Shown here in pieces: positions 1 through 64,000 of a DNA stretch of 64,000 nucleotides (within the stretch, counting starts at the first letter, position 1; every line of letters begins with the position of its first letter). The translations under genes were made by a program, and so were the position numbers. This stretch comes from an uncultured Flavobacteriaceae bacterium (lineage in GTDB: Bacteria; Bacteroidota; Bacteroidia; Flavobacteriales; Flavobacteriaceae), in NCBI GenBank assembly GCA_943789465.1, contig CALSUF010000002.1, positions 434,001-498,000 of the forward strand, given 5' to 3'. The notes beneath the pieces are model-generated. The model made no database searches, was not told where the DNA came from, and saw nothing but the letters and a program-made list of their open reading frames with translations.

Positions 1-1
1 A

Positions 2-280
2 GGAGCGCATGACAAAGTTATTCACCTCAATGAATTGTTTGACAAATACCAATTAAAAGCCGAAAATGTAGTTTATATGGGCGATGATATTCCAGACATT
101 CCCCCTATGAAACTCGTTGGACTTCCAACGTGTCCGCAAGATGCAGTACCTGAAGTGAAAGCAGTTTCAAAATATATTTCTCACAAAAACGGAGGTACTG
201 GAGCAGCGCGTGATATTATAGAGCAAGTCCTAAAAGTACAAGGCCATTGGATGAAAGGATTTGATGCACAATATGATTAA
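2..280 (+). CDS. kdsC: KdsC-like HAD phosphatase, 3' part only
   Basis: This is the C-terminal part (about 92 residues) of a HAD-family phosphatase; the reading frame is open to the left edge of the window. The visible piece has G-A-H-D-K at its start, then V-Y-M-G-D-D-I-P-D (HAD motif IV, metal-binding Asp pair) and a K-N-G-G-T-G-A-A-R-D stretch, which match the end of KdsC. That enzyme removes phosphate from 3-deoxy-D-manno-octulosonate 8-phosphate in the cytoplasm for lipopolysaccharide core synthesis. It lies 9 bases before a maf gene in the same direction, so the two are probably one transcript. The catalytic Asp of motif I is outside the window, so the exact family member is inferred from the C-terminal half alone. 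Confidence 0.85.
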   Translation, partial: GAHDKVIHLNELFDKYQLKAENVVYMGDDIPDIPPMKLVGLPTCPQDAVPEVKAVSKYISHKNGGTGAARDIIEQVLKVQGHWMKGFDAQYD

Positions 281-289
281 TTTTTAATA

Positions 290-871
290 ATGTTAGCAGA
301 CCTTTTAAAATCAAAACACATCATTTTAGCCTCTTCGTCTCCGAGAAGACAGGAACTGATTAAAGGGCTTGGACTTGATTTTGAAATCCGAATCAAATCA
401 GTTAAAGAAGAATATCCGAACAGACTTCGACATTTTGAAATATCTGATTATTTGGCACAGCTTAAATCGATGCCATTTGTAGAGGAGTTAAATCCCAATG
501 ACATTCTTATTACTAGTGATACAATTGTGTGGTTTAAAGACAAAGCGCTCGGCAAACCAAAAGACAACAACGAAGCTTTTGAAATGTTAAAAACCCTCAG
601 CGGTCATACTCATGAAGTAATAACCTCGGTTTGCTTTAAATCTACAACTTCACAAAAAACAATTAATTCAATTACCCATGTAACTTTCAAGAAGCTAAGC
701 GATGAAGAAATATGGTATTATATCCATAATTTTAAAGTGCTTGACAAAGCCGGTGCTTACGGCATTCAAGATTGGATAGGTCAGATTGGCGTTACTAAAA
801 TTGAAGGGTCCTATTTTAATGTGATGGGGTTTCCTATGGATAAAATTTACAAAACACTACTTACGTTCTAA
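290..871 (+). CDS. maf: Maf-like nucleotide pyrophosphatase
   Basis: A 193-residue protein of normal length for the Maf family. The N-terminal signature S-S-S-P-R-R is at residues 15-20, and the conserved S-D-T motif at 76-78 carries the catalytic Asp. K-A-L-G-K-P and the D-K-A-G-A-Y-G-I-Q-D segment are also typical. Maf proteins hydrolyse nucleoside triphosphates (dTTP/UTP or modified bases) to monophosphates in the cytoplasm and can inhibit septum formation when overproduced. The gene follows the kdsC-like gene closely. Its last 15 bases overlap the 3' end of the convergent hydrolase gene, which leaves no room for a separate terminator. Substrate specificity cannot be read from the sequence. 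Confidence 0.93.
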   Translation: MLADLLKSKHIILASSSPRRQELIKGLGLDFEIRIKSVKEEYPNRLRHFEISDYLAQLKSMPFVEELNPNDILITSDTIVWFKDKALGKPKDNNEAFEMLKTLSGHTHEVITSVCFKSTTSQKTINSITHVTFKKLSDEEIWYYIHNFKVLDKAGAYGIQDWIGQIGVTKIEGSYFNVMGFPMDKIYKTLLTF

Positions 872-1816
872 AAAGAAATCCAAAGCACGGGTTTCATTAT
901 AGTAATATCCTTTTCGGCTGATAAACCCAACATGACCCCCACGAGTAGGTGTTTCTAAAAAGATATTTGGATTCATTTCTGCTTCTTTGAATGGGTAACA
1001 TGCTTCTGACAAAAATGAATCGTTTAAAGCGTTTAAAATCAGAACGGGTGTTTTGATAGCATTCAAAAATTGAAGACTGCTACACTTTTCATAATAATCC
1101 TGTGCATTTTCAAAACCATGAGCACGTGAAGTATAAACTTCATCAAAATCATTCAATGTTTTGATGGTTCTAATTTTAGCTTTTGTTATGGCTTCAGGAA
1201 ATTGCTTTTGTTTCAACTTCAAACGACTAACCAATCCCCATTTAAAATTAATATGGTATGGTAAATTTTTTAAAGTGTGTAATGCTTTTGCTGATCCTGA
1301 TAAATCACAAGGTACCGATACCGCCATCGCTGCTTTAACCTGCGAAGGCACAATTGATCCATCCCCTAAATATTTTAATAAAATATTCCCTCCAAGACTG
1401 ATACCTTTCAAAAAAATTGAATCGTATGTATTGAGGGAAATCACATGTTTAATGATATCTTCTACATCATCCGTTTTACCAGAATGATAGGTGGGGTAAT
1501 ACTTATTCAACTCGCCACTACAACAACGAAAATTAACACAAATTGCATCCATGTTTTGTTCATTAAAATGCAAGGCAGCTCCTGTAATATAAGGGCGTTG
1601 CCCATGCCCTTCTAAACCATGGAAAAGGATAATTAGTGATTTGGAAGGTGTTGGGCTGTAACTCCAATCCAAGTCAATAAAATCATGATCCCTTAAAATA
1701 ATGCGTTCCCTAAATTGGTTGATTTTCAATCGACGTATCAAGCCCGAATAAACGGTGGCTATAAATCCACTTCGAAATCTGAAAAGTGCTTTGAAATTAC
1801 TTTTAACTATGGGCAT
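857..1816 (-). CDS. YheT-family alpha/beta hydrolase
   Basis: A 319-residue alpha/beta hydrolase. H-G-L-E-G at residues 66-70 forms the oxyanion region, G-I-S-L-G at 138-142 gives nucleophile Ser140, and a G-G-H-V-G-F motif near the C terminus supplies the catalytic His. This arrangement is that of the YheT (AB-hydrolase YheT) family, whose members are putative esterases with unclear substrates. No signal peptide is visible, so a cytoplasmic location is likely. The ATG overlaps the end of tilS by 14 bases, which suggests translational coupling within a pabB-tilS-yheT transcript. The 3' end overlaps the convergent maf gene. Confidence 0.88.
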   Translation of the reverse strand: MPIVKSNFKALFRFRSGFIATVYSGLIRRLKINQFRERIILRDHDFIDLDWSYSPTPSKSLIILFHGLEGHGQRPYITGAALHFNEQNMDAICVNFRCCSGELNKYYPTYHSGKTDDVEDIIKHVISLNTYDSIFLKGISLGGNILLKYLGDGSIVPSQVKAAMAVSVPCDLSGSAKALHTLKNLPYHINFKWGLVSRLKLKQKQFPEAITKAKIRTIKTLNDFDEVYTSRAHGFENAQDYYEKCSSLQFLNAIKTPVLILNALNDSFLSEACYPFKEAEMNPNIFLETPTRGGHVGFISRKGYYYNETRALDFFLERK

Positions 1817-3134
1817 TACGTTCTATTGATAGTTTTAAAATTTGAGTGCTCTTTTTGGTCGCTAAAAAGCGTTGGTCAGCTCGCTTTCCAACAACCCAAA
1901 CAACGTTATTTTCGCTATATAAAACGATTGTATTTTCTTTTTCTATTAAAGATAATTTTTCATCTTTAAAATACTTGCTTAATTTCTTTTTTCCGCTCAT
2001 CCCAGAGGGATAGAAATAATCACCGCTTTTCCAGTGACTCAGTTGTAAAGGAAATTGTAGGGATTCAAAATCCAAATACAAAACATGATTAGAATTTGGC
2101 TCGATAGAAGTGGTGATTTCTAGCTTTAAATCAAACGGTTGGTCTGGAATGGAAACGTTTTTTTCTGAGGACTCAATCAAAATTGATAATTCAGACGATA
2201 CATTCAATGGTCTTAAAATCAATTGAGATCTATTTTTCAGTAAACGGTGTGTTGATGATAAAATTTGCTTACCAGACTGCGCTTCCAAAAGATTGGCAAT
2301 TTGAGTCCAGTCTGTGAAATTGTATTCTTTTAACAATTGGTGTAGATAGGCTTTTGGATTATTCAATGATTGAAGTTGGTCTATGTTATATACAATTTGA
2401 TCTTCATCAATGGATTCAATTACCTTGTCTTCTACTTCTAACATATAATCGTCCAAAACAGACTGTATATCCTTCAAATGATTTTGAGTTGTTTGAAAAC
2501 TTTCAATAAAGGAAGGGTTCAATTTTTTTAATAGTGGAATGAAGGTGTGACGTAAATTATTGCGCAGATATTTAGTGCTTTGATTAGAGCTATCCTCACG
2601 CCATGAAATTTTTTCTTGAGTCGCAAAATTATGAATTTCATCTCTCGAAAATTCTAACAACGGACGTACAATAGACCCATTAATTTCAGGAATCCCTTTA
2701 AGTCCTTCAATTCCCGTACCTCGTGATAGATTAATAAGGAACGTTTCTAAGTTGTCATCTGCATGATGGGCAGTTAAAATATATTTAAATCCATGTTGGT
2801 TTTGTAAGGCTTCAAACCATTCATACCGCAATTGACGTGCTGCCATTTGAATAGATTGTTTACTTATTTTTGCAAACGCTTCCGTTTCAAAAAAGGTTGT
2901 AAAAACATCTAAATTATGGGTTTTTGCAACCTCTTTAACCAAAATTTCATCGCCATCACTTTCGTTTCCTCTAAGTTTAAAATTACAATGTGCTAACGAT
3001 ATATTTAACCCTGATTTTAGACATAAATCAGTCAAAACCATACTGTCCAATCCTCCTGAAACTGCAAGTAACAAAGAAGGCTCCTTTAAAAAAGAAAAAC
3101 GATTTTTCAAGAGATGTTGAAAAGCTTTTAACAT
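1803..3134 (-). CDS. tilS: tRNA(Ile)-lysidine synthase
   Basis: TilS attaches lysine to C34 of the tRNA-Ile that has a CAU anticodon, using ATP, so that it reads AUA instead of AUG; the gene is normally essential. The 443-residue protein has the N-type PP-loop S-G-G-L-D-S at residues 26-31 and the family motif A-H-H-A-D-D-N-L-E-T further on, followed by the R-P-L-L region and an extended C-terminal domain typical of the long TilS form. The start is an ATG. It lies 16 bases downstream of pabB and overlaps the hydrolase gene, so it is probably the middle gene of a three-gene reverse operon. Confidence 0.95.
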   Translation of the reverse strand: MLKAFQHLLKNRFSFLKEPSLLLAVSGGLDSMVLTDLCLKSGLNISLAHCNFKLRGNESDGDEILVKEVAKTHNLDVFTTFFETEAFAKISKQSIQMAARQLRYEWFEALQNQHGFKYILTAHHADDNLETFLINLSRGTGIEGLKGIPEINGSIVRPLLEFSRDEIHNFATQEKISWREDSSNQSTKYLRNNLRHTFIPLLKKLNPSFIESFQTTQNHLKDIQSVLDDYMLEVEDKVIESIDEDQIVYNIDQLQSLNNPKAYLHQLLKEYNFTDWTQIANLLEAQSGKQILSSTHRLLKNRSQLILRPLNVSSELSILIESSEKNVSIPDQPFDLKLEITTSIEPNSNHVLYLDFESLQFPLQLSHWKSGDYFYPSGMSGKKKLSKYFKDEKLSLIEKENTIVLYSENNVVWVVGKRADQRFLATKKSTQILKLSIERNAHS

Positions 3135-3150
3135 GAGACAAAACTACAAA

Positions 3151-4440
3151 TTAATTCTCCAAAACGCTACGCATTGCTTTAGCTTTCACAAGACATTCCT
3201 GATACTCTTTTTCTGGAGTGCTTTTTGAGGTGATGGCACTCCCAACAGAGAATGAAATATATGACTTAGAAGCGTTGTACAATATACTTCGAATTACGAC
3301 ATTAAAATCAAAATTTCCCTCAGGAGTAAAGTAACCAACCGCACCAGAGTATAGCCCTCTTTTAGTATCTTCAAGGGATTCTATAATTTTCATTGCTGAA
3401 ATTTTTGGAGCGCCCGTCATGCTGCCCATTGGAAAAGTAGCAGCAATAATATCAACAGGTGAAATAGTTGATAATGCCTTTGCTTGAACTGTAGAAATCA
3501 TGTGATGGACTTGCTTAAAGCTGTGTATTTGACAAAGTTCAGTTACGTTTACCGTTCCTTTTTGGGCTATTTTAGACAGGTCATTACGTACTAAATCTAC
3601 AATCATAATGTTCTCACTACGTTCCTTTGGATCCCTTTCTAAAGTTGTTTTTAAGTCCTCATCTTCTTCTGAATGTTGAGAACGTTTGGTAGTACCCTTA
3701 ATGGGCTGAGAAGTAATTTCTAAACCAACTTTTTTTAAATAGCGTTCAGGGGAAGATGATAATAAAAATTTATCTCCATTTTTAAGAAAGGTTGCAAACG
3801 GCGCTTGTGCAATGTTATTGAGATTAAAATACGTTTCTAAAGAATTTAAATCTGCATTGGCATAAAATTCTTGACAAAAATTAGCTTCATAAATATCACC
3901 TCTATGAATGTGAGACAAAAGAGTATTAACCTTACTAAGGTAGTTTTGTTTTGAAATACGAGATTCAATTTGAATATCATTTTTATGAGATGAGTCGTTT
4001 TGTACTGAGAACGTTTCAATCGATTTAAGATCAGCGTCTACCTCTCCAGAAACAAGGTTTAAATACTTTATTGTTAAGACATTGCCTTTAAATAAAAATA
4101 GTTTTTTAGGTTGAAAAAAACAAAGGTCTGGGAAATCGAGTCCATCAAAGTTTTGTGACTTTAGAGGCTCTGAGTCATTTTTCAAGTCATATGAAAGGTA
4201 TCCAAAAATCCAATCATTAGTGATAGACTGGTATTCATTTAATTTTTTAAAACCATTAAAAGAATCGGTCTGGATACTCGTAAAAGCATCCACCGCTAGG
4301 ACAGAGTCATAACTACTGTGAGGTTGTAGGTACTTGTTAGAATCAAGCCAAACAATGTCATCAAATTGTTGAGCCCAAGCTAATAACTGAGTTTTGAATG
4401 CTTCTACCGAACGTAATGTAATTTGTTTATGGTCTCGCAA
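3151..4440 (-). CDS. pabB: Aminodeoxychorismate synthase component I
   Basis: A 429-residue chorismate-binding enzyme. P-I-K-G-T lies at residues 246-250; the Lys in this motif marks PabB rather than TrpE, which has P-I-A-G-T. The [11 protein letters not shown]-x-R-N-D and M-T-G-A-P-K motifs complete the active site. PabB turns chorismate and ammonia into aminodeoxychorismate for p-aminobenzoate and folate synthesis, with a glutaminase partner (PabA) not seen here. The only usable start is TTG, because the frame closes a few codons upstream and no ATG lies nearby. A TAACTTTG box on this strand lies just upstream. It leads the pabB-tilS-yheT block. Confidence 0.88.
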
Positions 4441-4459
4441 TGACTGTTTGTTTTCAATA

Positions 4460-4467
4460 CAAAGTTA
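4460..4467 (-). promoter_or_regulatory. -7 box (TAACTTTG) for pabB
   Basis: On the minus strand this reads TAACTTTG, an exact match to the Bacteroidota -7 consensus TAnnTTTG, 19 bases upstream of the pabB TTG start. No clear TTTG -33 element is seen at the 19-base spacing, so only half of the promoter is supported. Confidence 0.45.
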
Positions 4468-4508
4468 ATCAGTTCTAAATAATAAATCGTCACTTTACAA
4501 GAATACCT

Positions 4509-4516
4509 TACCTTTG
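4509..4516 (+). promoter_or_regulatory. -7 box (TACCTTTG) for the DEAD-box helicase gene
   Basis: TACCTTTG matches TAnnTTTG exactly and lies 17 bases before the helicase ATG. Together with the pabB box on the other strand it forms a short divergent promoter region of about 90 bases. A good -33 TTTG is not visible. Confidence 0.45.
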
Positions 4517-4533
4517 AAGCAAAATTAGTTCCA

Positions 4534-5886
4534 ATGTTATCTTTCGAAGACTTTAAATTGACCACTCCCCTAAGCAATGCGCTTCAGGATTTAGGATTTA
4601 TTGAACCCACTCCCATTCAGGAGGCAGCTTTTAGCGTCATCTGTTCAGGGAAAGATGTGGTTGGAATTGCCCAAACAGGTACAGGTAAAACATTGGCTTA
4701 CTCCTTACCTCTAGTAAGAAACCTCACATATTCTACACAAGAGAACCCTCGTATTTTGATTTTAGTTCCCACTAGAGAACTTGTAGTTCAGGTAGTGGAC
4801 TCTTTAAATGAATTAAATGTTTATGCGAACAATCGTGTTTTAGGTGTTTATGGAGGGACCAATATCAACACTCAAAAACGACAAATAGCAGAAGGAATTG
4901 ATATTCTTGTGGCAACTCCTGGACGTTTGTATGACTTGGCATTGAGTCGTGTGCTACAACTTAAAAGCATTCAAAAAGTGGTCATTGACGAAGTAGATGT
5001 GATGCTTGATTTGGGTTTTAGACACCAATTAATTAATATTTTTGATTTGCTACCAGAACGCCGTCAAAATATTATGTTTTCGGCTACAATGACTACAGAT
5101 GTGGATGCTTTGATTACCGATTTTTTTATAGATCCGGAACGAATTTCAGTAGCCATTTCTGGAACACCACTCGAAAATATTATGCAATTTCGTTACGATG
5201 TTCCCAATTATTATACAAAAGTAAACTTGATTCGTTTTTTGATGGAGGAACGCGATGTATATCATCGTGTGCTCATTTTTGTTTCTAATAAACGAATGGC
5301 AGATCGTCTTTTTGATTCTCTTGAAGAAGTTTTTAATGACGACTGTTGTGTAATTCATTCCAATAAAACCCAGAACTACCGTTTGCGAAGTATTGAACAA
5401 TTCAGAGAGGGTATTAATAGAATTTTAGTTGCAACAGATGTGATGGCTCGTGGATTGGATATTGATGATGTATCTCATGTAATTAATTTTGATACTCCTG
5501 AGTATCCAGAAAATTATATGCACCGTATTGGACGAACAGGGCGGGCAAAACGAAAGGGAACGAGTATTTTACTTTCTAAAGTTGATGAAATCGATTCTAA
5601 AGATAATATTGAAGCTTTAATGCAAATGAAAATTGAAACTTTAAAGATCCCAGATATTGTCGAAATTTCATCAGAGCTCATAGAAGAAGAACGACCTCAA
5701 ATGAAAGAGCCTTACAATCCACACAAACAAAAAGACGAGGATGCGCCTGGACCTGCTTTTCACGAGAAAAAAGATAAAAATAAAAAAGAAAACTTAGGAG
5801 GTTCTTACAAATTCATGATTGCAAAAAAATATAAAAAACCTAAAACTAGAGGAGATAAAAATTATAATAAGCGCAATAAAAAATAG
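4534..5886 (+). CDS. DEAD-box ATP-dependent RNA helicase (DEVD variant)
   Basis: A 450-residue RNA helicase. The order of motifs is: Q motif (P-T-P-I-Q) near residue 26, Walker A A-Q-T-G-T-G-K-T at 46-53, P-T-R-E-L at 79-83, T-P-G-R near 128, motif II D-E-V-D at 152-155, S-A-T (motif III), then A-R-G-L-D and H-R-I-G-R-T-G-R in the second RecA domain. Motif II has Val in place of the usual Ala (DEVD for DEAD). The last 60 or so residues are rich in Lys and probably bind RNA. Such enzymes unwind short RNA duplexes in ribosome assembly or RNA decay; the exact role is not clear. It stands alone between divergent and convergent neighbours. Confidence 0.92.
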   Translation: MLSFEDFKLTTPLSNALQDLGFIEPTPIQEAAFSVICSGKDVVGIAQTGTGKTLAYSLPLVRNLTYSTQENPRILILVPTRELVVQVVDSLNELNVYANNRVLGVYGGTNINTQKRQIAEGIDILVATPGRLYDLALSRVLQLKSIQKVVIDEVDVMLDLGFRHQLINIFDLLPERRQNIMFSATMTTDVDALITDFFIDPERISVAISGTPLENIMQFRYDVPNYYTKVNLIRFLMEERDVYHRVLIFVSNKRMADRLFDSLEEVFNDDCCVIHSNKTQNYRLRSIEQFREGINRILVATDVMARGLDIDDVSHVINFDTPEYPENYMHRIGRTGRAKRKGTSILLSKVDEIDSKDNIEALMQMKIETLKIPDIVEISSELIEEERPQMKEPYNPHKQKDEDAPGPAFHEKKDKNKKENLGGSYKFMIAKKYKKPKTRGDKNYNKRNKK

Positions 5887-5901
5887 AAGGTTGTGCGTGG
5901 C

Positions 5902-6480
5902 TTAACAATACACAACGTTATATACACCTAGGAGTTTTTCTTTGGCACGTTTTAATCTCATTTTAATAGCACTTTCTCCAGCATTATGAAGTTTCATCAG
6001 GTCTTTTATACTTTTAAAATCTTGGTACTTTGATATTAAAATTTCTTTGTCTTCATTTGGAATGAGCCCCATGGCTATTTTCAGTTTTTTTAATCTAAGT
6101 GGCTGTTCAAGATCACCATCATTGGCTTGCAATGGAACCTCATCACACATTTGCTCAATATTTAGTATGTTTTTTTCGTACTTTTTGAACTTATTTCGAT
6201 GGTAATAATTTACACAATGATTGTAGGTGAAAGAGTACATCCAGGTTGAAAATCTTGAATCCCCCTTAAAACTTTTAATTTTAATCAATAATTTTATAAA
6301 AATATCTTGACAAATATCTTCCGCTTCTTGATTGTTTTTTGAGAAACTCAAGCATTTATTAAACACTGTAAAAACATAACGCTCATATAAGACCTTAAAA
6401 AGCAAGGGATCATGAGATGTTATTATTAGCTCCACTAACGCTTCGTCGGTTAGTTTATGTGGTAAATGAGAATCATTCAA
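5902..6480 (-). CDS. RNA polymerase ECF sigma-70 factor
   Basis: A 192-residue ECF-type sigma factor. Region 2 includes D-I-C-Q-D-I-F-I-K-L and F-S-T-W-M-Y-S-F-T-Y-N, which contact core enzyme and the -10 element. Region 4 (K-D-L-M-K-L-H-N-A-G-E-S-A-I-K-M-R-L-K-R-A) is a helix-turn-helix for the -35 element. The start is TTG: the frame is closed seven codons upstream and the next Met is deep inside region 2. No anti-sigma gene lies beside it, which is common for Bacteroidota SigW-like or stress factors. Target genes cannot be read from the sequence. Confidence 0.9.
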   Translation of the reverse strand: MNDSHLPHKLTDEALVELIITSHDPLLFKVLYERYVFTVFNKCLSFSKNNQEAEDICQDIFIKLLIKIKSFKGDSRFSTWMYSFTYNHCVNYYHRNKFKKYEKNILNIEQMCDEVPLQANDGDLEQPLRLKKLKIAMGLIPNEDKEILISKYQDFKSIKDLMKLHNAGESAIKMRLKRAKEKLLGVYNVVYC

Positions 6481-6654
6481 AGCTAGATTTATGTATTATC
6501 ATTGGCATCTTAAAAACCAATACCAATTTGTTATTACTAATTTTGTTTAACTATTTTAAAAAAAAATTAGACAAATTACTGTTAATCAACTAGTTAAATA
6601 TAATAAAAATTAATAACTACAAAGCGTTTAAAATGAAAATAATAAAATAGGAGT

Positions 6655-6682
6655 AAAAAAAAACTCTCCAATATGGAGAGCT
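6655..6682 (-). terminator. Rho-independent terminator of lpdA
   Basis: Read on the minus strand, AGCTCTCC pairs with GGAGAG around a short AT loop and is followed by a run of about nine T. It lies 23 bases after the lpdA stop and ends that transcript. The rest of the 224-base gap up to the sigma factor is very AT-rich, and I see no gene in it. Confidence 0.85.
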
Positions 6683-6704
6683 TTAAGCTAAGTTTTAATA
6701 CTTA

Positions 6705-8105
6705 TTAGATATGTAATGCACGGTCTTCAGTGGCAGCGAGAGCTGCTTCTTTTATGGCTTCTGCAAATGTTGGATGTGCATGAGACATTCTAGAGATATC
6801 TTCGGCTGAGGCTCTAAATTCCATGGCTACAACAGCCTCAGCAATTAAATCCGCACAACGCGCACCAATCATATGGACTCCTAAAACCTCATCTGTTGCT
6901 TGATCGGCTAAGATTTTAACAAATCCATCCAAATCCATACTCGCACGGCTACGTCCCAAAGCCCGCATTGGAAATTGCCCTGATTTGTAAGTAATTCCTT
7001 GCTCCTTGAGTTGTTCTTCTGTTTTTCCTACTGAGGCAACTTCAGGCCACGTGTAGACAACACCAGGAATTAAATTATAATCGATATGTGGTTTTTGACC
7101 TGCTATAGTTTCCGCTACAAAAACGCCTTCTTCTTCAGCTTTATGAGCCAACATTGCCCCTTTAACAACATCGCCAATAGCATAAATATTAGGCGCAGAG
7201 GTTTGTAGGTGTTGGTTTACTTCAACTTGACCTCTATCCGTTAACTTTACACCTGCTGATTCAGCATTTAGACCTGCTGTAAAAGGGCTTCGTCCTACAG
7301 AAACTAAACAATAGTCTCCTTTAAACTCAACTAGTTCACCTTTTTTGTTTTCTGCTTTCACAGTCACCTCAGTTCCCTTACGTTCAACATGTGTAACTTT
7401 ATGTGAAACATTAATATTGAATTTTTGTTTTCTAAAAACCTTATTTAACTCTTTAGAAAGCCCAGCATCCATTGTTGGAATGATACGGTCCATATATTCA
7501 ATCACCGTAACCTCTGATCCCAGTCGTTTGTAAACTTGTCCAAGTTCCAATCCAATCACACCACCACCAATAATGATTAAGTGTTTTGGAATTTCCTTTA
7601 ATTTCAACGCTTCAGTAGATGTAATAATACGTTCTTTATCTACCGTTGCAAATGGCAAAGTAGTTGGTTTACTTCCTGTGGCAATGATACTATATTTAGC
7701 TTCAATTTCTTGTTTGGTATCACCGCTAATCGTAATATGAGTCGCATCTTTAAAAGCACCCATACCGTGATAGACATCAATTTTATTTTTAGTCATTAGA
7801 AAATCAATTCCACCTGTAGTTTGATCTACAACAGCTTGTTTTCGTCCAATCATTTTTTCGAGATTGACTTTTATCTCACCAGGGATTTCAATGCCGTGCG
7901 TTTCAAAATGCTTTACAGCATCTTCATAATGGTGCGAAGAATCCAACAAGGCTTTACTTGGAATGCATCCTACATTTAAACAAGTACCCCCTAGGGTTGC
8001 ATATTTTTCAATAATTGCAGTTTTCATTCCTAACTGCGCACAACGAATGGCAGCGACATAGCCACCAGGCCCAGATCCTATGATAGCAACATCATATGAT
8101 TTCAT
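6705..8105 (-). CDS. lpdA: Dihydrolipoyl dehydrogenase (E3)
   Basis: The 466-residue flavoprotein reoxidises dihydrolipoamide in pyruvate, 2-oxoglutarate and branched-chain dehydrogenase complexes, passing electrons to NAD. G-S-G-P-G-G-Y at residues 10-16 binds FAD, the redox-active disulfide is C42-x4-C47 in G-G-T-C-L-N-V-G-C-I-P-S-K, G-G-G-V-I-G-L-E binds NAD, and the A-H-P-T C-terminal motif carries the catalytic His. Length and motifs are normal. It is a single-gene transcript with its own -7 box and terminator; the E1 and E2 genes are not in this window. Confidence 0.96.
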   Translation of the reverse strand: MKSYDVAIIGSGPGGYVAAIRCAQLGMKTAIIEKYATLGGTCLNVGCIPSKALLDSSHHYEDAVKHFETHGIEIPGEIKVNLEKMIGRKQAVVDQTTGGIDFLMTKNKIDVYHGMGAFKDATHITISGDTKQEIEAKYSIIATGSKPTTLPFATVDKERIITSTEALKLKEIPKHLIIIGGGVIGLELGQVYKRLGSEVTVIEYMDRIIPTMDAGLSKELNKVFRKQKFNINVSHKVTHVERKGTEVTVKAENKKGELVEFKGDYCLVSVGRSPFTAGLNAESAGVKLTDRGQVEVNQHLQTSAPNIYAIGDVVKGAMLAHKAEEEGVFVAETIAGQKPHIDYNLIPGVVYTWPEVASVGKTEEQLKEQGITYKSGQFPMRALGRSRASMDLDGFVKILADQATDEVLGVHMIGARCADLIAEAVVAMEFRASAEDISRMSHAHPTFAEAIKEAALAATEDRALHI

Positions 8106-8129
8106 AATAGTTTATTTTTAAATTTAACA

Positions 8130-8137
8130 CAAAAATA
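8130..8137 (-). promoter_or_regulatory. -7 box (TATTTTTG) for lpdA
   Basis: The minus strand reads TATTTTTG, an exact TAnnTTTG match, about 24 bases upstream of the lpdA ATG. The -33 position is not a good TTTG. Confidence 0.4.
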
Positions 8138-8171
8138 CAAACATATATTCAATGGAAGAATAATTTGATGT

Positions 8172-8630
8172 TTAAATATTGACAGCAGTCGTATGTTTTA
8201 CTTCCGAAATCACAAACATACTATTGTTACTGCCTATGTGGTCAATATTTGTAAGTTTGCTTGTCATAAAATTTCGAAATGATTCCATATTTTTTACGTG
8301 CACTTTAAGTAGGTAATCATAATCGCCACTCAAGTGATAAGCTTCCAAAACTTCATCAATCGTAGTTATTTCTTTTTCAAATTGATGTATCAAATCTTGA
8401 GAATGTTTTACCAATTTTATATGACAAAATGCTACAAATGCCCTTTCAACACTTTGTTTGTTGAGTAAGGCTACATACTTATCAATCACCCCTCCCTTTT
8501 CAAGTTTTTTGATGCGTTCGTAAACAGCAGTCACTGACATATCAAGCTTAGACGCCAGTTCTTTATTTGTTTGTTTTGCATCTTTTTGAAGAAAGTTCAG
8601 CAATTGTGTGTCTATGGTATCTAATTTCAT
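8172..8630 (-). CDS. Lrp/AsnC-family transcriptional regulator
   Basis: A 152-residue regulator. The first 60 residues form the Lrp helix-turn-helix (N-K-E-L-A-S-K-L-D-M-S-V-T-A-V-Y-E-R-I-K-K-L); the rest is the RAM ligand-binding domain with L-S-G-D-Y-D-Y-L-L-K-V. Family members sense amino acids and assemble as octamers that wrap DNA. It is divergent from a Cys/Met-metabolism PLP enzyme, and a 23-base inverted repeat lies between them. From this I infer that it controls that enzyme and itself, probably in response to a sulfur or branched amino acid. The ligand is not known. Confidence 0.92.
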   Translation of the reverse strand: MKLDTIDTQLLNFLQKDAKQTNKELASKLDMSVTAVYERIKKLEKGGVIDKYVALLNKQSVERAFVAFCHIKLVKHSQDLIHQFEKEITTIDEVLEAYHLSGDYDYLLKVHVKNMESFRNFMTSKLTNIDHIGSNNSMFVISEVKHTTAVNI

Positions 8631-8707
8631 TTTGAAAAAAATTCTAATTAAAAATTGTTTATATCAAAAGTATAAAATAATTATCTGTATTTAACCATTA
8701 AATTAGA

Positions 8708-8730
8708 TTTATTTATTGAAAATAAATAAA
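8708..8730. promoter_or_regulatory. Inverted repeat, candidate Lrp operator
   Basis: A perfect 10-base inverted repeat, TTTATTTATT and AATAAATAAA, is separated by GAA. It lies in the 157-base gap between the lrp-like gene and the divergent PLP enzyme gene, 57 bases before the latter's ATG. AT-rich dyads of this form are typical Lrp-family binding sites. The site itself is directly visible; its use as an operator is inferred. Confidence 0.5.
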
Positions 8731-8787
8731 GTTGTTGTTTTTAATTCTGTAAATATTGAAATTTGGTAAAACTTTAAATTAAGAATC

Positions 8788-9990
8788 ATGGCTTTTAATC
8801 CCGCAGATAACATACAAGACTTACAATATTTTGGAGAATTTGGAGGTGTCAATCCATCCATTTCAGATGCGACTACCTTTACTTTTGTATCTGCCAAAAC
8901 AATGTCGGACACTTTTGAAGGCAATACTGAAGGTTGCCATTTATATGCACGTCACACTACCCCATCAAATTTATATTTAGGTGAAGCCCTCGCCGCTTTA
9001 GAAGGCACTGAAACAGCTAATGTATTTGGTTCTGGAATGGGCGCCATTACTGCAGTAATCATGCAACTCTGTGGCGCAAGTGACCATGTAATTTCAAGTC
9101 GTACAATTTACGGAGGAACTTATGCTTTTTTAAAGAATTTTGCTCCCAAGCTAAACATTCATACAAGTTTTGTGGATATCACCAAGCTAGACATAGTCGA
9201 AGCGGCCATCACCCCACAAACAAAAGTACTGTATTGCGAGTCTGTAAGTAACCCACTTTTAGAAGTAGCAGATATTGTAGGATTGGCAGCACTTGCTAAA
9301 AAATACAACTTACAATTAGTGGTTGATAATACGTTTTCTCCTTTGTCAATTTCACCAAGCAAATTGGGAGCAGATATTGTAATTCACAGTTTAACTAAAT
9401 TTATCAATGGAACATCAGACACCATTGGTGGAGTTGTTTGTGGTTCACAAGAAATGATTGACAGTCTAAGGAGTGTCATCGACGGAGCTGCCATGTTATT
9501 TGGTTCTACAATGGACAGCCGTCCTGCTTCATCCATATTAAAAAACCTCAGAACACTTCACATTCGCATGAAACAACACAGTATGAATGCGCTATATTTA
9601 GCTGAAAAGTTTGAGAGTGATGGGATTACAACGGTTTACCCTGGATTGGAGTCGCATCCTTCTCATAAAATATTTAAACAGATGATGAATGCCGAATACG
9701 GATTTGGAGGCATGATGACGATTGATGCTGGAAGTTTAGAGAATGCTAATGCGTTAATGGAACTAATGCAAAAAGAGAATTTAGGCTATTTGGCTGTGAG
9801 TTTAGGATTTTATAAAACCTTGTTTAGTGCCCCCGGAAGCTCTACTTCTTCAGAAATTCCAGAAGACGAACAAAAAGAAATAGGACTTGGTGAAGGCTTG
9901 ATTCGATTTTCTATTGGATTGGATAACGATATAGAACGGACGTACCGACTGATGAAAGCGTGTATGAAAACAGTAGGGATTCTATCTTAA
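8788..9990 (+). CDS. Cys/Met metabolism PLP-dependent enzyme (gamma-lyase/synthase type)
   Basis: A 400-residue fold-type I PLP enzyme of the Cys/Met metabolism family. The Schiff-base Lys is K204 in H-S-L-T-K-F-I-N-G-T, V-V-D-N-T-F holds the Asp that contacts the pyridine ring, and R-T-I-Y-G-G-T holds the stacking Tyr. Members include methionine gamma-lyase, cystathionine gamma-synthase and O-acetylhomoserine sulfhydrylase; the overall look is closest to methionine gamma-lyase, but I cannot decide between them. The divergent Lrp-family gene suggests control by amino acid supply. Its 3' end overlaps the convergent membrane protein gene by 4 bases. Confidence 0.85.
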   Translation: MAFNPADNIQDLQYFGEFGGVNPSISDATTFTFVSAKTMSDTFEGNTEGCHLYARHTTPSNLYLGEALAALEGTETANVFGSGMGAITAVIMQLCGASDHVISSRTIYGGTYAFLKNFAPKLNIHTSFVDITKLDIVEAAITPQTKVLYCESVSNPLLEVADIVGLAALAKKYNLQLVVDNTFSPLSISPSKLGADIVIHSLTKFINGTSDTIGGVVCGSQEMIDSLRSVIDGAAMLFGSTMDSRPASSILKNLRTLHIRMKQHSMNALYLAEKFESDGITTVYPGLESHPSHKIFKQMMNAEYGFGGMMTIDAGSLENANALMELMQKENLGYLAVSLGFYKTLFSAPGSSTSSEIPEDEQKEIGLGEGLIRFSIGLDNDIERTYRLMKACMKTVGILS

Positions 9991-11009
9991 ATTCCTTTGA
10001 GGCGCGTCCAAAATGCATCAAAAGCACCTTCATTTAGATCGGAGGCGTAAAAGGGAGCGGCTTCCCAACGGTCGTTTGTTTTGGTGATGGTGAATTTAAA
10101 AATTGAAGAATTTGGATCGTTCTCATCCATTAATGGATAACGCAAGTCTTTAAATAAATAAGTATCTAAACTGGCTGTTTCACTTAAATTATAATAGCCA
10201 TCACTAAACCAAGCAAGCGTTTCTAAATCTTTAGGCATTCCTTGTATCAACTCATGGTTTTTTGGCAATTTATGCCATTTATTTATAGTTGCTTCTGTAT
10301 CTAAAATTGAGTAAAACCCCACATAATAAGCGTCGGAAGTTTCGGCAATGCCATACCACAGAATATTATTCAAAATGGTGGGCTGCGTTTGAAAACGTAT
10401 ATAATCAAATTTTTGCTCTGCCAAAGCTTGTTTATATACTCTATTAACATGATATTTATTGACTAGGGTTGATAACATATACAAAGAACTAAATCCCAAT
10501 CCTAAATATAAAAACAAGCGGCGTTTAGTTGAAGTCCGCTTGAAACACATCATGATAATTAAGGCGGTTAGAAAAGGAAAGGTATAAAATGGATCGGCTA
10601 CTGCGATGTTATTAAACGCGACTCTATAATTTGAAAAGGGTGCAAATAATTGTGTCCCATAAGCTGTAAACGAATCTAGAATAGGGTGAGTAAAAATAGA
10701 AGCGAAAAATAGCCACATCCACTCTTTTTGAGTGGTCATTCCATAACGTTTGCCTCTGTTATAGATCCAAAACACCAGCATCCCAAATCCAATAGCTGCA
10801 AGAATAGCAAAGAGGAATGAATGCATAAACCCACGATGAAACGCCATCGCATCAATTTCGTTATTAAACAATAGTTTTCCAACAAAAACATCTAAATCGG
10901 GGATCGTTCCCCCAATAGCACCAAAGAGTAAAGCACGGTTACCAATTTTTTTTCCAAGGACAGCTTCGCCACAAGCGGCGCCTAATACTATTTGAGTGAT
11001 TGAATCCAT
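9987..11009 (-). CDS. YdjM-family membrane-bound metal-dependent hydrolase
   Basis: About 340 residues with several membrane segments. The N terminus M-D-S-I-T-Q-I-V-L-G-A-A is the usual start of this family, so I prefer the ATG at 11009 to a non-ATG start six codons upstream. Conserved polar residues typical of the YdjM/DUF457 family are visible: D-L-D near residue 40, H-R-G-x-x-H-S near 60, and H-P-x-L-D near 110. These could bind metal in the membrane. The C-terminal 150 residues form a soluble domain. The E. coli relative YdjM is an SOS-controlled inner membrane protein; the substrate is unknown. Confidence 0.8.
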   Translation of the reverse strand: MDSITQIVLGAACGEAVLGKKIGNRALLFGAIGGTIPDLDVFVGKLLFNNEIDAMAFHRGFMHSFLFAILAAIGFGMLVFWIYNRGKRYGMTTQKEWMWLFFASIFTHPILDSFTAYGTQLFAPFSNYRVAFNNIAVADPFYTFPFLTALIIMMCFKRTSTKRRLFLYLGLGFSSLYMLSTLVNKYHVNRVYKQALAEQKFDYIRFQTQPTILNNILWYGIAETSDAYYVGFYSILDTEATINKWHKLPKNHELIQGMPKDLETLAWFSDGYYNLSETASLDTYLFKDLRYPLMDENDPNSSIFKFTITKTNDRWEAAPFYASDLNEGAFDAFWTRLKGI

Positions 11010-11128
11010 AGAGGCGCAAAAATACAATTATTTGAAAGTATTCTGGTTTATTTGTATTTAATAAAAGTCATAATCTCACTCTTCCCTATTTGCGTTGCTT
11101 CTATAAAAATTGTATTATTACATCCGTT

Positions 11129-11611
11129 ATGAAAGCAGCTACTGTTGTACAACTTAAAAAAGAGTTAGAAACCTTAAATTCAGAAGATTTAAAAACACTC
11201 TGCCTGAGATTGGCACGTTTTAAATTAGAAAACAAAGAGTTACTTACCTATTTACTTTTTGAATCGGGTGATGAAGCTTATTATATTGAAGGCATTAAAG
11301 AAGAAGCCGATTTATTATTTGAGGACATCAATACTAAGAGCTATTTTTATATCAAAAAAAGTGTCCGTAAAATTTTACGTATGCTTAAAAAACACGCTCG
11401 TTATTCTAATAACAAAGAAACCGAAGTTGAACTTCTACTCTATTATTGTTATAAACTAAAAACGTTTAAACCTTCAATAAAAAACAATGTGACTCTTACA
11501 AATATTTATTTAAGACAAGTGGAAAGCATTGAAAAAAAAATCATTAAGTTTCACGAGGATTTGCAGTATGATTTTCGAGAACGACTCAATGATATTACAG
11601 ATGAATTTTAA
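11129..11611 (+). CDS. Hypothetical helical protein
   Basis: About 160 residues, charged and rich in Lys, Glu and Leu, predicted to be almost all helical. I prefer the ATG at 11129, which begins M-K-A-A-T-V-V-Q-L-K-K-E-L; a start 13 codons upstream would add a Cys-rich, poorly fitting segment. No signal peptide, membrane segment or catalytic motif is seen. The middle part (I-K-K-S-V-R-K-I-L-R-M-L-K-K-H) is strongly basic. It ends 9 bases before the ROK kinase gene and is probably cotranscribed with it. I do not recognise the family, and the function is unknown. Confidence 0.7.
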   Translation: MKAATVVQLKKELETLNSEDLKTLCLRLARFKLENKELLTYLLFESGDEAYYIEGIKEEADLLFEDINTKSYFYIKKSVRKILRMLKKHARYSNNKETEVELLLYYCYKLKTFKPSIKNNVTLTNIYLRQVESIEKKIIKFHEDLQYDFRERLNDITDEF

Positions 11612-11620
11612 AAAATATAA

Positions 11621-12364
11621 ATGAAAATTTTAGGCATAGACATCGGAGGTACTGGAATTAAAGGTGCTATTATAGATACACAAACTGGTGAGCTGTTAAG
11701 TGATCGACTCAGAATTCCAACCCCAAAACCCGCTACTCCAGAGAGTGTAACCAACGAACTAGAAACATTGATTGATTCTTTTGAGTGGAAAGGCCCAGTA
11801 GGGATTTCATTTCCTACAGTCATTAAAAATGGAAAAGCCATGCAGTATGGTAATCTCGATAAATCGTGGCAATATACACAAGTAGATGCATTGTTTAAAG
11901 CCAAGACTGGCAATGACTTTTATATCGTAAATGATGCCGATGCAGCTGCTATGGGTGTAATGGAGTTTGGGATTGGTAAAAACCAAATGGGCTTGGTTAT
12001 TACCATTACTCTGGGGACCGGTATTGGATCCGGAGTTTTTTTTAATGGACAACTTTTATCCAATTTTGAGTTAGGTCGCATTTACGGTAGAAAAGGAGAT
12101 ATTATGGAGTCTTTTGCTGCAGACTCTGCTAGAAAACGTGAAGAATGGAGTTTCAAAGCTTGGGCAAAACGAGTGAATTTCTTTTTAAATCACATTGAGC
12201 AAACATTCAATCCTGACTTGATCATTATTGGAGGAGGTATTAGTAAAAAAATGGAAAAATTTAAAGGGTATTTAGATATTAAAACACCTGTTGAAGCTGC
12301 GGAACTAAAAAATAATGCAGGTATTATTGGAGCCGCTATTTTTGCAAAGAAAAATTTGATGTAG
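11621..12364 (+). CDS. ROK-family sugar kinase, polyphosphate glucokinase-like
   Basis: A 247-residue kinase. [10 protein letters not shown] at the N terminus is the phosphate-binding loop of the actin-like ATPase fold, N-D-A-D-A-A-A holds the catalytic Asp, and L-G-T-G-I-G-S-G binds sugar and phosphate. It is shorter than most ROK kinases and lacks the zinc-binding C-x-C motif. The short length and the F-x-A-W-A-K-R-V-N-x-F segment fit polyphosphate glucokinases, which phosphorylate glucose with polyphosphate or ATP. The phosphate donor is inferred from family resemblance. Confidence 0.82.
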
Positions 12365-12434
12365 CTAAACTAAATTATATTTTTTATTATTTTTTTTATA
12401 CCTTTATAAATGCAAACCCCAAATTGCAAGTTAT

Positions 12435-12770
12435 ATGAACTCACCTGCAGATGAAATATTACATTTCACTACTACAACAAAACACATCCAACTCAACCGG
12501 ATGTTCGTCTCCGAAATTACAATTACTCAAGATTTTCCTTTTGTTTTATATCAAGTACTTTTTGAGCTCACCAACACTCCTAGCAGAGTTTGGAAGGAAG
12601 TTTTGATGGATTCGTGGCAAACCACAATACAACATAAAGGACGCATTTTAGAAACCGTTATATGGATTTTTCACAATCGTATATTGATTGACAATGTCCC
12701 TATTGAATTTGTAAAAGATGAAATAGAAACTCTTGTAGCTATCGCTATTGATAAAACCAATAATAAATAA
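12435..12770 (+). CDS. Hypothetical protein
   Basis: A 111-residue protein of unknown function. It has no signal peptide or membrane segment. The sequence looks like a small mixed alpha/beta domain with several Trp residues (V-W-K-E-V-L, S-W-Q-T-T, V-I-W-I-F-H). It lies in a 400-base space between the ROK kinase and the convergent holA gene, and codon use resembles its neighbours. I do not recognise the family. It could be lineage-specific. Confidence 0.6.
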   Translation: MNSPADEILHFTTTTKHIQLNRMFVSEITITQDFPFVLYQVLFELTNTPSRVWKEVLMDSWQTTIQHKGRILETVIWIFHNRILIDNVPIEFVKDEIETLVAIAIDKTNNK

Positions 12771-12788
12771 AATTACGAAAGAAAATCG

Positions 12789-13790
12789 CTATTTAAGAAT
12801 ATTATAAATCAACTCGTTATACAAATCTTTTGAAGAAAGATTTGCTCCAACCCCTTTACTTTTAGTGTCATACGTTCGTAGGGTTTGCAATACCCCACTA
12901 ATACGTTTCATAGGATAATTTCGAGAAACAGCGATGTATTCATTCACAAAATAAGGATTGACTCCTAAAGCTTTTGCAACTGTACCTGGGTTTCGATCGC
13001 GAACCGTATGTAAAGTCATCAATTTTGTAAAATACAAATACAAGATCGATATAGTTAATACAAACGGATGCTGTTTTGAATTTTGAGCAAAATAATGTAC
13101 GATTTGATACGCCTTTTTATGATCTAAGTTCCCCAAAGCCTTTTGTAATTCGAAGTTGTTATAATCTTTAGAAATTCCAATATTTTCTTCGATGATTTCT
13201 GGGGTAATCTCTTTTTTAGCGCCCACAACAATTTCTAATTTATTGAGTTCATTAGCAATTTTACTCAAATCATTTCCTAAAAACTCCGTAAGCATTAGAG
13301 CAGCTTTTGGAGTGATTGAAATTTGTTTTGATCTTAAAAAGCTTTGAATCCAACTTGGAATTTTATCTTCATATATTTTTTTACTTTCAAAAACAACGGC
13401 TGCTTTAGAAAGTGTTTTGTAGAGTGCTTTTCGTTTGTCTAAGGTTTTATATTTATAATTAAAAACAAGAACGGTTGTTGGTTGTGGATTTTTAGCATAA
13501 TCTACAAGTTGCTCAATTGTTTTGATAAGATTTTGAGCCTCCTTAACAATGATGACTTGGCGTTCTGCCATCATTGGGTAGCGCTTGGCATTGGATACAA
13601 TATCTTGGACAGATACATCTTTGCCGTAAAGAACCATTTGATTAAATCCTTTTTCTTCTTCAGCTAATACATTAGATTCTATATAATCAGAAATGGCATC
13701 AATATAATACGATTCCTCCCCCATTAAAAAATAAATAGGGGCAATCTTACCTTCTTTAATGTCAGTTATCAGCTGGTTAGTAGTATTCAT
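12789..13790 (-). CDS. holA: DNA polymerase III subunit delta
   Basis: A 333-residue HolA, the clamp-loader subunit that opens the beta clamp. The N-terminal part has P-I-Y-F-L-M-G-E-E-S-Y-Y-I-D, the standard HolA start, followed by R-Y-P-M-M-A-E-R-Q-V-I-I-V-K-E-A. The AAA+ fold is present without a working Walker A, as expected for delta. The start is ATG. It is divergent from the HsdR-domain gene, with 26 bases between them. Confidence 0.93.
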   Translation of the reverse strand: MNTTNQLITDIKEGKIAPIYFLMGEESYYIDAISDYIESNVLAEEEKGFNQMVLYGKDVSVQDIVSNAKRYPMMAERQVIIVKEAQNLIKTIEQLVDYAKNPQPTTVLVFNYKYKTLDKRKALYKTLSKAAVVFESKKIYEDKIPSWIQSFLRSKQISITPKAALMLTEFLGNDLSKIANELNKLEIVVGAKKEITPEIIEENIGISKDYNNFELQKALGNLDHKKAYQIVHYFAQNSKQHPFVLTISILYLYFTKLMTLHTVRDRNPGTVAKALGVNPYFVNEYIAVSRNYPMKRISGVLQTLRTYDTKSKGVGANLSSKDLYNELIYNILK

Positions 13791-13816
13791 TCAAAAAAAA
13801 TTACCAAATTTGTAAT

Positions 13817-14272
13817 GTGCAAGATCTAAATTTTCCAACATATTCGTTCAGGCTCAAAAATAGCGAAAATAAAACTCATATTTTTGATGTTGTTCGTAAA
13901 AAATTTGTAGTACTTCAACCTGAAGAATGGGTGCGTCAACATTGCATCCAATATTTAATACAAGAAAAGAACTATCCCATTTCTCTAATTAATGTTGAAA
14001 AAGTGGTCCTAATTAACGGACTTAAAAAACGATATGATATTGCTGTCTTTGATTCTAACGGCAGTCTAGTCCTTGTAGTGGAGTGCAAAGCTCCTAAAGT
14101 TAAAATCTCTCAGACCACATTTGATCAAATTGCTCGATATAACTTAACACTAAAAGCGCACTATTTAATGGTTACCAACGGATTAAATCATTATTTTTGC
14201 ACAATGAATTATTATAATGAAAGTTTTGAGTTTTTAAAAACATTACCTGACTATAACACCAATAAAATTTGA
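13817..14272 (+). CDS. Stand-alone HsdR N-terminal (HSDR_N) domain protein
   Basis: A 151-residue protein resembling only the N-terminal domain of type I restriction HsdR subunits. The nuclease-like core is visible: E-K-V-V-L-I-N-G-L-K-K-R-Y-D-I-A-V-F-D holds the acidic residue, and L-V-V-E-C-K-A-P-K is the E-x-K motif of the PD-(D/E)xK fold. No helicase part and no hsdM or hsdS gene is nearby, so this is not a restriction system. Such small proteins often sit next to holA in Flavobacteriaceae; their role is not known. The start is GTG. The TGA stop overlaps the TTG start of the glycosyltransferase (TTGA), so translation is probably coupled. Confidence 0.78.
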   Translation: MQDLNFPTYSFRLKNSENKTHIFDVVRKKFVVLQPEEWVRQHCIQYLIQEKNYPISLINVEKVVLINGLKKRYDIAVFDSNGSLVLVVECKAPKVKISQTTFDQIARYNLTLKAHYLMVTNGLNHYFCTMNYYNESFEFLKTLPDYNTNKI

Positions 14273-15258
14273 AACTTGCAATAGTTATACTCAATTGGAA
14301 TGGACAACAACTGTTAGAAAACTTTCTACCTTCAGTTGTTAATTACGCAGATGGACAGGACTTATATGTGATTGATAACGGATCGACTGATACATCCGTT
14401 TCATTTTTGAAACAACACTACCCCACTGTTCAATGTATTAAATTGACACATAATATCGGATATGCTGGAGGCTATAACGAAGGATTGAAACACATCAGTG
14501 CCGATGTTTTTTGTCTTTTAAACTCAGATATTCAAGTGACTAAAAATTGGTTGAGACCAATTATCAATACATTTGAAAACAATATTAACACGTCCATAAT
14601 CCAGCCAAAAATATTAGATTACCATCACAAAAATAAGTTTGAATATGCTGGTGCTGGAGGTGGATTTATAGATCAATTGGGATATCCATATTGTAGAGGG
14701 CGTATTTTTCATACTTTAGAAGAAGACCATGGGCAATACAACGACCAAAAGGAGGTGTTTTGGGCTTCTGGAGCTTGTTTATTTATAAGAGCAACTGTTT
14801 TTAATGATTTGGGAGGATTTGACTCTCGTTTCTTTGCCCATATGGAGGAAATTGATTTATGCTGGCGTGCAAAAAATAAAGGCTCAACAGTAACCTATGT
14901 AGGTAACTCTACAGTGTACCATGTTGGTGGAGCAAGTTTGGACGTTTCAAATCCAAAAAAAACATATTTAAATTTCAGGAACAGCCTATATACCTTGGTT
15001 AAAAACACAAGCAAACCATTGGTGCTTGTTGTTTTGTTAAGGTTGATTTTAGATGGAATTGCAGGTTTTCATTTTTTGTTGCAAGCTAAACCAAAACATA
15101 CGTTTGCTATTATTAAAGCACATGGAAGTTTTTATCTGGCCCTGCCCTATTTACTTCAATTTAGACGAGAAAATTCATTAACAAAATCCTTCAAATTACA
15201 CCCCTCAATTGTCTGGTCGTATTTTGTGCAAAACAAAAAGTATTTTAGTAAACTTTAA
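14269..15258 (+). CDS. Family 2 glycosyltransferase
   Basis: A 329-residue GT2 enzyme of the rhamnosyltransferase-like group. The N-terminal GT-A domain has V-I-L-N-W-N-G, D-N-G-S-T-D at about 36-41 and a N-S-D metal/nucleotide motif near 85; W-A-S-G-A-C-L-F-I-R and E-E-I-D-L-C-W-R follow. The last 80 residues contain one or two hydrophobic segments, so the protein is probably on the inner face of the inner membrane. It likely adds a sugar to a cell-surface polysaccharide. The TTG start lies within the stop of the preceding gene. Confidence 0.88.
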   Translation: MKLAIVILNWNGQQLLENFLPSVVNYADGQDLYVIDNGSTDTSVSFLKQHYPTVQCIKLTHNIGYAGGYNEGLKHISADVFCLLNSDIQVTKNWLRPIINTFENNINTSIIQPKILDYHHKNKFEYAGAGGGFIDQLGYPYCRGRIFHTLEEDHGQYNDQKEVFWASGACLFIRATVFNDLGGFDSRFFAHMEEIDLCWRAKNKGSTVTYVGNSTVYHVGGASLDVSNPKKTYLNFRNSLYTLVKNTSKPLVLVVLLRLILDGIAGFHFLLQAKPKHTFAIIKAHGSFYLALPYLLQFRRENSLTKSFKLHPSIVWSYFVQNKKYFSKL

Positions 15259-15331
15259 AATAGTTTTGTAAATCATGGTGTCAATTGTAATATTTTTATA
15301 ATTTTACGTTATATAAAAAAACTAATTTAAG

Positions 15332-16186
15332 ATGATGAGAATTTATACATTTGGAGTGACAGCAATGATACTACTCGCTTCATGTGGCCCAAATAAAGAA
15401 TTGGTAGCTGCTCAAGCAAAATTAAAAAACACAGAAGATTTATTAAATTCTGCAACTGTTAAATTAAACAGTTGTTTATCTGATAAAGCAGTAGCCGATG
15501 CAAACCTCTCTGCTTTAAGAGATCAATTGTTCGATTTAAGAAAAACAAACGATGCCCTTATTAGCAGTACTGAACAGATGACTTTACTGACTTCTAAAGG
15601 AGCTGACAATTTAGAAAAAACCTTAGAAAGCCTTCAAGAAAGAGATTTAAAAATCAATCGTTTACAAGATGCTATTACTAAAAAAGACAGCATCACTTTG
15701 GCGATTGTTTCTAGTTTGAAAAAATCAGTTGGTATTGATGACCCAGACATAGAAATAAGCGTAGAAAAAGGAGTTGTTTTTATTTCTATTGCTGATAAAT
15801 TATTATTTAAAAGTGGAAGCTTTACTGTGACTCAAAAAGCCAAATCAGTTTTAGAGAAAGTAGCGATAGTCATTAATGACAAACCTAATTTTGAAGCAAT
15901 GATTGAAGGACACACGGACAGTCAATCGTATTCAAACGGACTTTTAGTTGACAACTGGGATTTAAGTGTCAAACGTTCTACTTCAATCATAAGAGAGTTA
16001 CAAGGTATGGGTGTTGACCCTGCCCAATTAGTTGCTGCAGGACGTAGTAGCTATGTACCATTAACAACTAATGACACTGCAATGAATAGAGCAAAAAACA
16101 GACGTACTCGCGTTGTTCTACTTCCAAAAATTGATCAATTCTATGAAATGATTGAGAATGAAGTAAAAACACTTTCTGGTCAGTAG
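15332..16186 (+). CDS. OmpA-family peptidoglycan-binding lipoprotein
   Basis: A 284-residue outer-membrane lipoprotein. L-L-A-S-C is a lipobox with Cys18 as the lipid site. Residues 25-125 form a coiled coil, and the C-terminal 130 residues are an OmpA domain with I-E-G-H-T-D and N-R-R-T-R-V-V, the residues that bind meso-diaminopimelate in peptidoglycan. It probably ties the outer membrane to the cell wall. A rho-independent terminator follows directly. It is transcribed alone, between the glycosyltransferase and pheT. Confidence 0.92.
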   Translation: MMRIYTFGVTAMILLASCGPNKELVAAQAKLKNTEDLLNSATVKLNSCLSDKAVADANLSALRDQLFDLRKTNDALISSTEQMTLLTSKGADNLEKTLESLQERDLKINRLQDAITKKDSITLAIVSSLKKSVGIDDPDIEISVEKGVVFISIADKLLFKSGSFTVTQKAKSVLEKVAIVINDKPNFEAMIEGHTDSQSYSNGLLVDNWDLSVKRSTSIIRELQGMGVDPAQLVAAGRSSYVPLTTNDTAMNRAKNRRTRVVLLPKIDQFYEMIENEVKTLSGQ

Positions 16187-16210
16187 TCACTTCGTTTTAA
16201 AAAAGATTAC

Positions 16211-16240
16211 AAAAGCCCACCGTTTTGGTTGGGCTTTTTA
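16211..16240 (+). terminator. Rho-independent terminator of the OmpA-family gene
   Basis: AAAAGCCCA pairs with TGGGCTTTT, with CC/GG above and a T-run after. It lies 24 bases past the stop codon. Confidence 0.85.
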
Positions 16241-16271
16241 TTTGAAAGCTAATACCTTTATTTTATATTTG
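16241..16271 (+). promoter_or_regulatory. Full Bacteroidota promoter for pheT
   Basis: TTTG at 16241-16244 and TATATTTG at 16264-16271 are separated by exactly 19 bases, an ideal match to the Bacteroidota housekeeping sigma consensus (TTTG, 19 bases, TAnnTTTG). The start codon of pheT follows 23 bases after the -7 box. This is the best promoter in the window. Confidence 0.75.
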
Positions 16272-16294
16272 CTCAAAAGCTATAATACCGCACA

Positions 16295-18721
16295 ATGAAG
16301 ATATCATACAATTGGTTAAAACAATTTATTAAAATTGATTGGACTACTGAAAAAACCTCTGAACTTCTTACTGACTTAGGATTAGAAGTCGAAGGTTTAG
16401 ATTCATTTCAGTCTATCAAAGGTGGCTTGGAAGGCATTGTTGTTGGACACGTTCTTACTTGTGAGCAACACCCTAATGCTGATCGACTAAAATTAACAAC
16501 TGTCAATGTCGGTGCAGACATCCCTTTATCCATCGTCTGTGGTGCACCAAATGTAGCTGCAGGTCAAAAAGTAGCAGTTGCTACCATAGGAACAACTTTA
16601 TACACTAAAGAAGGAGAAGCTTGGACCATTAAAAAAGGTAAAATTCGTGGAGAAGAAAGTCACGGAATGTTGTGTGCTGAAGATGAATTGGGATTAGGAG
16701 TATCTCATGATGGGATTTTAGTTTTAGATGACACCCTTGAAGTTGGAAGTGCATTAGCCAAACACTATGATGTCGAAAATGATTTGGTATTTGAAATTGG
16801 ATTGACTCCAAACCGTGCCGATGCTATGAGTCATTATGGAACTGCAAGAGATCTAATGGCTGGAATGTCACAACATGGTATCATGGCAAAATTGATAAGC
16901 CCTTCCGTGACTGCATTTCATGTAGACAACAGAAGTCTTAAAGTAGATGTTAATGTTGAAGATAAACTAAAAGCACCACGCTATTGTGGTTTGACCATTT
17001 CTGATATCGTTGTGAAAGAATCACCTCAATGGTTGCAAAATCGCCTCAAAGCCATTGGATTAAGTCCTATTAATAATATTGTAGATGCAACAAATTATGT
17101 ATTACATGACTTAGGACAACCATTACATGCATTTGATGCGGATAGAATATCTGGTAAAAAAATTATTGTAAAAACCGTTGAAGCAGGAACAAAATTTACA
17201 ACTTTAGACGGTATTGAACGTACACTTCACCAGGAAGATTTGATGATTTGCGATACTGAGAAGCCGATTTGTATTGCTGGAGTTTTTGGAGGAAAAAACT
17301 CAGGTGTTTCAAATGATACAAATTCTATATTTTTAGAAGCTGCTTACTTCAACCCTGTGAGTATCCGAAAAACAGCCAAAAGGCATGCACTTAACACAGA
17401 TGCCTCTTTCCGATTTGAACGCGGTATCGATCCAAACATTACTAAATACGCTCTTAAAAGAGCTGCTTTATTAATTACAGAAATCGCTGGTGGAAATATA
17501 ACAAGTGATCTGATCGATGAATACCCCAACAAAATAGAAGATGCACAAGTATTTTTAAGTTTTGAAAAAACGAATCAATTAATTGGAGAAGAACTCCCTA
17601 AAGAAACTATAAAAAGTATTCTGAGTGCATTAGAAATAAAAGTAAATAATGTTACTGAAAGTGGTTTAGGATTGACCATTCCAGCGTACAGAAATGATGT
17701 GCAACGCGAAGTAGATGTCATTGAAGAAATACTCAGAGTCTATGGATATAACAACATTGGAATTACCAATAAACTAAACGCTTCTATCTCTAATACATCT
17801 AAGTTTGAAAGTTATAAAGTTGAAAACATAATTGCGAATCAACTTGTTGGACAAGGATTTTATGAAATCATGAATAACTCACTGACTTCAGATAAATATA
17901 CTTCCTATAGTGAGCAATTAAATGAGGCTCATAATGTTAAAATAATAAATCCATTAAGCACTGATTTATCAGTAATGCGTCAATCCATAATTTTCTCTGG
18001 TCTAGAAACTATTGCATTTAACATTAACAGGCAACAAAGTGATTTAAAACTTTTTGAATTTGGGAAAACCTATCATAATTTTGAATCTGATATGAAAGAG
18101 TTTAACCAACTTTCAATTTTTGTTTCTGGAAACAAAACTGAAAAAAGCTGGAACACCAAAGATACACCCGTTGATTATTTTTATTTAAAAGGGTTGGTGA
18201 CGGCTGTATTTGAACGTTTAGGAATTCAAAAACTTAAAAGCTCACCCCTAAATAATGATGTTTTTAAAGAAGGCCAACAATTAAGCGTAGGGAAACACTC
18301 TTTGGTTGAATTTGGAAGTTTAAGCAGCAATTCTCTAAAATGTTTTGGAATCTCTCAAGAAGTATTTTGCGCTAATTTCAATTGGGATAATTTATTAAAA
18401 GTCATCAATCAAAAAACGATCAAATTTAAAGAAATCTCTAAGTACCCAGAAGTAAAACGCGATTTTTCATTATTGATCAACGAAGATGTTACTTTTGAAA
18501 ACATCTTTAAATTAGCTAAACAAACAGAAAATAATTTTTTAAAAGACATCAACCTTTTTGATGTATATACAGGTGATAAATTAGCGGATGGCAAAAAAAG
18601 TTATGCTGTAAGTTTTACGTTGCAGGACAAAAACAAAACGCTAACAGATGTTCAAATAGATAAAATAATGTCCAAAATACAAAAGCGTTTTGAATCAGAA
18701 TTAAGTGCTGAATTGCGCTAA
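16295..18721 (+). CDS. pheT: Phenylalanyl-tRNA synthetase beta subunit
   Basis: The 808-residue beta chain of the (alpha-beta)2 Phe-tRNA synthetase, of full length. An N-terminal tRNA-binding domain (V-G-H-V-L-T-C-E-Q-H-P-N-A-D-R-L) is followed by the B3/B4 editing domain, the B5 DNA-binding-like fold, the catalytic-like core, and a C-terminal FDX-ACB (anticodon-binding) domain. It edits mischarged Tyr-tRNA-Phe. The alpha subunit gene pheS is not adjacent, which is common in Bacteroidota. The end is one base from the end of the convergent trxB gene. Confidence 0.97.
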   Translation: MKISYNWLKQFIKIDWTTEKTSELLTDLGLEVEGLDSFQSIKGGLEGIVVGHVLTCEQHPNADRLKLTTVNVGADIPLSIVCGAPNVAAGQKVAVATIGTTLYTKEGEAWTIKKGKIRGEESHGMLCAEDELGLGVSHDGILVLDDTLEVGSALAKHYDVENDLVFEIGLTPNRADAMSHYGTARDLMAGMSQHGIMAKLISPSVTAFHVDNRSLKVDVNVEDKLKAPRYCGLTISDIVVKESPQWLQNRLKAIGLSPINNIVDATNYVLHDLGQPLHAFDADRISGKKIIVKTVEAGTKFTTLDGIERTLHQEDLMICDTEKPICIAGVFGGKNSGVSNDTNSIFLEAAYFNPVSIRKTAKRHALNTDASFRFERGIDPNITKYALKRAALLITEIAGGNITSDLIDEYPNKIEDAQVFLSFEKTNQLIGEELPKETIKSILSALEIKVNNVTESGLGLTIPAYRNDVQREVDVIEEILRVYGYNNIGITNKLNASISNTSKFESYKVENIIANQLVGQGFYEIMNNSLTSDKYTSYSEQLNEAHNVKIINPLSTDLSVMRQSIIFSGLETIAFNINRQQSDLKLFEFGKTYHNFESDMKEFNQLSIFVSGNKTEKSWNTKDTPVDYFYLKGLVTAVFERLGIQKLKSSPLNNDVFKEGQQLSVGKHSLVEFGSLSSNSLKCFGISQEVFCANFNWDNLLKVINQKTIKFKEISKYPEVKRDFSLLINEDVTFENIFKLAKQTENNFLKDINLFDVYTGDKLADGKKSYAVSFTLQDKNKTLTDVQIDKIMSKIQKRFESELSAELR

Positions 18722-19672
18722 TTAACTTTCTTTGGAAGCCAAATAACGTTCTGCATCCAGAGCAGCCATACACCCAGTTCCAGCAGCAGTAATCGCTTGT
18801 CGGTACACATGGTCAGCAGCATCTCCACTTACAAAAACGCCCTCAACATTTGTTTTTGAACTTCCTGGGTTGTTAATTATATAGCCCGTTTCATCTAAGT
18901 TTAAGAAATCTTGAAAAATATCGGTATTTGGTTTATGACCAATCGCTACAAAAAATCCAGTTGCTGGAATATCAGTTAGCATATTTGATATGTTATTTTT
19001 TACACGAACTCCCGTAACAACTTGCCCGTCTCCTAAGACCTCTTCTGTTTCAGTATTAAATAAAATATCAATATTTTCTGTGTTTTTCACACGATTTGCC
19101 ATGATTTTAGATGCTCTAAATTCATCACGACGCACCAACATTGTTACTTTCGTACACAACTTAGACAAGTAATGCGCCTCTTCACAAGCAGAATCCCCAG
19201 CACCAACTATGACGACTTCTTGATTTCTGTAAAAGAAACCATCACATACTGCACAAGCGGAAACACCTCCTCCAAGTTTTAAGTACTTTTGTTCGGACTC
19301 TAATCCTAAATATTTAGCTGTAGCTCCTGTAGAAATGACAATCGTCTCGCAATGAATTTCTTTAGTACCGTTGATCCAAACTTTGTGTATAGTCCCAGAA
19401 AAATCTACCTTGGTAACCCAACCATCTCTTACATCTGTTCCAAAGCGCTCTGATTGTGCTTGTAATTCTAACATCATAGCAGGCCCTGTAACACCATCAG
19501 GGTAACCTGGGAAATTCTCAACTTCATTGGTGGTTGTTAATTGACCTCCAGGTTGTGTCCCTTGATATAGTACAGGAAACATATTGGCTCGTGCAGCGTA
19601 GATAGCAGCGGTATATCCAGCAGGACCAGACCCAATAATCAAACATTTTACAGACTCTATAGTATCAGACAT
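18722..19672 (-). CDS. trxB: Thioredoxin-disulfide reductase
   Basis: A 316-residue low-molecular-weight TrxR. G-S-G-P-A-G-Y (14-20) binds FAD, the redox disulfide is C140-A-V-C143, G-A-G-D-S-A binds NADPH, and G-D-A-A-D closes the FAD site. It reduces thioredoxin in the cytoplasm. A TACTTTTG box lies 18 bases upstream of the ATG, and a 19-base element shared with another place in the window lies further upstream. The stop abuts the stop of pheT. Confidence 0.95.
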   Translation of the reverse strand: MSDTIESVKCLIIGSGPAGYTAAIYAARANMFPVLYQGTQPGGQLTTTNEVENFPGYPDGVTGPAMMLELQAQSERFGTDVRDGWVTKVDFSGTIHKVWINGTKEIHCETIVISTGATAKYLGLESEQKYLKLGGGVSACAVCDGFFYRNQEVVIVGAGDSACEEAHYLSKLCTKVTMLVRRDEFRASKIMANRVKNTENIDILFNTETEEVLGDGQVVTGVRVKNNISNMLTDIPATGFFVAIGHKPNTDIFQDFLNLDETGYIINNPGSSKTNVEGVFVSGDAADHVYRQAITAAGTGCMAALDAERYLASKES

Positions 19673-19690
19673 AATTTAGATTTTAGGATA

Positions 19691-19698
19691 CAAAAGTA
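19691..19698 (-). promoter_or_regulatory. -7 box (TACTTTTG) for trxB
   Basis: The minus strand reads TACTTTTG, an exact TAnnTTTG match, ending 18 bases before the trxB start. A standard -33 TTTG is not present; the conserved 19-base element occupies the region just above. Confidence 0.45.
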
Positions 19699-19720
19699 GG
19701 CGTTTTACACAAAATACATA

Positions 19721-19739
19721 CGGGAAGTTATCAACAGTT
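19721..19739 (-). repeat. 19-base dispersed element, copy 1
   Basis: CGGGAAGTTATCAACAGTT on the plus strand. It matches the copy at 36012-36030 in 17 of 19 bases. The core TTATCAACA differs from the classic DnaA box (TTATCCACA) by one base. It lies 49 bases upstream of trxB, above the -7 box. Confidence 0.5.
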
Positions 19740-19800
19740 TTAAATAAATTGTAGATTAATTAATTATGATCCCCATAAACAAAAACCAGTAAAATAATCT

Positions 19801-19808
19801 TAACTTTG
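19801..19808 (+). promoter_or_regulatory. -7 box (TAACTTTG) for the udk operon
   Basis: TAACTTTG matches TAnnTTTG exactly, 24 bases before the preferred udk ATG at 19833. If real, the start site lies near 19815, which rules out the TTG at 19806 as the udk start. Confidence 0.45.
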
Positions 19809-19832
19809 TTAGAAATTCAAAATGAAAGCGTT

Positions 19833-20438
19833 ATGTTGATTATTGGTATTGGTGGCGGAACAGGAAGTGGAAAAACAACAGTGGTGAATCAAATTTTATC
19901 AGAATTTCCAACCGGTGAAGTACAAGTAATTTCTCAAGACTCCTATTACAAAGAAACGTCACACCTCAGTTTTGAAGAACGTTGTAAGATTAATTTTGAC
20001 CATCCTAAGTCTATCGATTTTGAATTACTCGAAGCTCACTTGAAAAATTTGAAAAAAGGAAAAAACATCAACCAACCTGTATATTCCTTCAAAACTCATA
20101 ACCGTACTGGTGAAACAACAATTACCGAACCTAAGAAAGTAGTAATTGTAGAAGGAATTTTAATTTTATCTAATCCTGAATTACGAACACTTTTTGACAT
20201 AAAAATATTTGTTCATGCAGATAGTGACGAGCGTTTAATGCGACGTTTAAAAAGAGATATTGCCGAACGTGGGAGAGATTTAGATGAAGTTCTAGAACGG
20301 TATCAAACAACCTTAAAACCAATGCATCAACAATTCATAGAACCAATGAAGGCTTATGCAGATATTATTATTCCAAATAATCGCTATAATACTGTTGCTG
20401 TAAATGTTGTGAAATCCATTATAAATGACCAACTCTAA
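19833..20438 (+). CDS. udk: Uridine kinase
   Basis: About 201 residues. The P-loop G-G-G-T-G-S-G-K-T-T lies at 7-16 when the ATG at 19833 is used; an earlier TTG would add nine residues before a core that normally begins just ahead of the P-loop and would overlap the likely promoter box. D-S-Y-Y, the Asp-rich N-F-D-H-P motif and R-R-L-K-R-D-I-x-E-R-G-R complete the family features. It phosphorylates uridine and cytidine for pyrimidine salvage. The stop overlaps the divIC-like ATG by one base; the four genes udk to mutB form an operon. Confidence 0.94.
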   Translation: MLIIGIGGGTGSGKTTVVNQILSEFPTGEVQVISQDSYYKETSHLSFEERCKINFDHPKSIDFELLEAHLKNLKKGKNINQPVYSFKTHNRTGETTITEPKKVVIVEGILILSNPELRTLFDIKIFVHADSDERLMRRLKRDIAERGRDLDEVLERYQTTLKPMHQQFIEPMKAYADIIIPNNRYNTVAVNVVKSIINDQL

Positions 20439-20770
20439 TGCTGAAAAAATTGTACCCTTTTTTGAAACCATTAAAACTCTTTAAAAACATTTATTTTCTT
20501 ATATTGATGGTGTTTATTGTTTGGATGCTTTTTTTTGATGCCAATTCTTGGTTAATTCACAACGATTTAAATGAAGATATTGAAGATTTAGATTCGAAAA
20601 TTGAATTTTATAACAGTGAGATTTCAAAAGATCAAAAAGAAATCAAAACTCTAAATTCACAAGGTGGCATTGAAAAGTATGCACGTGAACATTATAAAAT
20701 GAAAAAAGAAAATGAAGTAGTCTATATTATAGAAAACGCCGACAGTTTAAAGGTTAAAACAAATGAGTAA
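20438..20770 (+). CDS. FtsB/DivIC-family septum formation initiator
   Basis: A 110-residue bitopic membrane protein. A short basic cytoplasmic end is followed by one membrane segment at about residues 18-36, then a coiled coil (D-L-D-S-K-I-E-F-Y-N-S-E-I) and a Y-A-R-E-H-Y-K-M-K motif typical of FtsB/DivIC. It links FtsL and FtsQ in the divisome. It overlaps the preceding udk gene by one base and the following mutA gene by eight bases. Confidence 0.87.
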   Translation: MLKKLYPFLKPLKLFKNIYFLILMVFIVWMLFFDANSWLIHNDLNEDIEDLDSKIEFYNSEISKDQKEIKTLNSQGGIEKYAREHYKMKKENEVVYIIENADSLKVKTNE

Positions 20771-22133
20771 ATCAAATCTTTTTGAAAATTTTGAATCCGT
20801 TTCAGCTAAAGCATGGAAACAAAAGATTCAATTTGAACTTCAAGGAAAAGATTTTAACGACCATTTAGTTTGGAATTCTATTGAAGGAATTGATGTCAAA
20901 CCTTTTTATCATTCCGAAACTTATTCTAAATCTCCAAAGATTCAGTACAATGCTTCTGACTGGAAAATCGGGCATTCCATTTATGTGAATTCCATAGAAA
21001 AAAGTAATATCCATGCGCTTGCTCTAATTGAAAGCGGTATTGAAAGCGTACATTTTACACTGCCAGCAGCTGACATTTCAGTAGAAAAACTTCTTGAAAA
21101 CATCGATACATCTAAGGTGCCTATTTATTTTGAACCTTTAGTTCTTTCAGAAAAACTAGTTAAAGTACTTCAGGATTTTTCACTAAAAAATAATTCTTTA
21201 TTTTACATCTTACAAGACCCTATTGGTCACTTATCTAGATCTGGAAATTGGCATGAAAATCTAAAAACTGATTTACATACATTAAAACAAACTATTAATT
21301 TAGCAAGTGATTTAAGAAGTGTTATCTCGATTGACTTAGGACTCTTTCAAAATACAGGGGGTAGTATAACTCAACAGCTAGCATATACTCTAGCCCATGC
21401 CAATGAATACCTTAATTTACTTGATTCCGAAAAGCTAAAATCTGTAGTCTTTAAGGTTTCTGTTGGTAGTAATTATTTTTTTGAAATTGCTAAACTTCAA
21501 GCTCTACGAGTGCTATGGCAAAGTATCACAAAAGATTATGGACTTTCTATTGATTGTCATATTCTTAGCCAACCCAGTCGACGCAATAAAACGATTTATG
21601 ACTACAACATCAATATGCTTCGAACAACTACTGAGTGCATGAGTGCTATTTTGGGGAGCAGTGACACCGTTATTAATATGCCTTATGATCATTTATACCA
21701 TAAGGACAATAAATTTGCAAATCGATTATCAAGAAACCAATTACTTATACTCAAGAATGAAAGTTATTTTGACAGCGTTTGCAACCCTACAGAAGGCACA
21801 TATTATATTGAAACACTGACACAACAATTCGCACAAAAATCATTAGATTTATTTAAAGAAATAGAAAAACAAGGTGGTTTTTTAAAACTTCTAAAAGAAG
21901 GAGTTGTTCAGCGAAAGCTGAAAGAACATGCGCAAAAAGAACAGCGTTTATACGACCAAGGATCTGAAGGTCTATTGGGAACTCATTTTCAGCAAAACGA
22001 AACGGATAAAATGAAATTGGATTTAGAAATTTATCCGTTTATCAAACAGCAAGCTCGAAAAACATTGTTAGAACCCATTATCCCTCGTAGAATTTCTGAG
22101 GAAATTGAAAAAAAACGGCTGAAAGATGAGTAG
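20763..22133 (+). CDS. mutA: Methylmalonyl-CoA mutase small (beta) subunit
   Basis: A 456-residue MutA with the TIM-barrel part of the mutase but without the C-terminal cobalamin-binding motif (no D-x-H-x-x-G), as expected for the structural, non-catalytic subunit. Segments such as [15 protein letters not shown] match the mutase barrel. It is shorter than actinobacterial MutA (around 600 residues), which is usual for Bacteroidota. The start overlaps divIC and the end overlaps mutB, each by eight bases, implying coupled translation. Confidence 0.92.
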
Positions 22134-24243
22134 AAAAAAAGTTCAACATATAGTCTTAGAAGGAATTAAGTCGGAATCAAATACAAAAAAAACTTTTGAT
22201 ACTGCCGAAACAATAGCCGTACAATCTAAATATTCTGAAAAAGACATAGAATCTTTAGAACACCTGAATTTTGCTGCAGGAAGCGCTCCTTATTTAAGAG
22301 GTCCTTATAGTACAATGTATGTACAACGCCCTTGGACTATAAGACAATATGCAGGATTTTCAACAGCTGAAGACAGTAATGCTTTTTACAAACGAAATTT
22401 AAAAGCTGGACAGAAAGGACTATCAGTTGCTTTTGATTTACCTACCCATCGTGGTTATGATAGCGATCATGAACGAGTAATTGGTGATGTCGGAAAAGCA
22501 GGAGTTGCAATCGATTCTGTAGAAGATATGAAATTGTTATTTGATAATATTCCTTTAGATCAAATGAGTGTATCCATGACAATGAATGGAGCCGTGTTGC
22601 CAATTATGGCATTTTATATTGTTGCAGCACAAGAACAAGGGGTCGAATTACATGAATTGAGCGGAACGATTCAAAATGATATTTTGAAAGAATTCATGGT
22701 AAGAAATACCTACATCTACCCACCTGATGCATCCATGAAAATTATTTCTGATATCTTTGCATATACCAGTAAACACATGCCAAAATTTAATAGTATTAGC
22801 ATTTCTGGTTATCACATGCAGGAAGCCGGAGCTACAGCCGACATAGAGCTTGCTTACACCTTGGCTAACGGACTTGAATACATAAGAAAAGGACTAGAAA
22901 CTGGCTTAGAAATAGACACCTTTGCTCCTCGTTTGTCATTTTTTTGGGGGATTGGAATGAATCACTTTATGGAGATTGCCAAACTTAGGGCAGCTCGTAT
23001 GTTATGGGCTAAAATTGTTCAAAAGTTCAACCCAAAAAACCCAAAATCATTGGCACTGAGAACCCATTGTCAAACAAGTGGATGGAGTTTAACAGAGCAA
23101 GATCCTTTCAACAATGTCGCTCGTACATGTATAGAAGCGTCCGCTGCTATTTTTGGAGGTACCCAAAGTTTACATACAAATGCCTTGGATGAAGCGATTG
23201 CTTTACCTACCGATTTTTCAGCTAGAATTGCAAGAAACACACAAATATATCTTCAAAAGGAACCTAAAATAACCCAAACAGTGGATCCTTGGGCAGGAAG
23301 TTATTATGTTGAAAAACTGACTGCTGAAATTGCAGAAAAAGCATGGAGTCATATTGAGGAGGTAGAAGCTTTAGGCGGTATGACCAAAGCTATTAAATCT
23401 GGAGTGCCCAAACTAAGAATTGAAGCAGCAGCAGCACGTAAACAAGCCCGTATTGATTCTGGACAAGATACTATTGTTGGTGTCAATAAATTCAAGCTTG
23501 AAAACGAAGATGCGTTACAAATTTTAGAGGTAGATAACGAATTGGTTCGGGACCAACAATTGGAGCGATTAAATCCTACTAAAGCACAACGCGATTCTGA
23601 AAAAGTAAAGGATATTTTAGAAAAATTAACAAAAGCTGCAGCAAATGGAAGTGAAAATTTATTAGTTTTAGCGGTAGAAGCTGCCAGATATCGTGCCACA
23701 CTTGGAGAAATTAGTGACGCGTTAGAAAAAGAGTTTGGAAGGCATAAAGCAGAAATTAAAACATTTTCAGGTGTGTATAACAAAGAAATAAAAAACGACA
23801 TGTCTTTTGAGAAAGCCAAAAAAATGGCCAATCATTTTGCAGAACTAGAAGGACGGCGTCCAAGAATAATGATTGCAAAAATGGGACAAGATGGTCACGA
23901 TCGTGGTGCAAAAGTAGTTGCAACTGGCTATGCTGACTTAGGTTTTGACGTAGATATTGGACCGCTCTTCCAAACCGCTGATGAAGCTGCAAAACAAGCA
24001 GTTGAAAATGACGTGCATATTCTTGGGATTTCTTCATTAGCGGGGAGCCATAAAACACTGGTTCCTAAAGTTATCGAAGCTCTAAAATCATATGGTCGAG
24101 ATGATATCATGGTGATTGTAGGCGGCGTAGTTCCAAAACAAGATTATCAATATTTATTTGATGCTGGGACCGTAGCAGTGTTTGGGCCTGGCACAAAAAT
24201 TAGTGAAACCGCTATTTCAGTATTGGATATATTAATAAATTAA
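22126..24243 (+). CDS. mutB: Methylmalonyl-CoA mutase large (alpha) subunit
   Basis: A 705-residue catalytic subunit. The TIM barrel holds R-G-P-Y-S-T-M-Y and the T-H-C-Q-T-S-G substrate region; the C-terminal cobalamin domain has D-G-H-D-R-G with the Co-binding His at 591, then S-S-L-A-G-S-H and V-G-G-V-V-P. It interconverts succinyl-CoA and methylmalonyl-CoA using adenosylcobalamin, serving propionate and branched-chain breakdown. The epimerase and MeaB chaperone genes are not beside it. It is the last gene of the udk operon. Confidence 0.96.
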
Positions 24244-24310
24244 TTATATTTAAACGATTTTAACCAAGTCAACGACATAAGTAAGTAGCAAATGAAACCC
24301 CAAATCTCAT

Positions 24311-25402
24311 ATGCCACTAACAAAAATAATAGCAATTGCGAACCAAAAAGGAGGTGTTGGAAAAACAACAACCGCCATCAACCTATCTAGTGCTCTTAGC
24401 ATTCTAGAACAAAAGGTGTTGCTTGTTGATACTGATCCTCAAGCAAATGCAACTTCTGGCTTAGGAGTTTTATCAAAAAATATTGACCATTCAATTGTAG
24501 AATTATTCCAAGGTAATTTAGAGATTGACCAATGTGTTATAAATACACAAAATCCAAACTTAAAAATCATCCCTGGATCAATAAAGCTTGCAGAAATTGA
24601 AATAGATGTAAAAACACCTAATTTAAATCGGCTTAAAACAGCATTAGATACGCTAAAGAATAAATTTGACTTTATTATTATTGACTGTTCACCTTCTCTA
24701 GGATACCTGACATTAAACTCATTTGTCGCATCTGACTCTATTTTAATACCTGTTCAATGTGAGTTTTATGCATTAGACGGGCTAAGGAAATTATTATCTA
24801 CAATTAAAAGTATTAAAAAATCTTATAATAAAAACTTAAGTGTAGAAGGAATTCTAATGACTATGTATGATGAGCGACTCAATCACAATAATCACGTCAT
24901 TTCAGAATTAAAAAAGCATTTTAAAGATTTAATATTTAAAACAATCATCAAAAGAAACACTAGTCTAAGTGAAGCACCTAGCTTTGGAACTAGTGTATTT
25001 GATTATAAAGTAAATAGTGAAGGCTCTACAAACTACCTAAATCTATCCCACGAAATTATGAAAAACCAAGCTCTGAACAAAGAAACATCTTTGGGGAAAA
25101 ACATCTCCCAAATTATGAAAGAAACTGAGGAAACCATTTTACTTGATCCTTGTATTAAAGACCGAAACCTAGATAATTTTAAAGTTTTTTCTCAAAAAGA
25201 TAAAAATTTCGATAAACTTTACGGCTGTACAAAAAAGGAAGTTGCCGTCCACTTAGGGTTGGCTTTTAATGACATTCACAGTGATGTATGGATGTATCGT
25301 ATTAGACACAAAACAAATCTATTTAGAAAAAACTATCTTTATCTATATTTCTATAAAAACAAAGTCAACCTTGTTAAATTAAGATGGTTTAAACTCAGTT
25401 AA
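24311..25402 (+). CDS. ParA-family ATPase with C-terminal extension
   Basis: A 363-residue ParA/Soj-type protein. The deviant Walker A K-G-G-V-G-K-T-T is at 13-20, D-T-D-P-Q-A-N is the A' motif, and I-I-I-D-C-S-P-S is Walker B; the first 255 residues run parallel to the next gene with many identical segments. Residues from about 256 form an extension of some 108 residues with Y-G-C-T-K-K-E-V and a basic, aromatic C terminus, absent from the second copy. I infer that it arose by duplication of parA. It may segregate another cargo or act with ParB. The canonical motifs suggest an active ATPase. Confidence 0.85.
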   Translation: MPLTKIIAIANQKGGVGKTTTAINLSSALSILEQKVLLVDTDPQANATSGLGVLSKNIDHSIVELFQGNLEIDQCVINTQNPNLKIIPGSIKLAEIEIDVKTPNLNRLKTALDTLKNKFDFIIIDCSPSLGYLTLNSFVASDSILIPVQCEFYALDGLRKLLSTIKSIKKSYNKNLSVEGILMTMYDERLNHNNHVISELKKHFKDLIFKTIIKRNTSLSEAPSFGTSVFDYKVNSEGSTNYLNLSHEIMKNQALNKETSLGKNISQIMKETEETILLDPCIKDRNLDNFKVFSQKDKNFDKLYGCTKKEVAVHLGLAFNDIHSDVWMYRIRHKTNLFRKNYLYLYFYKNKVNLVKLRWFKLS

Positions 25403-25482
25403 AAACTCGATTAAATTCTTAAACAATTAGGTTTAAATTCGTCATAAATAATTGTATTTTTACCTAAATTATTAAACCATTA

Positions 25483-26244
25483 ATGGGAAAGCTCATTGCT
25501 ATAGCAAATCAAAAAGGAGGAGTTGGTAAAACGACTACAACAGTCAATCTAGCAGCCTGTTTAGGAGTTTTAGATAAAAAAGTGTTATTGATTGATGCAG
25601 ACCCTCAAGCGAATGCTTCATCTGGTCTTGGAATTGATGTGGATACAGTAGAACTTGGAACTTATCAATTGTTAGAGCACAATTGTACAGCTCAAGAAGC
25701 CATACAAAAAACATCTGCTACAAATGTAGATATCATCTCCGCACATATTGATTTAGTAGCCATTGAAATCGAATTAGTGAATGTCGAACAACGGGAATAT
25801 ATGCTAAAACAAGCTATTGAATCTGTTAAATCCGATTACGATTACATTCTTATTGATTGCGCCCCTTCATTAGGGCTATTGACACTTAATGCACTAACTG
25901 CAGCAGACTCTGTAATTATTCCCATTCAATGTGAATATTTTGCATTAGAAGGTTTAGGGAAATTATTGAACACCATCAAGAGTGTTCAAAAAATTCATAA
26001 TGAACATTTAGATATTGAAGGATTATTACTGACAATGTATGATTCTCGTTTGCGACTTTCTAACCAAGTTGTAGAGGAAGTACAAAATCATTTTACAAAC
26101 ATGGTTTTTAAAACCATTATTCAGCGCAATGTACGACTCAGTGAAGCCCCAAGTCATGGAGAAAGTATCATTTATTATGACGTAAATAGTAAAGGTGCTA
26201 CAAATTACTTAAGTTTGGCTAAAGAAATCATCAGTAAACAGTAA
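25483..26244 (+). CDS. parA: Chromosome partitioning ATPase ParA
   Basis: A 253-residue Soj-type ParA of normal length. Walker A K-G-G-V-G-K-T-T at 11-18, D-A-D-P-Q-A-N after it, and I-L-I-D-C-A-P-S as Walker B. It forms ATP-dependent gradients on the nucleoid to move ParB-parS complexes. It ends 5 bases before parB, so the two form the standard parAB pair. The 80-base gap to the longer upstream ParA gene may hold its own weak promoter. Confidence 0.95.
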   Translation: MGKLIAIANQKGGVGKTTTTVNLAACLGVLDKKVLLIDADPQANASSGLGIDVDTVELGTYQLLEHNCTAQEAIQKTSATNVDIISAHIDLVAIEIELVNVEQREYMLKQAIESVKSDYDYILIDCAPSLGLLTLNALTAADSVIIPIQCEYFALEGLGKLLNTIKSVQKIHNEHLDIEGLLLTMYDSRLRLSNQVVEEVQNHFTNMVFKTIIQRNVRLSEAPSHGESIIYYDVNSKGATNYLSLAKEIISKQ

Positions 26245-26249
26245 ACATA

Positions 26250-27152
26250 ATGGCCAAAGCTATTAAAAAACAAGCATTAGGACGCGGACTTTCTGCTCTT
26301 TTACAAGAGCCTAAAAAAAATCAGCATAGTACTGAAAGCGTAAACAGTAATAGTATTCAAATTGGAACTATTATAGAGTTAGAATTAAATCTAATAGAAG
26401 TCAATCCGTTCCAACCACGTACACAATTTAAGGACGAAACTATTCGTGAATTAGCTGCTTCAATTCAAGAATTGGGTGTTATTCAGCCGATCACAGTTCG
26501 TAAAACAAAAAACAATACATTCCAATTAGTTTCTGGGGAACGTCGTTTTAGAGCTTCTAAATTATTAGACTTAAAAACAATTCCAGCCTATGTAAGAATT
26601 GCTAACGATCAAGAGGCCTTAGAAATGGCATTAGTTGAAAATATTCAACGACAAGATTTAGACCCTATTGAAATAGCTTTGAGCTACCAAAGATTGATGG
26701 ATGATATCCAATTGACTCAAGAACAGATGAGCCAACGAGTTGGGAAAAAACGATCTACTATTGCTAATTATCTAAGATTACTTAAACTAGATCCCTTAAT
26801 TCAAACAGGCATGCGCGATGGATTTATTAGCATGGGACATGGAAGGGCCATTGTAAATATAAGCTCTCATACAGATCAAATTGATGTTTATAAAGAAATT
26901 ATCTCGAATAAATTATCTGTTAGAGCTACAGAAACACTGGTTAAAAATTACAATTCTCCAAAAACTCATAAAAACACCAAACCAGATGAATTGCCTGAGT
27001 ACGTTAAAAATGGAGTGAAAAAAATAGCTTCTTATTTTGGTCATAAAATTGATGTAAAAATGGAAAAAAAAGGTGGTGGAAAAATACTAATCCCTTTTCA
27101 TTCTGAAGAAGATTACGACCGCATCCTAAAATTATTTAAAAGTGATAAATAA
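26250..27152 (+). CDS. parB: Chromosome partitioning protein ParB
   Basis: A 300-residue ParB. The N terminus A-L-G-R-G-L-S-A-L-L binds ParA, the CTPase domain has N-P-F-Q-P-R and the G-E-R-R-F-R-A box, then an HTH (K-K-R-S-T-I-A-N-Y-L-R-L) and a C-terminal dimerization part. It binds parS sites and spreads as a CTP-dependent clamp. I saw no clear parS palindrome in this window. Its end overlaps the start of the DUF5683 gene by 11 bases. Confidence 0.95.
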   Translation: MAKAIKKQALGRGLSALLQEPKKNQHSTESVNSNSIQIGTIIELELNLIEVNPFQPRTQFKDETIRELAASIQELGVIQPITVRKTKNNTFQLVSGERRFRASKLLDLKTIPAYVRIANDQEALEMALVENIQRQDLDPIEIALSYQRLMDDIQLTQEQMSQRVGKKRSTIANYLRLLKLDPLIQTGMRDGFISMGHGRAIVNISSHTDQIDVYKEIISNKLSVRATETLVKNYNSPKTHKNTKPDELPEYVKNGVKKIASYFGHKIDVKMEKKGGGKILIPFHSEEDYDRILKLFKSDK

Positions 27153-27720
27153 GCATTGGTTCATTATATTTTTTTGTGCATATTCATTCATCAGTTTTGC
27201 TCAAAACACAGAAGACAATCCAAAAGAGATAGAATCAGATATAATAGAAACTGATTTAATGGATCCTTTAGCACCATCAAGAGCCGCTTTTTATTCTGCG
27301 ATTCTTCCTGGACTTGGACAAGCAGTTAACAAAAAATATTGGAAAATTCCCATTGTATATGGAGCTTTAGGAACCAGTATCTACTTTTATTCAGAGAACG
27401 ACAAAAATTATAAACGCTACAGGAATGCTTACAAAAGGCGTTTGGCAGGATACACAGACGATGAATTTTATGGCCTTGGGGATATTCCACTTTTATCAGA
27501 TGAATCGCTCATTCGTGCCCAACGAACATTAAGAAGAAATAAAGAATTATCCATATTAATCACCATTGGTATTTATGCCTTAAACATTATAGATGCAAAT
27601 GTAGATGCCCATTTACTACAATATAATATGGATAAAAATTTAGCAGTCAATCCATTCATTGACTTTGACACACCAGATACATCTGCACAACTTGGATTAT
27701 CAATCAACTTTAATTTTTAA
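27142..27720 (+). CDS. DUF5683 domain membrane protein
   Basis: A 192-residue protein. It starts with GTG inside the end of parB. Residues 1-20 look like a signal peptide ending S-F-A-Q. The core S-A-I-L-P-G-L-G-Q-A-V-N-K-K-Y-W-K-I-P and the I-D-A-N-V-D-A-H-L motif are typical of DUF5683, a Bacteroidota family found after parB. There are two hydrophobic stretches, so the protein is probably in the envelope. Function is unknown. Confidence 0.83.
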   Translation: MINKHWFIIFFCAYSFISFAQNTEDNPKEIESDIIETDLMDPLAPSRAAFYSAILPGLGQAVNKKYWKIPIVYGALGTSIYFYSENDKNYKRYRNAYKRRLAGYTDDEFYGLGDIPLLSDESLIRAQRTLRRNKELSILITIGIYALNIIDANVDAHLLQYNMDKNLAVNPFIDFDTPDTSAQLGLSINFNF

Positions 27721-27721
27721 A

Positions 27722-28426
27722 ATGAAAATAGCACTTTTAGGATACGGAAAAATGGGAAAAGTAATTGAAAAAATTGCTGTAAGTCGCGGACATGAAGTAA
27801 CTTTAAAAATTGATAAAGAGAGTGCACCATGTGATATCACAACCGTAGATGTGGCAATTAATTTTAGCACCCCCGATTCAGCAGTTCAAAATATTAGTCT
27901 TGCCCTTGAAAAAGGAGTTCCTGTTATTTCAGGAACAACAGGCTGGTTGTCTGAAATGGAGTCTATAAAAACATTATGCAACACTCAAAATGGAGCATTT
28001 ATCTATGCTTCTAATTTTAGCTTAGGGGTCAATATTTTTTTTGAACTCAATAAATACTTAGCAAAGATGATGAAAAATCTGACGGACTATTCTGTAGACC
28101 TTGAGGAAATACATCATACTCAAAAACAAGATGCACCCTCTGGAACTGCCATCACACTTGCAGAAGGAGTGCTTGAACACAGTAATCACGATTCTTGGGG
28201 ACTTACTCCATTAAAGAATACTAATGAATTAGCTATTACAGCCAAACGTATCGATGCTGTTCCAGGAACACATAGTGTAAATTATCGTTCTGAAGTAGAC
28301 ACAATTTCGTTAACACATACTGCACATAACAGAGAAGGGTTTGGACTGGGAGCTGTTGTTGCTGCGGAGTGGATTATTGGTAAAACAGGTGTTTTCTCAA
28401 TGAACGACGTGTTAAACATTGGTTAA
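27722..28426 (+). CDS. dapB: 4-hydroxy-tetrahydrodipicolinate reductase
   Basis: About 234 residues with the ATG at 27722, directly after the DUF5683 stop. An earlier start 21 codons upstream would lie inside the previous gene and adds residues unlike the family. G-Y-G-K-M-G-K binds NAD(P)H, and E-x-H-H-x-x-K-x-D-A-P-S-G-T-A is the DapB signature carrying the catalytic His and Lys. It makes tetrahydrodipicolinate for lysine and diaminopimelate. Confidence 0.94.
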   Translation: MKIALLGYGKMGKVIEKIAVSRGHEVTLKIDKESAPCDITTVDVAINFSTPDSAVQNISLALEKGVPVISGTTGWLSEMESIKTLCNTQNGAFIYASNFSLGVNIFFELNKYLAKMMKNLTDYSVDLEEIHHTQKQDAPSGTAITLAEGVLEHSNHDSWGLTPLKNTNELAITAKRIDAVPGTHSVNYRSEVDTISLTHTAHNREGFGLGAVVAAEWIIGKTGVFSMNDVLNIG

Positions 28427-28485
28427 ACTCTTAAAAATGACTCGCATTAACTTATAAATTAGACTTCAAATAACTTAAAAATATT

Positions 28486-30088
28486 ATGACTTTATCTCAA
28501 TGGTTTATTTTTTTCTTAGCAATTCAATTGATTCATGGATTAGGCACTTGGAAGCTATACATTAAAGCTGGCCAAAAGGCATGGAAAGCATTCGTTCCAA
28601 TTTACAATGGTGTTATTTTTATGAAAATCCTAAACCGACCAACTTGGTGGGTTGCATTGTTATTTTTACCAGTGATCAGCTTAATTATGTCAATTATCAT
28701 ATGGGTGGAAACCGCCCGAAGTTTTGGCAAAAATACAACAACAGACACTATTTTATCAATTGTCTCTTTAGGGTTTTATAGTTATTATTTGAACTATTTT
28801 ACAGATTTAAAACACATAGAAGACAGGAGTTTAAAACCAAAATCTGGATCAGGAGAATGGTTCAGTTCTATCCTCTTTGCAATAGTTGCTGCCACTATTG
28901 TACACACCTATTCTCTTCAACCATATGTAATTCCTTCCTCTTCACTCGAAAAATCATTATTAGTAGGCGATTTTTTGATTGTGAGTAAAATGCATTACGG
29001 TCCTCGTGTGCCCATGACCACTATTGGTCTTCCTATGGTTCATGATACGATTCCAATATTAAATAAAAAATCCTATTTATTTAATGATCGAATTACGGAA
29101 CAAAACTCTTCTCTGAAAAGTAAATTTCAACTCCCCTATTTACGAATTCCGGGATGGGAAAAAATTGAACGTAATGATATCGTTGTTTTCAATCAGCCAG
29201 CAGATACCCTTCTGGATATGAATGATTTTAGGCCTGAAAGAAATTACTACAAACCCATCGATAAAAAAACAAATTTAGTCAAACGCTGTGTAGCTATTGC
29301 CGGGGATACTCTTGAAATAAGAGATGGCTATGTATACATCAATGGTATTCAAAATGAACTCCCAGTCCGTGCTAGACTACAGTTTAGCTACGAAGTTACC
29401 CTCAAGCCAGGAAAAACGTTTGAAAGAAGCATTATTCAACAATTAAAAACGCGTTATGACATCACTGATGGCATCTATGCCAGCTGGAAATAAAATTATC
29501 ATCCCTGCGGCTTCAGAAGCTGCTGTAAAAACATTTAAAAACCACCCAAGTGTTGCTCGCATCACACGTTTTATAGAGCCTGAAGGAAAAGCTGATATTG
29601 GATTATTCCCTCAAGATCCTAGTTACGATTGGAATCGTGACTTTTTTGGACCTCTTTATATTCCAGAAGAAGGGAAAACAATTGAGATCAACTTAAAAAA
29701 TCTTCCAGTTTACAAAAGACTCCTCACAGAATACGAAGGAAACACAGTATCTACAAAAGGCAATCAAATTTATATCAACGGAAAACTTGCTAAATCATAT
29801 ACTTTTAAACAAAATTATTATTGGATGATGGGCGACAATCGTCACAATTCCATAGATGCTCGTGCGTGGGGATTTGTACCATTTAACCATGTTGTTGGAA
29901 AACCTGTTTTTATTTGGATGAGCTGGAATACCAACGGGAAAGGATTCAATAAAATACGATGGGATCGCGTGTTCACAACTGTTCATGCTGATGGAGAACG
30001 AACCTCCTATTTTATTCCATTCTTATTTTTATTGGCGGGATGGATTGGATATAGCAAATGGCGTAAGAAAAAAAATGCAACCGTTTAA
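28486..30088 (+). pseudogene. lepB: Signal peptidase I, split by a frameshift
   Basis: Two reading frames make one LepB. The first (28486-29493) has three or four N-terminal membrane segments in the Bacteroidota style, the catalytic Ser153 in P-S-S-S-L-E-K-S-L and Lys266 in V-K-R-C-V-A-I-A-G-D. The second (about 29485-30088) holds the G-D-N-R-H-N-S-x-D-A-R box and a C-terminal membrane segment. They meet near 29480-29493: removing one base, for example T29485, joins A-S to G-N-K-I-I-I-P. LepB removes signal peptides and is normally essential, so a sequencing error is likely, but a true mutation cannot be excluded. The upstream neighbour is dapB and the downstream one a WbqC-like gene, the usual order. 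Confidence 0.85.
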
Positions 30089-30097
30089 AATGTTTGC

Positions 30098-30712
30098 ATG
30101 ACACTCCTTTATCCGTCATATTTTCCAAATATTGCTTCTTACATAGTGATGGCTCAATCTAATGATATCATATTTGAAGTACACGACTCTTATCAAAAAC
30201 AAACCTATAGAAATCGCTGTTATATTTATGGTGCAAATGGAAAGTTGAGCCTCAATATCCCTGTAAATTTTTCTCAAAAAAATAGAAAAAACACAGAAGA
30301 AATTAAGATTGACAATTCATCTAAATGGCAATCTACACACTGGAAGTCTATTGAGAGTGCCTATAAAACTTCTCCATTTTTTGAGTTTTATGAAGATCAG
30401 TTCAAGGACCTATTTAGCACCCCAAAAGAGTTTCTTTTAGACTTTAATTTAGAGTGCATTACAGTCATTAACAACTGTTTGAATTTGAAATTGGATTTTT
30501 CTAAATCTAATCAATTTTTAAAATCAACAGATGAATTAGACTATCGGTTTTTGGTGAACGCAAGAAAAGAATCTAAAATTGATTTGATGTCTTATATCCA
30601 GGTTTTTCAAGACAAACATGGATATTTAACTAACTTAAGTATCTTGGATTTGCTGTTTAACGAAGGGCCAAATGCTTTGGGATATTTAAAAAGTCACCCC
30701 ATCACTTTTTAG
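30098..30712 (+). CDS. WbqC-like family protein
   Basis: A 204-residue protein with the WbqC-like signature near its start (Y-P-S-Y-F-P-N-I at 5-12 and a later W-Q-S-T-H-W-K-S-I-E-S-A-Y). WbqC proteins are linked to amino-sugar acylation in polysaccharide synthesis, but members beside lepB in Bacteroidota have no proven function. No signal peptide is seen. It lies 9 bases after lepB and so probably shares its transcript. Confidence 0.8.
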   Translation: MTLLYPSYFPNIASYIVMAQSNDIIFEVHDSYQKQTYRNRCYIYGANGKLSLNIPVNFSQKNRKNTEEIKIDNSSKWQSTHWKSIESAYKTSPFFEFYEDQFKDLFSTPKEFLLDFNLECITVINNCLNLKLDFSKSNQFLKSTDELDYRFLVNARKESKIDLMSYIQVFQDKHGYLTNLSILDLLFNEGPNALGYLKSHPITF

Positions 30713-30718
30713 ATCCTA

Positions 30719-30931
30719 TTGCAAGAGTTTGTACATTGTGGTATTCATTTGATCGCCTCTCCCCTCTTTGGTCCGAATAGATGTAGTATCGACTTCCCCC
30801 CCCTTCATTCTTACATTGCAATTGGAGTATATTTATGTTTATGGGTACCTTCAAAAACTCGTATTATTGGTATAGGGCTTTGTATTCATATTATTGCAGA
30901 TAGCTGTACTTGTTTACTTATGAAGAGTTAA
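30719..30931 (+). pseudogene. DUF6122-family membrane protein, internally deleted
   Basis: A 70-codon frame beginning with TTG. The start (M-Q-E-F-V-H-x-G-I-H) and the end (F-G-P-N-R-C-S-I-D-F-P-P-L-H-S-Y and R-I-I-G-I-G-L-C-I-H-I-I-A-D) match a flavobacterial family of about 105 residues. The middle, which normally includes a membrane helix and an Asp-rich D-x-D-H motif, is missing. The conserved F-H-P-L-H has become F-P-P-L-H inside a run of eight C (30796-30803), very unusual in this AT-rich DNA. The last 18 bases overlap the convergent endonuclease gene. It is probably a remnant, or a damaged assembly region. Confidence 0.6.
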
Positions 30932-31945
30932 TTCCGTAAGAATCGGAAAATGATCAGAATAAGGAACGTCATAGTTTTGAAATTTCACAGACTTATAGCT
31001 TTTGTCAGCTAGAATAAAATCAATACGAACAGGGAAATATTTAAAATCAAAGGTGCGTCCAAAACCTGATCCAGAAGTCTCAAAAGTATCTAATAAATTT
31101 CCTTTCAAAATTCGATACACATAAGAATACACTGTATTATTAAAGTCGCCACAAATGAGCACCTTATAAGGCGATTTCGCTACATGAGCCGCCACACGTT
31201 CAGCTTGTGATTGTTGGGCTTTAAAAGTGATCCCTAAGCGCTTGAGAAGCTTGTTGGATTGCTCAGAATCAAGTGTTTCAACATTCACATTGGCATCAAT
31301 TCCAGAAGACTGAAGGTGCACATTATACACTCGAAGTGTATCTGTCTTGATAACGACATCTGCATAAATAGCACTGTTAGCAGAATTCGGAAAATCAATA
31401 AACCCAGTATTTAAAATTTTATAGGTCGACAAAATTGCAAGTTCAGATTTATTGTATGTGGAAGGATTGGTTTTGTGTTTATAGAGATATGTCTTAAAAT
31501 CTAAATTTGTACTTGAATCATATTCTTGAAAACAAACAATACTTGGAGATTCCTTTGTTATAAAATTCTGAATTTTTGAAGGAATAGTTGTATCGTCTAT
31601 CCAATTATATAAATTGAACAATCTTACATTATAGCTCATTACTGTAAACGTATCTTCTGATAGCTGATGATTATCTTCTGAAAATTTATAAAATGACAAA
31701 ACTTGATTATAACCAACAACAAGGACTAACAAAGAAAGAATAACTTGTTTTTTAAGTTTTACAGTCCAATAGACCACAAAAATAATATTTAATACAATCA
31801 ATAAAGGAACCGACAAACTTAAAATCGATATCAACGAGAAAGTTTGTGGTGGTATATAAGACAACCCAAAAGACAAAAGTAGCAGTAGAGCAACCACTGA
31901 ATTTATCAGAAATATGATTTTATTAAGAAAATTTAAGTTTTTCAA
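30914..31945 (-). CDS. Endonuclease/exonuclease/phosphatase-family membrane protein
   Basis: About 343 residues. Three hydrophobic segments fill the first 85 residues; the rest is an EEP-fold domain with S-Y-N-V-R-L-F-N, C-F-Q-E-Y-D, G-D-F-N-N-T and the final D-H-F-P-I metal/catalytic His motif. These residues fit the exonuclease III/DNase I superfamily, but membrane-anchored members may act on phospholipid or nucleotide substrates instead. The start is TTG, 7 bases after the rhomboid gene, and begins M-K-N-L-N-F. It is the last gene of the mutL-rhomboid block. Confidence 0.82.
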   Translation of the reverse strand: MKNLNFLNKIIFLINSVVALLLLLSFGLSYIPPQTFSLISILSLSVPLLIVLNIIFVVYWTVKLKKQVILSLLVLVVGYNQVLSFYKFSEDNHQLSEDTFTVMSYNVRLFNLYNWIDDTTIPSKIQNFITKESPSIVCFQEYDSSTNLDFKTYLYKHKTNPSTYNKSELAILSTYKILNTGFIDFPNSANSAIYADVVIKTDTLRVYNVHLQSSGIDANVNVETLDSEQSNKLLKRLGITFKAQQSQAERVAAHVAKSPYKVLICGDFNNTVYSYVYRILKGNLLDTFETSGSGFGRTFDFKYFPVRIDFILADKSYKSVKFQNYDVPYSDHFPILTELTLHK

Positions 31946-31952
31946 GATGTCT

Positions 31953-32817
31953 TTATTTACCTGCTCGGAACAAAAAGTCCTTTTCTGCTTGTGTTAAACT
32001 TTCATAGCCACTTTTACTAATTTTATCGAGGATAAGGTCTATTTGCTTTTGATGCGTAAACCGATCAAACTCTTCTTTTTTCTTACCAGCAAACGATTGT
32101 TTTTTGTTTTTATTTTTATGCACGGTTTTTAAGGGAGCTGCTGTTCCAGAAAAATAGGCTGTAATTCGGTCTATAAATTGTCCAATATCAATTCCTTTTT
32201 GAAACTGTATCGCATAAAAATATCCCAAAAGGTAACCTCCAAAATGTGCCACTGTTCCGCCTGAGTTTTGAGATAGCAAACCTGGAACATCAAATAAAAC
32301 CATCGCGATACCTATATATTTTAATTGAAATTGAAAGGTGAAAAATTGTACTTGTTTGGTGGGTAAATAAGCGCATAAAAATATGATAATCGCGCGTACA
32401 CCTGCAGAGGCACCAACTACAGGTCCTACTGTATTTAAAATGCCTGATGGAAATAAATTATATACTAATACAAAAGCAAAACCACCACAAAGTATCCCTA
32501 ACAAATATACTTTAAGTGATAGATCTTGTTTAAATAAATTTGAAAAGGAACGTCCAAAAAAATACAGTATTATCATATTAAAAAACAAATGGACAAAACT
32601 ATAATGCGTAAAGCCATAGGTTAACAATGTCCACGGTTTTGAAAGCACTTCCGAAAACGACTTTGAAAGCGACAACCAGTCTAAGCTCGCTTCAGCTCCC
32701 TTGAAGTCTTAAAGAGACAAAACTGAAAAGAAATACAACTACATTTACTACAATGATTTTTTCAAACACATTGAGCCTTGATAATTTTTCTCTAATATCT
32801 TGGTTAAGACTTGTCAT
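31953..32817 (-). pseudogene. Rhomboid-family serine protease, frame-shifted
   Basis: The 5' part starts with ATG at 32817 (M-T-S-L-N-Q-D-I) and holds the first membrane segment, then stops at TGA (32692-32694). The 3' part continues in another frame with W-L-S-L-S-K-S-F and the rest of the protein. Deleting one G from the GGG at 32698-32700 (minus strand) gives R-L-Q-G-A-E-A-S-L-D-W, a smooth join of about 288 residues. The catalytic Ser is in V-G-A-S-A-G and the His in V-A-H-F-G-G-Y, so the joined protein would be active. Rhomboids cleave membrane helices inside the bilayer. The start overlaps the other rhomboid's stop by one base. Confidence 0.82.
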
Positions 32818-33638
32818 TAATTCCAACGGTATTTATCAAATTGATTTTTTTTCCAGAAATACATCAGCAGAAATCCAGTGACTGCACCTCCAATATGGGC
32901 AATATATGCGGTGTTATTAGGACTAAAAATAGACACACCTGTAAATGCAGAGAATAAGTCTAGAGCAATAATTCCAGGAATGAAATATTTTGCTTTGATT
33001 GGTATTGGTAAAAAGAGCATCATCAATTCTGCATTCGGATTGAGCAACCCAAACGCAACTAAAACACCCATAATAGCTCCTGAGGCTCCAACCATAGAAC
33101 CATTACTTTTAACATTTAAATCGAATAACATTCGAAATGATTCACCATTGAGCTGGTTCATACTGTAACCGTAACTAGACATCACGGGTTCTAATTTAGA
33201 AGCTAAAATTTCTCCTTGAAACATACGATCACTTATAATATTTAAGCTAGATGCTTCTCTAATAAAATCAAAAGAAAGCCCCAATGCTTCTAAATTACTT
33301 AACAATGGATATACCTGAACGTAATACACTAAAAAAGTCAAGGCCACTGCTCCTAAACCTGATGAAAGGTAGAAGATTAAAAATTTTCGTTGACCAAACA
33401 CACGCTCAACAGCCGTTCCAAACATCCACAACGCTAGCATATTAAATAATAAATGCTGAAAACCACCGTGCATAAACATATGGGTAAATACTTGCCACGG
33501 CATAAAATAGTCACTCAACGGATAGAAGAGTGCTAGAAAACCATAGAAAAAATCTTTATTACCCAGTAAGTAGGTTCCTAAAAACACAAGAATGTTGATG
33601 ATAAGAAGGTGCTTAACAGTTGGGGTTATTTGACGCAT
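32817..33638 (-). CDS. Rhomboid-family intramembrane serine protease
   Basis: About 273 residues using the ATG at 33638 (M-R-Q-I-T-P-T-V-K-H), two bases after the mutL stop; a longer version would begin within mutL. Six membrane segments are present. F-x-H-x-x-M-H-G-G-F-x-H-L-x-F-N-M is the L1 region, V-G-A-S-G-A-I holds the catalytic Ser and A-H-I-G-G-A the His. An insertion of about 50 residues with few hydrophobic residues lies between the third and fourth segments. It is followed directly by the second rhomboid gene, which is frame-shifted. Confidence 0.9.
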   Translation of the reverse strand: MRQITPTVKHLLIINILVFLGTYLLGNKDFFYGFLALFYPLSDYFMPWQVFTHMFMHGGFQHLLFNMLALWMFGTAVERVFGQRKFLIFYLSSGLGAVALTFLVYYVQVYPLLSNLEALGLSFDFIREASSLNIISDRMFQGEILASKLEPVMSSYGYSMNQLNGESFRMLFDLNVKSNGSMVGASGAIMGVLVAFGLLNPNAELMMLFLPIPIKAKYFIPGIIALDLFSAFTGVSIFSPNNTAYIAHIGGAVTGFLLMYFWKKNQFDKYRWN

Positions 33639-33639
33639 T

Positions 33640-35472
33640 TTAATTGAATTTTTTATCGAGCTCTTCAACCTTGAGAGTTGTAAAAACTGTTTTGTTAGCA
33701 GGTGAAATTGACGGTTCTTTACAAGAAAATAAGGTGTTTATGATATGTTCTTGTTCTTCGCGTTCTAATTTTTTTCCATTTTTAATCGCCAAACTTTTAG
33801 CGAGTGACTTGGATAATAAATCACTGACACTAAAGTTCACATCTGGGACTTCATGTTCAATATCGTGAATAAGTTGTTCAAAAACAATATGGACTTCGGA
33901 CTCTTTGACTCCTACGGGTACTCCTGTAAGTTCTATATTTTCGTCTGTGAAGGTAGAAAACACAAAGCCGGTTGTTTCTAGGGCCTGCTGAAGTTCTTTT
34001 AATATGGTGTTATCCGATTTAGAAAATTTGAGTTGTAGTGGAAATAATAATTGTTGACTAACAGCTTCATTAACTGTAGTTTTACGAAGAAACTCTTCAT
34101 ATAAAATACGTTCATGTGCTCTATTTTGATCTATGATAAGCATCCCCGATTTGATCGTATTAATGATATATTTATTGTGTAGCTGAAACGTTTTTTGAAC
34201 TTTTTTTTCTGATGAGTCATCAAAAATAGAAGACGTCATTTCATCAGATTCATAATTGGATTGACTTAAACTATCTGGGTTTGATTTCGATTCTAAACCT
34301 ACATAAAGCCCTTCCCATGTGTCTCCTGTAGATTTAGAGTATGAAGTTGGAGTTTGGTTGGAATTTAGAAAAGGGTTAAAAGTGCGATCTACTTCAACTT
34401 TTGGAATTCCTGTTTGTGCCCCCTCAAAACCATATGGAGTATCTAAATTTTTATCGCGTTCAAAATCTAGTACAGGTGCAATACTAAATTGCCCCAAACT
34501 GTGTTTGACAGCAGCTCTTAAAATCGCGTAAATTGTTTGTTCATCATCAAATTTGATTTCCGTTTTTGTAGGATGAATATTTATGTCAATACTTTTAGGA
34601 TCTACTTCTAATTTTAAAAAATAACAAGGATGTTTTCCAGGCTGGAGGACACCTTCAAAGGCTGCTGAAATCGCATGATTTAAATACGGACTCTTGATAA
34701 ATCGATTGTTTACAAAAAAGAATTGTTCACTTCTTGACTTCTTGGAATATTCGGGTTTACCAACAAATCCAGAAATAGATAAAACCTCCGTGGTTTCTTC
34801 AACAGGAACTAGTTTTTCATTCATTTTACCTCCGAATGTACTTACAATACGTTGTCTAAAGTTTCCTTTTAACAAGTTAAAAAGATCACTTCCGTTGTGA
34901 TACATCGAAAAACTGATCGAAGGATGCGCCAATACCACTCTATGAAATTCATCAATGATATGGCGTAATTCTACAGTATCCGATTTTAAAAAATTACGTC
35001 TTGCAGGAATATTAAAAAATAAATTCTTAACCGCTATCGAACACCCATTTGGAGTTGCAATCACTTCTTGAGAAGTAAAAACACTGCCCTCTACGGATAA
35101 AAGCGTTCCCAACTCGTCAGAAGCTTGTTTCGTTTTCATCTCAACATGTGCAATCGCAGCAATACTTGCCAAGGCTTCACCCCTAAACCCTTTTGTATGG
35201 AGGTTAAATAAATCGTCTGCAACTTTAATTTTGGAAGTAGCATGCCGTTCAAAACTCAATCGAGCATCGGTCACACTCATTCCTTTACCATCGTCAATAA
35301 CTTGAATCAATGTTTTACCAGCGTTTTTTACGAGCAACTTAACCGTCGTTGCTCCTGCATCTATGGCATTCTCAAGAAGCTCTTTTACTACAGAAGCTGG
35401 GCGTTGCACAACTTCTCCTGCAGCAATTTGATTTGCAACGTGGTCTGGTAATAATTGAATTATATCGGCCAT
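33640..35472 (-). CDS. mutL: DNA mismatch repair protein MutL
   Basis: A 610-residue MutL. The N-terminal GHKL ATPase has E-L-x-E-N-A-I-D-A-G, D-D-G-K-G-M and K-G-F-R-G-E-A-L; a linker of low complexity (about 345-425) leads to the C-terminal dimerization and endonuclease domain. The metal-binding motif that usually reads D-Q-H-A-x2-E-x4-E appears as D448-Q-N450-R-A-H-E454, with Asn in place of the conserved His, which could weaken strand nicking. MutL joins MutS to repair replication errors. It is followed by the first rhomboid gene after one base. Confidence 0.95.
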   Translation of the reverse strand: MADIIQLLPDHVANQIAAGEVVQRPASVVKELLENAIDAGATTVKLLVKNAGKTLIQVIDDGKGMSVTDARLSFERHATSKIKVADDLFNLHTKGFRGEALASIAAIAHVEMKTKQASDELGTLLSVEGSVFTSQEVIATPNGCSIAVKNLFFNIPARRNFLKSDTVELRHIIDEFHRVVLAHPSISFSMYHNGSDLFNLLKGNFRQRIVSTFGGKMNEKLVPVEETTEVLSISGFVGKPEYSKKSRSEQFFFVNNRFIKSPYLNHAISAAFEGVLQPGKHPCYFLKLEVDPKSIDINIHPTKTEIKFDDEQTIYAILRAAVKHSLGQFSIAPVLDFERDKNLDTPYGFEGAQTGIPKVEVDRTFNPFLNSNQTPTSYSKSTGDTWEGLYVGLESKSNPDSLSQSNYESDEMTSSIFDDSSEKKVQKTFQLHNKYIINTIKSGMLIIDQNRAHERILYEEFLRKTTVNEAVSQQLLFPLQLKFSKSDNTILKELQQALETTGFVFSTFTDENIELTGVPVGVKESEVHIVFEQLIHDIEHEVPDVNFSVSDLLSKSLAKSLAIKNGKKLEREEQEHIINTLFSCKEPSISPANKTVFTTLKVEELDKKFN

Positions 35473-35475
35473 GAA

Positions 35476-35748
35476 TTAGAAAAATATACTTAAATCAAAA
35501 TCTATAATCCAAAGGAATACAAATATTAAAATTATAATTATAATGGAAACTCTTTTATTTGCTAAGTTGTTGGGATTTGTTTTTAAATCTTCAATTGCAT
35601 TTGTAAATTTACCTTTCAGATTTGTTTTTTGAATGGTCACACGTTGATCGTCAAATTTATGTTTTATTTCAAATGGGCTTTTCTCACCTTTGTAAAAACG
35701 AGGTGTATAACTATATCTTTTATTTTTTTTTGTTTTAAATATACTCAT
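35476..35748 (-). CDS. Small flavobacterial membrane protein
   Basis: A 90-residue protein. A basic N-terminal half (Y-T-P-R-F-Y-K-G, F-E-I-K-H-K-F-D) is followed by one strong hydrophobic segment at about 68-84 and the end D-F-D-L-S-I-F. This pattern is common in Flavobacteriaceae near ribH and mutL and is sometimes labelled riboflavin synthase subunit, which the sequence does not support. It is probably tail-anchored. It lies 3 bases before mutL and is likely part of the same transcript. Function unknown. Confidence 0.75.
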   Translation of the reverse strand: MSIFKTKKNKRYSYTPRFYKGEKSPFEIKHKFDDQRVTIQKTNLKGKFTNAIEDLKTNPNNLANKRVSIIIIILIFVFLWIIDFDLSIFF

Positions 35749-35757
35749 AACGCAAAA

Positions 35758-35949
35758 TTATAAAGTGTCTAAAATGTAGATTCCAATCAACAAAAGGACG
35801 CACGCAATCAAAAGCCAAGTTAATGAAAAACTAGAGGGTTTTCTAGTAGACTTCAAGCGAAAACGCTCCTTATTAAAAGTAGAATTCTCTCCAGAAGAAG
35901 CCGTCATTGACTTTCGTAATTTAAATTTTCTGGTATTTCTAGAAATCAA
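35758..35949 (-). CDS. Possible small tail-anchored protein
   Basis: A 63-codon frame with TTG as its only standard start; the frame is open for about 23 codons further upstream without an ATG. The first 40 residues are rich in Arg, Lys and Ser, and residues 43-61 (W-L-L-I-A-C-V-L-L-L-I-G-I-Y) form one membrane segment. It lies 9 bases before the 90-residue protein gene, which favours a real gene in the same transcript. I do not recognise it. Confidence 0.5.
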   Translation of the reverse strand: MISRNTRKFKLRKSMTASSGENSTFNKERFRLKSTRKPSSFSLTWLLIACVLLLIGIYILDTL

Positions 35950-36011
35950 ATGTTTTGTATTATGATACCAATCAAAAATAATTAAATCTATAGAATCAAA
36001 AACAAATCGTG

Positions 36012-36030
36012 CGGAAAATTATCAACAGTT
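36012..36030 (-). repeat. 19-base dispersed element, copy 2
   Basis: CGGAAAATTATCAACAGTT on the plus strand, 17 of 19 bases shared with 19721-19739. It lies between ribH and the small tail-anchored gene, 62 bases upstream of the latter. Both copies precede minus-strand genes in the same orientation. Confidence 0.5.
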
Positions 36031-36041
36031 ATTGATTTATT

Positions 36042-36527
36042 TTATAAGTTTTGACTCAAATGCGCCATCTTAATTGCAGTGATCGCAGCCTCCACTCCTT
36101 TGTTTCCATGAGCTCCACCAGATCTGTCTATAGATTGTTGAAGGTTATTATCTGTTAGTACACAAAAAATAACAGGAATATCGTGAAGAACATTTAAATC
36201 TTTAATGCCTTGAGTGACACCATCACATACAAAATCAAAGTGTTGAGTTTCTCCTTTAATGACACTTCCAATAGCGATAACTACATCTAAAGGTTGTTGT
36301 TGCATTTTTTTTGCTCCATAAATAAGTTCAAAGCTTCCAGGAACATGAATGGTTTTGATGTTTATTTCTTCTACACCACAATCTAATAAGGTATCTACAG
36401 CTCCTTTAAACAAGCCTTCTGTAATGGTAGGATTCCACTCAGAAACAACAATCCCAAACCGAAAGTGTGTCGCGTCTGGGAGTGTTGTTGGATCGTAATT
36501 AGATAGATTGGTGTTTTCTGTAGCCAT
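36042..36527 (-). CDS. ribH: 6,7-dimethyl-8-ribityllumazine synthase
   Basis: A 161-residue RibH of normal size. V-S-E-W-N near the start, V-P-G-S-F-E-L, G-S-V-I-K-G-E-T-Q-H-F-D (phosphate-binding and catalytic His) and G-x-H-G-N-K-G-V-E-A are all present. It condenses dihydroxybutanone phosphate with the ribitylamino-pyrimidine in riboflavin synthesis and assembles as pentamers or 60-mers. It follows the TPR gene by 2 bases and so is cotranscribed. Confidence 0.96.
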   Translation of the reverse strand: MATENTNLSNYDPTTLPDATHFRFGIVVSEWNPTITEGLFKGAVDTLLDCGVEEINIKTIHVPGSFELIYGAKKMQQQPLDVVIAIGSVIKGETQHFDFVCDGVTQGIKDLNVLHDIPVIFCVLTDNNLQQSIDRSGGAHGNKGVEAAITAIKMAHLSQNL

Positions 36528-36529
36528 GA

Positions 36530-37297
36530 TTAGTTACTAGCGGCTTCAGCTTTACCAATAAAAACGTCAATATCTTTAGCTTCCGTACTTTGTGGGAAAT
36601 CCGATTTTATTTGGTTAAAGAAACCTAATGCTTTTGAATTATTTCCTAATTTTAAACCAATCACACCAGCTTTGTAAAGATACATAGGAGTGGTATAATC
36701 GTTTGATTTGAGTTGCGCTGCTTGTACGTAATAATCGTATGCATCTTCTAATTGTTCTAATTGAACAAAAGCATCACCAATACCTCCTTTTGCAATTGGC
36801 CCAAGGATATCATCGTCAGATGAAAATGCATTCAAATAAGTTATAGCATTTGTATAGTCTTTCATGTTTAAGTATGCCATTCCAGCATAATAGTTGGATA
36901 AGTTTCCAGCTTTTGTTCCACTGTAAACCTCAGCAATATCTAAAAACCCATATTTGCCATCCGCTCCATTAAGAGCCAATGTGAAAAGAGAATCCTTAGA
37001 AGCCCCATTGACTGCTTGGTCAAAATATTGTTGCGATTGGAACATATCATTTGTTGCGACACTTTCTTTTGGCTCTTGTATGAATTTATCAAACCCTAAA
37101 AAACCCAATACCAATACGGCAGCCAAACCAACGATGATAAAAATATATTTTTGATTTTTTATAACCCATTCTTCGGTACGTGATGCCGACTCGTCGAGGG
37201 TGTTAAAAACCTCAGCGGTTGTTGATCCATCTTCAATTGAAGTCTCTTTTTCTGTCTTCGTTGACGGTTTTCCGCCTCTTTTCTTATATGTTGCCAT
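36530..37297 (-). CDS. TPR-repeat membrane protein
   Basis: About 255 residues from the ATG at 37297 (M-A-T-Y-K-K-R-G-G); a longer form would extend eight residues through a start beside the promoter box. After a basic and charged cytoplasmic part, one membrane segment lies at about 45-65 (I-F-I-I-V-G-L-A-A-V-L-V-L-G). The rest is TPR repeats facing the periplasm (N-L-S-N-Y-Y-A-G-M-A-Y-L, A-Y-D-Y-Y-V-Q-A-A-Q-L). It resembles the YfgM-type helper of secretion. Together with ribH it forms a two-gene unit. Confidence 0.82.
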   Translation of the reverse strand: MATYKKRGGKPSTKTEKETSIEDGSTTAEVFNTLDESASRTEEWVIKNQKYIFIIVGLAAVLVLGFLGFDKFIQEPKESVATNDMFQSQQYFDQAVNGASKDSLFTLALNGADGKYGFLDIAEVYSGTKAGNLSNYYAGMAYLNMKDYTNAITYLNAFSSDDDILGPIAKGGIGDAFVQLEQLEDAYDYYVQAAQLKSNDYTTPMYLYKAGVIGLKLGNNSKALGFFNQIKSDFPQSTEAKDIDVFIGKAEAASN

Positions 37298-37318
37298 GGT
37301 TGTTTTATTATTGAGGTT

Positions 37319-37326
37319 CAAAAATA
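37319..37326 (-). promoter_or_regulatory. -7 box (TATTTTTG) for the TPR-ribH genes
   Basis: The minus strand reads TATTTTTG, exact TAnnTTTG, 21 bases upstream of the ATG at 37297. The -33 position reads TTTT, close to TTTG. Confidence 0.45.
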
Positions 37327-37436
37327 TAATTTTTATTCGTAAAAAAAAGGCAAATTATTTGTTATTTTTCAATAATTTGCAGCATCTTTTTAAAGCCCTT
37401 GCAAGAAGATAATTATAAAATATAGACCAATTTCGC

Positions 37437-38516
37437 ATGATTTTAAAATCATTAAACTTATTAAACTACAAAAATTTCGATGCCTTTACGGTAGAATTCG
37501 ATGCTAAAATTAATTGTTTTGTTGGTGCCAATGGCGTTGGAAAAACAAATATTTTAGATGCGATTTACCACTTATCATTTGGGAAAAGCTATTTCAATCC
37601 TATAGCCTCTCAAAACATCCGGCATGAACAAGATTTTTTTGTAGTCGATGGTTTGTATGAAAAGAAGGATCGTGAAGAAAAAGTAATCGTTTCCTTAAAA
37701 AGAGGTCAAAAGAAACTCATCAAACGAAACGGAAAAGCATACGACCGTTTTAGTGATCATATTGGATTTTTACCTTTGGTTATTATATCTCCTACCGATC
37801 GCGATTTGATTATTGAAGGGAGTGATACCCGTCGAAAATTTATGGACGGAGTCATTTCTCAAAGTGATAAAAGCTATCTAGAAGCCTTATTAAATTACTC
37901 TAAAATTCTTGCACAAAGAAATGCATTGCTAAAATACTTTGCCTTAAACAATAACTTTAATAAAGATTCGTTAGATGTTTACAATGAGCAACTTAATGAA
38001 TACGGAAGTCAGGTATATAGTAAACGAAAAACGTTTTTAGAGGCCTTTACACCCATCTTCAAAAAACGTTATGAGGCCATTAGTAACAACAGCGAAGTTG
38101 TTGACCTACAATATAGCAGTCAGCTAAATGATTCGACTTTAATGGAGTTGTTTGCAACCAGCATCAACAAAGATCGTATGCTACAATACACAAGTGTTGG
38201 AATTCATAAAGACGATTTGGATTTTTCTATTAAAGGCTATCCTATTAAAAAATTTGGAAGTCAAGGACAGCAAAAATCATTTTTAATTGCCCTAAAACTG
38301 GCGCAATTTGATTTTATTAAAGCACAAAGTGGTGAAACTCCCCTACTCCTTTTAGATGATGTTTTTGATAAATTAGACGAACAACGTGTGGCTCAAATTA
38401 TTCAATTAGTGAATGATGAAAATTTTGGACAGTTATTCATATCAGATACCCATGCCGATCGTACTGAAAAAGCGATTAAAAGTGTCCATCAATCATATCA
38501 AATATTTCAATTGTGA
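37437..38516 (+). CDS. recF: DNA replication and repair protein RecF
   Basis: A 359-residue RecF. Walker [10 protein letters not shown] is near residue 32, the signature K[10 protein letters not shown] precedes Walker [13 protein letters not shown]. RecF with RecO and RecR loads RecA at single-stranded gaps. Here recF is not beside dnaN. Its TGA overlaps the GTG start of the following lipoprotein gene. Confidence 0.95.
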
Positions 38517-38929
38517 AACAACTTATAGCCCTTTCATTTTTTATTTTACTGAGCAGTTGCAAATCAGATGTCTCAACTTACATCCCTTTTATAGAAGGTT
38601 ATTGGGAAATTGTAAGCGTCTCTAAAGACCAAAAGAAAGTCAAAGAATTTAAAATGAGTGGCTCTATCGATTACTTTAAAGTTAATTCTGATGTATCTGG
38701 GTATCGAAAAAAAGTAACCCCCCGTTTTGACGGAGCTTTTGAAATGTCTCAGCACGAATCCGAATTTATAATTTCTATAAGAGACAATCGTTTATGGATT
38801 GACTACGCCAACAATGAAGTGACTTACAGCGAAGAAATAATCCGTGCTAACTCGGCTAGTTTAATCCTCTCCAACTCCGATGGATTTATATACACTTACA
38901 AACCTTACGAACCTTTAATTTTTGAATAA
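38513..38929 (+). CDS. Small lipoprotein, unknown function
   Basis: A 138-residue protein starting with GTG within GTGA at the recF stop. I-L-L-S-S-C is a lipobox with lipid Cys16. The mature part looks like a small beta-rich domain with G-Y-W-E-I-V-S-V near its start, reminiscent of lipocalin-like domains (W-x-V/I pattern). The stop TAATG overlaps the DUF721 start. Its place between two DNA genes is a matter of operon order; it says little about function. Confidence 0.78.
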
Positions 38930-39225
38930 TGAGCAAACGTCAAAACGATTCTTTTAAAATCGATGATTTAATGAAATCATTTGTCAAAGAAAACAAACTC
39001 GAAAAAGGGTTAGACAAGGTAAATGTTGAAGCTGCTTGGACAGAGATGATGGGCAACGGAGTAAATACCTACACCAACAGTGTGAAATTACACAAAGATG
39101 TGCTGTATGTAGAACTCAGCTCCTCAGTATTAAGAGAAGAGTTGAGCTATGGGAAGGATAAAATTATAAATATGCTGAACGAATCTCTTGGAAAAAACCT
39201 GATCACAAAATTAATTTTAAGGTAA
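38929..39225 (+). CDS. DUF721/DciA-like protein
   Basis: A 98-residue DUF721 protein. A-W-T-E-M-M-G near 35-41 and the L-Y-V-E-L-S-S-S-V-L-R-E-E-L-S segment are the family core. In other bacteria the DUF721 member DciA loads or guides the replicative helicase DnaB; the family is old and is replaced by DnaC in enterics. Its link with recF here fits a replication role. It starts one base inside the stop of the previous gene. Confidence 0.83.
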   Translation: MSKRQNDSFKIDDLMKSFVKENKLEKGLDKVNVEAAWTEMMGNGVNTYTNSVKLHKDVLYVELSSSVLREELSYGKDKIINMLNESLGKNLITKLILR

Positions 39226-39235
39226 TATTTAGTAC

Positions 39236-39267
39236 AAAAAAAGCCACAATAGAATTGTAGCTTTTTA
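39236..39267. terminator. Bidirectional terminator between DUF721 gene and ndk
   Basis: AAAAAGC-ACAAT pairs with ATTGT-GCTTTTT, with one mismatch, between two convergent genes. A- and T-runs on both sides allow use in both directions. Confidence 0.75.
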
Positions 39268-39285
39268 ATATTTTATTGATCTCGT

Positions 39286-39705
39286 TTAGAACATTTCTCT
39301 TCCTGAAAAATGAAAAGCTCCTTCAATTGCTGCATTTTCATCGCTATCACTTCCATGAACTGCATTTTCACTAATAGAATCTGCAAACATATTTCGGATG
39401 GTTCCTTCTGCGGCTTCAGCTGGGTTAGTTGCTCCAATTAAAGTTCTAAAATCTTCTACTGCATTCTCTTTTTCAAGAATCGCCGCTACGATAGGACCAC
39501 GAGTCATGTAGGTTACCAATTCACCATAAAATGGACGCTCACTATGAACTTCATAAAAAGCTTCAGCATCGGCTTTTGTAAGTTGTGTTAATTTCATTGC
39601 AACGATTCTGAAACCTGAAGCAGTGATTTTTTCTAATATTCCGCCAATATTCCCTTTTTCAATAGAATCGGGCTTAAGCATTGTAAACGTTTTGTTAGTT
39701 ACCAT
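39286..39705 (-). CDS. ndk: Nucleoside diphosphate kinase
   Basis: About 139 residues from the ATG at 39705 ([13 protein letters not shown]); a longer version would cross the likely transcript start. T-M-L-K-P-D-S and the H-G-S-D-S-x-E-N-A-x-x-E active-site region with the phosphorylated His are clear. It balances nucleoside triphosphate pools. It is divergent from the DHH phosphoesterase gene, with two facing -7 boxes. Confidence 0.95.
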
Positions 39706-39726
39706 GGTATTTGTATAAATTTTGTG

Positions 39727-39734
39727 CAAAAATA
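39727..39734 (-). promoter_or_regulatory. -7 box (TATTTTTG) for ndk
   Basis: TATTTTTG on the minus strand, 21 bases upstream of the ATG at 39705. No -33 TTTG at the right spacing. Confidence 0.45.
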
Positions 39735-39780
39735 AGGTTTTTATACAAATAATCCTCCTTCCAACTATTTTAAAAAATTG

Positions 39781-39788
39781 TATCTTTG
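39781..39788 (+). promoter_or_regulatory. -7 box (TATCTTTG) for the DHH-gldI operon
   Basis: TATCTTTG, exact TAnnTTTG, only 6 bases before the ATG at 39795. The transcript would have almost no leader, as is common for strong Bacteroidota genes. It also rules out the TTG at 39786 as a start. Confidence 0.5.
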
Positions 39789-39794
39789 CACGCT

Positions 39795-40811
39795 ATGAAT
39801 ACAACAGAAATTTTGGACTTAAAAAAAATACTATCCACTCCTAAAAAAGTGGTCATTGTCCCTCATAAAAACCCAGATGGAGATGCCATGGGATCTACTT
39901 TAGGCTTGTATCATTACCTCAAAAAACTCGGGCATTCAGCAACCGTAATTGCCCCAAATGACTATCCAGAGTTTCTTAAATGGATTCCTGGTACAAAAGA
40001 GGTTCTCATACATGAAGAAAACACAACTGCTTGTGATGCTCTCATTTCCGAAGCAGATCTCATTTTTACTTTAGATTTTAATGCCCTGCACCGTTGTGGT
40101 GCAATGGAAGCACCTATTGAAAATGCAACCGCTATTAAAGTTATGATTGATCATCACCAACAACCAGATGATTATGCAACTTATGTGTATTCTGATGTGA
40201 ATATGTGTTCCACCTGCGAAATGGTATATCATTTTATCGATAAAATGGGTGACTTAGAATTGATGGATGTAGCCATTGGAGAAGCATTATATACAGGAGT
40301 TATGACCGACACGGCATCGTTTCGTTTTCCGCTTACTACGAGCACTACCCACCGAATGATTGCACATTTAATTGATGTTGGAGTAGAAAAATCAAGTATT
40401 CACAATGCTGTATATGACACCAACAGTCTTGGTAGGCTTCAACTTATGGGATGTGCCCTGAATAATTTAAAATTTTTAGAACCATTCAATACAGCTTACA
40501 CAAGCTTAACCAATAAGGAACTGGATGCCAATGATTTTCAAAAAGGAGATTCTGAAGGCTTAGTCAATTATGGCTTATCTCTTAAAGGAGCTAAGTTTGC
40601 TGTTATATTTATTGAACATAAAGAAGAAGGCATCATTAAAATCTCATTCCGATCTAAAGGTACATTTGATGTAAATAATTTTGCAAGAACTCATTTTAAT
40701 GGAGGTGGTCATAAAAATGCTTCTGGGGGACGTAGCAATCTCAATCTCGAAGATACCATTGCAAAATTTATTAGTATATTGTCTGACTATAAATCGGAAC
40801 TAGATTCATGA
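39795..40811 (+). CDS. DHH-family phosphoesterase (NrnA-like)
   Basis: About 338 residues. P-H-K-N-P-D-G-D-A near residue 22, T-L-D-F-N-A, I-D-H-H-Q (DHH motif) and the DHHA1 motif G-G-G-H-K-N-A-S-G-G are all present. NrnA-type enzymes degrade short RNA (nanoRNA), linear c-di-nucleotides and pAp. It begins at an ATG 6 bases after a -7 box and its stop overlaps gldI by four bases (ATGA). Confidence 0.9.
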   Translation: MNTTEILDLKKILSTPKKVVIVPHKNPDGDAMGSTLGLYHYLKKLGHSATVIAPNDYPEFLKWIPGTKEVLIHEENTTACDALISEADLIFTLDFNALHRCGAMEAPIENATAIKVMIDHHQQPDDYATYVYSDVNMCSTCEMVYHFIDKMGDLELMDVAIGEALYTGVMTDTASFRFPLTTSTTHRMIAHLIDVGVEKSSIHNAVYDTNSLGRLQLMGCALNNLKFLEPFNTAYTSLTNKELDANDFQKGDSEGLVNYGLSLKGAKFAVIFIEHKEEGIIKISFRSKGTFDVNNFARTHFNGGGHKNASGGRSNLNLEDTIAKFISILSDYKSELDS

Positions 40812-41341
40812 AGTATGCCCTTTTATTTATGTTAACAATTTCGCTGGTTTTTAGTTGTAAACCCTCAGAAGCGAGACGTCCAATATCGAATAATTCGGGC
40901 TCATTTATAGACGCTTCTATTGAGCGTAATAAACAATTAAACAACAAAGAATACGCTCAGATTGATGCTTTTATCAAAAACTCCAAAAAACCTTTTATAT
41001 CTTCTGAATTTGGGTTTTGGTATGCTTATAACACCAAAATAGAAACAAATATAAAAACCCCTAGATTTGGCGATTTAGTACAGTACACACATTCGCTTAA
41101 AACTTTAGACGGTCAAGTGATTTACTCTTCAAATGAGTCGGAAATAAAAACCTATTATATCGATCAACAAGAATTATTTTCTGGTTTAAGAGAAGGCTTA
41201 AAACTAATGAAAGAAGGAGAATCTATTACTTTTCTTTTTCCTTCTCAAAAAGCATATGGATACTATGGAGATGACAATGAAATTGGCAGTAATGTACCGC
41301 TCATTTGCGATGTTTCTTTAGTAAAACTCACAAAAAACTAA
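40808..41341 (+). CDS. gldI: Gliding motility FKBP-type prolyl isomerase GldI
   Basis: A 177-residue lipoprotein. The lipobox V-F-S-C gives lipid Cys17, followed by K-P-S-E-A-R-R-P-I. The C-terminal half is an FKBP domain (G-D-L-V-Q-Y-T-H, L-R-E-G-L-K-L-M-K-E-G-E, F-P-S-Q-K-A-Y-G-Y-Y-G). GldI is needed for gliding in Flavobacterium johnsoniae, and by inference helps fold proteins of the type IX secretion and gliding apparatus. The presence of GldI is one of the better signs that the organism is a flavobacterium. Confidence 0.88.
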   Translation: MKYALLFMLTISLVFSCKPSEARRPISNNSGSFIDASIERNKQLNNKEYAQIDAFIKNSKKPFISSEFGFWYAYNTKIETNIKTPRFGDLVQYTHSLKTLDGQVIYSSNESEIKTYYIDQQELFSGLREGLKLMKEGESITFLFPSQKAYGYYGDDNEIGSNVPLICDVSLVKLTKN

Positions 41342-41381
41342 CTCACTAAAAACTATTTAACACCCAATAAAAATCAAAAAA

Positions 41382-42557
41382 ATGAAATTCACAAAAGTAT
41401 TTATCCAATTATTTGCAGCAGGATTGCTCATTAGCTCAACAAGTTGCCAACAACAATACCCAGATTTAGGCGACGGTATCTTTGCCGAGTTTGTAACTTC
41501 TAAGGACACTATCATTATACAGTTGTTTTATGATAAAGTACCTTTAACTGTTGCCAATTTTATAGGGCTTGCAGAAGGGTCACACCCTATGTTAGCGGAT
41601 TCTCTAAAAGGGAAACCATATTATAATGGAACTGTATTTCACAGAGTTATTGATAAGTTTATGATTCAAGGTGGCGATCCCACTGCGACTGGATCGGGAA
41701 GTCCAGGATTTAAGTTTGGAGACGAATTTGACGAAAGTCTAAAACATGACAAGCCAGGTATTTTATCAATGGCCAATTCTGGGCCTGCAACCAATGGCAG
41801 TCAATTTTTTATTACTGAAAAACCAACGCCACACCTAGACAATAGACATGCTGTTTTTGGAGAAGTTGTTCAAGGTTTTGCTGTTGTTGACACTATTTCA
41901 AATGTAAAAGTGACTCCAGGGTCTAACAAACCAGTAGAAGATGTAAAAATATTAAAATTAAATATCATTCGTCAAGGAATGAGTGCCAGAGGATTTGATG
42001 CTGTAGACACATGGAACACAGAACTCCCTTTATTAGAAGAAAAGCGATTACAAAAACTAGAAGAAGCTAAACAAAAAGCTGAAGAAGCAAAAAAAGTTGC
42101 AGATGAAATGATGGAGAAAGCTGCAGAAGAAATGATTGCTGTTTTAAACATTTACAAAAGCAAAGCAACACAGCAAACTTCGGGATTACTTGTTTATAAC
42201 ATTACAAAAGGTAACGGAGTTAAACCTAAAACTGGTAACACAGTTAAACTAAATTACGAAGGCTATTTTACAGACGGTAAATTATTTGGTACAAACATTA
42301 AAACAGTTGACGAAAAATGTGGCTCCTATGACATCCGAAAGGAACAGCAAGGTGGATATGCTCCAATGCCAATGAAAATCGATGCTGAAGCACAAATGAT
42401 TCCAGGTTTTAAAGAAGGTGTGTTTGATATGTCTGTAGGAGATAAAACATTCTTATACCTTCCTTCATATCTTGCATATGGAGAAAAAGGACGTGGACCA
42501 ATTAAACCTAATACAGATTTAATGTTTATCGTTGAAATGGTAGAAGTTAGTAAGTAA
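41382..42557 (+). CDS. Cyclophilin-FKBP fusion prolyl isomerase, lipoprotein
   Basis: A 391-residue lipoprotein with lipobox I-S-S-T-S-C (Cys22). Residues about 30-200 are a cyclophilin domain (F-H-R-V-I-D-K-F-M-I-Q-G-G-D, N-G-S-Q-F-F-I-T), then a Lys/Glu/Ala helix at 215-245, then an FKBP domain to the end (G-N-T-V-K-L-N-Y-E-G, P-S-Y-L-A-Y-G-E-K-G-R-G). Two different prolyl isomerase folds in one periplasmic protein is unusual, and it follows GldI, another FKBP. It may serve folding of secreted or outer-membrane proteins. A strong terminator follows. Confidence 0.9.
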   Translation: MKFTKVFIQLFAAGLLISSTSCQQQYPDLGDGIFAEFVTSKDTIIIQLFYDKVPLTVANFIGLAEGSHPMLADSLKGKPYYNGTVFHRVIDKFMIQGGDPTATGSGSPGFKFGDEFDESLKHDKPGILSMANSGPATNGSQFFITEKPTPHLDNRHAVFGEVVQGFAVVDTISNVKVTPGSNKPVEDVKILKLNIIRQGMSARGFDAVDTWNTELPLLEEKRLQKLEEAKQKAEEAKKVADEMMEKAAEEMIAVLNIYKSKATQQTSGLLVYNITKGNGVKPKTGNTVKLNYEGYFTDGKLFGTNIKTVDEKCGSYDIRKEQQGGYAPMPMKIDAEAQMIPGFKEGVFDMSVGDKTFLYLPSYLAYGEKGRGPIKPNTDLMFIVEMVEVSK

Positions 42558-42573
42558 TTGACACTAAAACCAT

Positions 42574-42605
42574 ACAAAAAAAGCAGCCTATGGCTGCTTT
42601 TTTTG
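42574..42605. terminator. Bidirectional terminator between the prolyl isomerase and pepD
   Basis: A perfect stem AAAAAAAGCAGCC / GGCTGCTTTTTTT with a TAT loop between convergent genes. A- and T-runs serve both strands. Confidence 0.9.
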
Positions 42606-42619
42606 TATAAATAGAATAC

Positions 42620-44080
42620 TTATACTTTTGGAATGTTCTTTAAAATCTCTAAAACATAAACCCAAAACTTTTGAACTGAAGAAATTTGAGCGCGTTCATC
42701 AGGTGAGTGCGCCCCTTTTATATTGGGTCCAAAACTAATCATTTCCATATCGGGATAATTAGTTCCTAATATTCCACACTCTAAACCAGCGTGACAGGCT
42801 GCAACATGTGGCTTTTCGTTGTTTAGTTTTTCATACAAAGATCTTAATACTTTTAAAATAGAAGAATCCATATCGGGTGCCCATCCTGGGTAATCCCCAG
42901 AAAGTTCCACTTCACAACCAATAAGCTCAAAGGTTCCACGTAACATCATTGCTAAATCCATTTTAGAAGATTCTACCGAAGACCGCGTTAAGCAACCTAT
43001 TTTGACGCTTCCGCCTTTGATAATAACGCGTGCTATATTGTTAGACGTTTCTACCAATTCTGGAATATCGGGACTCATGCGGTACACACCATTCCACGCG
43101 GCATAAATAGCACGAGTTAAACCTTCTTGAACTCCAAGGTCCATAATGACTTTTGGAGTGGCAATTTTAGTTAAAACAACGATCAAATCGGGTTCTAATG
43201 TTTTTAATTCTGATTGTATGGCTTCTATTTGTAGTCCCATTTCATATTTAAAAGCGTCTTCCTGTACCATATCAATAGCCACTATCGCTTTACTTTCTCT
43301 TGGAATCGCATTGCGCAAGCTCCCACCATCAATTTCTGAAATTCGCAGTCCAAAATTTTCAAAGGCATCAAATAATAAACGATTCATGATTTTGTTAGCA
43401 TTTCCAAATCCTTTATGAATATCCATCCCTGAATGACCACCTTGTAACCCTTTGACTTCAATGGAATAGCCTATTTTAGTTTCTGGAGTTGATTCTTCGT
43501 TGTAAGTTCCAGCGGCAGTCACATCAATACCTCCAGCACAACCCACACCAATTTCGTCATCTTCTTCAGTATCTAAGTTTAAAAGAATAGCGCCATTTAA
43601 TAACCCACCTTCTAACCCCATAGCACCTGTCATACCTGTTTCTTCATCAATAGTAAACAGTGCTTCAATAGCTGGGTGTGAAATATCTGTACTTTCTAAA
43701 ATTGCCATAATAGTTGCCACGCCTAATCCGTTGTCAGCCCCTAAAGTTGTTCCTTTTGCTTTGACCCAATCCCCATCCACAAACATCTCTATACCTTGAG
43801 TTAAAAAATCAAAATCAGTGTCGCTGTTTTTTTGATGCACCATATCTAAATGTGATTGCATAACAATCGCTTTTCGATCTTCCATCCCCGAAGTAGCTGG
43901 TTTTTTGATAATTACATTCCCTACAGCATCTTCAAGTGTTTCTAGATTTAATTTTTTTCCAAAATCTTTCATAAATGCAATGACACGCTCTTCTTTTTTA
44001 GAAGGACGGGGTACGGCATTTAAGTCTGCAAATTTATTCCAAATTGCTTTGGGTTCTAGTAGACGTATTTCTTGACTCAT
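42620..44080 (-). CDS. pepD: Aminoacyl-histidine dipeptidase
   Basis: About 486 residues from the ATG at 44080 (M-S-Q-E-I-R). M-Q-S-H-L-D-M-V-H and T-I-D-E-E-T-G-M-T-G carry zinc ligands and catalytic residues of the M20 family, and the N-terminal part starts L-E-P-K-A-I-W-N-K-F as in PepD. It cleaves Xaa-His and other dipeptides, most likely in the cytoplasm, since no signal peptide is seen. It is a single gene with its own terminator and -7 box. Confidence 0.92.
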   Translation of the reverse strand: MSQEIRLLEPKAIWNKFADLNAVPRPSKKEERVIAFMKDFGKKLNLETLEDAVGNVIIKKPATSGMEDRKAIVMQSHLDMVHQKNSDTDFDFLTQGIEMFVDGDWVKAKGTTLGADNGLGVATIMAILESTDISHPAIEALFTIDEETGMTGAMGLEGGLLNGAILLNLDTEEDDEIGVGCAGGIDVTAAGTYNEESTPETKIGYSIEVKGLQGGHSGMDIHKGFGNANKIMNRLLFDAFENFGLRISEIDGGSLRNAIPRESKAIVAIDMVQEDAFKYEMGLQIEAIQSELKTLEPDLIVVLTKIATPKVIMDLGVQEGLTRAIYAAWNGVYRMSPDIPELVETSNNIARVIIKGGSVKIGCLTRSSVESSKMDLAMMLRGTFELIGCEVELSGDYPGWAPDMDSSILKVLRSLYEKLNNEKPHVAACHAGLECGILGTNYPDMEMISFGPNIKGAHSPDERAQISSVQKFWVYVLEILKNIPKV

Positions 44081-44103
44081 AATAGGTGTATTTTTTAGTT
44101 GCA

Positions 44104-44111
44104 CAAAGGTA
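44104..44111 (-). promoter_or_regulatory. -7 box (TACCTTTG) for pepD
   Basis: TACCTTTG on the minus strand, 23 bases before the pepD ATG at 44080. The sequence 19 bases upstream is ATTT, near TTTG. Confidence 0.5.
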
Positions 44112-44143
44112 CGGATTTCATCCCTATCATAAATTAAAATTAT

Positions 44144-44151
44144 TACTTTTG
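44144..44151 (+). promoter_or_regulatory. -7 box (TACTTTTG) for the DUF3810 gene
   Basis: TACTTTTG ends one base before the first possible ATG (44153), so the mRNA would start inside the annotated start or just past it. Either the second ATG (44156) or a downstream codon is used, or this box is not the real promoter. Confidence 0.35.
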
Positions 44152-44152
44152 A

Positions 44153-45223
44153 ATGATGTCAAAAAAAGGGAAAATTATAATTGCGTTGAGTTTACTTCCT
44201 CAATACTTGCTTATAAAAATAGTGAAGCAATACCCTGAATTTATAGAAACGTACTATAGTAAGGGTGTTTTTCCCGTCATATCAAAGCTACTAAATACGG
44301 TTTTTAAATGGGTTCCGTTTTCTGTTGGCGACTTGTTGTATATCGCCTTAATTATTTATATTTTTTATTGGGTAATTTTAAACCGAAAACGACTCAGAAC
44401 AAAACCCGTAGCATGGAGTTTAGATGTATTAGTTTTTGTGTCTTTTTTCTATTTTATGTTCCACTTTTGTTGGGGCTACAATTATTATCGAGAACCTTTA
44501 CATACGACACTCAACTTAAACCCAAAGTATACAACAACTCAATTAAAATCGGTCACCAATCAACTGGTTTTAAAAACAAATAAACTGCATTTTGCGATCA
44601 CTAAAGATTCTTTATCAAAAACAACCCTCTCCTATGATTTTGCGGAACTGGCAGAAATGAGTCAAGCTGGCTATGTTCAATTAGAAAAAGTGTATCCTAA
44701 TTTTAAACACGACGGACAAAATAGCAAAAAATCAATGTTTAGCACACCTTTGACATTTATGGGGTTTAGCGGTTACGTGAATCCATTAACGCTAGAAGCT
44801 CAAATCAATGCTGTGATGCCTCGAAACTCTATGCCAACAACCATTGCTCATGAACAAGCACATCAGCTGGGCTATGCCGCAGAAAATGAAGCTAATTTTA
44901 TTGCTTTTTTGGCGAGTATCCATAACAAAAATCGCTATTTCAACTATGCAGGTTATAAATTTGCGTTGCGTTATTGTTTGATAGAATTATCTAAAAGAGA
45001 TCAAGATGCCTACGACTCTACATTATGTACCATCAACACAGGTATCTTAGAAGATTATCAAGAAGCGTTTGAGTTTTGGAGTGCTTACAACAACCCTCTA
45101 GAACCTGTTTTTAAAGGGTTTTACAGCGATTTCTTGAAAGCTAATAACCAAGTCAAAGGTATTGAAAGCTATAGCTATGTGGTGGCACTTTTGGTAGATT
45201 ATATTCAAGGAATAAATTTATAA
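44153..45223 (+). CDS. DUF3810 membrane metalloprotease-like protein
   Basis: A 356-residue protein. Two or three membrane segments lie in the first 110 residues. The later soluble domain has I-A-H-E-Q-A-H-Q-L-G-Y (an H-E-x-x-H zinc motif) followed by E-N-E-A-N-F, the third ligand, as in DUF3810. This arrangement suggests a zinc peptidase acting outside the cytoplasmic membrane. Substrate unknown. It is convergent with the acidic repeat lipoprotein gene, with a terminator between them. Confidence 0.83.
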   Translation: MMSKKGKIIIALSLLPQYLLIKIVKQYPEFIETYYSKGVFPVISKLLNTVFKWVPFSVGDLLYIALIIYIFYWVILNRKRLRTKPVAWSLDVLVFVSFFYFMFHFCWGYNYYREPLHTTLNLNPKYTTTQLKSVTNQLVLKTNKLHFAITKDSLSKTTLSYDFAELAEMSQAGYVQLEKVYPNFKHDGQNSKKSMFSTPLTFMGFSGYVNPLTLEAQINAVMPRNSMPTTIAHEQAHQLGYAAENEANFIAFLASIHNKNRYFNYAGYKFALRYCLIELSKRDQDAYDSTLCTINTGILEDYQEAFEFWSAYNNPLEPVFKGFYSDFLKANNQVKGIESYSYVVALLVDYIQGINL

Positions 45224-45251
45224 AGGACTTTACTTCTCCAGAGCTAGTATT

Positions 45252-45325
45252 GGTGTAGTGTTTAAGTCATATATTTAACAACAATGAAGTCAATAACTTA
45301 CTTAAATTGAATACAACACTACACC
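45252..45325. repeat. Intergenic inverted repeat
   Basis: GGTGTAGTGTT (45252-45262) and its exact complement AACACTACACC (45315-45325) flank about 50 bases; inside, TTAAG and CTTAA extend the pairing with a bulge. It sits directly before the terminator in the 170-base gap between two convergent genes. It could fold in RNA from either side. Confidence 0.55.
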
Positions 45326-45333
45326 CTACAAAC

Positions 45334-45371
45334 AAAAAAATAGCCTGAGTCAAATGAAACAGGCTATTTTT
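45334..45371. terminator. Bidirectional terminator between the DUF3810 and lipoprotein genes
   Basis: AAAAATAGCCTG pairs with CAGGCTATTTTT around a 12-base loop, with A-run before and T-run after, between two convergent genes. Confidence 0.85.
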
Positions 45372-45393
45372 GGTACTACTTAATTTTAATTAT

Positions 45394-46305
45394 TTACTCA
45401 CAGCTTTCATAGAAGGCATCTAACTCTTCATCACTGTTAGCTGTTTGCTGGGTACCATCTTCAAACTGTACAGTGAGAGGATAGGAAATAATACATGTAT
45501 CTTCTTCAGTAAGTTGGCTTAAAAAATCCCAAAGCTCATCATAATCATTGACTTCTATAATAGAACCATCTTCTATAATGAAAGAAAATGGAAATACAAT
45601 TTCAAAACATTGCTCTTCACAATCATCACAATCGTCGATGTCATAACAATCGTTGTAGAGGCTGTCAAATTCTTGAGGGCTAGTTACTGAAGCTTGAGTA
45701 CCATCTGTTAGAGTGACAGAAATAGGATATAAAAATCCTGCAAATTCAAAGTTGTATAAATCTTGCTCTGAATATACAATTACCTCGTTACTATTACTAT
45801 CAAAAGCGGTTAGGGGATAATTCAATTCAAAACATTCATCTTCATAATCATCGTAATCATCGTAATCATCATAATCGTCGTAATCTTCATAACAATCTTC
45901 TAATATAACTTCAAATTCTTCATATGTATTGATGGTCTGTTGAGAGCCGTCTGCGAAAGAAACACTGAAAGGAACTTGTATATAAATATTAGATTCGTAT
46001 GATATATTTTGTAAATAAACGTCTAACTCATCGTCATTATTTAAGGTCGTACTGGTTTGTCCATCGGATAGGCTGTAAGGATAGTTTACAACAAAACACT
46101 CTCCTTCTTCAACATAACTAGATTCTTGATTTGTGGACGTGGCTGTTCTTGCGCTATTGAATAAGTTTGTTATCAATTCCTGAGAAACACTATTTCCAGA
46201 TTCTGATATAACTTCTTCAATAGATGAAATTTCTTCAACTTTTTCGTTGCTACAAGCATTGAGTAGAAGTAAAAAAACAAGTGACAGTTTAAATAAATTT
46301 TTCAT
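45394..46305 (-). CDS. Acidic internal-repeat lipoprotein
   Basis: A 303-residue, strongly acidic lipoprotein. L-L-L-N-A-C gives lipid Cys18. After about 65 residues come three units, each opening with [E/Q]-C-F and containing two similar half-units of the form P-[F/Y/L]-[S/T], D-G and [D/E]-[E/D]-[L/F]; the units end D-C-Y or S-C-E. Between the first and second units is a Tyr-Asp linker encoded by a 9-base tandem repeat. The paired Cys residues may form disulfides. It is probably on the cell surface or facing the periplasm. The function is unknown. Confidence 0.8.
   Translation of the reverse strand: MKNLFKLSLVFLLLLNACSNEKVEEISSIEEVISESGNSVSQELITNLFNSARTATSTNQESSYVEEGECFVVNYPYSLSDGQTSTTLNNDDELDVYLQNISYESNIYIQVPFSVSFADGSQQTINTYEEFEVILEDCYEDYDDYDDYDDYDDYEDECFELNYPLTAFDSNSNEVIVYSEQDLYNFEFAGFLYPISVTLTDGTQASVTSPQEFDSLYNDCYDIDDCDDCEEQCFEIVFPFSFIIEDGSIIEVNDYDELWDFLSQLTEEDTCIISYPLTVQFEDGTQQTANSDEELDAFYESCE
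45842..45890. repeat. 9-base tandem repeat inside the acidic lipoprotein gene
   Basis: About five copies of a 9-base unit close to TAATCATCG encode D-D-Y steps on the minus strand. Because the unit is a multiple of three, changes in copy number keep the frame. Confidence 0.8.
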
Positions 46306-46519
46306 TATTATATGTTTATGATTAATATTATAAATAACATTGCAATTAACAACTTAAATGAAAATAGTACATCAATATTTTATTTTATTTAACATAACAA
46401 ACTCTGATAATTAGGAAATAACAGATTATGTTAATCAGGCTACACATTATTTAAAAATTTAAATCGTATAATTATGAAAAATTATAAGTATTTTTAATGA
46501 CTAATTTAATTATATCCTA

Positions 46520-49495
46520 ATGAAAAAATTAATCATCCTTTGGAGCTTCTTTGGAGCATTCACATTGTTTGCTCAAGATTATTTTCCAAAAAATGATGGT
46601 GTGAAATCAAAAAACACCAACTTCACAGCCATTACCAATGCTAAAATTTTCATAACACCTTCCGAAAGTATCGAAAACGGTACTTTATTAATACAACAAG
46701 GAAAGGTTATAAATGTAGGTACCAATATTATACTCCCTAAAAACACAGTTATAATAAACGTAAACGGTAAATCCGTATACCCATCGTTTATTGATCTTTA
46801 TTCTGATTTTGGAATCGCAAAACCAAAACGAGATAATAGTGGAGGTCGCTCACCACAATACAGCGCCAACCGCGAAGGTTTTTACTGGAATGACCACATA
46901 CGTTCGGAACAAAATGCCATTGATCATTTCAAATACGACGATAAATCTGCCAAAACATTATTGGAAGCTGGTTTTGGAGTCGTTAATACACATTTACAAG
47001 ATGGTATCGTACGCGGAACTGGAGCTTTAGTCGCATTAGATTCAAAAGGCAGCGATTCTCAACGTATTTTATCGGATCAATCTGCACAATATGTATCCTT
47101 TTCAAAAAGTGTCCGTTCTCGTCAATCCTACCCCTCCTCTATTATGGGTGCGATGGCTTTATTAAGACAATTGTATTACGATGCCGATTGGTATGCAAAG
47201 GGAAATATTCCTACAAAAGACCGCTCTATTGAAGCCTTTAATCAAAATAAAAGTAAAGTTCAAATTATAGAAGCGAACAGCAGAGCCAATGCCTTACGAG
47301 CCGATGCTGTTGGCGATGAGTTTGGTGTGCAATATGTTATTCTAGGTGGTGGCGATGAGTATGAACGCATCAATGACATCAAAAACACAAGAGCAACGTT
47401 TATTCTGCCTTTAAACTTTCCAAAAGCTTATGATGTTGAAAATACATTTTTAACCAACTCTCTTGAGTTAGAAGCAATGAAAGAATGGAACCAACGACCT
47501 GGAAACCCAAAGGCTTTTGAAGTTAATGGAATTCCTTTTGTATTTACTACAAAAGGATTAAAGTCGATAAAAGAATTTAAAACAAATCTTCAAAAAGCCA
47601 TTAAATATGGATTGGATAAAGTCTCTGCTTTAGAAGCCTTGACCACACAGCCAGCTCAAGTTCTAGGAAACTCAAAACTAGGAAACTTAAATGTTGGTAG
47701 TTATGCAAATTTCTTGATTACTTCTGGGGATGTGTTTGATGAAAAAACCACACTTTATGAAAATTGGGTGAACGGTTCAAGAACTGTTTTTGAAGATTTA
47801 TCAAAGAAAGATATTAGAGGAAATTACAGTTTCACCATTAATAAAGACACTTATGATTTTAAAATTAAAGGAACGATAAGCAAACTTAGCTCCGACATAA
47901 CATCAGATTCTTTGAAGTTAAGCAGTAGTTTGAAATATAAAAATGACTGGATTCATTTAATGTTTTCTACAAAAGATACAACACAACAAGAGTTTATTCG
48001 TATAAATGCAAAAATTCTTTCGGCTACTGGGAATATTCCAGCAACTGCGATCTTGCTGGATGGCTCTTCACCAAGTGTAGAAATCATACGCAATAATAGT
48101 AGTTCTGAAAAAGATACTAAATCTAAAAAAGAAAACGTTTCAAAAACACCAATAACAATTCCTGTAAGTTATCCGAATGGAGCTTATGGATTTACAGAAC
48201 TTCCTCAAGAAGAAACCATCTTGTTTAAAAATGCCACTGTTTGGACCAATGAATCGGATGGAATTCTAAAAAACACAGATGTCCTCGTAAAAGATGGGAA
48301 AATTTCAAAAATTGGAACAAACCTTAAAAACTCAAAAGCAACTGTCATAGATGCCACTGGAAAGCATTTAACTGCAGGAATCGTGGATGAGCATTCACAT
48401 ATTGCAGCAGCAAGTATAAACGAAGGTGGGCAAAATTCATCTGCTGAAGTCAGTATTGAAGATGTCATTGACGCCGATGATGTTGACATCTATCGAAACC
48501 TAGCTGGTGGTGTAACTTCAATTCAAATTTTGCACGGCTCCGCCAATCCAATTGGAGGACGGTCAGCTCTTATAAAGCTGAAATGGGGCGAATCTGCAAA
48601 AAACTTAATTTATAAAAATACTCCGAAGTTTATAAAGTTTGCACTTGGTGAAAATGTAAAACAATCTAACTGGGAAAGCTATAGTCGTTTTCCACAAACA
48701 CGAATGGGTGTAGAACAACTTTATATAGATTATTTCACAAGAGCCAAAACTTATGATGCTCAAAAAAACAGTGGAAATCCGTACCGAAAGGACACAGAGA
48801 TGGAAGTCCTTTCACAAATTTTAAACAAAGAACGTTTCATCAGTTGCCACTCCTACATTCAAAGTGAGATAAATATGCTGATGAAAGTTGCAGAAAAATT
48901 TGATTTTAACATTAATACCTTTACACATATTTTAGAAGGTTATAAAGTTGCTGACAAAATGAAAATTCATGGTGTAGGGGCTTCCACGTTTAGTGATTGG
49001 TGGGCATATAAATATGAAGTAAATGATGCCATTCCTTACAATGCTTCTATTTTAAATGCAATGGGGGTTGTAACAGCAATTAACAGTGATGACGCCGAAA
49101 TGTCCCGAAGACTCAATCAAGAAGCTGCTAAGGCAGTAAAGTACGGGGGTACATCCGAAGAAGATGCTTGGAAGATGGTGACATTGAATCCTGCAAAATT
49201 ACTCCATATCGACGAACGCGTTGGAAGTGTCAAGGTTGGAAAAGATGCCGATTTAGTGCTTTGGAGCGATCATCCTTTATCTATTTACTCAAAAGCTGAA
49301 AAAACATTAATTGAGGGGGTCACTTATTTTGATATTGAACGCGATTCAAAACTGAGAGCATCGATTCAGAAGGAAAGAAATGAACTCATTCTTATGATGC
49401 TGAAAGAAAAAAATAAAGGCATGAAAACACAGCCGATAAAGAAGAAAGATAAACAACTTTTACACTGTGACTCTATGGATTTTGATCAACTATAA
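46520..49495 (+). CDS. Two-unit amidohydrolase-family protein
   Basis: A 991-residue protein with a signal peptide (ends T-L-F-A-Q at about 19). It has two amidohydrolase units. In the first (about 30-440) the place of the metal-binding H-x-H reads D-L-Y-S-D, so it looks inactive. In the second (about 560-970) D-E-H625-S-H627 is intact, with later His in H-S-Y-I and T-H-I-L and Asp in N-S-D-D-A-E. Such envelope proteins may hydrolyse cyclic amides or peptides; the substrate is unknown. It is followed by a related single-unit gene after 101 bases. Confidence 0.85.
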   Translation: MKKLIILWSFFGAFTLFAQDYFPKNDGVKSKNTNFTAITNAKIFITPSESIENGTLLIQQGKVINVGTNIILPKNTVIINVNGKSVYPSFIDLYSDFGIAKPKRDNSGGRSPQYSANREGFYWNDHIRSEQNAIDHFKYDDKSAKTLLEAGFGVVNTHLQDGIVRGTGALVALDSKGSDSQRILSDQSAQYVSFSKSVRSRQSYPSSIMGAMALLRQLYYDADWYAKGNIPTKDRSIEAFNQNKSKVQIIEANSRANALRADAVGDEFGVQYVILGGGDEYERINDIKNTRATFILPLNFPKAYDVENTFLTNSLELEAMKEWNQRPGNPKAFEVNGIPFVFTTKGLKSIKEFKTNLQKAIKYGLDKVSALEALTTQPAQVLGNSKLGNLNVGSYANFLITSGDVFDEKTTLYENWVNGSRTVFEDLSKKDIRGNYSFTINKDTYDFKIKGTISKLSSDITSDSLKLSSSLKYKNDWIHLMFSTKDTTQQEFIRINAKILSATGNIPATAILLDGSSPSVEIIRNNSSSEKDTKSKKENVSKTPITIPVSYPNGAYGFTELPQEETILFKNATVWTNESDGILKNTDVLVKDGKISKIGTNLKNSKATVIDATGKHLTAGIVDEHSHIAAASINEGGQNSSAEVSIEDVIDADDVDIYRNLAGGVTSIQILHGSANPIGGRSALIKLKWGESAKNLIYKNTPKFIKFALGENVKQSNWESYSRFPQTRMGVEQLYIDYFTRAKTYDAQKNSGNPYRKDTEMEVLSQILNKERFISCHSYIQSEINMLMKVAEKFDFNINTFTHILEGYKVADKMKIHGVGASTFSDWWAYKYEVNDAIPYNASILNAMGVVTAINSDDAEMSRRLNQEAAKAVKYGGTSEEDAWKMVTLNPAKLLHIDERVGSVKVGKDADLVLWSDHPLSIYSKAEKTLIEGVTYFDIERDSKLRASIQKERNELILMMLKEKNKGMKTQPIKKKDKQLLHCDSMDFDQL

Positions 49496-49596
49496 AAATA
49501 TAACAGATGAAACATCTGTAACGAAATCTTGATAACTGAAGAAAATGATTATATGGATGTACCATGTGACCGTTAAAAAACAATAAATCTAAACAC

Positions 49597-50895
49597 ATGA
49601 AACTTATAAAATTAATTATACTATCAATTGTTTGTGTTGCTGTGGGGAATGCACAACAAACCCCAGCAGATACACAATCAAAGTCTATCGCAATTATGGG
49701 TGGTACTGCACATATTGGAAATGGAACCGTCATTCAAAACAGTTTGATTACTTTTGAAAATGGAATTCTACAAAATGTAACTGATTACAATGGAACAGAA
49801 GATATTTCTAAAATGAAGGTCATCGATGCGAAAGGTCAACACATTTACCCTGGATTTATCGTACCAAATTCAACCTTAGGGCTAATAGAAATTGATGCTG
49901 TTAGAGCTTCCGATGACGAATCGGAATTAGGAACATGGAATCCACACATTCGAAGTTTAATTGCCTATAATGCCGAATCTAGAGTTGTTGAAAGCATGCG
50001 ACCAAACGGGGTGCTTTTAGCTCAAATTACTCCTAGAGGTGGTCGTATTTCAGGGACATCTTCTATCGTTCAATTGGACGCTTGGAATTGGGAAGATGCC
50101 GCGATTAAAACAGACGATGGTATTCACTTGAACTGGCCAAACACGTTCAGTCGTGGACGTTGGTGGTTAGGAGAAGATCCAGGACTAAAAAACAATCCAA
50201 ATTACAACAATCAAACTTCTGAAATTGAAGCCTATTTTAATAATGCAAAAGCAAACTCAAACAGTACCAAAGCTAAATTAAATTTACCTTTAGATGCAAT
50301 GCGTGGGCTTTTTAGTGCATCTAAAACACTTTTTATTCATGTGAACGACAAAAAAGGAATTGTGGATGCCGTTGAATTTTCAAAATCACAAGGGCTGACA
50401 AAAACCGTTATTGTTGGTGGCTACGAAGCTTATAAAATCGCGGACTATTTGAAACAAAACGACATTGCTGTGATGCTTCAGCGTGTACACTCCCGCCCTA
50501 ATAGTGATGATCACGATTATGATTTGCCCTATAAGATGGCACGTCTTTTGGTCGAGGCAGGCGTTACTGTGGGACTGGAAACAAGTGGAGACATGGAGCG
50601 TATGAATTCTAGAAATCTTCCGTTTTACGCGGGTACAACAGCCGCTTATGGGCTTTCTAAAGAAGAAGCCTTACAATTAATAACTTTAAATACTGCCAAA
50701 ATTTTAGGCATCGATTCGAATTACGGGTCTTTAGAAATAGGGAAAAGTGCTACCTTGTTCATAAGCAGTGGAGATGCGTTAGATATTCGAACCAACAATT
50801 TAACCAACGCGTTTATTGACGGTCGTAAGATTAGCTTAGAAACCCACCAAACAGAACTCTGGAAACGGTATTCTAAAAAATATGAAAACAACTAA
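49597..50895 (+). CDS. Amidohydrolase-family protein lacking the HxH motif
   Basis: A 432-residue protein with an N-terminal signal peptide (ends G-N-A-Q-Q). The start of the barrel, normally G-x-I-D-x-H-x-H, reads Y-P-G-F-I-V-P-N-S-T, with no His. Its W-N-P-H-I-R-S segment matches W-N-D-H-I-R-S of the first unit of the upstream protein, so the two are related. A hydrolase role is doubtful; it may be a partner or binding subunit of the upstream protein. Confidence 0.82.
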   Translation: MKLIKLIILSIVCVAVGNAQQTPADTQSKSIAIMGGTAHIGNGTVIQNSLITFENGILQNVTDYNGTEDISKMKVIDAKGQHIYPGFIVPNSTLGLIEIDAVRASDDESELGTWNPHIRSLIAYNAESRVVESMRPNGVLLAQITPRGGRISGTSSIVQLDAWNWEDAAIKTDDGIHLNWPNTFSRGRWWLGEDPGLKNNPNYNNQTSEIEAYFNNAKANSNSTKAKLNLPLDAMRGLFSASKTLFIHVNDKKGIVDAVEFSKSQGLTKTVIVGGYEAYKIADYLKQNDIAVMLQRVHSRPNSDDHDYDLPYKMARLLVEAGVTVGLETSGDMERMNSRNLPFYAGTTAAYGLSKEEALQLITLNTAKILGIDSNYGSLEIGKSATLFISSGDALDIRTNNLTNAFIDGRKISLETHQTELWKRYSKKYENN

Positions 50896-50983
50896 GAATT
50901 TCATTCCTATTACAATTAAAAGGTTCAAGTTTCGGCTTAGACTTTTTTTGTTATAGCTTAAAATTAAACACTATTTTTATGGT

Positions 50984-51781
50984 ATGGTTAAAACGATAAG
51001 CAGTCTTCAAAACCCTTTTATTAAACAACTGATTCAACTCAAAGAAAAGTCGAAATTAAGAAAACAAACGGGCTTATTTATTATTGAAGGAAAACGTGAG
51101 TTATCTTTAGCCATCAAAGGAAATTACACAATTGAAACACTTTACTACTATGCAGATTTATTTTCTGCATCAGAAGCAGCTTCCTTAGAGATCTATGGAA
51201 TTGATATCATAGAAATTACCCAAACAGTCTATGAAAAAGTAGCTCACCGTGGAACTACAGAAGGTATCGTTGCTGTAGCTAAAGCCAAAAACTTTGATTT
51301 AAATAATTTGAAGTTTAAAAGTGAAACCCCCTTGATTCTAGTGGCAGAAGCACCCGAAAAACCAGGAAATATTGGAGCTTTACTTCGAACAGCGGAGGCA
51401 GCCAATGTAGACGCAATTATCATTTCAAATCCATTGACAGACTTATACAATCCCAACATCATAAGATCAAGTGTTGGTGGGATATTTACAGTTCCAATTG
51501 CGACAGGGTCATCTGAAGATATCATTACATATTTAAAAAAACAGAATATCTTCATCTATGCGGCAACACTACAAGACTCCGTGGAATATGATTCTGTTAA
51601 TTATAAAAAAGCAACGGCTCTAATTGTTGGAGCAGAATCTGTAGGATTAAGTTCAATTTGGCGTGATGTTGCTACCGCAAAAATTCGCATTCCAATGCAA
51701 GGAAAAATTGATTCTATGAATGTGTCAGTTGCAGCAGGTATTTTAGTTTTTGAAGCAAAAAGGCAGCGAAAATTAAGCTAA
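50984..51781 (+). CDS. SpoU/TrmH-family RNA 2'-O-methyltransferase
   Basis: A 265-residue SPOUT methyltransferase. The N-terminal RNA-binding substrate domain (L-Q-N-P-F-I-K-Q-L) is followed by E-K-P-G-N-I-G-A-L-L-R-T-A-E-A (SAM-site motif 1), V-G-A-E-S-V-G-L (motif 2) and I-P-M-Q-G-K-I-D-S-M-N-V-S-V-A (motif 3). It adds a 2'-O-methyl group to rRNA or tRNA; the target nucleotide is not clear. Confidence 0.91.
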   Translation: MVKTISSLQNPFIKQLIQLKEKSKLRKQTGLFIIEGKRELSLAIKGNYTIETLYYYADLFSASEAASLEIYGIDIIEITQTVYEKVAHRGTTEGIVAVAKAKNFDLNNLKFKSETPLILVAEAPEKPGNIGALLRTAEAANVDAIIISNPLTDLYNPNIIRSSVGGIFTVPIATGSSEDIITYLKKQNIFIYAATLQDSVEYDSVNYKKATALIVGAESVGLSSIWRDVATAKIRIPMQGKIDSMNVSVAAGILVFEAKRQRKLS

Positions 51782-51870
51782 ATACTACTTTTAATCATTT
51801 GTTAAAACAATTTTTGTAAAAACTAACTTTAGTTATTGCGTGTTCCGTTTGATTGTAGTAATTTTAGATT

Positions 51871-54087
51871 ATGACAGTAGCAGAAATAGCACAAGAAAAT
51901 GCAGCCATTGCTAAGGAGTATAAAGAACTCCTTAAGATTAGCTACAGATCCCTGTCAGCCGCAGACAAAAAGTTAATTAGAAAAGCATTTGACGTTGCTG
52001 TAGATGCCCATTCAGATCAAAGAAGAAAATCTGGCGAAGCCTATGTATTTCATCCTATTGCTGTGGCAAAAATTGTTGCCTCCAAAATTGGACTCGATGC
52101 AACTTCTATTGCTGCTGCACTGATTCATGACGTTGTAGAAGATTGCCCACGTTATACTATTAATGACATTCAACAATTATTTGGAGAAACTGTAGCTCGA
52201 ATTGTTGATGGATTGACAAAAATTTCTTCTTTAAATAAGGACATGAATGTGTCAATGCAAGCTGAGAATTTCAGAAAAATGTTGCTCACACTTCATGACG
52301 ATATTAGGGTGATTATCATCAAAATTGCAGATCGATTGCACAACATGCAAACGATTCATTCGATGCGTGAGGACAAACAATTAAAAATTGCTTCTGAAAC
52401 GTTATATATTTATGCACCTCTTGCACATAAGATTGGGCTTTACAACATTAAAACAATGTTAGAAGACTTAGCTTTAAAATATACAGAGCCCGAAGTTTAT
52501 GATGATATTTTACTGAAGCTAGAAGAAAGTAAGGAAGAACAAGACCTTTACATCAAAGATATCAGTCAGGTTTTAACTGAAGCCTTGAACAAAGAAAAAA
52601 TTAATTATGAAATCAAGGGTCGTCCAAAATCTATTTTTTCAATACGTCGAAAAATAATGAAACAAGGGGTTTCATTTGATGAAGTCTATGATAAATTTGC
52701 TGTACGAATCATCTATAAATCTAACCTAAAGAATGAAAAATTTCTGGCTTGGAAAATATATTCCATTGTAACCGATCACTTTAGACCCAATCCAACACGT
52801 TTAAGAGATTGGATTTCTGCACCAAAATCTACAGGCTACGAAGCACTTCATATAACAGTTATGGGGCCCAAAGGTCGTTGGGTAGAAGTTCAAATTAGAA
52901 GTGAACGAATGAACGAGATAGCAGAAAAAGGCTATGCTGCTCATTACAAATATAAAGAAGGTGAAAAAGAACAGGATGAAAATTTAGAAAGCTGGATTGG
53001 AAAACTCCAAGAAGTTATAGAGAACCCTGAATCGAGCGCTGTAGAATTTGTTGAGCAATTTAAACTCAACCTATATGCGAAGGAAATATTTGTATTTACT
53101 CCAAATGGCGATTTAAAATCGCTTCCAAAAGACGCCACTCCATTAGATTTTTCTTTTAGTATTCATACTGAAATTGGAATGAAAACTAGAGGTGCTAAAG
53201 TCAATGGTAAGCTAGTCCCTTTAAATCATACTTTACAAAGTGGTGACCAAGTTGATATCATTACTTCAGAAAATGCTAAACCAAATTCAAACTGGCTGGA
53301 TTATGTAACTACAACACGCGCAAAAAGTAAGATAAAATCATCTCTTAAAGAAGAAAAGAAAACCATTGCTATTGATGGAAAAGAAATATTGAGACGTAAA
53401 CTTAAACAGCTCAAAATCACTCTAAATGAACGATCTATTAATGAATTGGTTAATTACTTCAAACTCAACACAAGTTTAGATTTATTCTACCGAGTTGGTA
53501 TTGGCAGTATTGACAATACGATGTTGAAAAACTTTGCAACTTCAAGAAGTAATGCACTTGTTAGTTACATTAAAAATAAAATTACCCGAACCAAAAGCGT
53601 TACTAAATTAGCAGTAGAAAAAGAAGAAATCACTTCCAAATACGATATGTTGGTTTTTGGAAAAGAAGAAGAAAAATTAAACTACAAACTCTCTTCTTGT
53701 TGCAATCCAATTCCAGGTGATATGGTCTTCGGGTTTTTAAGTATAAGAGACGGAATTAAAATTCATAAAAAAGTTTGTCCAAATGCATTGAGTTTACAAT
53801 CAAATTATGCTTACAGAATTATGTCGGCAAAATGGATTGACTCCTCTCAACAAGTTTTTAGAGCAATGATAAAACTAACGGGGATTGATAAATTAGGTTT
53901 GGTAAATTCAATTACAAAAATAGTATCAGAAAACATGAATGTCAATATTAAAAATATAAATTTTGATACTGATGGTGGTGTTTTTAAAGGTCAAATTTCT
54001 GTTGAAGTCAATAACAATAATTTTGTAGAAAAATTAATGGAACGTTTGCAAAAAATAAATGGCATAGAAAAAGTGTTTAGAGTCTAA
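51871..54087 (+). CDS. Bifunctional (p)ppGpp synthetase/hydrolase RelA/SpoT
   Basis: A 738-residue Rel. Domains in order: HD hydrolase (H-P-I-A-V-A, A-A-L-I-H-D-V-V-E-D) at 45-200, synthetase (G-R-P-K-S-I-F-S-I-R-R-K, then A-V-R-I-I-Y) at 230-370, TGS (I-F-V-F-T-P-N-G-D-L) near 405, then a helical/zinc-finger-like part with S-C-C-N-P-I-P-G-D and an ACT domain at the end. Both HD and synthetase motifs are intact, so it probably makes and breaks (p)ppGpp in the stringent response. It lies 24 bases before the fur-like gene. Confidence 0.95.
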   Translation: MTVAEIAQENAAIAKEYKELLKISYRSLSAADKKLIRKAFDVAVDAHSDQRRKSGEAYVFHPIAVAKIVASKIGLDATSIAAALIHDVVEDCPRYTINDIQQLFGETVARIVDGLTKISSLNKDMNVSMQAENFRKMLLTLHDDIRVIIIKIADRLHNMQTIHSMREDKQLKIASETLYIYAPLAHKIGLYNIKTMLEDLALKYTEPEVYDDILLKLEESKEEQDLYIKDISQVLTEALNKEKINYEIKGRPKSIFSIRRKIMKQGVSFDEVYDKFAVRIIYKSNLKNEKFLAWKIYSIVTDHFRPNPTRLRDWISAPKSTGYEALHITVMGPKGRWVEVQIRSERMNEIAEKGYAAHYKYKEGEKEQDENLESWIGKLQEVIENPESSAVEFVEQFKLNLYAKEIFVFTPNGDLKSLPKDATPLDFSFSIHTEIGMKTRGAKVNGKLVPLNHTLQSGDQVDIITSENAKPNSNWLDYVTTTRAKSKIKSSLKEEKKTIAIDGKEILRRKLKQLKITLNERSINELVNYFKLNTSLDLFYRVGIGSIDNTMLKNFATSRSNALVSYIKNKITRTKSVTKLAVEKEEITSKYDMLVFGKEEEKLNYKLSSCCNPIPGDMVFGFLSIRDGIKIHKKVCPNALSLQSNYAYRIMSAKWIDSSQQVFRAMIKLTGIDKLGLVNSITKIVSENMNVNIKNINFDTDGGVFKGQISVEVNNNNFVEKLMERLQKINGIEKVFRV

Positions 54088-54111
54088 AATTAGTTTAAAT
54101 TTGACGGTTGT

Positions 54112-54573
54112 ATGAGTGTAAAATCAAAAAATAAAAATCAAGATATCGTAAAAAATGTTTTTACGAAATTTTTAGAAGAAAATGGCCATCGCAAAACACC
54201 AGAGCGATTTGCAATTCTTCAAGAAATATATGATAACGACGACCACTTTGATATTGAATCTCTATACACCAAAATGAAAAATAAAAATTACCGTGTTTCT
54301 AGAGCAACCTTGTACAATACTATTGAACTGTTAATGGACTGTGCTTTGGTACGAAAACATCAATTTGGGCAAAATCAAGCACAATATGAAAAATCGTATT
54401 TTGACAAACAACACGATCATGTGATTCTTACTGATACTGGTGAAGTTTTTGAGTTTTGCGACCCAAGAATTCAATCCATTCAAAAAACAATAGAAGAAGT
54501 ATTTAATATTGATATTCAAAAACATTCTCTATACTTCTACGGAACAAAAAAAGATACTAAAATTAACGATTAA
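54112..54573 (+). CDS. Fur-family transcriptional regulator
   Basis: A 153-residue Fur-like regulator. The winged helix ([14 protein letters not shown]) is followed by the dimer and metal part with K-Q-H-D-H-V-I-L and G-E-V-F-E-F-C-D-P. The C-x-x-C pairs of the structural zinc site are missing, which is also seen in some other flavobacterial Fur proteins. Iron, zinc and peroxide sensors cannot be told apart here. It is 5 bases before purA and probably in the rel-fur-purA transcript. Confidence 0.88.
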
Positions 54574-54578
54574 ATAGC

Positions 54579-55850
54579 ATGGCAGTAGATTTACTACTTG
54601 GATTACAATGGGGTGACGAAGGCAAAGGAAAAATTGTGGACGTTTTGACTTCCAATTACAATATTATAGCACGATTTCAAGGGGGACCTAATGCAGGCCA
54701 TACTCTAGTGTTCAATGGGATGAAACATGTACTTCATACGATTCCTTCCGGAATTTTTCATGAAGACGCTGTGAATTTAGTTGGAAATGGAGTCGTAATT
54801 GATCCGGTGATATTTAAAAACGAATTAGATAAGTTAGCTGCTCAAAATGTAGATTACGCTAAATCACTAGTCATTTCGCGTAAAGCACATTTAATACTAC
54901 CTACACACCGTTTGTTAGACGCCGCTTCAGAAGCATCCAAAGGAAAAGCTAAAATTGGATCTACACTCAAAGGTATCGGCCCAACATACATGGACAAAAC
55001 AGGACGTAATGGCATTCGTGTTGGCGATCTTGAATTAGATAACTGGAAAGACAAATACCGTGCACTGGCCAATAAACACGAGTCCATGGTACGTTTTTAT
55101 AACGTTGATTTAGAATATAATTTAGAAGAACTTGAATCTGAATTTTTTGAAGCAGTTAAAGTACTAAAATCATTAAAATTTATTGATTCTGAAGAATATT
55201 TACACCAAGCTCAAAGAGACAACAAATCAATATTAGCAGAAGGTGCTCAAGGTTCTTTGTTAGATATTGATTTTGGTACCTATCCATTTGTAACCTCTTC
55301 AAATACAACTGCTGCAGGTGCTTGTACAGGGTTGGGAATTGCACCAAATTCAATAGGTGAGGTTTTTGGAATTTTTAAAGCCTATACCACTAGAGTAGGC
55401 TCTGGCCCCTTCCCTACTGAATTGTTTGATGAAGATGGTGAAACTATGGGACGTGTGGGCAATGAATTTGGAGCTACGACAGGACGCTCACGACGTTGTG
55501 GATGGCTCGATCTTGTAGCATTGCGCTATGCGTGCCAAGTAAACGGCGTAACACAACTTATGATGATGAAAGCCGATGTTTTATCTGGTTTTAAATCTTT
55601 AAAAGTATGTACTGCATATAATTATAAAGGAGACATCATTCACCATTTGCCGTATAATGTAGATCCAGAAAACATAACTCCAATATACACTGATTTTGAA
55701 GGTTGGTCTGAAGATTTAACTGAAATGAACAATGAATCAACACTTCCAAAAACTCTGAACGCTTACATTGATTTCCTTGAAAAAGAATTACAAATTCCAA
55801 TCAAAGTAGTTTCAGTTGGACCGGATCGAAAACAAACGATTTTTAGATAA
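54579..55850 (+). CDS. purA: Adenylosuccinate synthetase
   Basis: A 423-residue PurA. Q-W-G-D-E-G-K-G-K is the GTP/IMP-binding loop at 10-18 with the catalytic Asp, then G-P-N-A-G-H-T, G-I-G-P-T-Y and T-G-R-S-R-R-C-G-W-L-D. It makes adenylosuccinate from IMP and Asp, the first step to AMP. A terminator follows its stop. Confidence 0.97.
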   Translation: MAVDLLLGLQWGDEGKGKIVDVLTSNYNIIARFQGGPNAGHTLVFNGMKHVLHTIPSGIFHEDAVNLVGNGVVIDPVIFKNELDKLAAQNVDYAKSLVISRKAHLILPTHRLLDAASEASKGKAKIGSTLKGIGPTYMDKTGRNGIRVGDLELDNWKDKYRALANKHESMVRFYNVDLEYNLEELESEFFEAVKVLKSLKFIDSEEYLHQAQRDNKSILAEGAQGSLLDIDFGTYPFVTSSNTTAAGACTGLGIAPNSIGEVFGIFKAYTTRVGSGPFPTELFDEDGETMGRVGNEFGATTGRSRRCGWLDLVALRYACQVNGVTQLMMMKADVLSGFKSLKVCTAYNYKGDIIHHLPYNVDPENITPIYTDFEGWSEDLTEMNNESTLPKTLNAYIDFLEKELQIPIKVVSVGPDRKQTIFR

Positions 55851-55855
55851 CAATT

Positions 55856-55885
55856 AAAATCTATCCTAAGGGTAGATTTTTTTTT
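55856..55885 (+). terminator. Rho-independent terminator of the purA transcript
   Basis: AAAATCTATCC pairs with GGGTAGATTTT (with one G-T pair), followed by a T-run. Confidence 0.8.
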
Positions 55886-55932
55886 AGAACTTAAAATAAT
55901 CTTAAGTTTTATTCAAAGAACTCAATATTACC

Positions 55933-55940
55933 TATTTTTG
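55933..55940 (+). promoter_or_regulatory. -7 box (TATTTTTG) for the OstA-like gene
   Basis: Exact TAnnTTTG, 17 bases before the TTG start. The sequence 19 bases upstream is TTTT-rich but not TTTG. Confidence 0.45.
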
Positions 55941-55957
55941 TAATAAACTATATCACG

Positions 55958-57745
55958 TTGAAACACAAGAGCATTTATCACTTTATATGTATTCTACTTT
56001 TTTTAGGATCCATATTACAAGCACAAGAGCGACGAAGAATCGAAATTGAATATGCTCCGTTCATGACTTTTGACGAATCAAATCCAGATGCAACCATACT
56101 TACAAGAAATAACTCGAAGCAGGTACACATCAAACATGAAGGCATTGAATTATGGTGTGATGAAGCCATCTATTATGGCAAACAAGATTTTATAGAAGCT
56201 TACGGAAAGGTTCATGTCAAGCAAGGCGATACGATTAACATGACCTCTAAATATGTTGAATATAGCGGCGTAACGCAATTAGCATTTGCAAGTGGTTCGG
56301 TCGTTTTAAAAGAACCGAGTTCTGTACTCACTACAGACACTTTATATTTTGACCGAGTCAAACAACAAGCCTTTTACCAAAGTTATGGCAAAGTAGTTCG
56401 GGATACTTCCGGAACCATTACAAGTAAAATTGGTCGTTATTATATGAATTCTAAAAAATACCAGTTTGTAAATAAAGTCAAACTTATAAATCCCGAATAT
56501 GTTATTGAATCCAATCAACTTGATTTTTATACCCTTTCTGGATTTGCATTTTTATTTGGTCCCACAACAATTACAAGCGAAACAAGTGTCATTTATTGCG
56601 AACGTGGGTTTTATGATACCCAAAATGATACAGGCTATTTTGTGAAAAATTCCAAAATTAATTATGACGAGCGCGTTGTAGAAGGTGACAGCATCTATTT
56701 TGACCGCAATGAAAAATTTGCATCTGCTACCAATAATATTACAATCACTGACACTCTTAACAATACAATAGTTAAAAGTCATTATGCAGAAGTGTTTAGG
56801 GCTAAAGACTCTGTATTTGTAACCAAACGTGCATTGGCTATTACTCTTCAAGAAAACGACTCTATTTTTGTTCATAGTGATACCTTGATGGTGACGGGGA
56901 AACCTGAAAAAAGAATTACGCGGGGCTATTATAATGCTAAAATTTATAAATCTGATTTAAGTGGTAAAGCCGACTCAATTCACATGAATCAAGAAACTGG
57001 ACTGACTCAACTTATTAATTTAGATAAAAACCTAGAAAATGATCCCTTTTACAAAGCTAAACATCCTATTTTATGGAATTTAAAAAATCAAATTACAGGG
57101 GATTCCATTCACTTAATTTCTAATTCTAAAACCGAAACCTTAGATTCTTTAAAAGTGTTTAATAATGCATTCATCATTAGTAAGGACAGTCTAGGGGATG
57201 GATACAATCAAATTTCGGGGCAAAAACTATTTGGTTTATTTGAAAATAATAGCTTGTCAACTATCGACATTATCAAAAATGCTGAAAGTATTTACTACCT
57301 CCGAAATGAAGACAATGAATTGGTGGGAATTGATAAATCAAAGTCGGGTGCCATTAAAGTATGGATTTCTGAAAACACAATTGATGAAATGCGGAAATAC
57401 AATCAAATTGGTGGTAAAACACACCCTGAAGATGAATTTCCTAAAAATGAAAAAATTCTTAAAGGGTTTCAATGGCGAGAATCTGAACGTCCAACAAGTG
57501 TCGAGGATTTATTTAAAGATGATGCGCCTCTTGTACTTCCCACAATAAAAGGGTTGGATGCCTATATGCCTCAAAAGGAGTTTTTTGATCCAAAACTAAT
57601 AGAACGAATAGAAAAAGCACAACCAAATTCACCCAAAAATTTAGATGCAACTAAACTAAAACCAAAAAATAAAGCCGCTAGAAAATTACCCAAAGAATTT
57701 ATGGAAAAGCCTGCATTATTTAAGAAACCAAAAAAGAAAAATTGA
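55958..57745 (+). CDS. OstA/LptA-like envelope protein
   Basis: A 595-residue protein that starts with TTG. A signal peptide lies at 1-22 (F-L-G-S-I-L-Q-A-Q). The body is a long series of beta-strand repeats of the OstA/LptA type (V-H-V-K-Q-G-D-T-I-N, A-S-G-S-V-V-L-K), fitting a lipopolysaccharide-transport or outer-membrane assembly role. A Lys/Pro-rich basic tail ends the protein. It is longer than LptA proper (about 180 residues), so direct equivalence is not certain. The stop overlaps the TTG start of the aminotransferase gene. Confidence 0.84.
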   Translation: MKHKSIYHFICILLFLGSILQAQERRRIEIEYAPFMTFDESNPDATILTRNNSKQVHIKHEGIELWCDEAIYYGKQDFIEAYGKVHVKQGDTINMTSKYVEYSGVTQLAFASGSVVLKEPSSVLTTDTLYFDRVKQQAFYQSYGKVVRDTSGTITSKIGRYYMNSKKYQFVNKVKLINPEYVIESNQLDFYTLSGFAFLFGPTTITSETSVIYCERGFYDTQNDTGYFVKNSKINYDERVVEGDSIYFDRNEKFASATNNITITDTLNNTIVKSHYAEVFRAKDSVFVTKRALAITLQENDSIFVHSDTLMVTGKPEKRITRGYYNAKIYKSDLSGKADSIHMNQETGLTQLINLDKNLENDPFYKAKHPILWNLKNQITGDSIHLISNSKTETLDSLKVFNNAFIISKDSLGDGYNQISGQKLFGLFENNSLSTIDIIKNAESIYYLRNEDNELVGIDKSKSGAIKVWISENTIDEMRKYNQIGGKTHPEDEFPKNEKILKGFQWRESERPTSVEDLFKDDAPLVLPTIKGLDAYMPQKEFFDPKLIERIEKAQPNSPKNLDATKLKPKNKAARKLPKEFMEKPALFKKPKKKN

Positions 57746-58920
57746 TTACAAACGATTTTTTCAAACACCAAGCACAAACAACACCACATCCATTTGCGAT
57801 GGAAATATCCCGCGCAGAAGGGTCTTATATTTATGATCAAAATAAAACGCCGTATTTAGATTTTGTTGCCGGTGTTTCTGCTTGTAGTTTAGGGCATCGA
57901 CATCCAAAGGTTGTAGCGGCCATTAAAAAGCAATTGGACTCATACATGCATGTGATGGTTTATGGAGAATACGTTCAATCTCCTGCTGTAAAACTGTGCA
58001 AATTACTCGCTTCAAATTTACCACCTAAACTCGAAACAACCTATTTAACAAACTCTGGTACAGAAGCAATTGATGGTGCCATGAAACTGGCGCGCCGCTA
58101 TACGGGAAGGTCCGAAATTATCGCGGCAAAGAATGCCTACCATGGAAACACAATGGGTGCTTTAAGTGTTATGGGCTATGAACAAAGAAAACAACCGTTC
58201 CGCCCCCTTATTCCAGACATCCGATTTATAGAATTCAATAACCTAGAAGACCTATCACAAATCACCACAAAAACTGCGGCGGTTATTTTAGAAACAATTC
58301 AAGGCGGTGCTGGATTTATTGAACCAAGAAATGGTTATTTGACTAAAGTTCAAGAAAAATGCAATCAAGTTGGCGCACTGTTAATTTTAGATGAAATACA
58401 ACCTGGTATTGGAAGAACAGGAACACTTTTTGGGTTTGAAAATTACAATTGCATTCCAGATGTTGTGGTGACTGGAAAAGGGCTTGGAGGCGGCATGCCT
58501 ATTGGTGCTTTTACAGCTTCTGAAGAAATGATGGATAGTTTATCTGACCATCCAAAATTAGGACATATCACTACCTTTGGCGGACACCCCGTTATAGCTG
58601 CTGCTGCACTAGCAACCCTTGAAGAGATTACAACTAGCAACTTAATTCCAGAAACATTAGTAAAAGAAGCCCTGATTCGAAAACACCTACAACACCTTCT
58701 TATTAAAGAAATCAGAGGAAAAGGTTTGATGCTCGCTTTAATGGTTGATTCTTATGAAATTGCCAACAAAATTGTATTGCAAGCTAAAGAAGATGGATTG
58801 ATTTTATTTTGGCTGCTTTACGAACCAAAAGCAGTCCGAATTTCTCCACCACTCACTATTTCAAAAGAAGATATTATAAAAGGCTGTAACATTATTATCA
58901 AGATTCTAAATTCCATTTAA
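57742..58920 (+). CDS. Class III (ornithine/acetylornithine-type) aminotransferase
   Basis: A 392-residue PLP enzyme. T-N-S-G-T-E-A binds phosphate, L-I-L-D-E-I-Q holds the ring-contact Asp, and K246 in V-V-T-G-K-G-L-G-G-G is the Schiff-base Lys. Close relatives are acetylornithine, ornithine and 4-aminobutyrate aminotransferases; I cannot tell which, as no arginine genes are near. It starts with TTG in the TTGA overlap with the OstA-like gene, implying coupling. Confidence 0.88.
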   Translation: MITNDFFKHQAQTTPHPFAMEISRAEGSYIYDQNKTPYLDFVAGVSACSLGHRHPKVVAAIKKQLDSYMHVMVYGEYVQSPAVKLCKLLASNLPPKLETTYLTNSGTEAIDGAMKLARRYTGRSEIIAAKNAYHGNTMGALSVMGYEQRKQPFRPLIPDIRFIEFNNLEDLSQITTKTAAVILETIQGGAGFIEPRNGYLTKVQEKCNQVGALLILDEIQPGIGRTGTLFGFENYNCIPDVVVTGKGLGGGMPIGAFTASEEMMDSLSDHPKLGHITTFGGHPVIAAAALATLEEITTSNLIPETLVKEALIRKHLQHLLIKEIRGKGLMLALMVDSYEIANKIVLQAKEDGLILFWLLYEPKAVRISPPLTISKEDIIKGCNIIIKILNSI

Positions 58921-59015
58921 ACAAGACTGTTAATTATTTTGTTGAAAACATTAGAGATATCTAGGGGATTCAATTGGATATACCATTAAATTTATTAGTG
59001 TAAAAAATATCTTTT

Positions 59016-60419
59016 ATGGAGTTCGGTCAATCTGACGATAATCAAAAAGTAACCCTCTCAAAATTTGAGTCGATGTTAAAAACAAACAACGTTTTTTTCT
59101 TTGATTCCAATGAGTTTGAAAACATAATACATCACTACTTAGAAAGTGGCAAAATTGCGCTTGCAAAAAAAGCCATCAAACTAGGGCTAAGTCAGCACCC
59201 TGCATCTTTAAACCTGAAATTATTTCAAGTTGAAATTTTAATTTTTGAAAACAACCTAAATGAAGCAGATCGACTCCTGTCTCCCCTATTTGAAATAGAA
59301 CCTAATAATGAAGAGTTATATATTCAAAAAGCGAATATTTACTCCAAAAAAGATCAACACGAAAAAGCAATTGAAATATTCAAAAAAGCAATTGAAATTG
59401 CCGACGATAGTGCCGACCTCTACTCTTTAATTGGCATGGAATATCTATTTCTAGATCAATATCAGGATGCAAAACAAAATTTTAAAAAATGTATAGAGTT
59501 GGACTTGGAAGATTATTCTGCACTTTATAACATCATATATTGTTTTGACTTTTTAGATGAAACCAACGAAGCTATTGAATACCTAAATAGTTACTTAGAC
59601 AAAAATCCGTATAGCGAAGTGGCATGGCATCAACTTGGCAAACAATACGTAGAAACCAAACAACTATTGAAAGCGGTCACTGCATTTGATTTTGCGATTA
59701 TTTCAGATGACCTATTCATTGGTGCTTACCTAGAAAAAGCAAAAGTATTAGAGCAATTAAATCGTTTTGAAGAAGCGATTGAAAATTATAAAATTACGAT
59801 TGCTATTGAAGATTCAACTGCTTATGCTCTCATAAAAATTGGGTATTGTTACGAGCGTTTAAAAATTGATGATCTTGCACTCCAGCACTACTATCAGGCG
59901 GTAGAAGAAGACCCTGCTTTGGATAAAGGTTGGATGCACATTACAAAATTTTTTATTGCTAAAAAAGACTTCCAAAAAGCCTTGACCTACATCAATAAAG
60001 CTATTGATATTGATGGTGACAATGCAGCCTACTGGTTATTATACTCTACTATCAATGAACGCCTGCTTCTTTTGGAAGAAGCCGAACGTGGGTACAAAAG
60101 AACGCTTGAGTTAGGCGATTGTGAGTTAAGCACCTGGTTATCTCGCGGCGATATTTTAATCAAGCTTAGCGAGTATGAAGCTGCAAAATTCAATTTTGTA
60201 CAAGCCTTAGAATATCACCCAAAAAGTGAAGAGTTAGAATTTCGACTTTCAGGCGTCTGTTTGAAGCTTAACAATATGGATGCGGGCTATGCACACCTTT
60301 TGACGGCGATGCATATAAACTTAGAACATGTGTTTATTTTAGAAGAATTGTTTCCGGAAGTCTATCAGCGCAAAGCCGTCCTTCAATTAATTGAGAATTT
60401 CAGGAACACGCATCAGTAA
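59016..60419 (+). CDS. TPR-repeat protein
   Basis: A 467-residue protein made of about ten tetratricopeptide repeats with the W/L-G-Y-A-P pattern; typical helices read A-I-E-I-F-K-K-A-I-E and A-V-T-A-F-D-F-A-I. No signal peptide or membrane segment is seen, so it is probably a cytoplasmic scaffold. It lies before the M23 peptidase gene and may share its transcript. Confidence 0.87.
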   Translation: MEFGQSDDNQKVTLSKFESMLKTNNVFFFDSNEFENIIHHYLESGKIALAKKAIKLGLSQHPASLNLKLFQVEILIFENNLNEADRLLSPLFEIEPNNEELYIQKANIYSKKDQHEKAIEIFKKAIEIADDSADLYSLIGMEYLFLDQYQDAKQNFKKCIELDLEDYSALYNIIYCFDFLDETNEAIEYLNSYLDKNPYSEVAWHQLGKQYVETKQLLKAVTAFDFAIISDDLFIGAYLEKAKVLEQLNRFEEAIENYKITIAIEDSTAYALIKIGYCYERLKIDDLALQHYYQAVEEDPALDKGWMHITKFFIAKKDFQKALTYINKAIDIDGDNAAYWLLYSTINERLLLLEEAERGYKRTLELGDCELSTWLSRGDILIKLSEYEAAKFNFVQALEYHPKSEELEFRLSGVCLKLNNMDAGYAHLLTAMHINLEHVFILEELFPEVYQRKAVLQLIENFRNTHQ

Positions 60420-60458
60420 AATTTGTATTTTAGGGCTATTAACAATTTAAAATTACTG

Positions 60459-61424
60459 ATGAAAAAATTAAGTTTCATAATCTTAATTCTGTCTCCATTT
60501 TTAAACTTCGGTCAGATTGAAAAAGAGACTTCAAAAAAGGTTTCTGCAGAGTTTGAGAAATCATATAATTCAGGCAACTACAATGAAATATTTTCTTTTT
60601 TTTCGGAAGAAATGAAAACAGCTTTGCCTATTGAACAAACCATTGACTTTCTTAAAGGGCTTAAAAGTCAAGTTGGGAAAATTGAAAAAAGAGAATTCAC
60701 AAACTATGAAAATGTAACCTATGCTTGTTACAAAACAAATTTTGAGCGGGCAGTGCTTTCTGTGAACATATCACTTGACACAGACGTTAAAATAAATGGA
60801 TTTTTTGTAAAACCTTTTAAAGAAAGTGACTTCCCAAAACTTGAAAGAAATCAAACAGCTTTGATTTTACCGTTTAATGGAGAATGGACTGTTGCTTGGG
60901 GTGGAGACACAAAAGAACTAAATTATCATTTAGAAAATCAAGCTCAAAAAAATGCTTTTGATATTGTAATCACAGACGATAAAGGAAAGACATTTAAAAC
61001 AGACGGAAAAACAAATATAGATTATTACGCTTTTGGAAAAAACATAATTGCACCATTAGATGCTGAAGTCGTTTTGGTCGTTGATGGAATAAAGGATAAT
61101 ATACCAGGAGAAATGAACCCAACCTATATTCCTGGAAATACGGTTGTGTTAAAAACCACAAACGATGAATATTTGTTCTTTGCTCATTTTAAACAAAACT
61201 CTATTGTTGTTAAGCAAGGAGAAAAAATAAAACAAGGTGAGTTGTTAGGACTTTGTGGGAACTCTGGAAATTCATCGGAGGCACATTTACACTTTCATAT
61301 TCAAAATATTGAAGATATGAATAAAGCTACAGGAGTAAAATGTTATTTTGAGACACTGTACACTAATGGCATCTCGAAAAATGATTATTCACCAATTAAA
61401 GGCGATAAAATAAAAAACAAATGA
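60459..61424 (+). CDS. DUF3887-M23 peptidase-like secreted protein
   Basis: About 321 residues from the ATG at 60459, where a clear signal peptide begins (M-K-K-L-S-F ... L-N-F-G-Q). The first 110 residues resemble DUF3887; the rest is an M23 (LytM-type) domain with a clear H-L-H-F-H pair at 291-295 and a preceding Asp in the I-D-Y-Y-A-F-G segment. The first His of the usual H-x-x-x-D is not seen there. M23 enzymes cut peptidoglycan cross-bridges. The stop overlaps the DUF368 ATG (ATGA). Confidence 0.82.
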   Translation: MKKLSFIILILSPFLNFGQIEKETSKKVSAEFEKSYNSGNYNEIFSFFSEEMKTALPIEQTIDFLKGLKSQVGKIEKREFTNYENVTYACYKTNFERAVLSVNISLDTDVKINGFFVKPFKESDFPKLERNQTALILPFNGEWTVAWGGDTKELNYHLENQAQKNAFDIVITDDKGKTFKTDGKTNIDYYAFGKNIIAPLDAEVVLVVDGIKDNIPGEMNPTYIPGNTVVLKTTNDEYLFFAHFKQNSIVVKQGEKIKQGELLGLCGNSGNSSEAHLHFHIQNIEDMNKATGVKCYFETLYTNGISKNDYSPIKGDKIKNK

Positions 61425-62362
61425 ACCGATCTCCACTAGATTACTTGATACTTTCACTTAAAGGAATGGCCATGGGTGCAGCGGATGTTGTGCCAGGAGT
61501 TTCTGGAGGAACCATCGCATTTATTTCTGGAATTTATGAAGAACTGATCGACACCTTAAATAATATCAATTTTTCACTTTTAAAGCATTTAAAACAAGAA
61601 GGCATTAAAAGTACTTGGGAAAAAGCGAACGGGAGTTTTCTAATAGCGCTTTTATCCGGGGTTTTTGTGAGTGTTATCTCATTAGCAAAAGGAGTGGAAT
61701 GGCTGTTGGAACATCAACCTATTTTACTGTGGTCGTTCTTTTTTGGATTGGTTCTCGCAAGTATTATATACGTCGGAAAACAGATTAAAACCACACCTTC
61801 TGACATTAAAATATTTTTAGCTATGACCATAGGGACCGTGGTTGCATACCTAATCACCACTCTCAACCCTGCTGAAACTTCGGATACAAATTTATTTTTA
61901 TTTTTTGCAGGAGCCTTGGCAATATGTGCGATGATACTGCCAGGTATTTCTGGAGCTTTTATTCTGGTAATTATAGGCGCTTACAGCCCTGTTCTTGAAG
62001 CTCTCAATAATAGAGATATTAAAACCATTCTCATAATAGGTGCAGGTGCGGTTATTGGTTTATTATCGTTTTCAAAACTACTAAAATGGTTGTTTGAAAA
62101 ATACCACCGCTTGACATTAGCCGTCATTACTGGATTCATGATTGGATCTTTGAATAAAATATGGCCTTGGAAAGAAACCTTAACATTCAGAACCAACTCA
62201 AAAGGAGTTCAAGTTCCTTTAAACGAAGAAAGTATTTCGCCGTTTAATTTTGATGGTGACCCACAACTTTTACAAGCCATCACATTGATGGTATTTGGAG
62301 TTTTAATCATTCTTGTCTTAGAAAAAATGAGCGCTAAAAAAAAACCTATTGAAACATCCTAA
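61421..62362 (+). CDS. DUF368 membrane protein, copy 1
   Basis: A 313-residue polytopic membrane protein (about eight to nine segments). A-A-D-V-V-P-G-V-S-G-G-T-I-A near the start and L-P-G-I-S-G-A-F-I-L in the middle are the DUF368 signature pair. Some DUF368 proteins (UptA/PopT) flip undecaprenyl phosphate across the inner membrane; this role is a reasonable guess here. The neighbouring gene encodes a second member, overlapping by 14 bases. Confidence 0.86.
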   Translation: MNRSPLDYLILSLKGMAMGAADVVPGVSGGTIAFISGIYEELIDTLNNINFSLLKHLKQEGIKSTWEKANGSFLIALLSGVFVSVISLAKGVEWLLEHQPILLWSFFFGLVLASIIYVGKQIKTTPSDIKIFLAMTIGTVVAYLITTLNPAETSDTNLFLFFAGALAICAMILPGISGAFILVIIGAYSPVLEALNNRDIKTILIIGAGAVIGLLSFSKLLKWLFEKYHRLTLAVITGFMIGSLNKIWPWKETLTFRTNSKGVQVPLNEESISPFNFDGDPQLLQAITLMVFGVLIILVLEKMSAKKKPIETS

Positions 62363-63365
62363 CGAGCATACAAATCCTTTTTTGTTGATTCTAAAAGGAG
62401 TCATTATGGGAGCTGCCAACAAGGTTCCTGGCGTTTCTGGTGGAATTGTTGCTTTTGTAATGGGTTTTTATGAAGAGTTTATATATTCCTTGCAAAAATT
62501 CAATATTAAAGCTCTGAAATTGGTTTTTAGTGGACGATTTAAAATCTTTTACAATTATGTCAATGGTCGGTTTTTAGCCTTGCTATTTCTAGGGATGATC
62601 CTTAGTTATTTTAGTGTTTCTAAACTGTTGGATTACTTAATTGAACGTCACGAACTCTATGTATGGAGTGTGTTTTTTGGAATGATTGTAGGATCCATTT
62701 ATTATATATATAAAGATTTCAAATCTTGGAATACAAAAACAATAGCAATGGCTTCTCTTGGAATCATTGTTGGAATAAGCATCAGTTTTTTAAGTCCTGC
62801 CACACAAAATGACAACCTTTGGTTTGTCTTTCTATGTGGTATGATTAGTGTTACTGGGATGGCACTACCAGGGTTCTCTGGGTCTTTTATATTGATTTTG
62901 TTAGGTAATTATGTGTTGTTATTAGTAGACTCCGTAAACGTTCTTTTTGATACGTTTGTGTTTGTTTTTTCTGGCGATTTTAGTTTTGTGTCAGATCCAC
63001 AACATCTAAGACTTCTAAAAGTTTTATTGGTTTTCACGCTAGGTTCTATAGCAGGACTGGTCAGTCTTTCGCACCTATTAAGTTATATTCTGAAACATTA
63101 CAAATTCAAAACATTGGCCCTCATTATGGGATTTATTACAGGATCCCTTGGAGTGGTTTGGCCCTGGAAAGCTGCCCTGTACAGACAAGATCCCTTAGGA
63201 AACTTTATTACAGACACAAATGGCGAACAAATTATTGAAAACTATCAGCGATACTTACCTGAAATGAACACACAAACCATTTATGCCCTTCTATTTATAA
63301 TTTTTGGAGCTGCCATTGTTATAGGATTGGAATGGTATGGAAACAAACGTAAACAGCAAATATGA
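62349..63365 (+). CDS. DUF368 membrane protein, copy 2
   Basis: A 338-residue polytopic membrane protein, starting with TTG inside the end of copy 1. A-A-N-K-V-P-G-V-S-G-G-I-V-A and L-P-G-F-S-G-S-F-I-L are the same two motifs, showing that the genes are tandem paralogs. The likely role is undecaprenyl phosphate translocation. Its TGA overlaps the ATG of aroE. Confidence 0.86.
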   Translation: MKHPNEHTNPFLLILKGVIMGAANKVPGVSGGIVAFVMGFYEEFIYSLQKFNIKALKLVFSGRFKIFYNYVNGRFLALLFLGMILSYFSVSKLLDYLIERHELYVWSVFFGMIVGSIYYIYKDFKSWNTKTIAMASLGIIVGISISFLSPATQNDNLWFVFLCGMISVTGMALPGFSGSFILILLGNYVLLLVDSVNVLFDTFVFVFSGDFSFVSDPQHLRLLKVLLVFTLGSIAGLVSLSHLLSYILKHYKFKTLALIMGFITGSLGVVWPWKAALYRQDPLGNFITDTNGEQIIENYQRYLPEMNTQTIYALLFIIFGAAIVIGLEWYGNKRKQQI

Positions 63366-64000
63366 AGAATTTTGGACTGCTCGGTAAACATATTGACTAC
63401 TCCTTTTCGAGAAGTTATTTTAAAGATAAATTTGAAACCAACAAATTAGATTGTACTTATAACAACTTTGACTTAGAAACAATCGAAGATTTTGAGTCTT
63501 TGATAACTTCTGACATAGAAATTACAGGCCTAAATGTTACCATCCCTTACAAACAAGTCGTCATTCCTTATTTAGATGCCATTGATTCTGAAGCACAAGA
63601 AATTGGAGCTGTGAATACTATTAAAATAGAAAACGGGAAATTGACAGGTTTCAATACGGATCATTATGGATTTCAACAGAGTATAAAACCCCATCTTAAA
63701 CCCCACCACAAAAAAGCTTTAATTTTAGGGACTGGTGGCGCATCAAAAGCAATCGCTTATGCTTTAAAAAAATTAGGAATATGTTTTGAATATGTATCCA
63801 GAACTCAATCACATAACGTTAAATATACCTATAAATCCTTAGCAACTAGTGGAATTGAAGACTACCAAATTATCATAAACTGTACACCATTAGGAACATT
63901 TCCAGACATTCACAAATGTCCAGAAATTCCTTATGAACATATCACGTCAAAACATTTATTATTTGATTTGATTTACAATCCAGAAGAAACTTTATTCCTC
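63362..64000 (+). CDS. aroE: Shikimate dehydrogenase, cut by the window end
   Basis: The first 213 codons of AroE, open to the right edge. F-G-L-L-G-K-H-I-D-Y-S-F-S near the start is the shikimate site, G-L-N-V-T-I-P-Y-K holds the catalytic Lys, G-A-V-N-T-I and N-T-D-H-Y-G-F hold the Asn and Asp, and G-T-G-G-A-S-K-A is the NADP site. It reduces 3-dehydroshikimate for aromatic amino acids. The ATG lies in the stop of the DUF368 gene (ATGA). Confidence 0.93.
   Translation, partial: MKNFGLLGKHIDYSFSRSYFKDKFETNKLDCTYNNFDLETIEDFESLITSDIEITGLNVTIPYKQVVIPYLDAIDSEAQEIGAVNTIKIENGKLTGFNTDHYGFQQSIKPHLKPHHKKALILGTGGASKAIAYALKKLGICFEYVSRTQSHNVKYTYKSLATSGIEDYQIIINCTPLGTFPDIHKCPEIPYEHITSKHLLFDLIYNPEETLFL

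Follow-up and report, generated by a model that had tools for sequence, protein, structure and literature searches.

A frame break in the signal peptidase I gene lepB of an uncultured Flavobacteriaceae bacterium is very probably an error of the assembly

Signal peptidase I is normally essential, and in the stretch of 64,000 nucleotides from an uncultured Flavobacteriaceae bacterium analysed here (the window) its gene, lepB, is divided between two reading frames. We asked whether this break belongs to the organism or to the assembly. The gene stands in the order ParA, ParB, DUF5683, DapB, lepB and a WbqC-like protein, and no tRNAs were found in the window. A single uninterrupted frame for signal peptidase I is absent from the window. 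Instead, the frame breaks near 29480-29487 and the gene reads as two overlapping ORFs of 335 and 210 amino acids, which lie on the same strand in different frames (Table 1). An initial annotation of this DNA had described lepB as split by a frameshift, and our profile searches confirm this, since each ORF matches both the Peptidase_S26 and the signal peptidase I profiles. In Peptidase_S26 (PF10502, 168 positions) the 5' ORF covers positions 3-103 and the 3' ORF positions 89-168, with scores of 80.4 and 52.1 bits, respectively (cut-off 22.9). In TIGR02227 (signal peptidase I, 162 positions) they cover positions 1-96 and 88-161, with scores of 69.9 and 47.8 bits, respectively (cut-off 47). The 3' part also matched solved signal peptidase I chains, e.g., 1b12. 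The same annotation had placed the catalytic Ser and Lys in one frame and the G-D-N-R box in another, which agrees with the codon positions: the presumed catalytic Ser codon at 28942, within IPSSSLEKS (28930-28956), and the presumed Lys codon at 29281, within LVKRCVAIAGD (29275-29307), both lie in the first frame and the GDNR box lies in the other. We take these boxes and the roles of their residues by analogy with LepB of E. coli.

Table 1. Features of the lepB locus and of a second broken gene in the window (positions of the window).
Feature	Coordinates	Strand	Remarks
lepB 5' part	28486-29493	+	DUF5684 region and first part of the S26 domain; out-of-frame TAA at its end
lepB 3' part	29456-30088	+	Other frame; GDNRHNSIDAR box at 29831-29863; own ATG at 29456 within the 5' part
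Zone with one extra base	29480-29487	+	From alignments with same-genus relatives; exact position not determinable
Rhomboid family gene, second broken gene	31953-32817	-	Frame change within 32674-32702; 286 aa in G001

What separates the window from its relatives at this spot is a single base. We placed 15 loci of the same genus in one alignment, of which 11 aligned properly; the remaining four (L007, L008, L013, and L018) lay on the wrong strand in this alignment and were compared by tblastn instead. One base of the window is absent from all 11 properly aligned loci, and the aligner placed it at 29480. This extra base is the sole indel within lepB relative to 10 of the 11 loci, while the eleventh (L009, from genome G015) has downstream deletions of its own. 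A second aligner scattered the length difference across neighbouring columns, and the exact extra base cannot be fixed because the surrounding bases vary between relatives. The earlier suggestion of one base too many is right in its count, but T29485, given there as an example, is one of several equivalent choices. The spot lies outside long homopolymers, the nearest runs being AAA at 29488 and AAAA at 29492. The closest aligned relative is 83.5% identical to the window within lepB, and no further genome of that species turned up among those searched. Amino-acid identity in the first part ranges from 82 to 92% across 16 genus loci; for the five nearest genus loci, the first part is 90-92% identical and the second part 86-90%.

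The initial annotation had proposed a comparison of this spot with close relatives, and we found no locus that is broken there. Our genus search covered 17 other genomes, 16 of which have a contig that spans the spot, while the contig of G009 stops before it. All 16 spanning genomes read through the spot in a single frame, G015 being broken only further downstream. We also checked a larger collection of 109 loci, of which 96 are distinct, that takes in the genus loci and some duplicates. In every one of them the two halves share a frame, and no stop lies near the spot. The whole matched span is free of stops in 106 of the 109, and the remaining three each contain a single stop, well beyond the spot in the downstream direction. 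Two of these, L009 and L083, are both the G015 locus, with the stop at residue 478 of 527; in the third, L047, the stop is at residue 348 of 362, close to its end. The lepB of G015 is broken downstream by several small deletions, which suggests that the G015 draft carries errors of its own. The public record of one locus (L067) is titled Rhodobacteraceae, yet the 3' part of its lepB is 86% identical to the Flavobacteriaceae gene of the window; it looks as if either the title is wrong or the bin is mislabelled.

We next consider whether the cell could do without an intact lepB. The genome searched comprises 2,095,858 bases in five contigs and is 84.92% complete by estimate. Profile searches of this whole 84.92%-complete genome for a second S26 peptidase, with PF10502 and TIGR02227, found only the two halves of lepB. 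The earlier statement that the window contains no second copy therefore extends to the whole genome searched, and the copy elsewhere that had been offered as one explanation did not turn up. The one PF00717 (S24) match, on contig C1 in an open frame of 152 amino acids, is not a second signal peptidase, S24 being a LexA/UmuD-like family distinct from S26. If the loss of lepB were real, no known signal peptidase I would be left, unless a copy sits in the missing part of the genome. An estimated completeness of 84.9% does leave room for a different signal peptidase that compensates for the loss and is missing from the assembly. However, neither profile matched anything beyond the two halves, and in the single-contig relative G001 each half of lepB is matched once, the two matches side by side, so that we regard the probability of such compensation as close to negligible.

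The break in lepB is not the only one in this assembly. When the window was compared with the syntenic stretch of G001, which is one contig and 99% complete, we found two frame-change pairs, one in lepB and one in a rhomboid family gene whose break is 3.2 kb from that of lepB. Queries from G014 and G016 recovered the same two breaks of the window. In the reverse comparison of the window stretch, there were no frame-change pairs in G001 and three each in G014 and G016. We extended the scan to 754 kb of C2, one of the five contigs, with the single-contig relative G001 as the reference. With ORFs of G001 as queries, positions 298001-754000 of C2 (456 kb) contain 13 frame-change pairs versus 3 in reverse, with near equal numbers of residues compared (107,629 and 107,666 in reverse), while positions 1-300000 contain 7 versus none in reverse (81,916 and 81,164 residues). 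By eye, some of the 20 pairs look spurious: the ORFs of 105 aa and 109 aa, and those of 400 aa and 466 aa at their upstream ends, seem to run into non-coding DNA. These pairs were kept in the counts. Of the three pairs found in reverse, one has a 161-aa query that is itself the 3' fragment of the broken tatC. Nineteen of the 20 pairs are shifts of one base and one, in TauE, is a shift of 11. The genes broken include carB (twice), uvrA, menD, tatC, COX15/CtaA, GH92, a sulfatase, a TonB receptor and TauE. Judged by eye, about 14 of the 20 breaks look like insertions, and most lie outside long homopolymers. The two breaks in carB, at approximately 139700 and 141550 of C2, are one insertion-like and one deletion-like; the intact carB of G001 lies at L205:11516-14365.

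By eye, 4 of the 13 pairs on C2 298001-754000, lepB included, have the tetranucleotide AGCT at the change or within approximately four bases of it. On C2 1-300000 it is near the change in one of the seven pairs, and its background frequency is 3.3-3.4 per kb. AGCT is possibly a systematic error context, a lead only, because the motif was chosen after the first set of pairs had been viewed.

Similar breaks in many unrelated conserved genes of C2 point to one common technical cause, and many genes broken here against few in the single-contig relative is the pattern that consensus errors give. The sequence shows a frame break, lepB occurs once in the genome searched, the relatives are unbroken, and C2 has an excess of such breaks; from this we infer that the break lies in the consensus rather than in the cell. 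The break in lepB is thus very probably an uncorrected assembly (consensus) error and not part of the biology of the organism. Under this explanation, lepB would be a normal, unbroken gene in a member of the Flavobacteriaceae close to Formosa sp. Hel1_33_131, from whose name we assume that the source bacterium is marine, and its product would be a single signal peptidase I of about 533 amino acids. One false extra base near 29480-29487 would make the gene read as two ORFs, and this would be one among many small insertions and deletions left uncorrected in the assembly. Sequencing error had headed the options of the initial annotation, and our data favor it: the break is absent from 109 of 109 loci, lepB has a single copy, and the 754 kb scanned hold many other small breaks in excess of those in G001.

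Selective constraint bears on the remaining explanations. The ratio dN/dS was obtained for 11 of 14 loci (the start word was not found in three), with the broken L009 of G015 left out. Against these 11 relatives it is 0.036-0.075 in the 5' half and 0.028-0.076 in the 3' half, ratios that are rough because dS is near or above 1. From these sequence comparisons both halves of lepB look constrained, and dN/dS does not point to decay following the break. Low ratios in both halves are evidence against an old pseudogene, but a mutation that arose very recently would be compatible with them. A newly arisen mutation would be expected to leave no trace in dN/dS, and the extra base might therefore be real, either as a mutation that the sampled cells acquired very recently or as a minority variant that entered the consensus. 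We consider this quite unlikely, given that the genome searched contains no S26 peptidase besides lepB, that the product of lepB is normally essential, and that the many comparable breaks in unrelated conserved genes of C2 suggest a shared technical cause.

Constraint on both halves would also suit a gene whose two ORFs are translated separately into halves that form a working split enzyme, and the second ORF does have an ATG inside the first. That ATG, however, sits in a stretch that is coding in the other frame, and a split at this spot was seen in none of the 109 loci. Moreover, the breaks in the rhomboid gene, carB, uvrA, menD, and tatC would each need a comparable special account. A cell that lives with a split enzyme, another of the options raised earlier, is for these reasons not favored, and we judge it extremely unlikely.

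A programmed +1 ribosomal frameshift that joins the two frames would be another means of making a whole protein from this sequence. By eye, a 0-frame TAA directly after AAA at the join provides the geometry needed for a +1 slip. Against this, the extra base that a shift would have to bypass is missing from the relatives, so that there is no conserved shift site, and we found no downstream stimulatory RNA structure: in a test of simple folds (without pseudoknots), the 91 nucleotides from the join on gave a fold z of 0.46, and 133 of 200 shuffles folded at least as well. A Shine-Dalgarno-like stretch was not seen by eye just upstream of the join, and the literature matches listed for signal peptidase I or lepB contain no mention of a programmed frameshift. 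Such a shift would, in addition, leave the other broken genes of the assembly unexplained. The initial annotation had ranked a programmed shift as the least likely of its options, and with neither conservation nor a downstream fold in its support we find it barely credible. More broadly, that the extra base is real and that this lineage, unlike the 16 genus relatives checked, uses a two-piece or slippage-joined signal peptidase is in our view highly improbable.

With assembly error as the preferred explanation, split or lost genes in this assembly should not be taken as biology without the reads, and the same caution applies to three other drafts with breaks of this kind, G014, G015, and G016. 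The estimated completeness of 84.9% may itself partly reflect genes that are broken rather than missing.

The gene of the window shares the DUF5684 region and the S26 domain with LepB of its Flavobacteriaceae genus relatives (533 aa), and differs in that theirs is in a single frame while the window version is in two frames through one extra base. The assembly appears to be a long-read one because of its few contigs and its breaks. Indels that fragment genes are described in long-read assemblies (PMC12007338), and interrupted ORFs have been used to flag indel errors in metagenome-assembled genomes (PMC9426551). The assembly analysed here shares with such drafts small breaks scattered through genes that relatives have whole. 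It differs in the kind of break, however: in the nanopore assembly of PMC12007338 false deletions predominate and are tied to homopolymers, whereas most of the breaks found here look, by eye, like insertions outside long runs.
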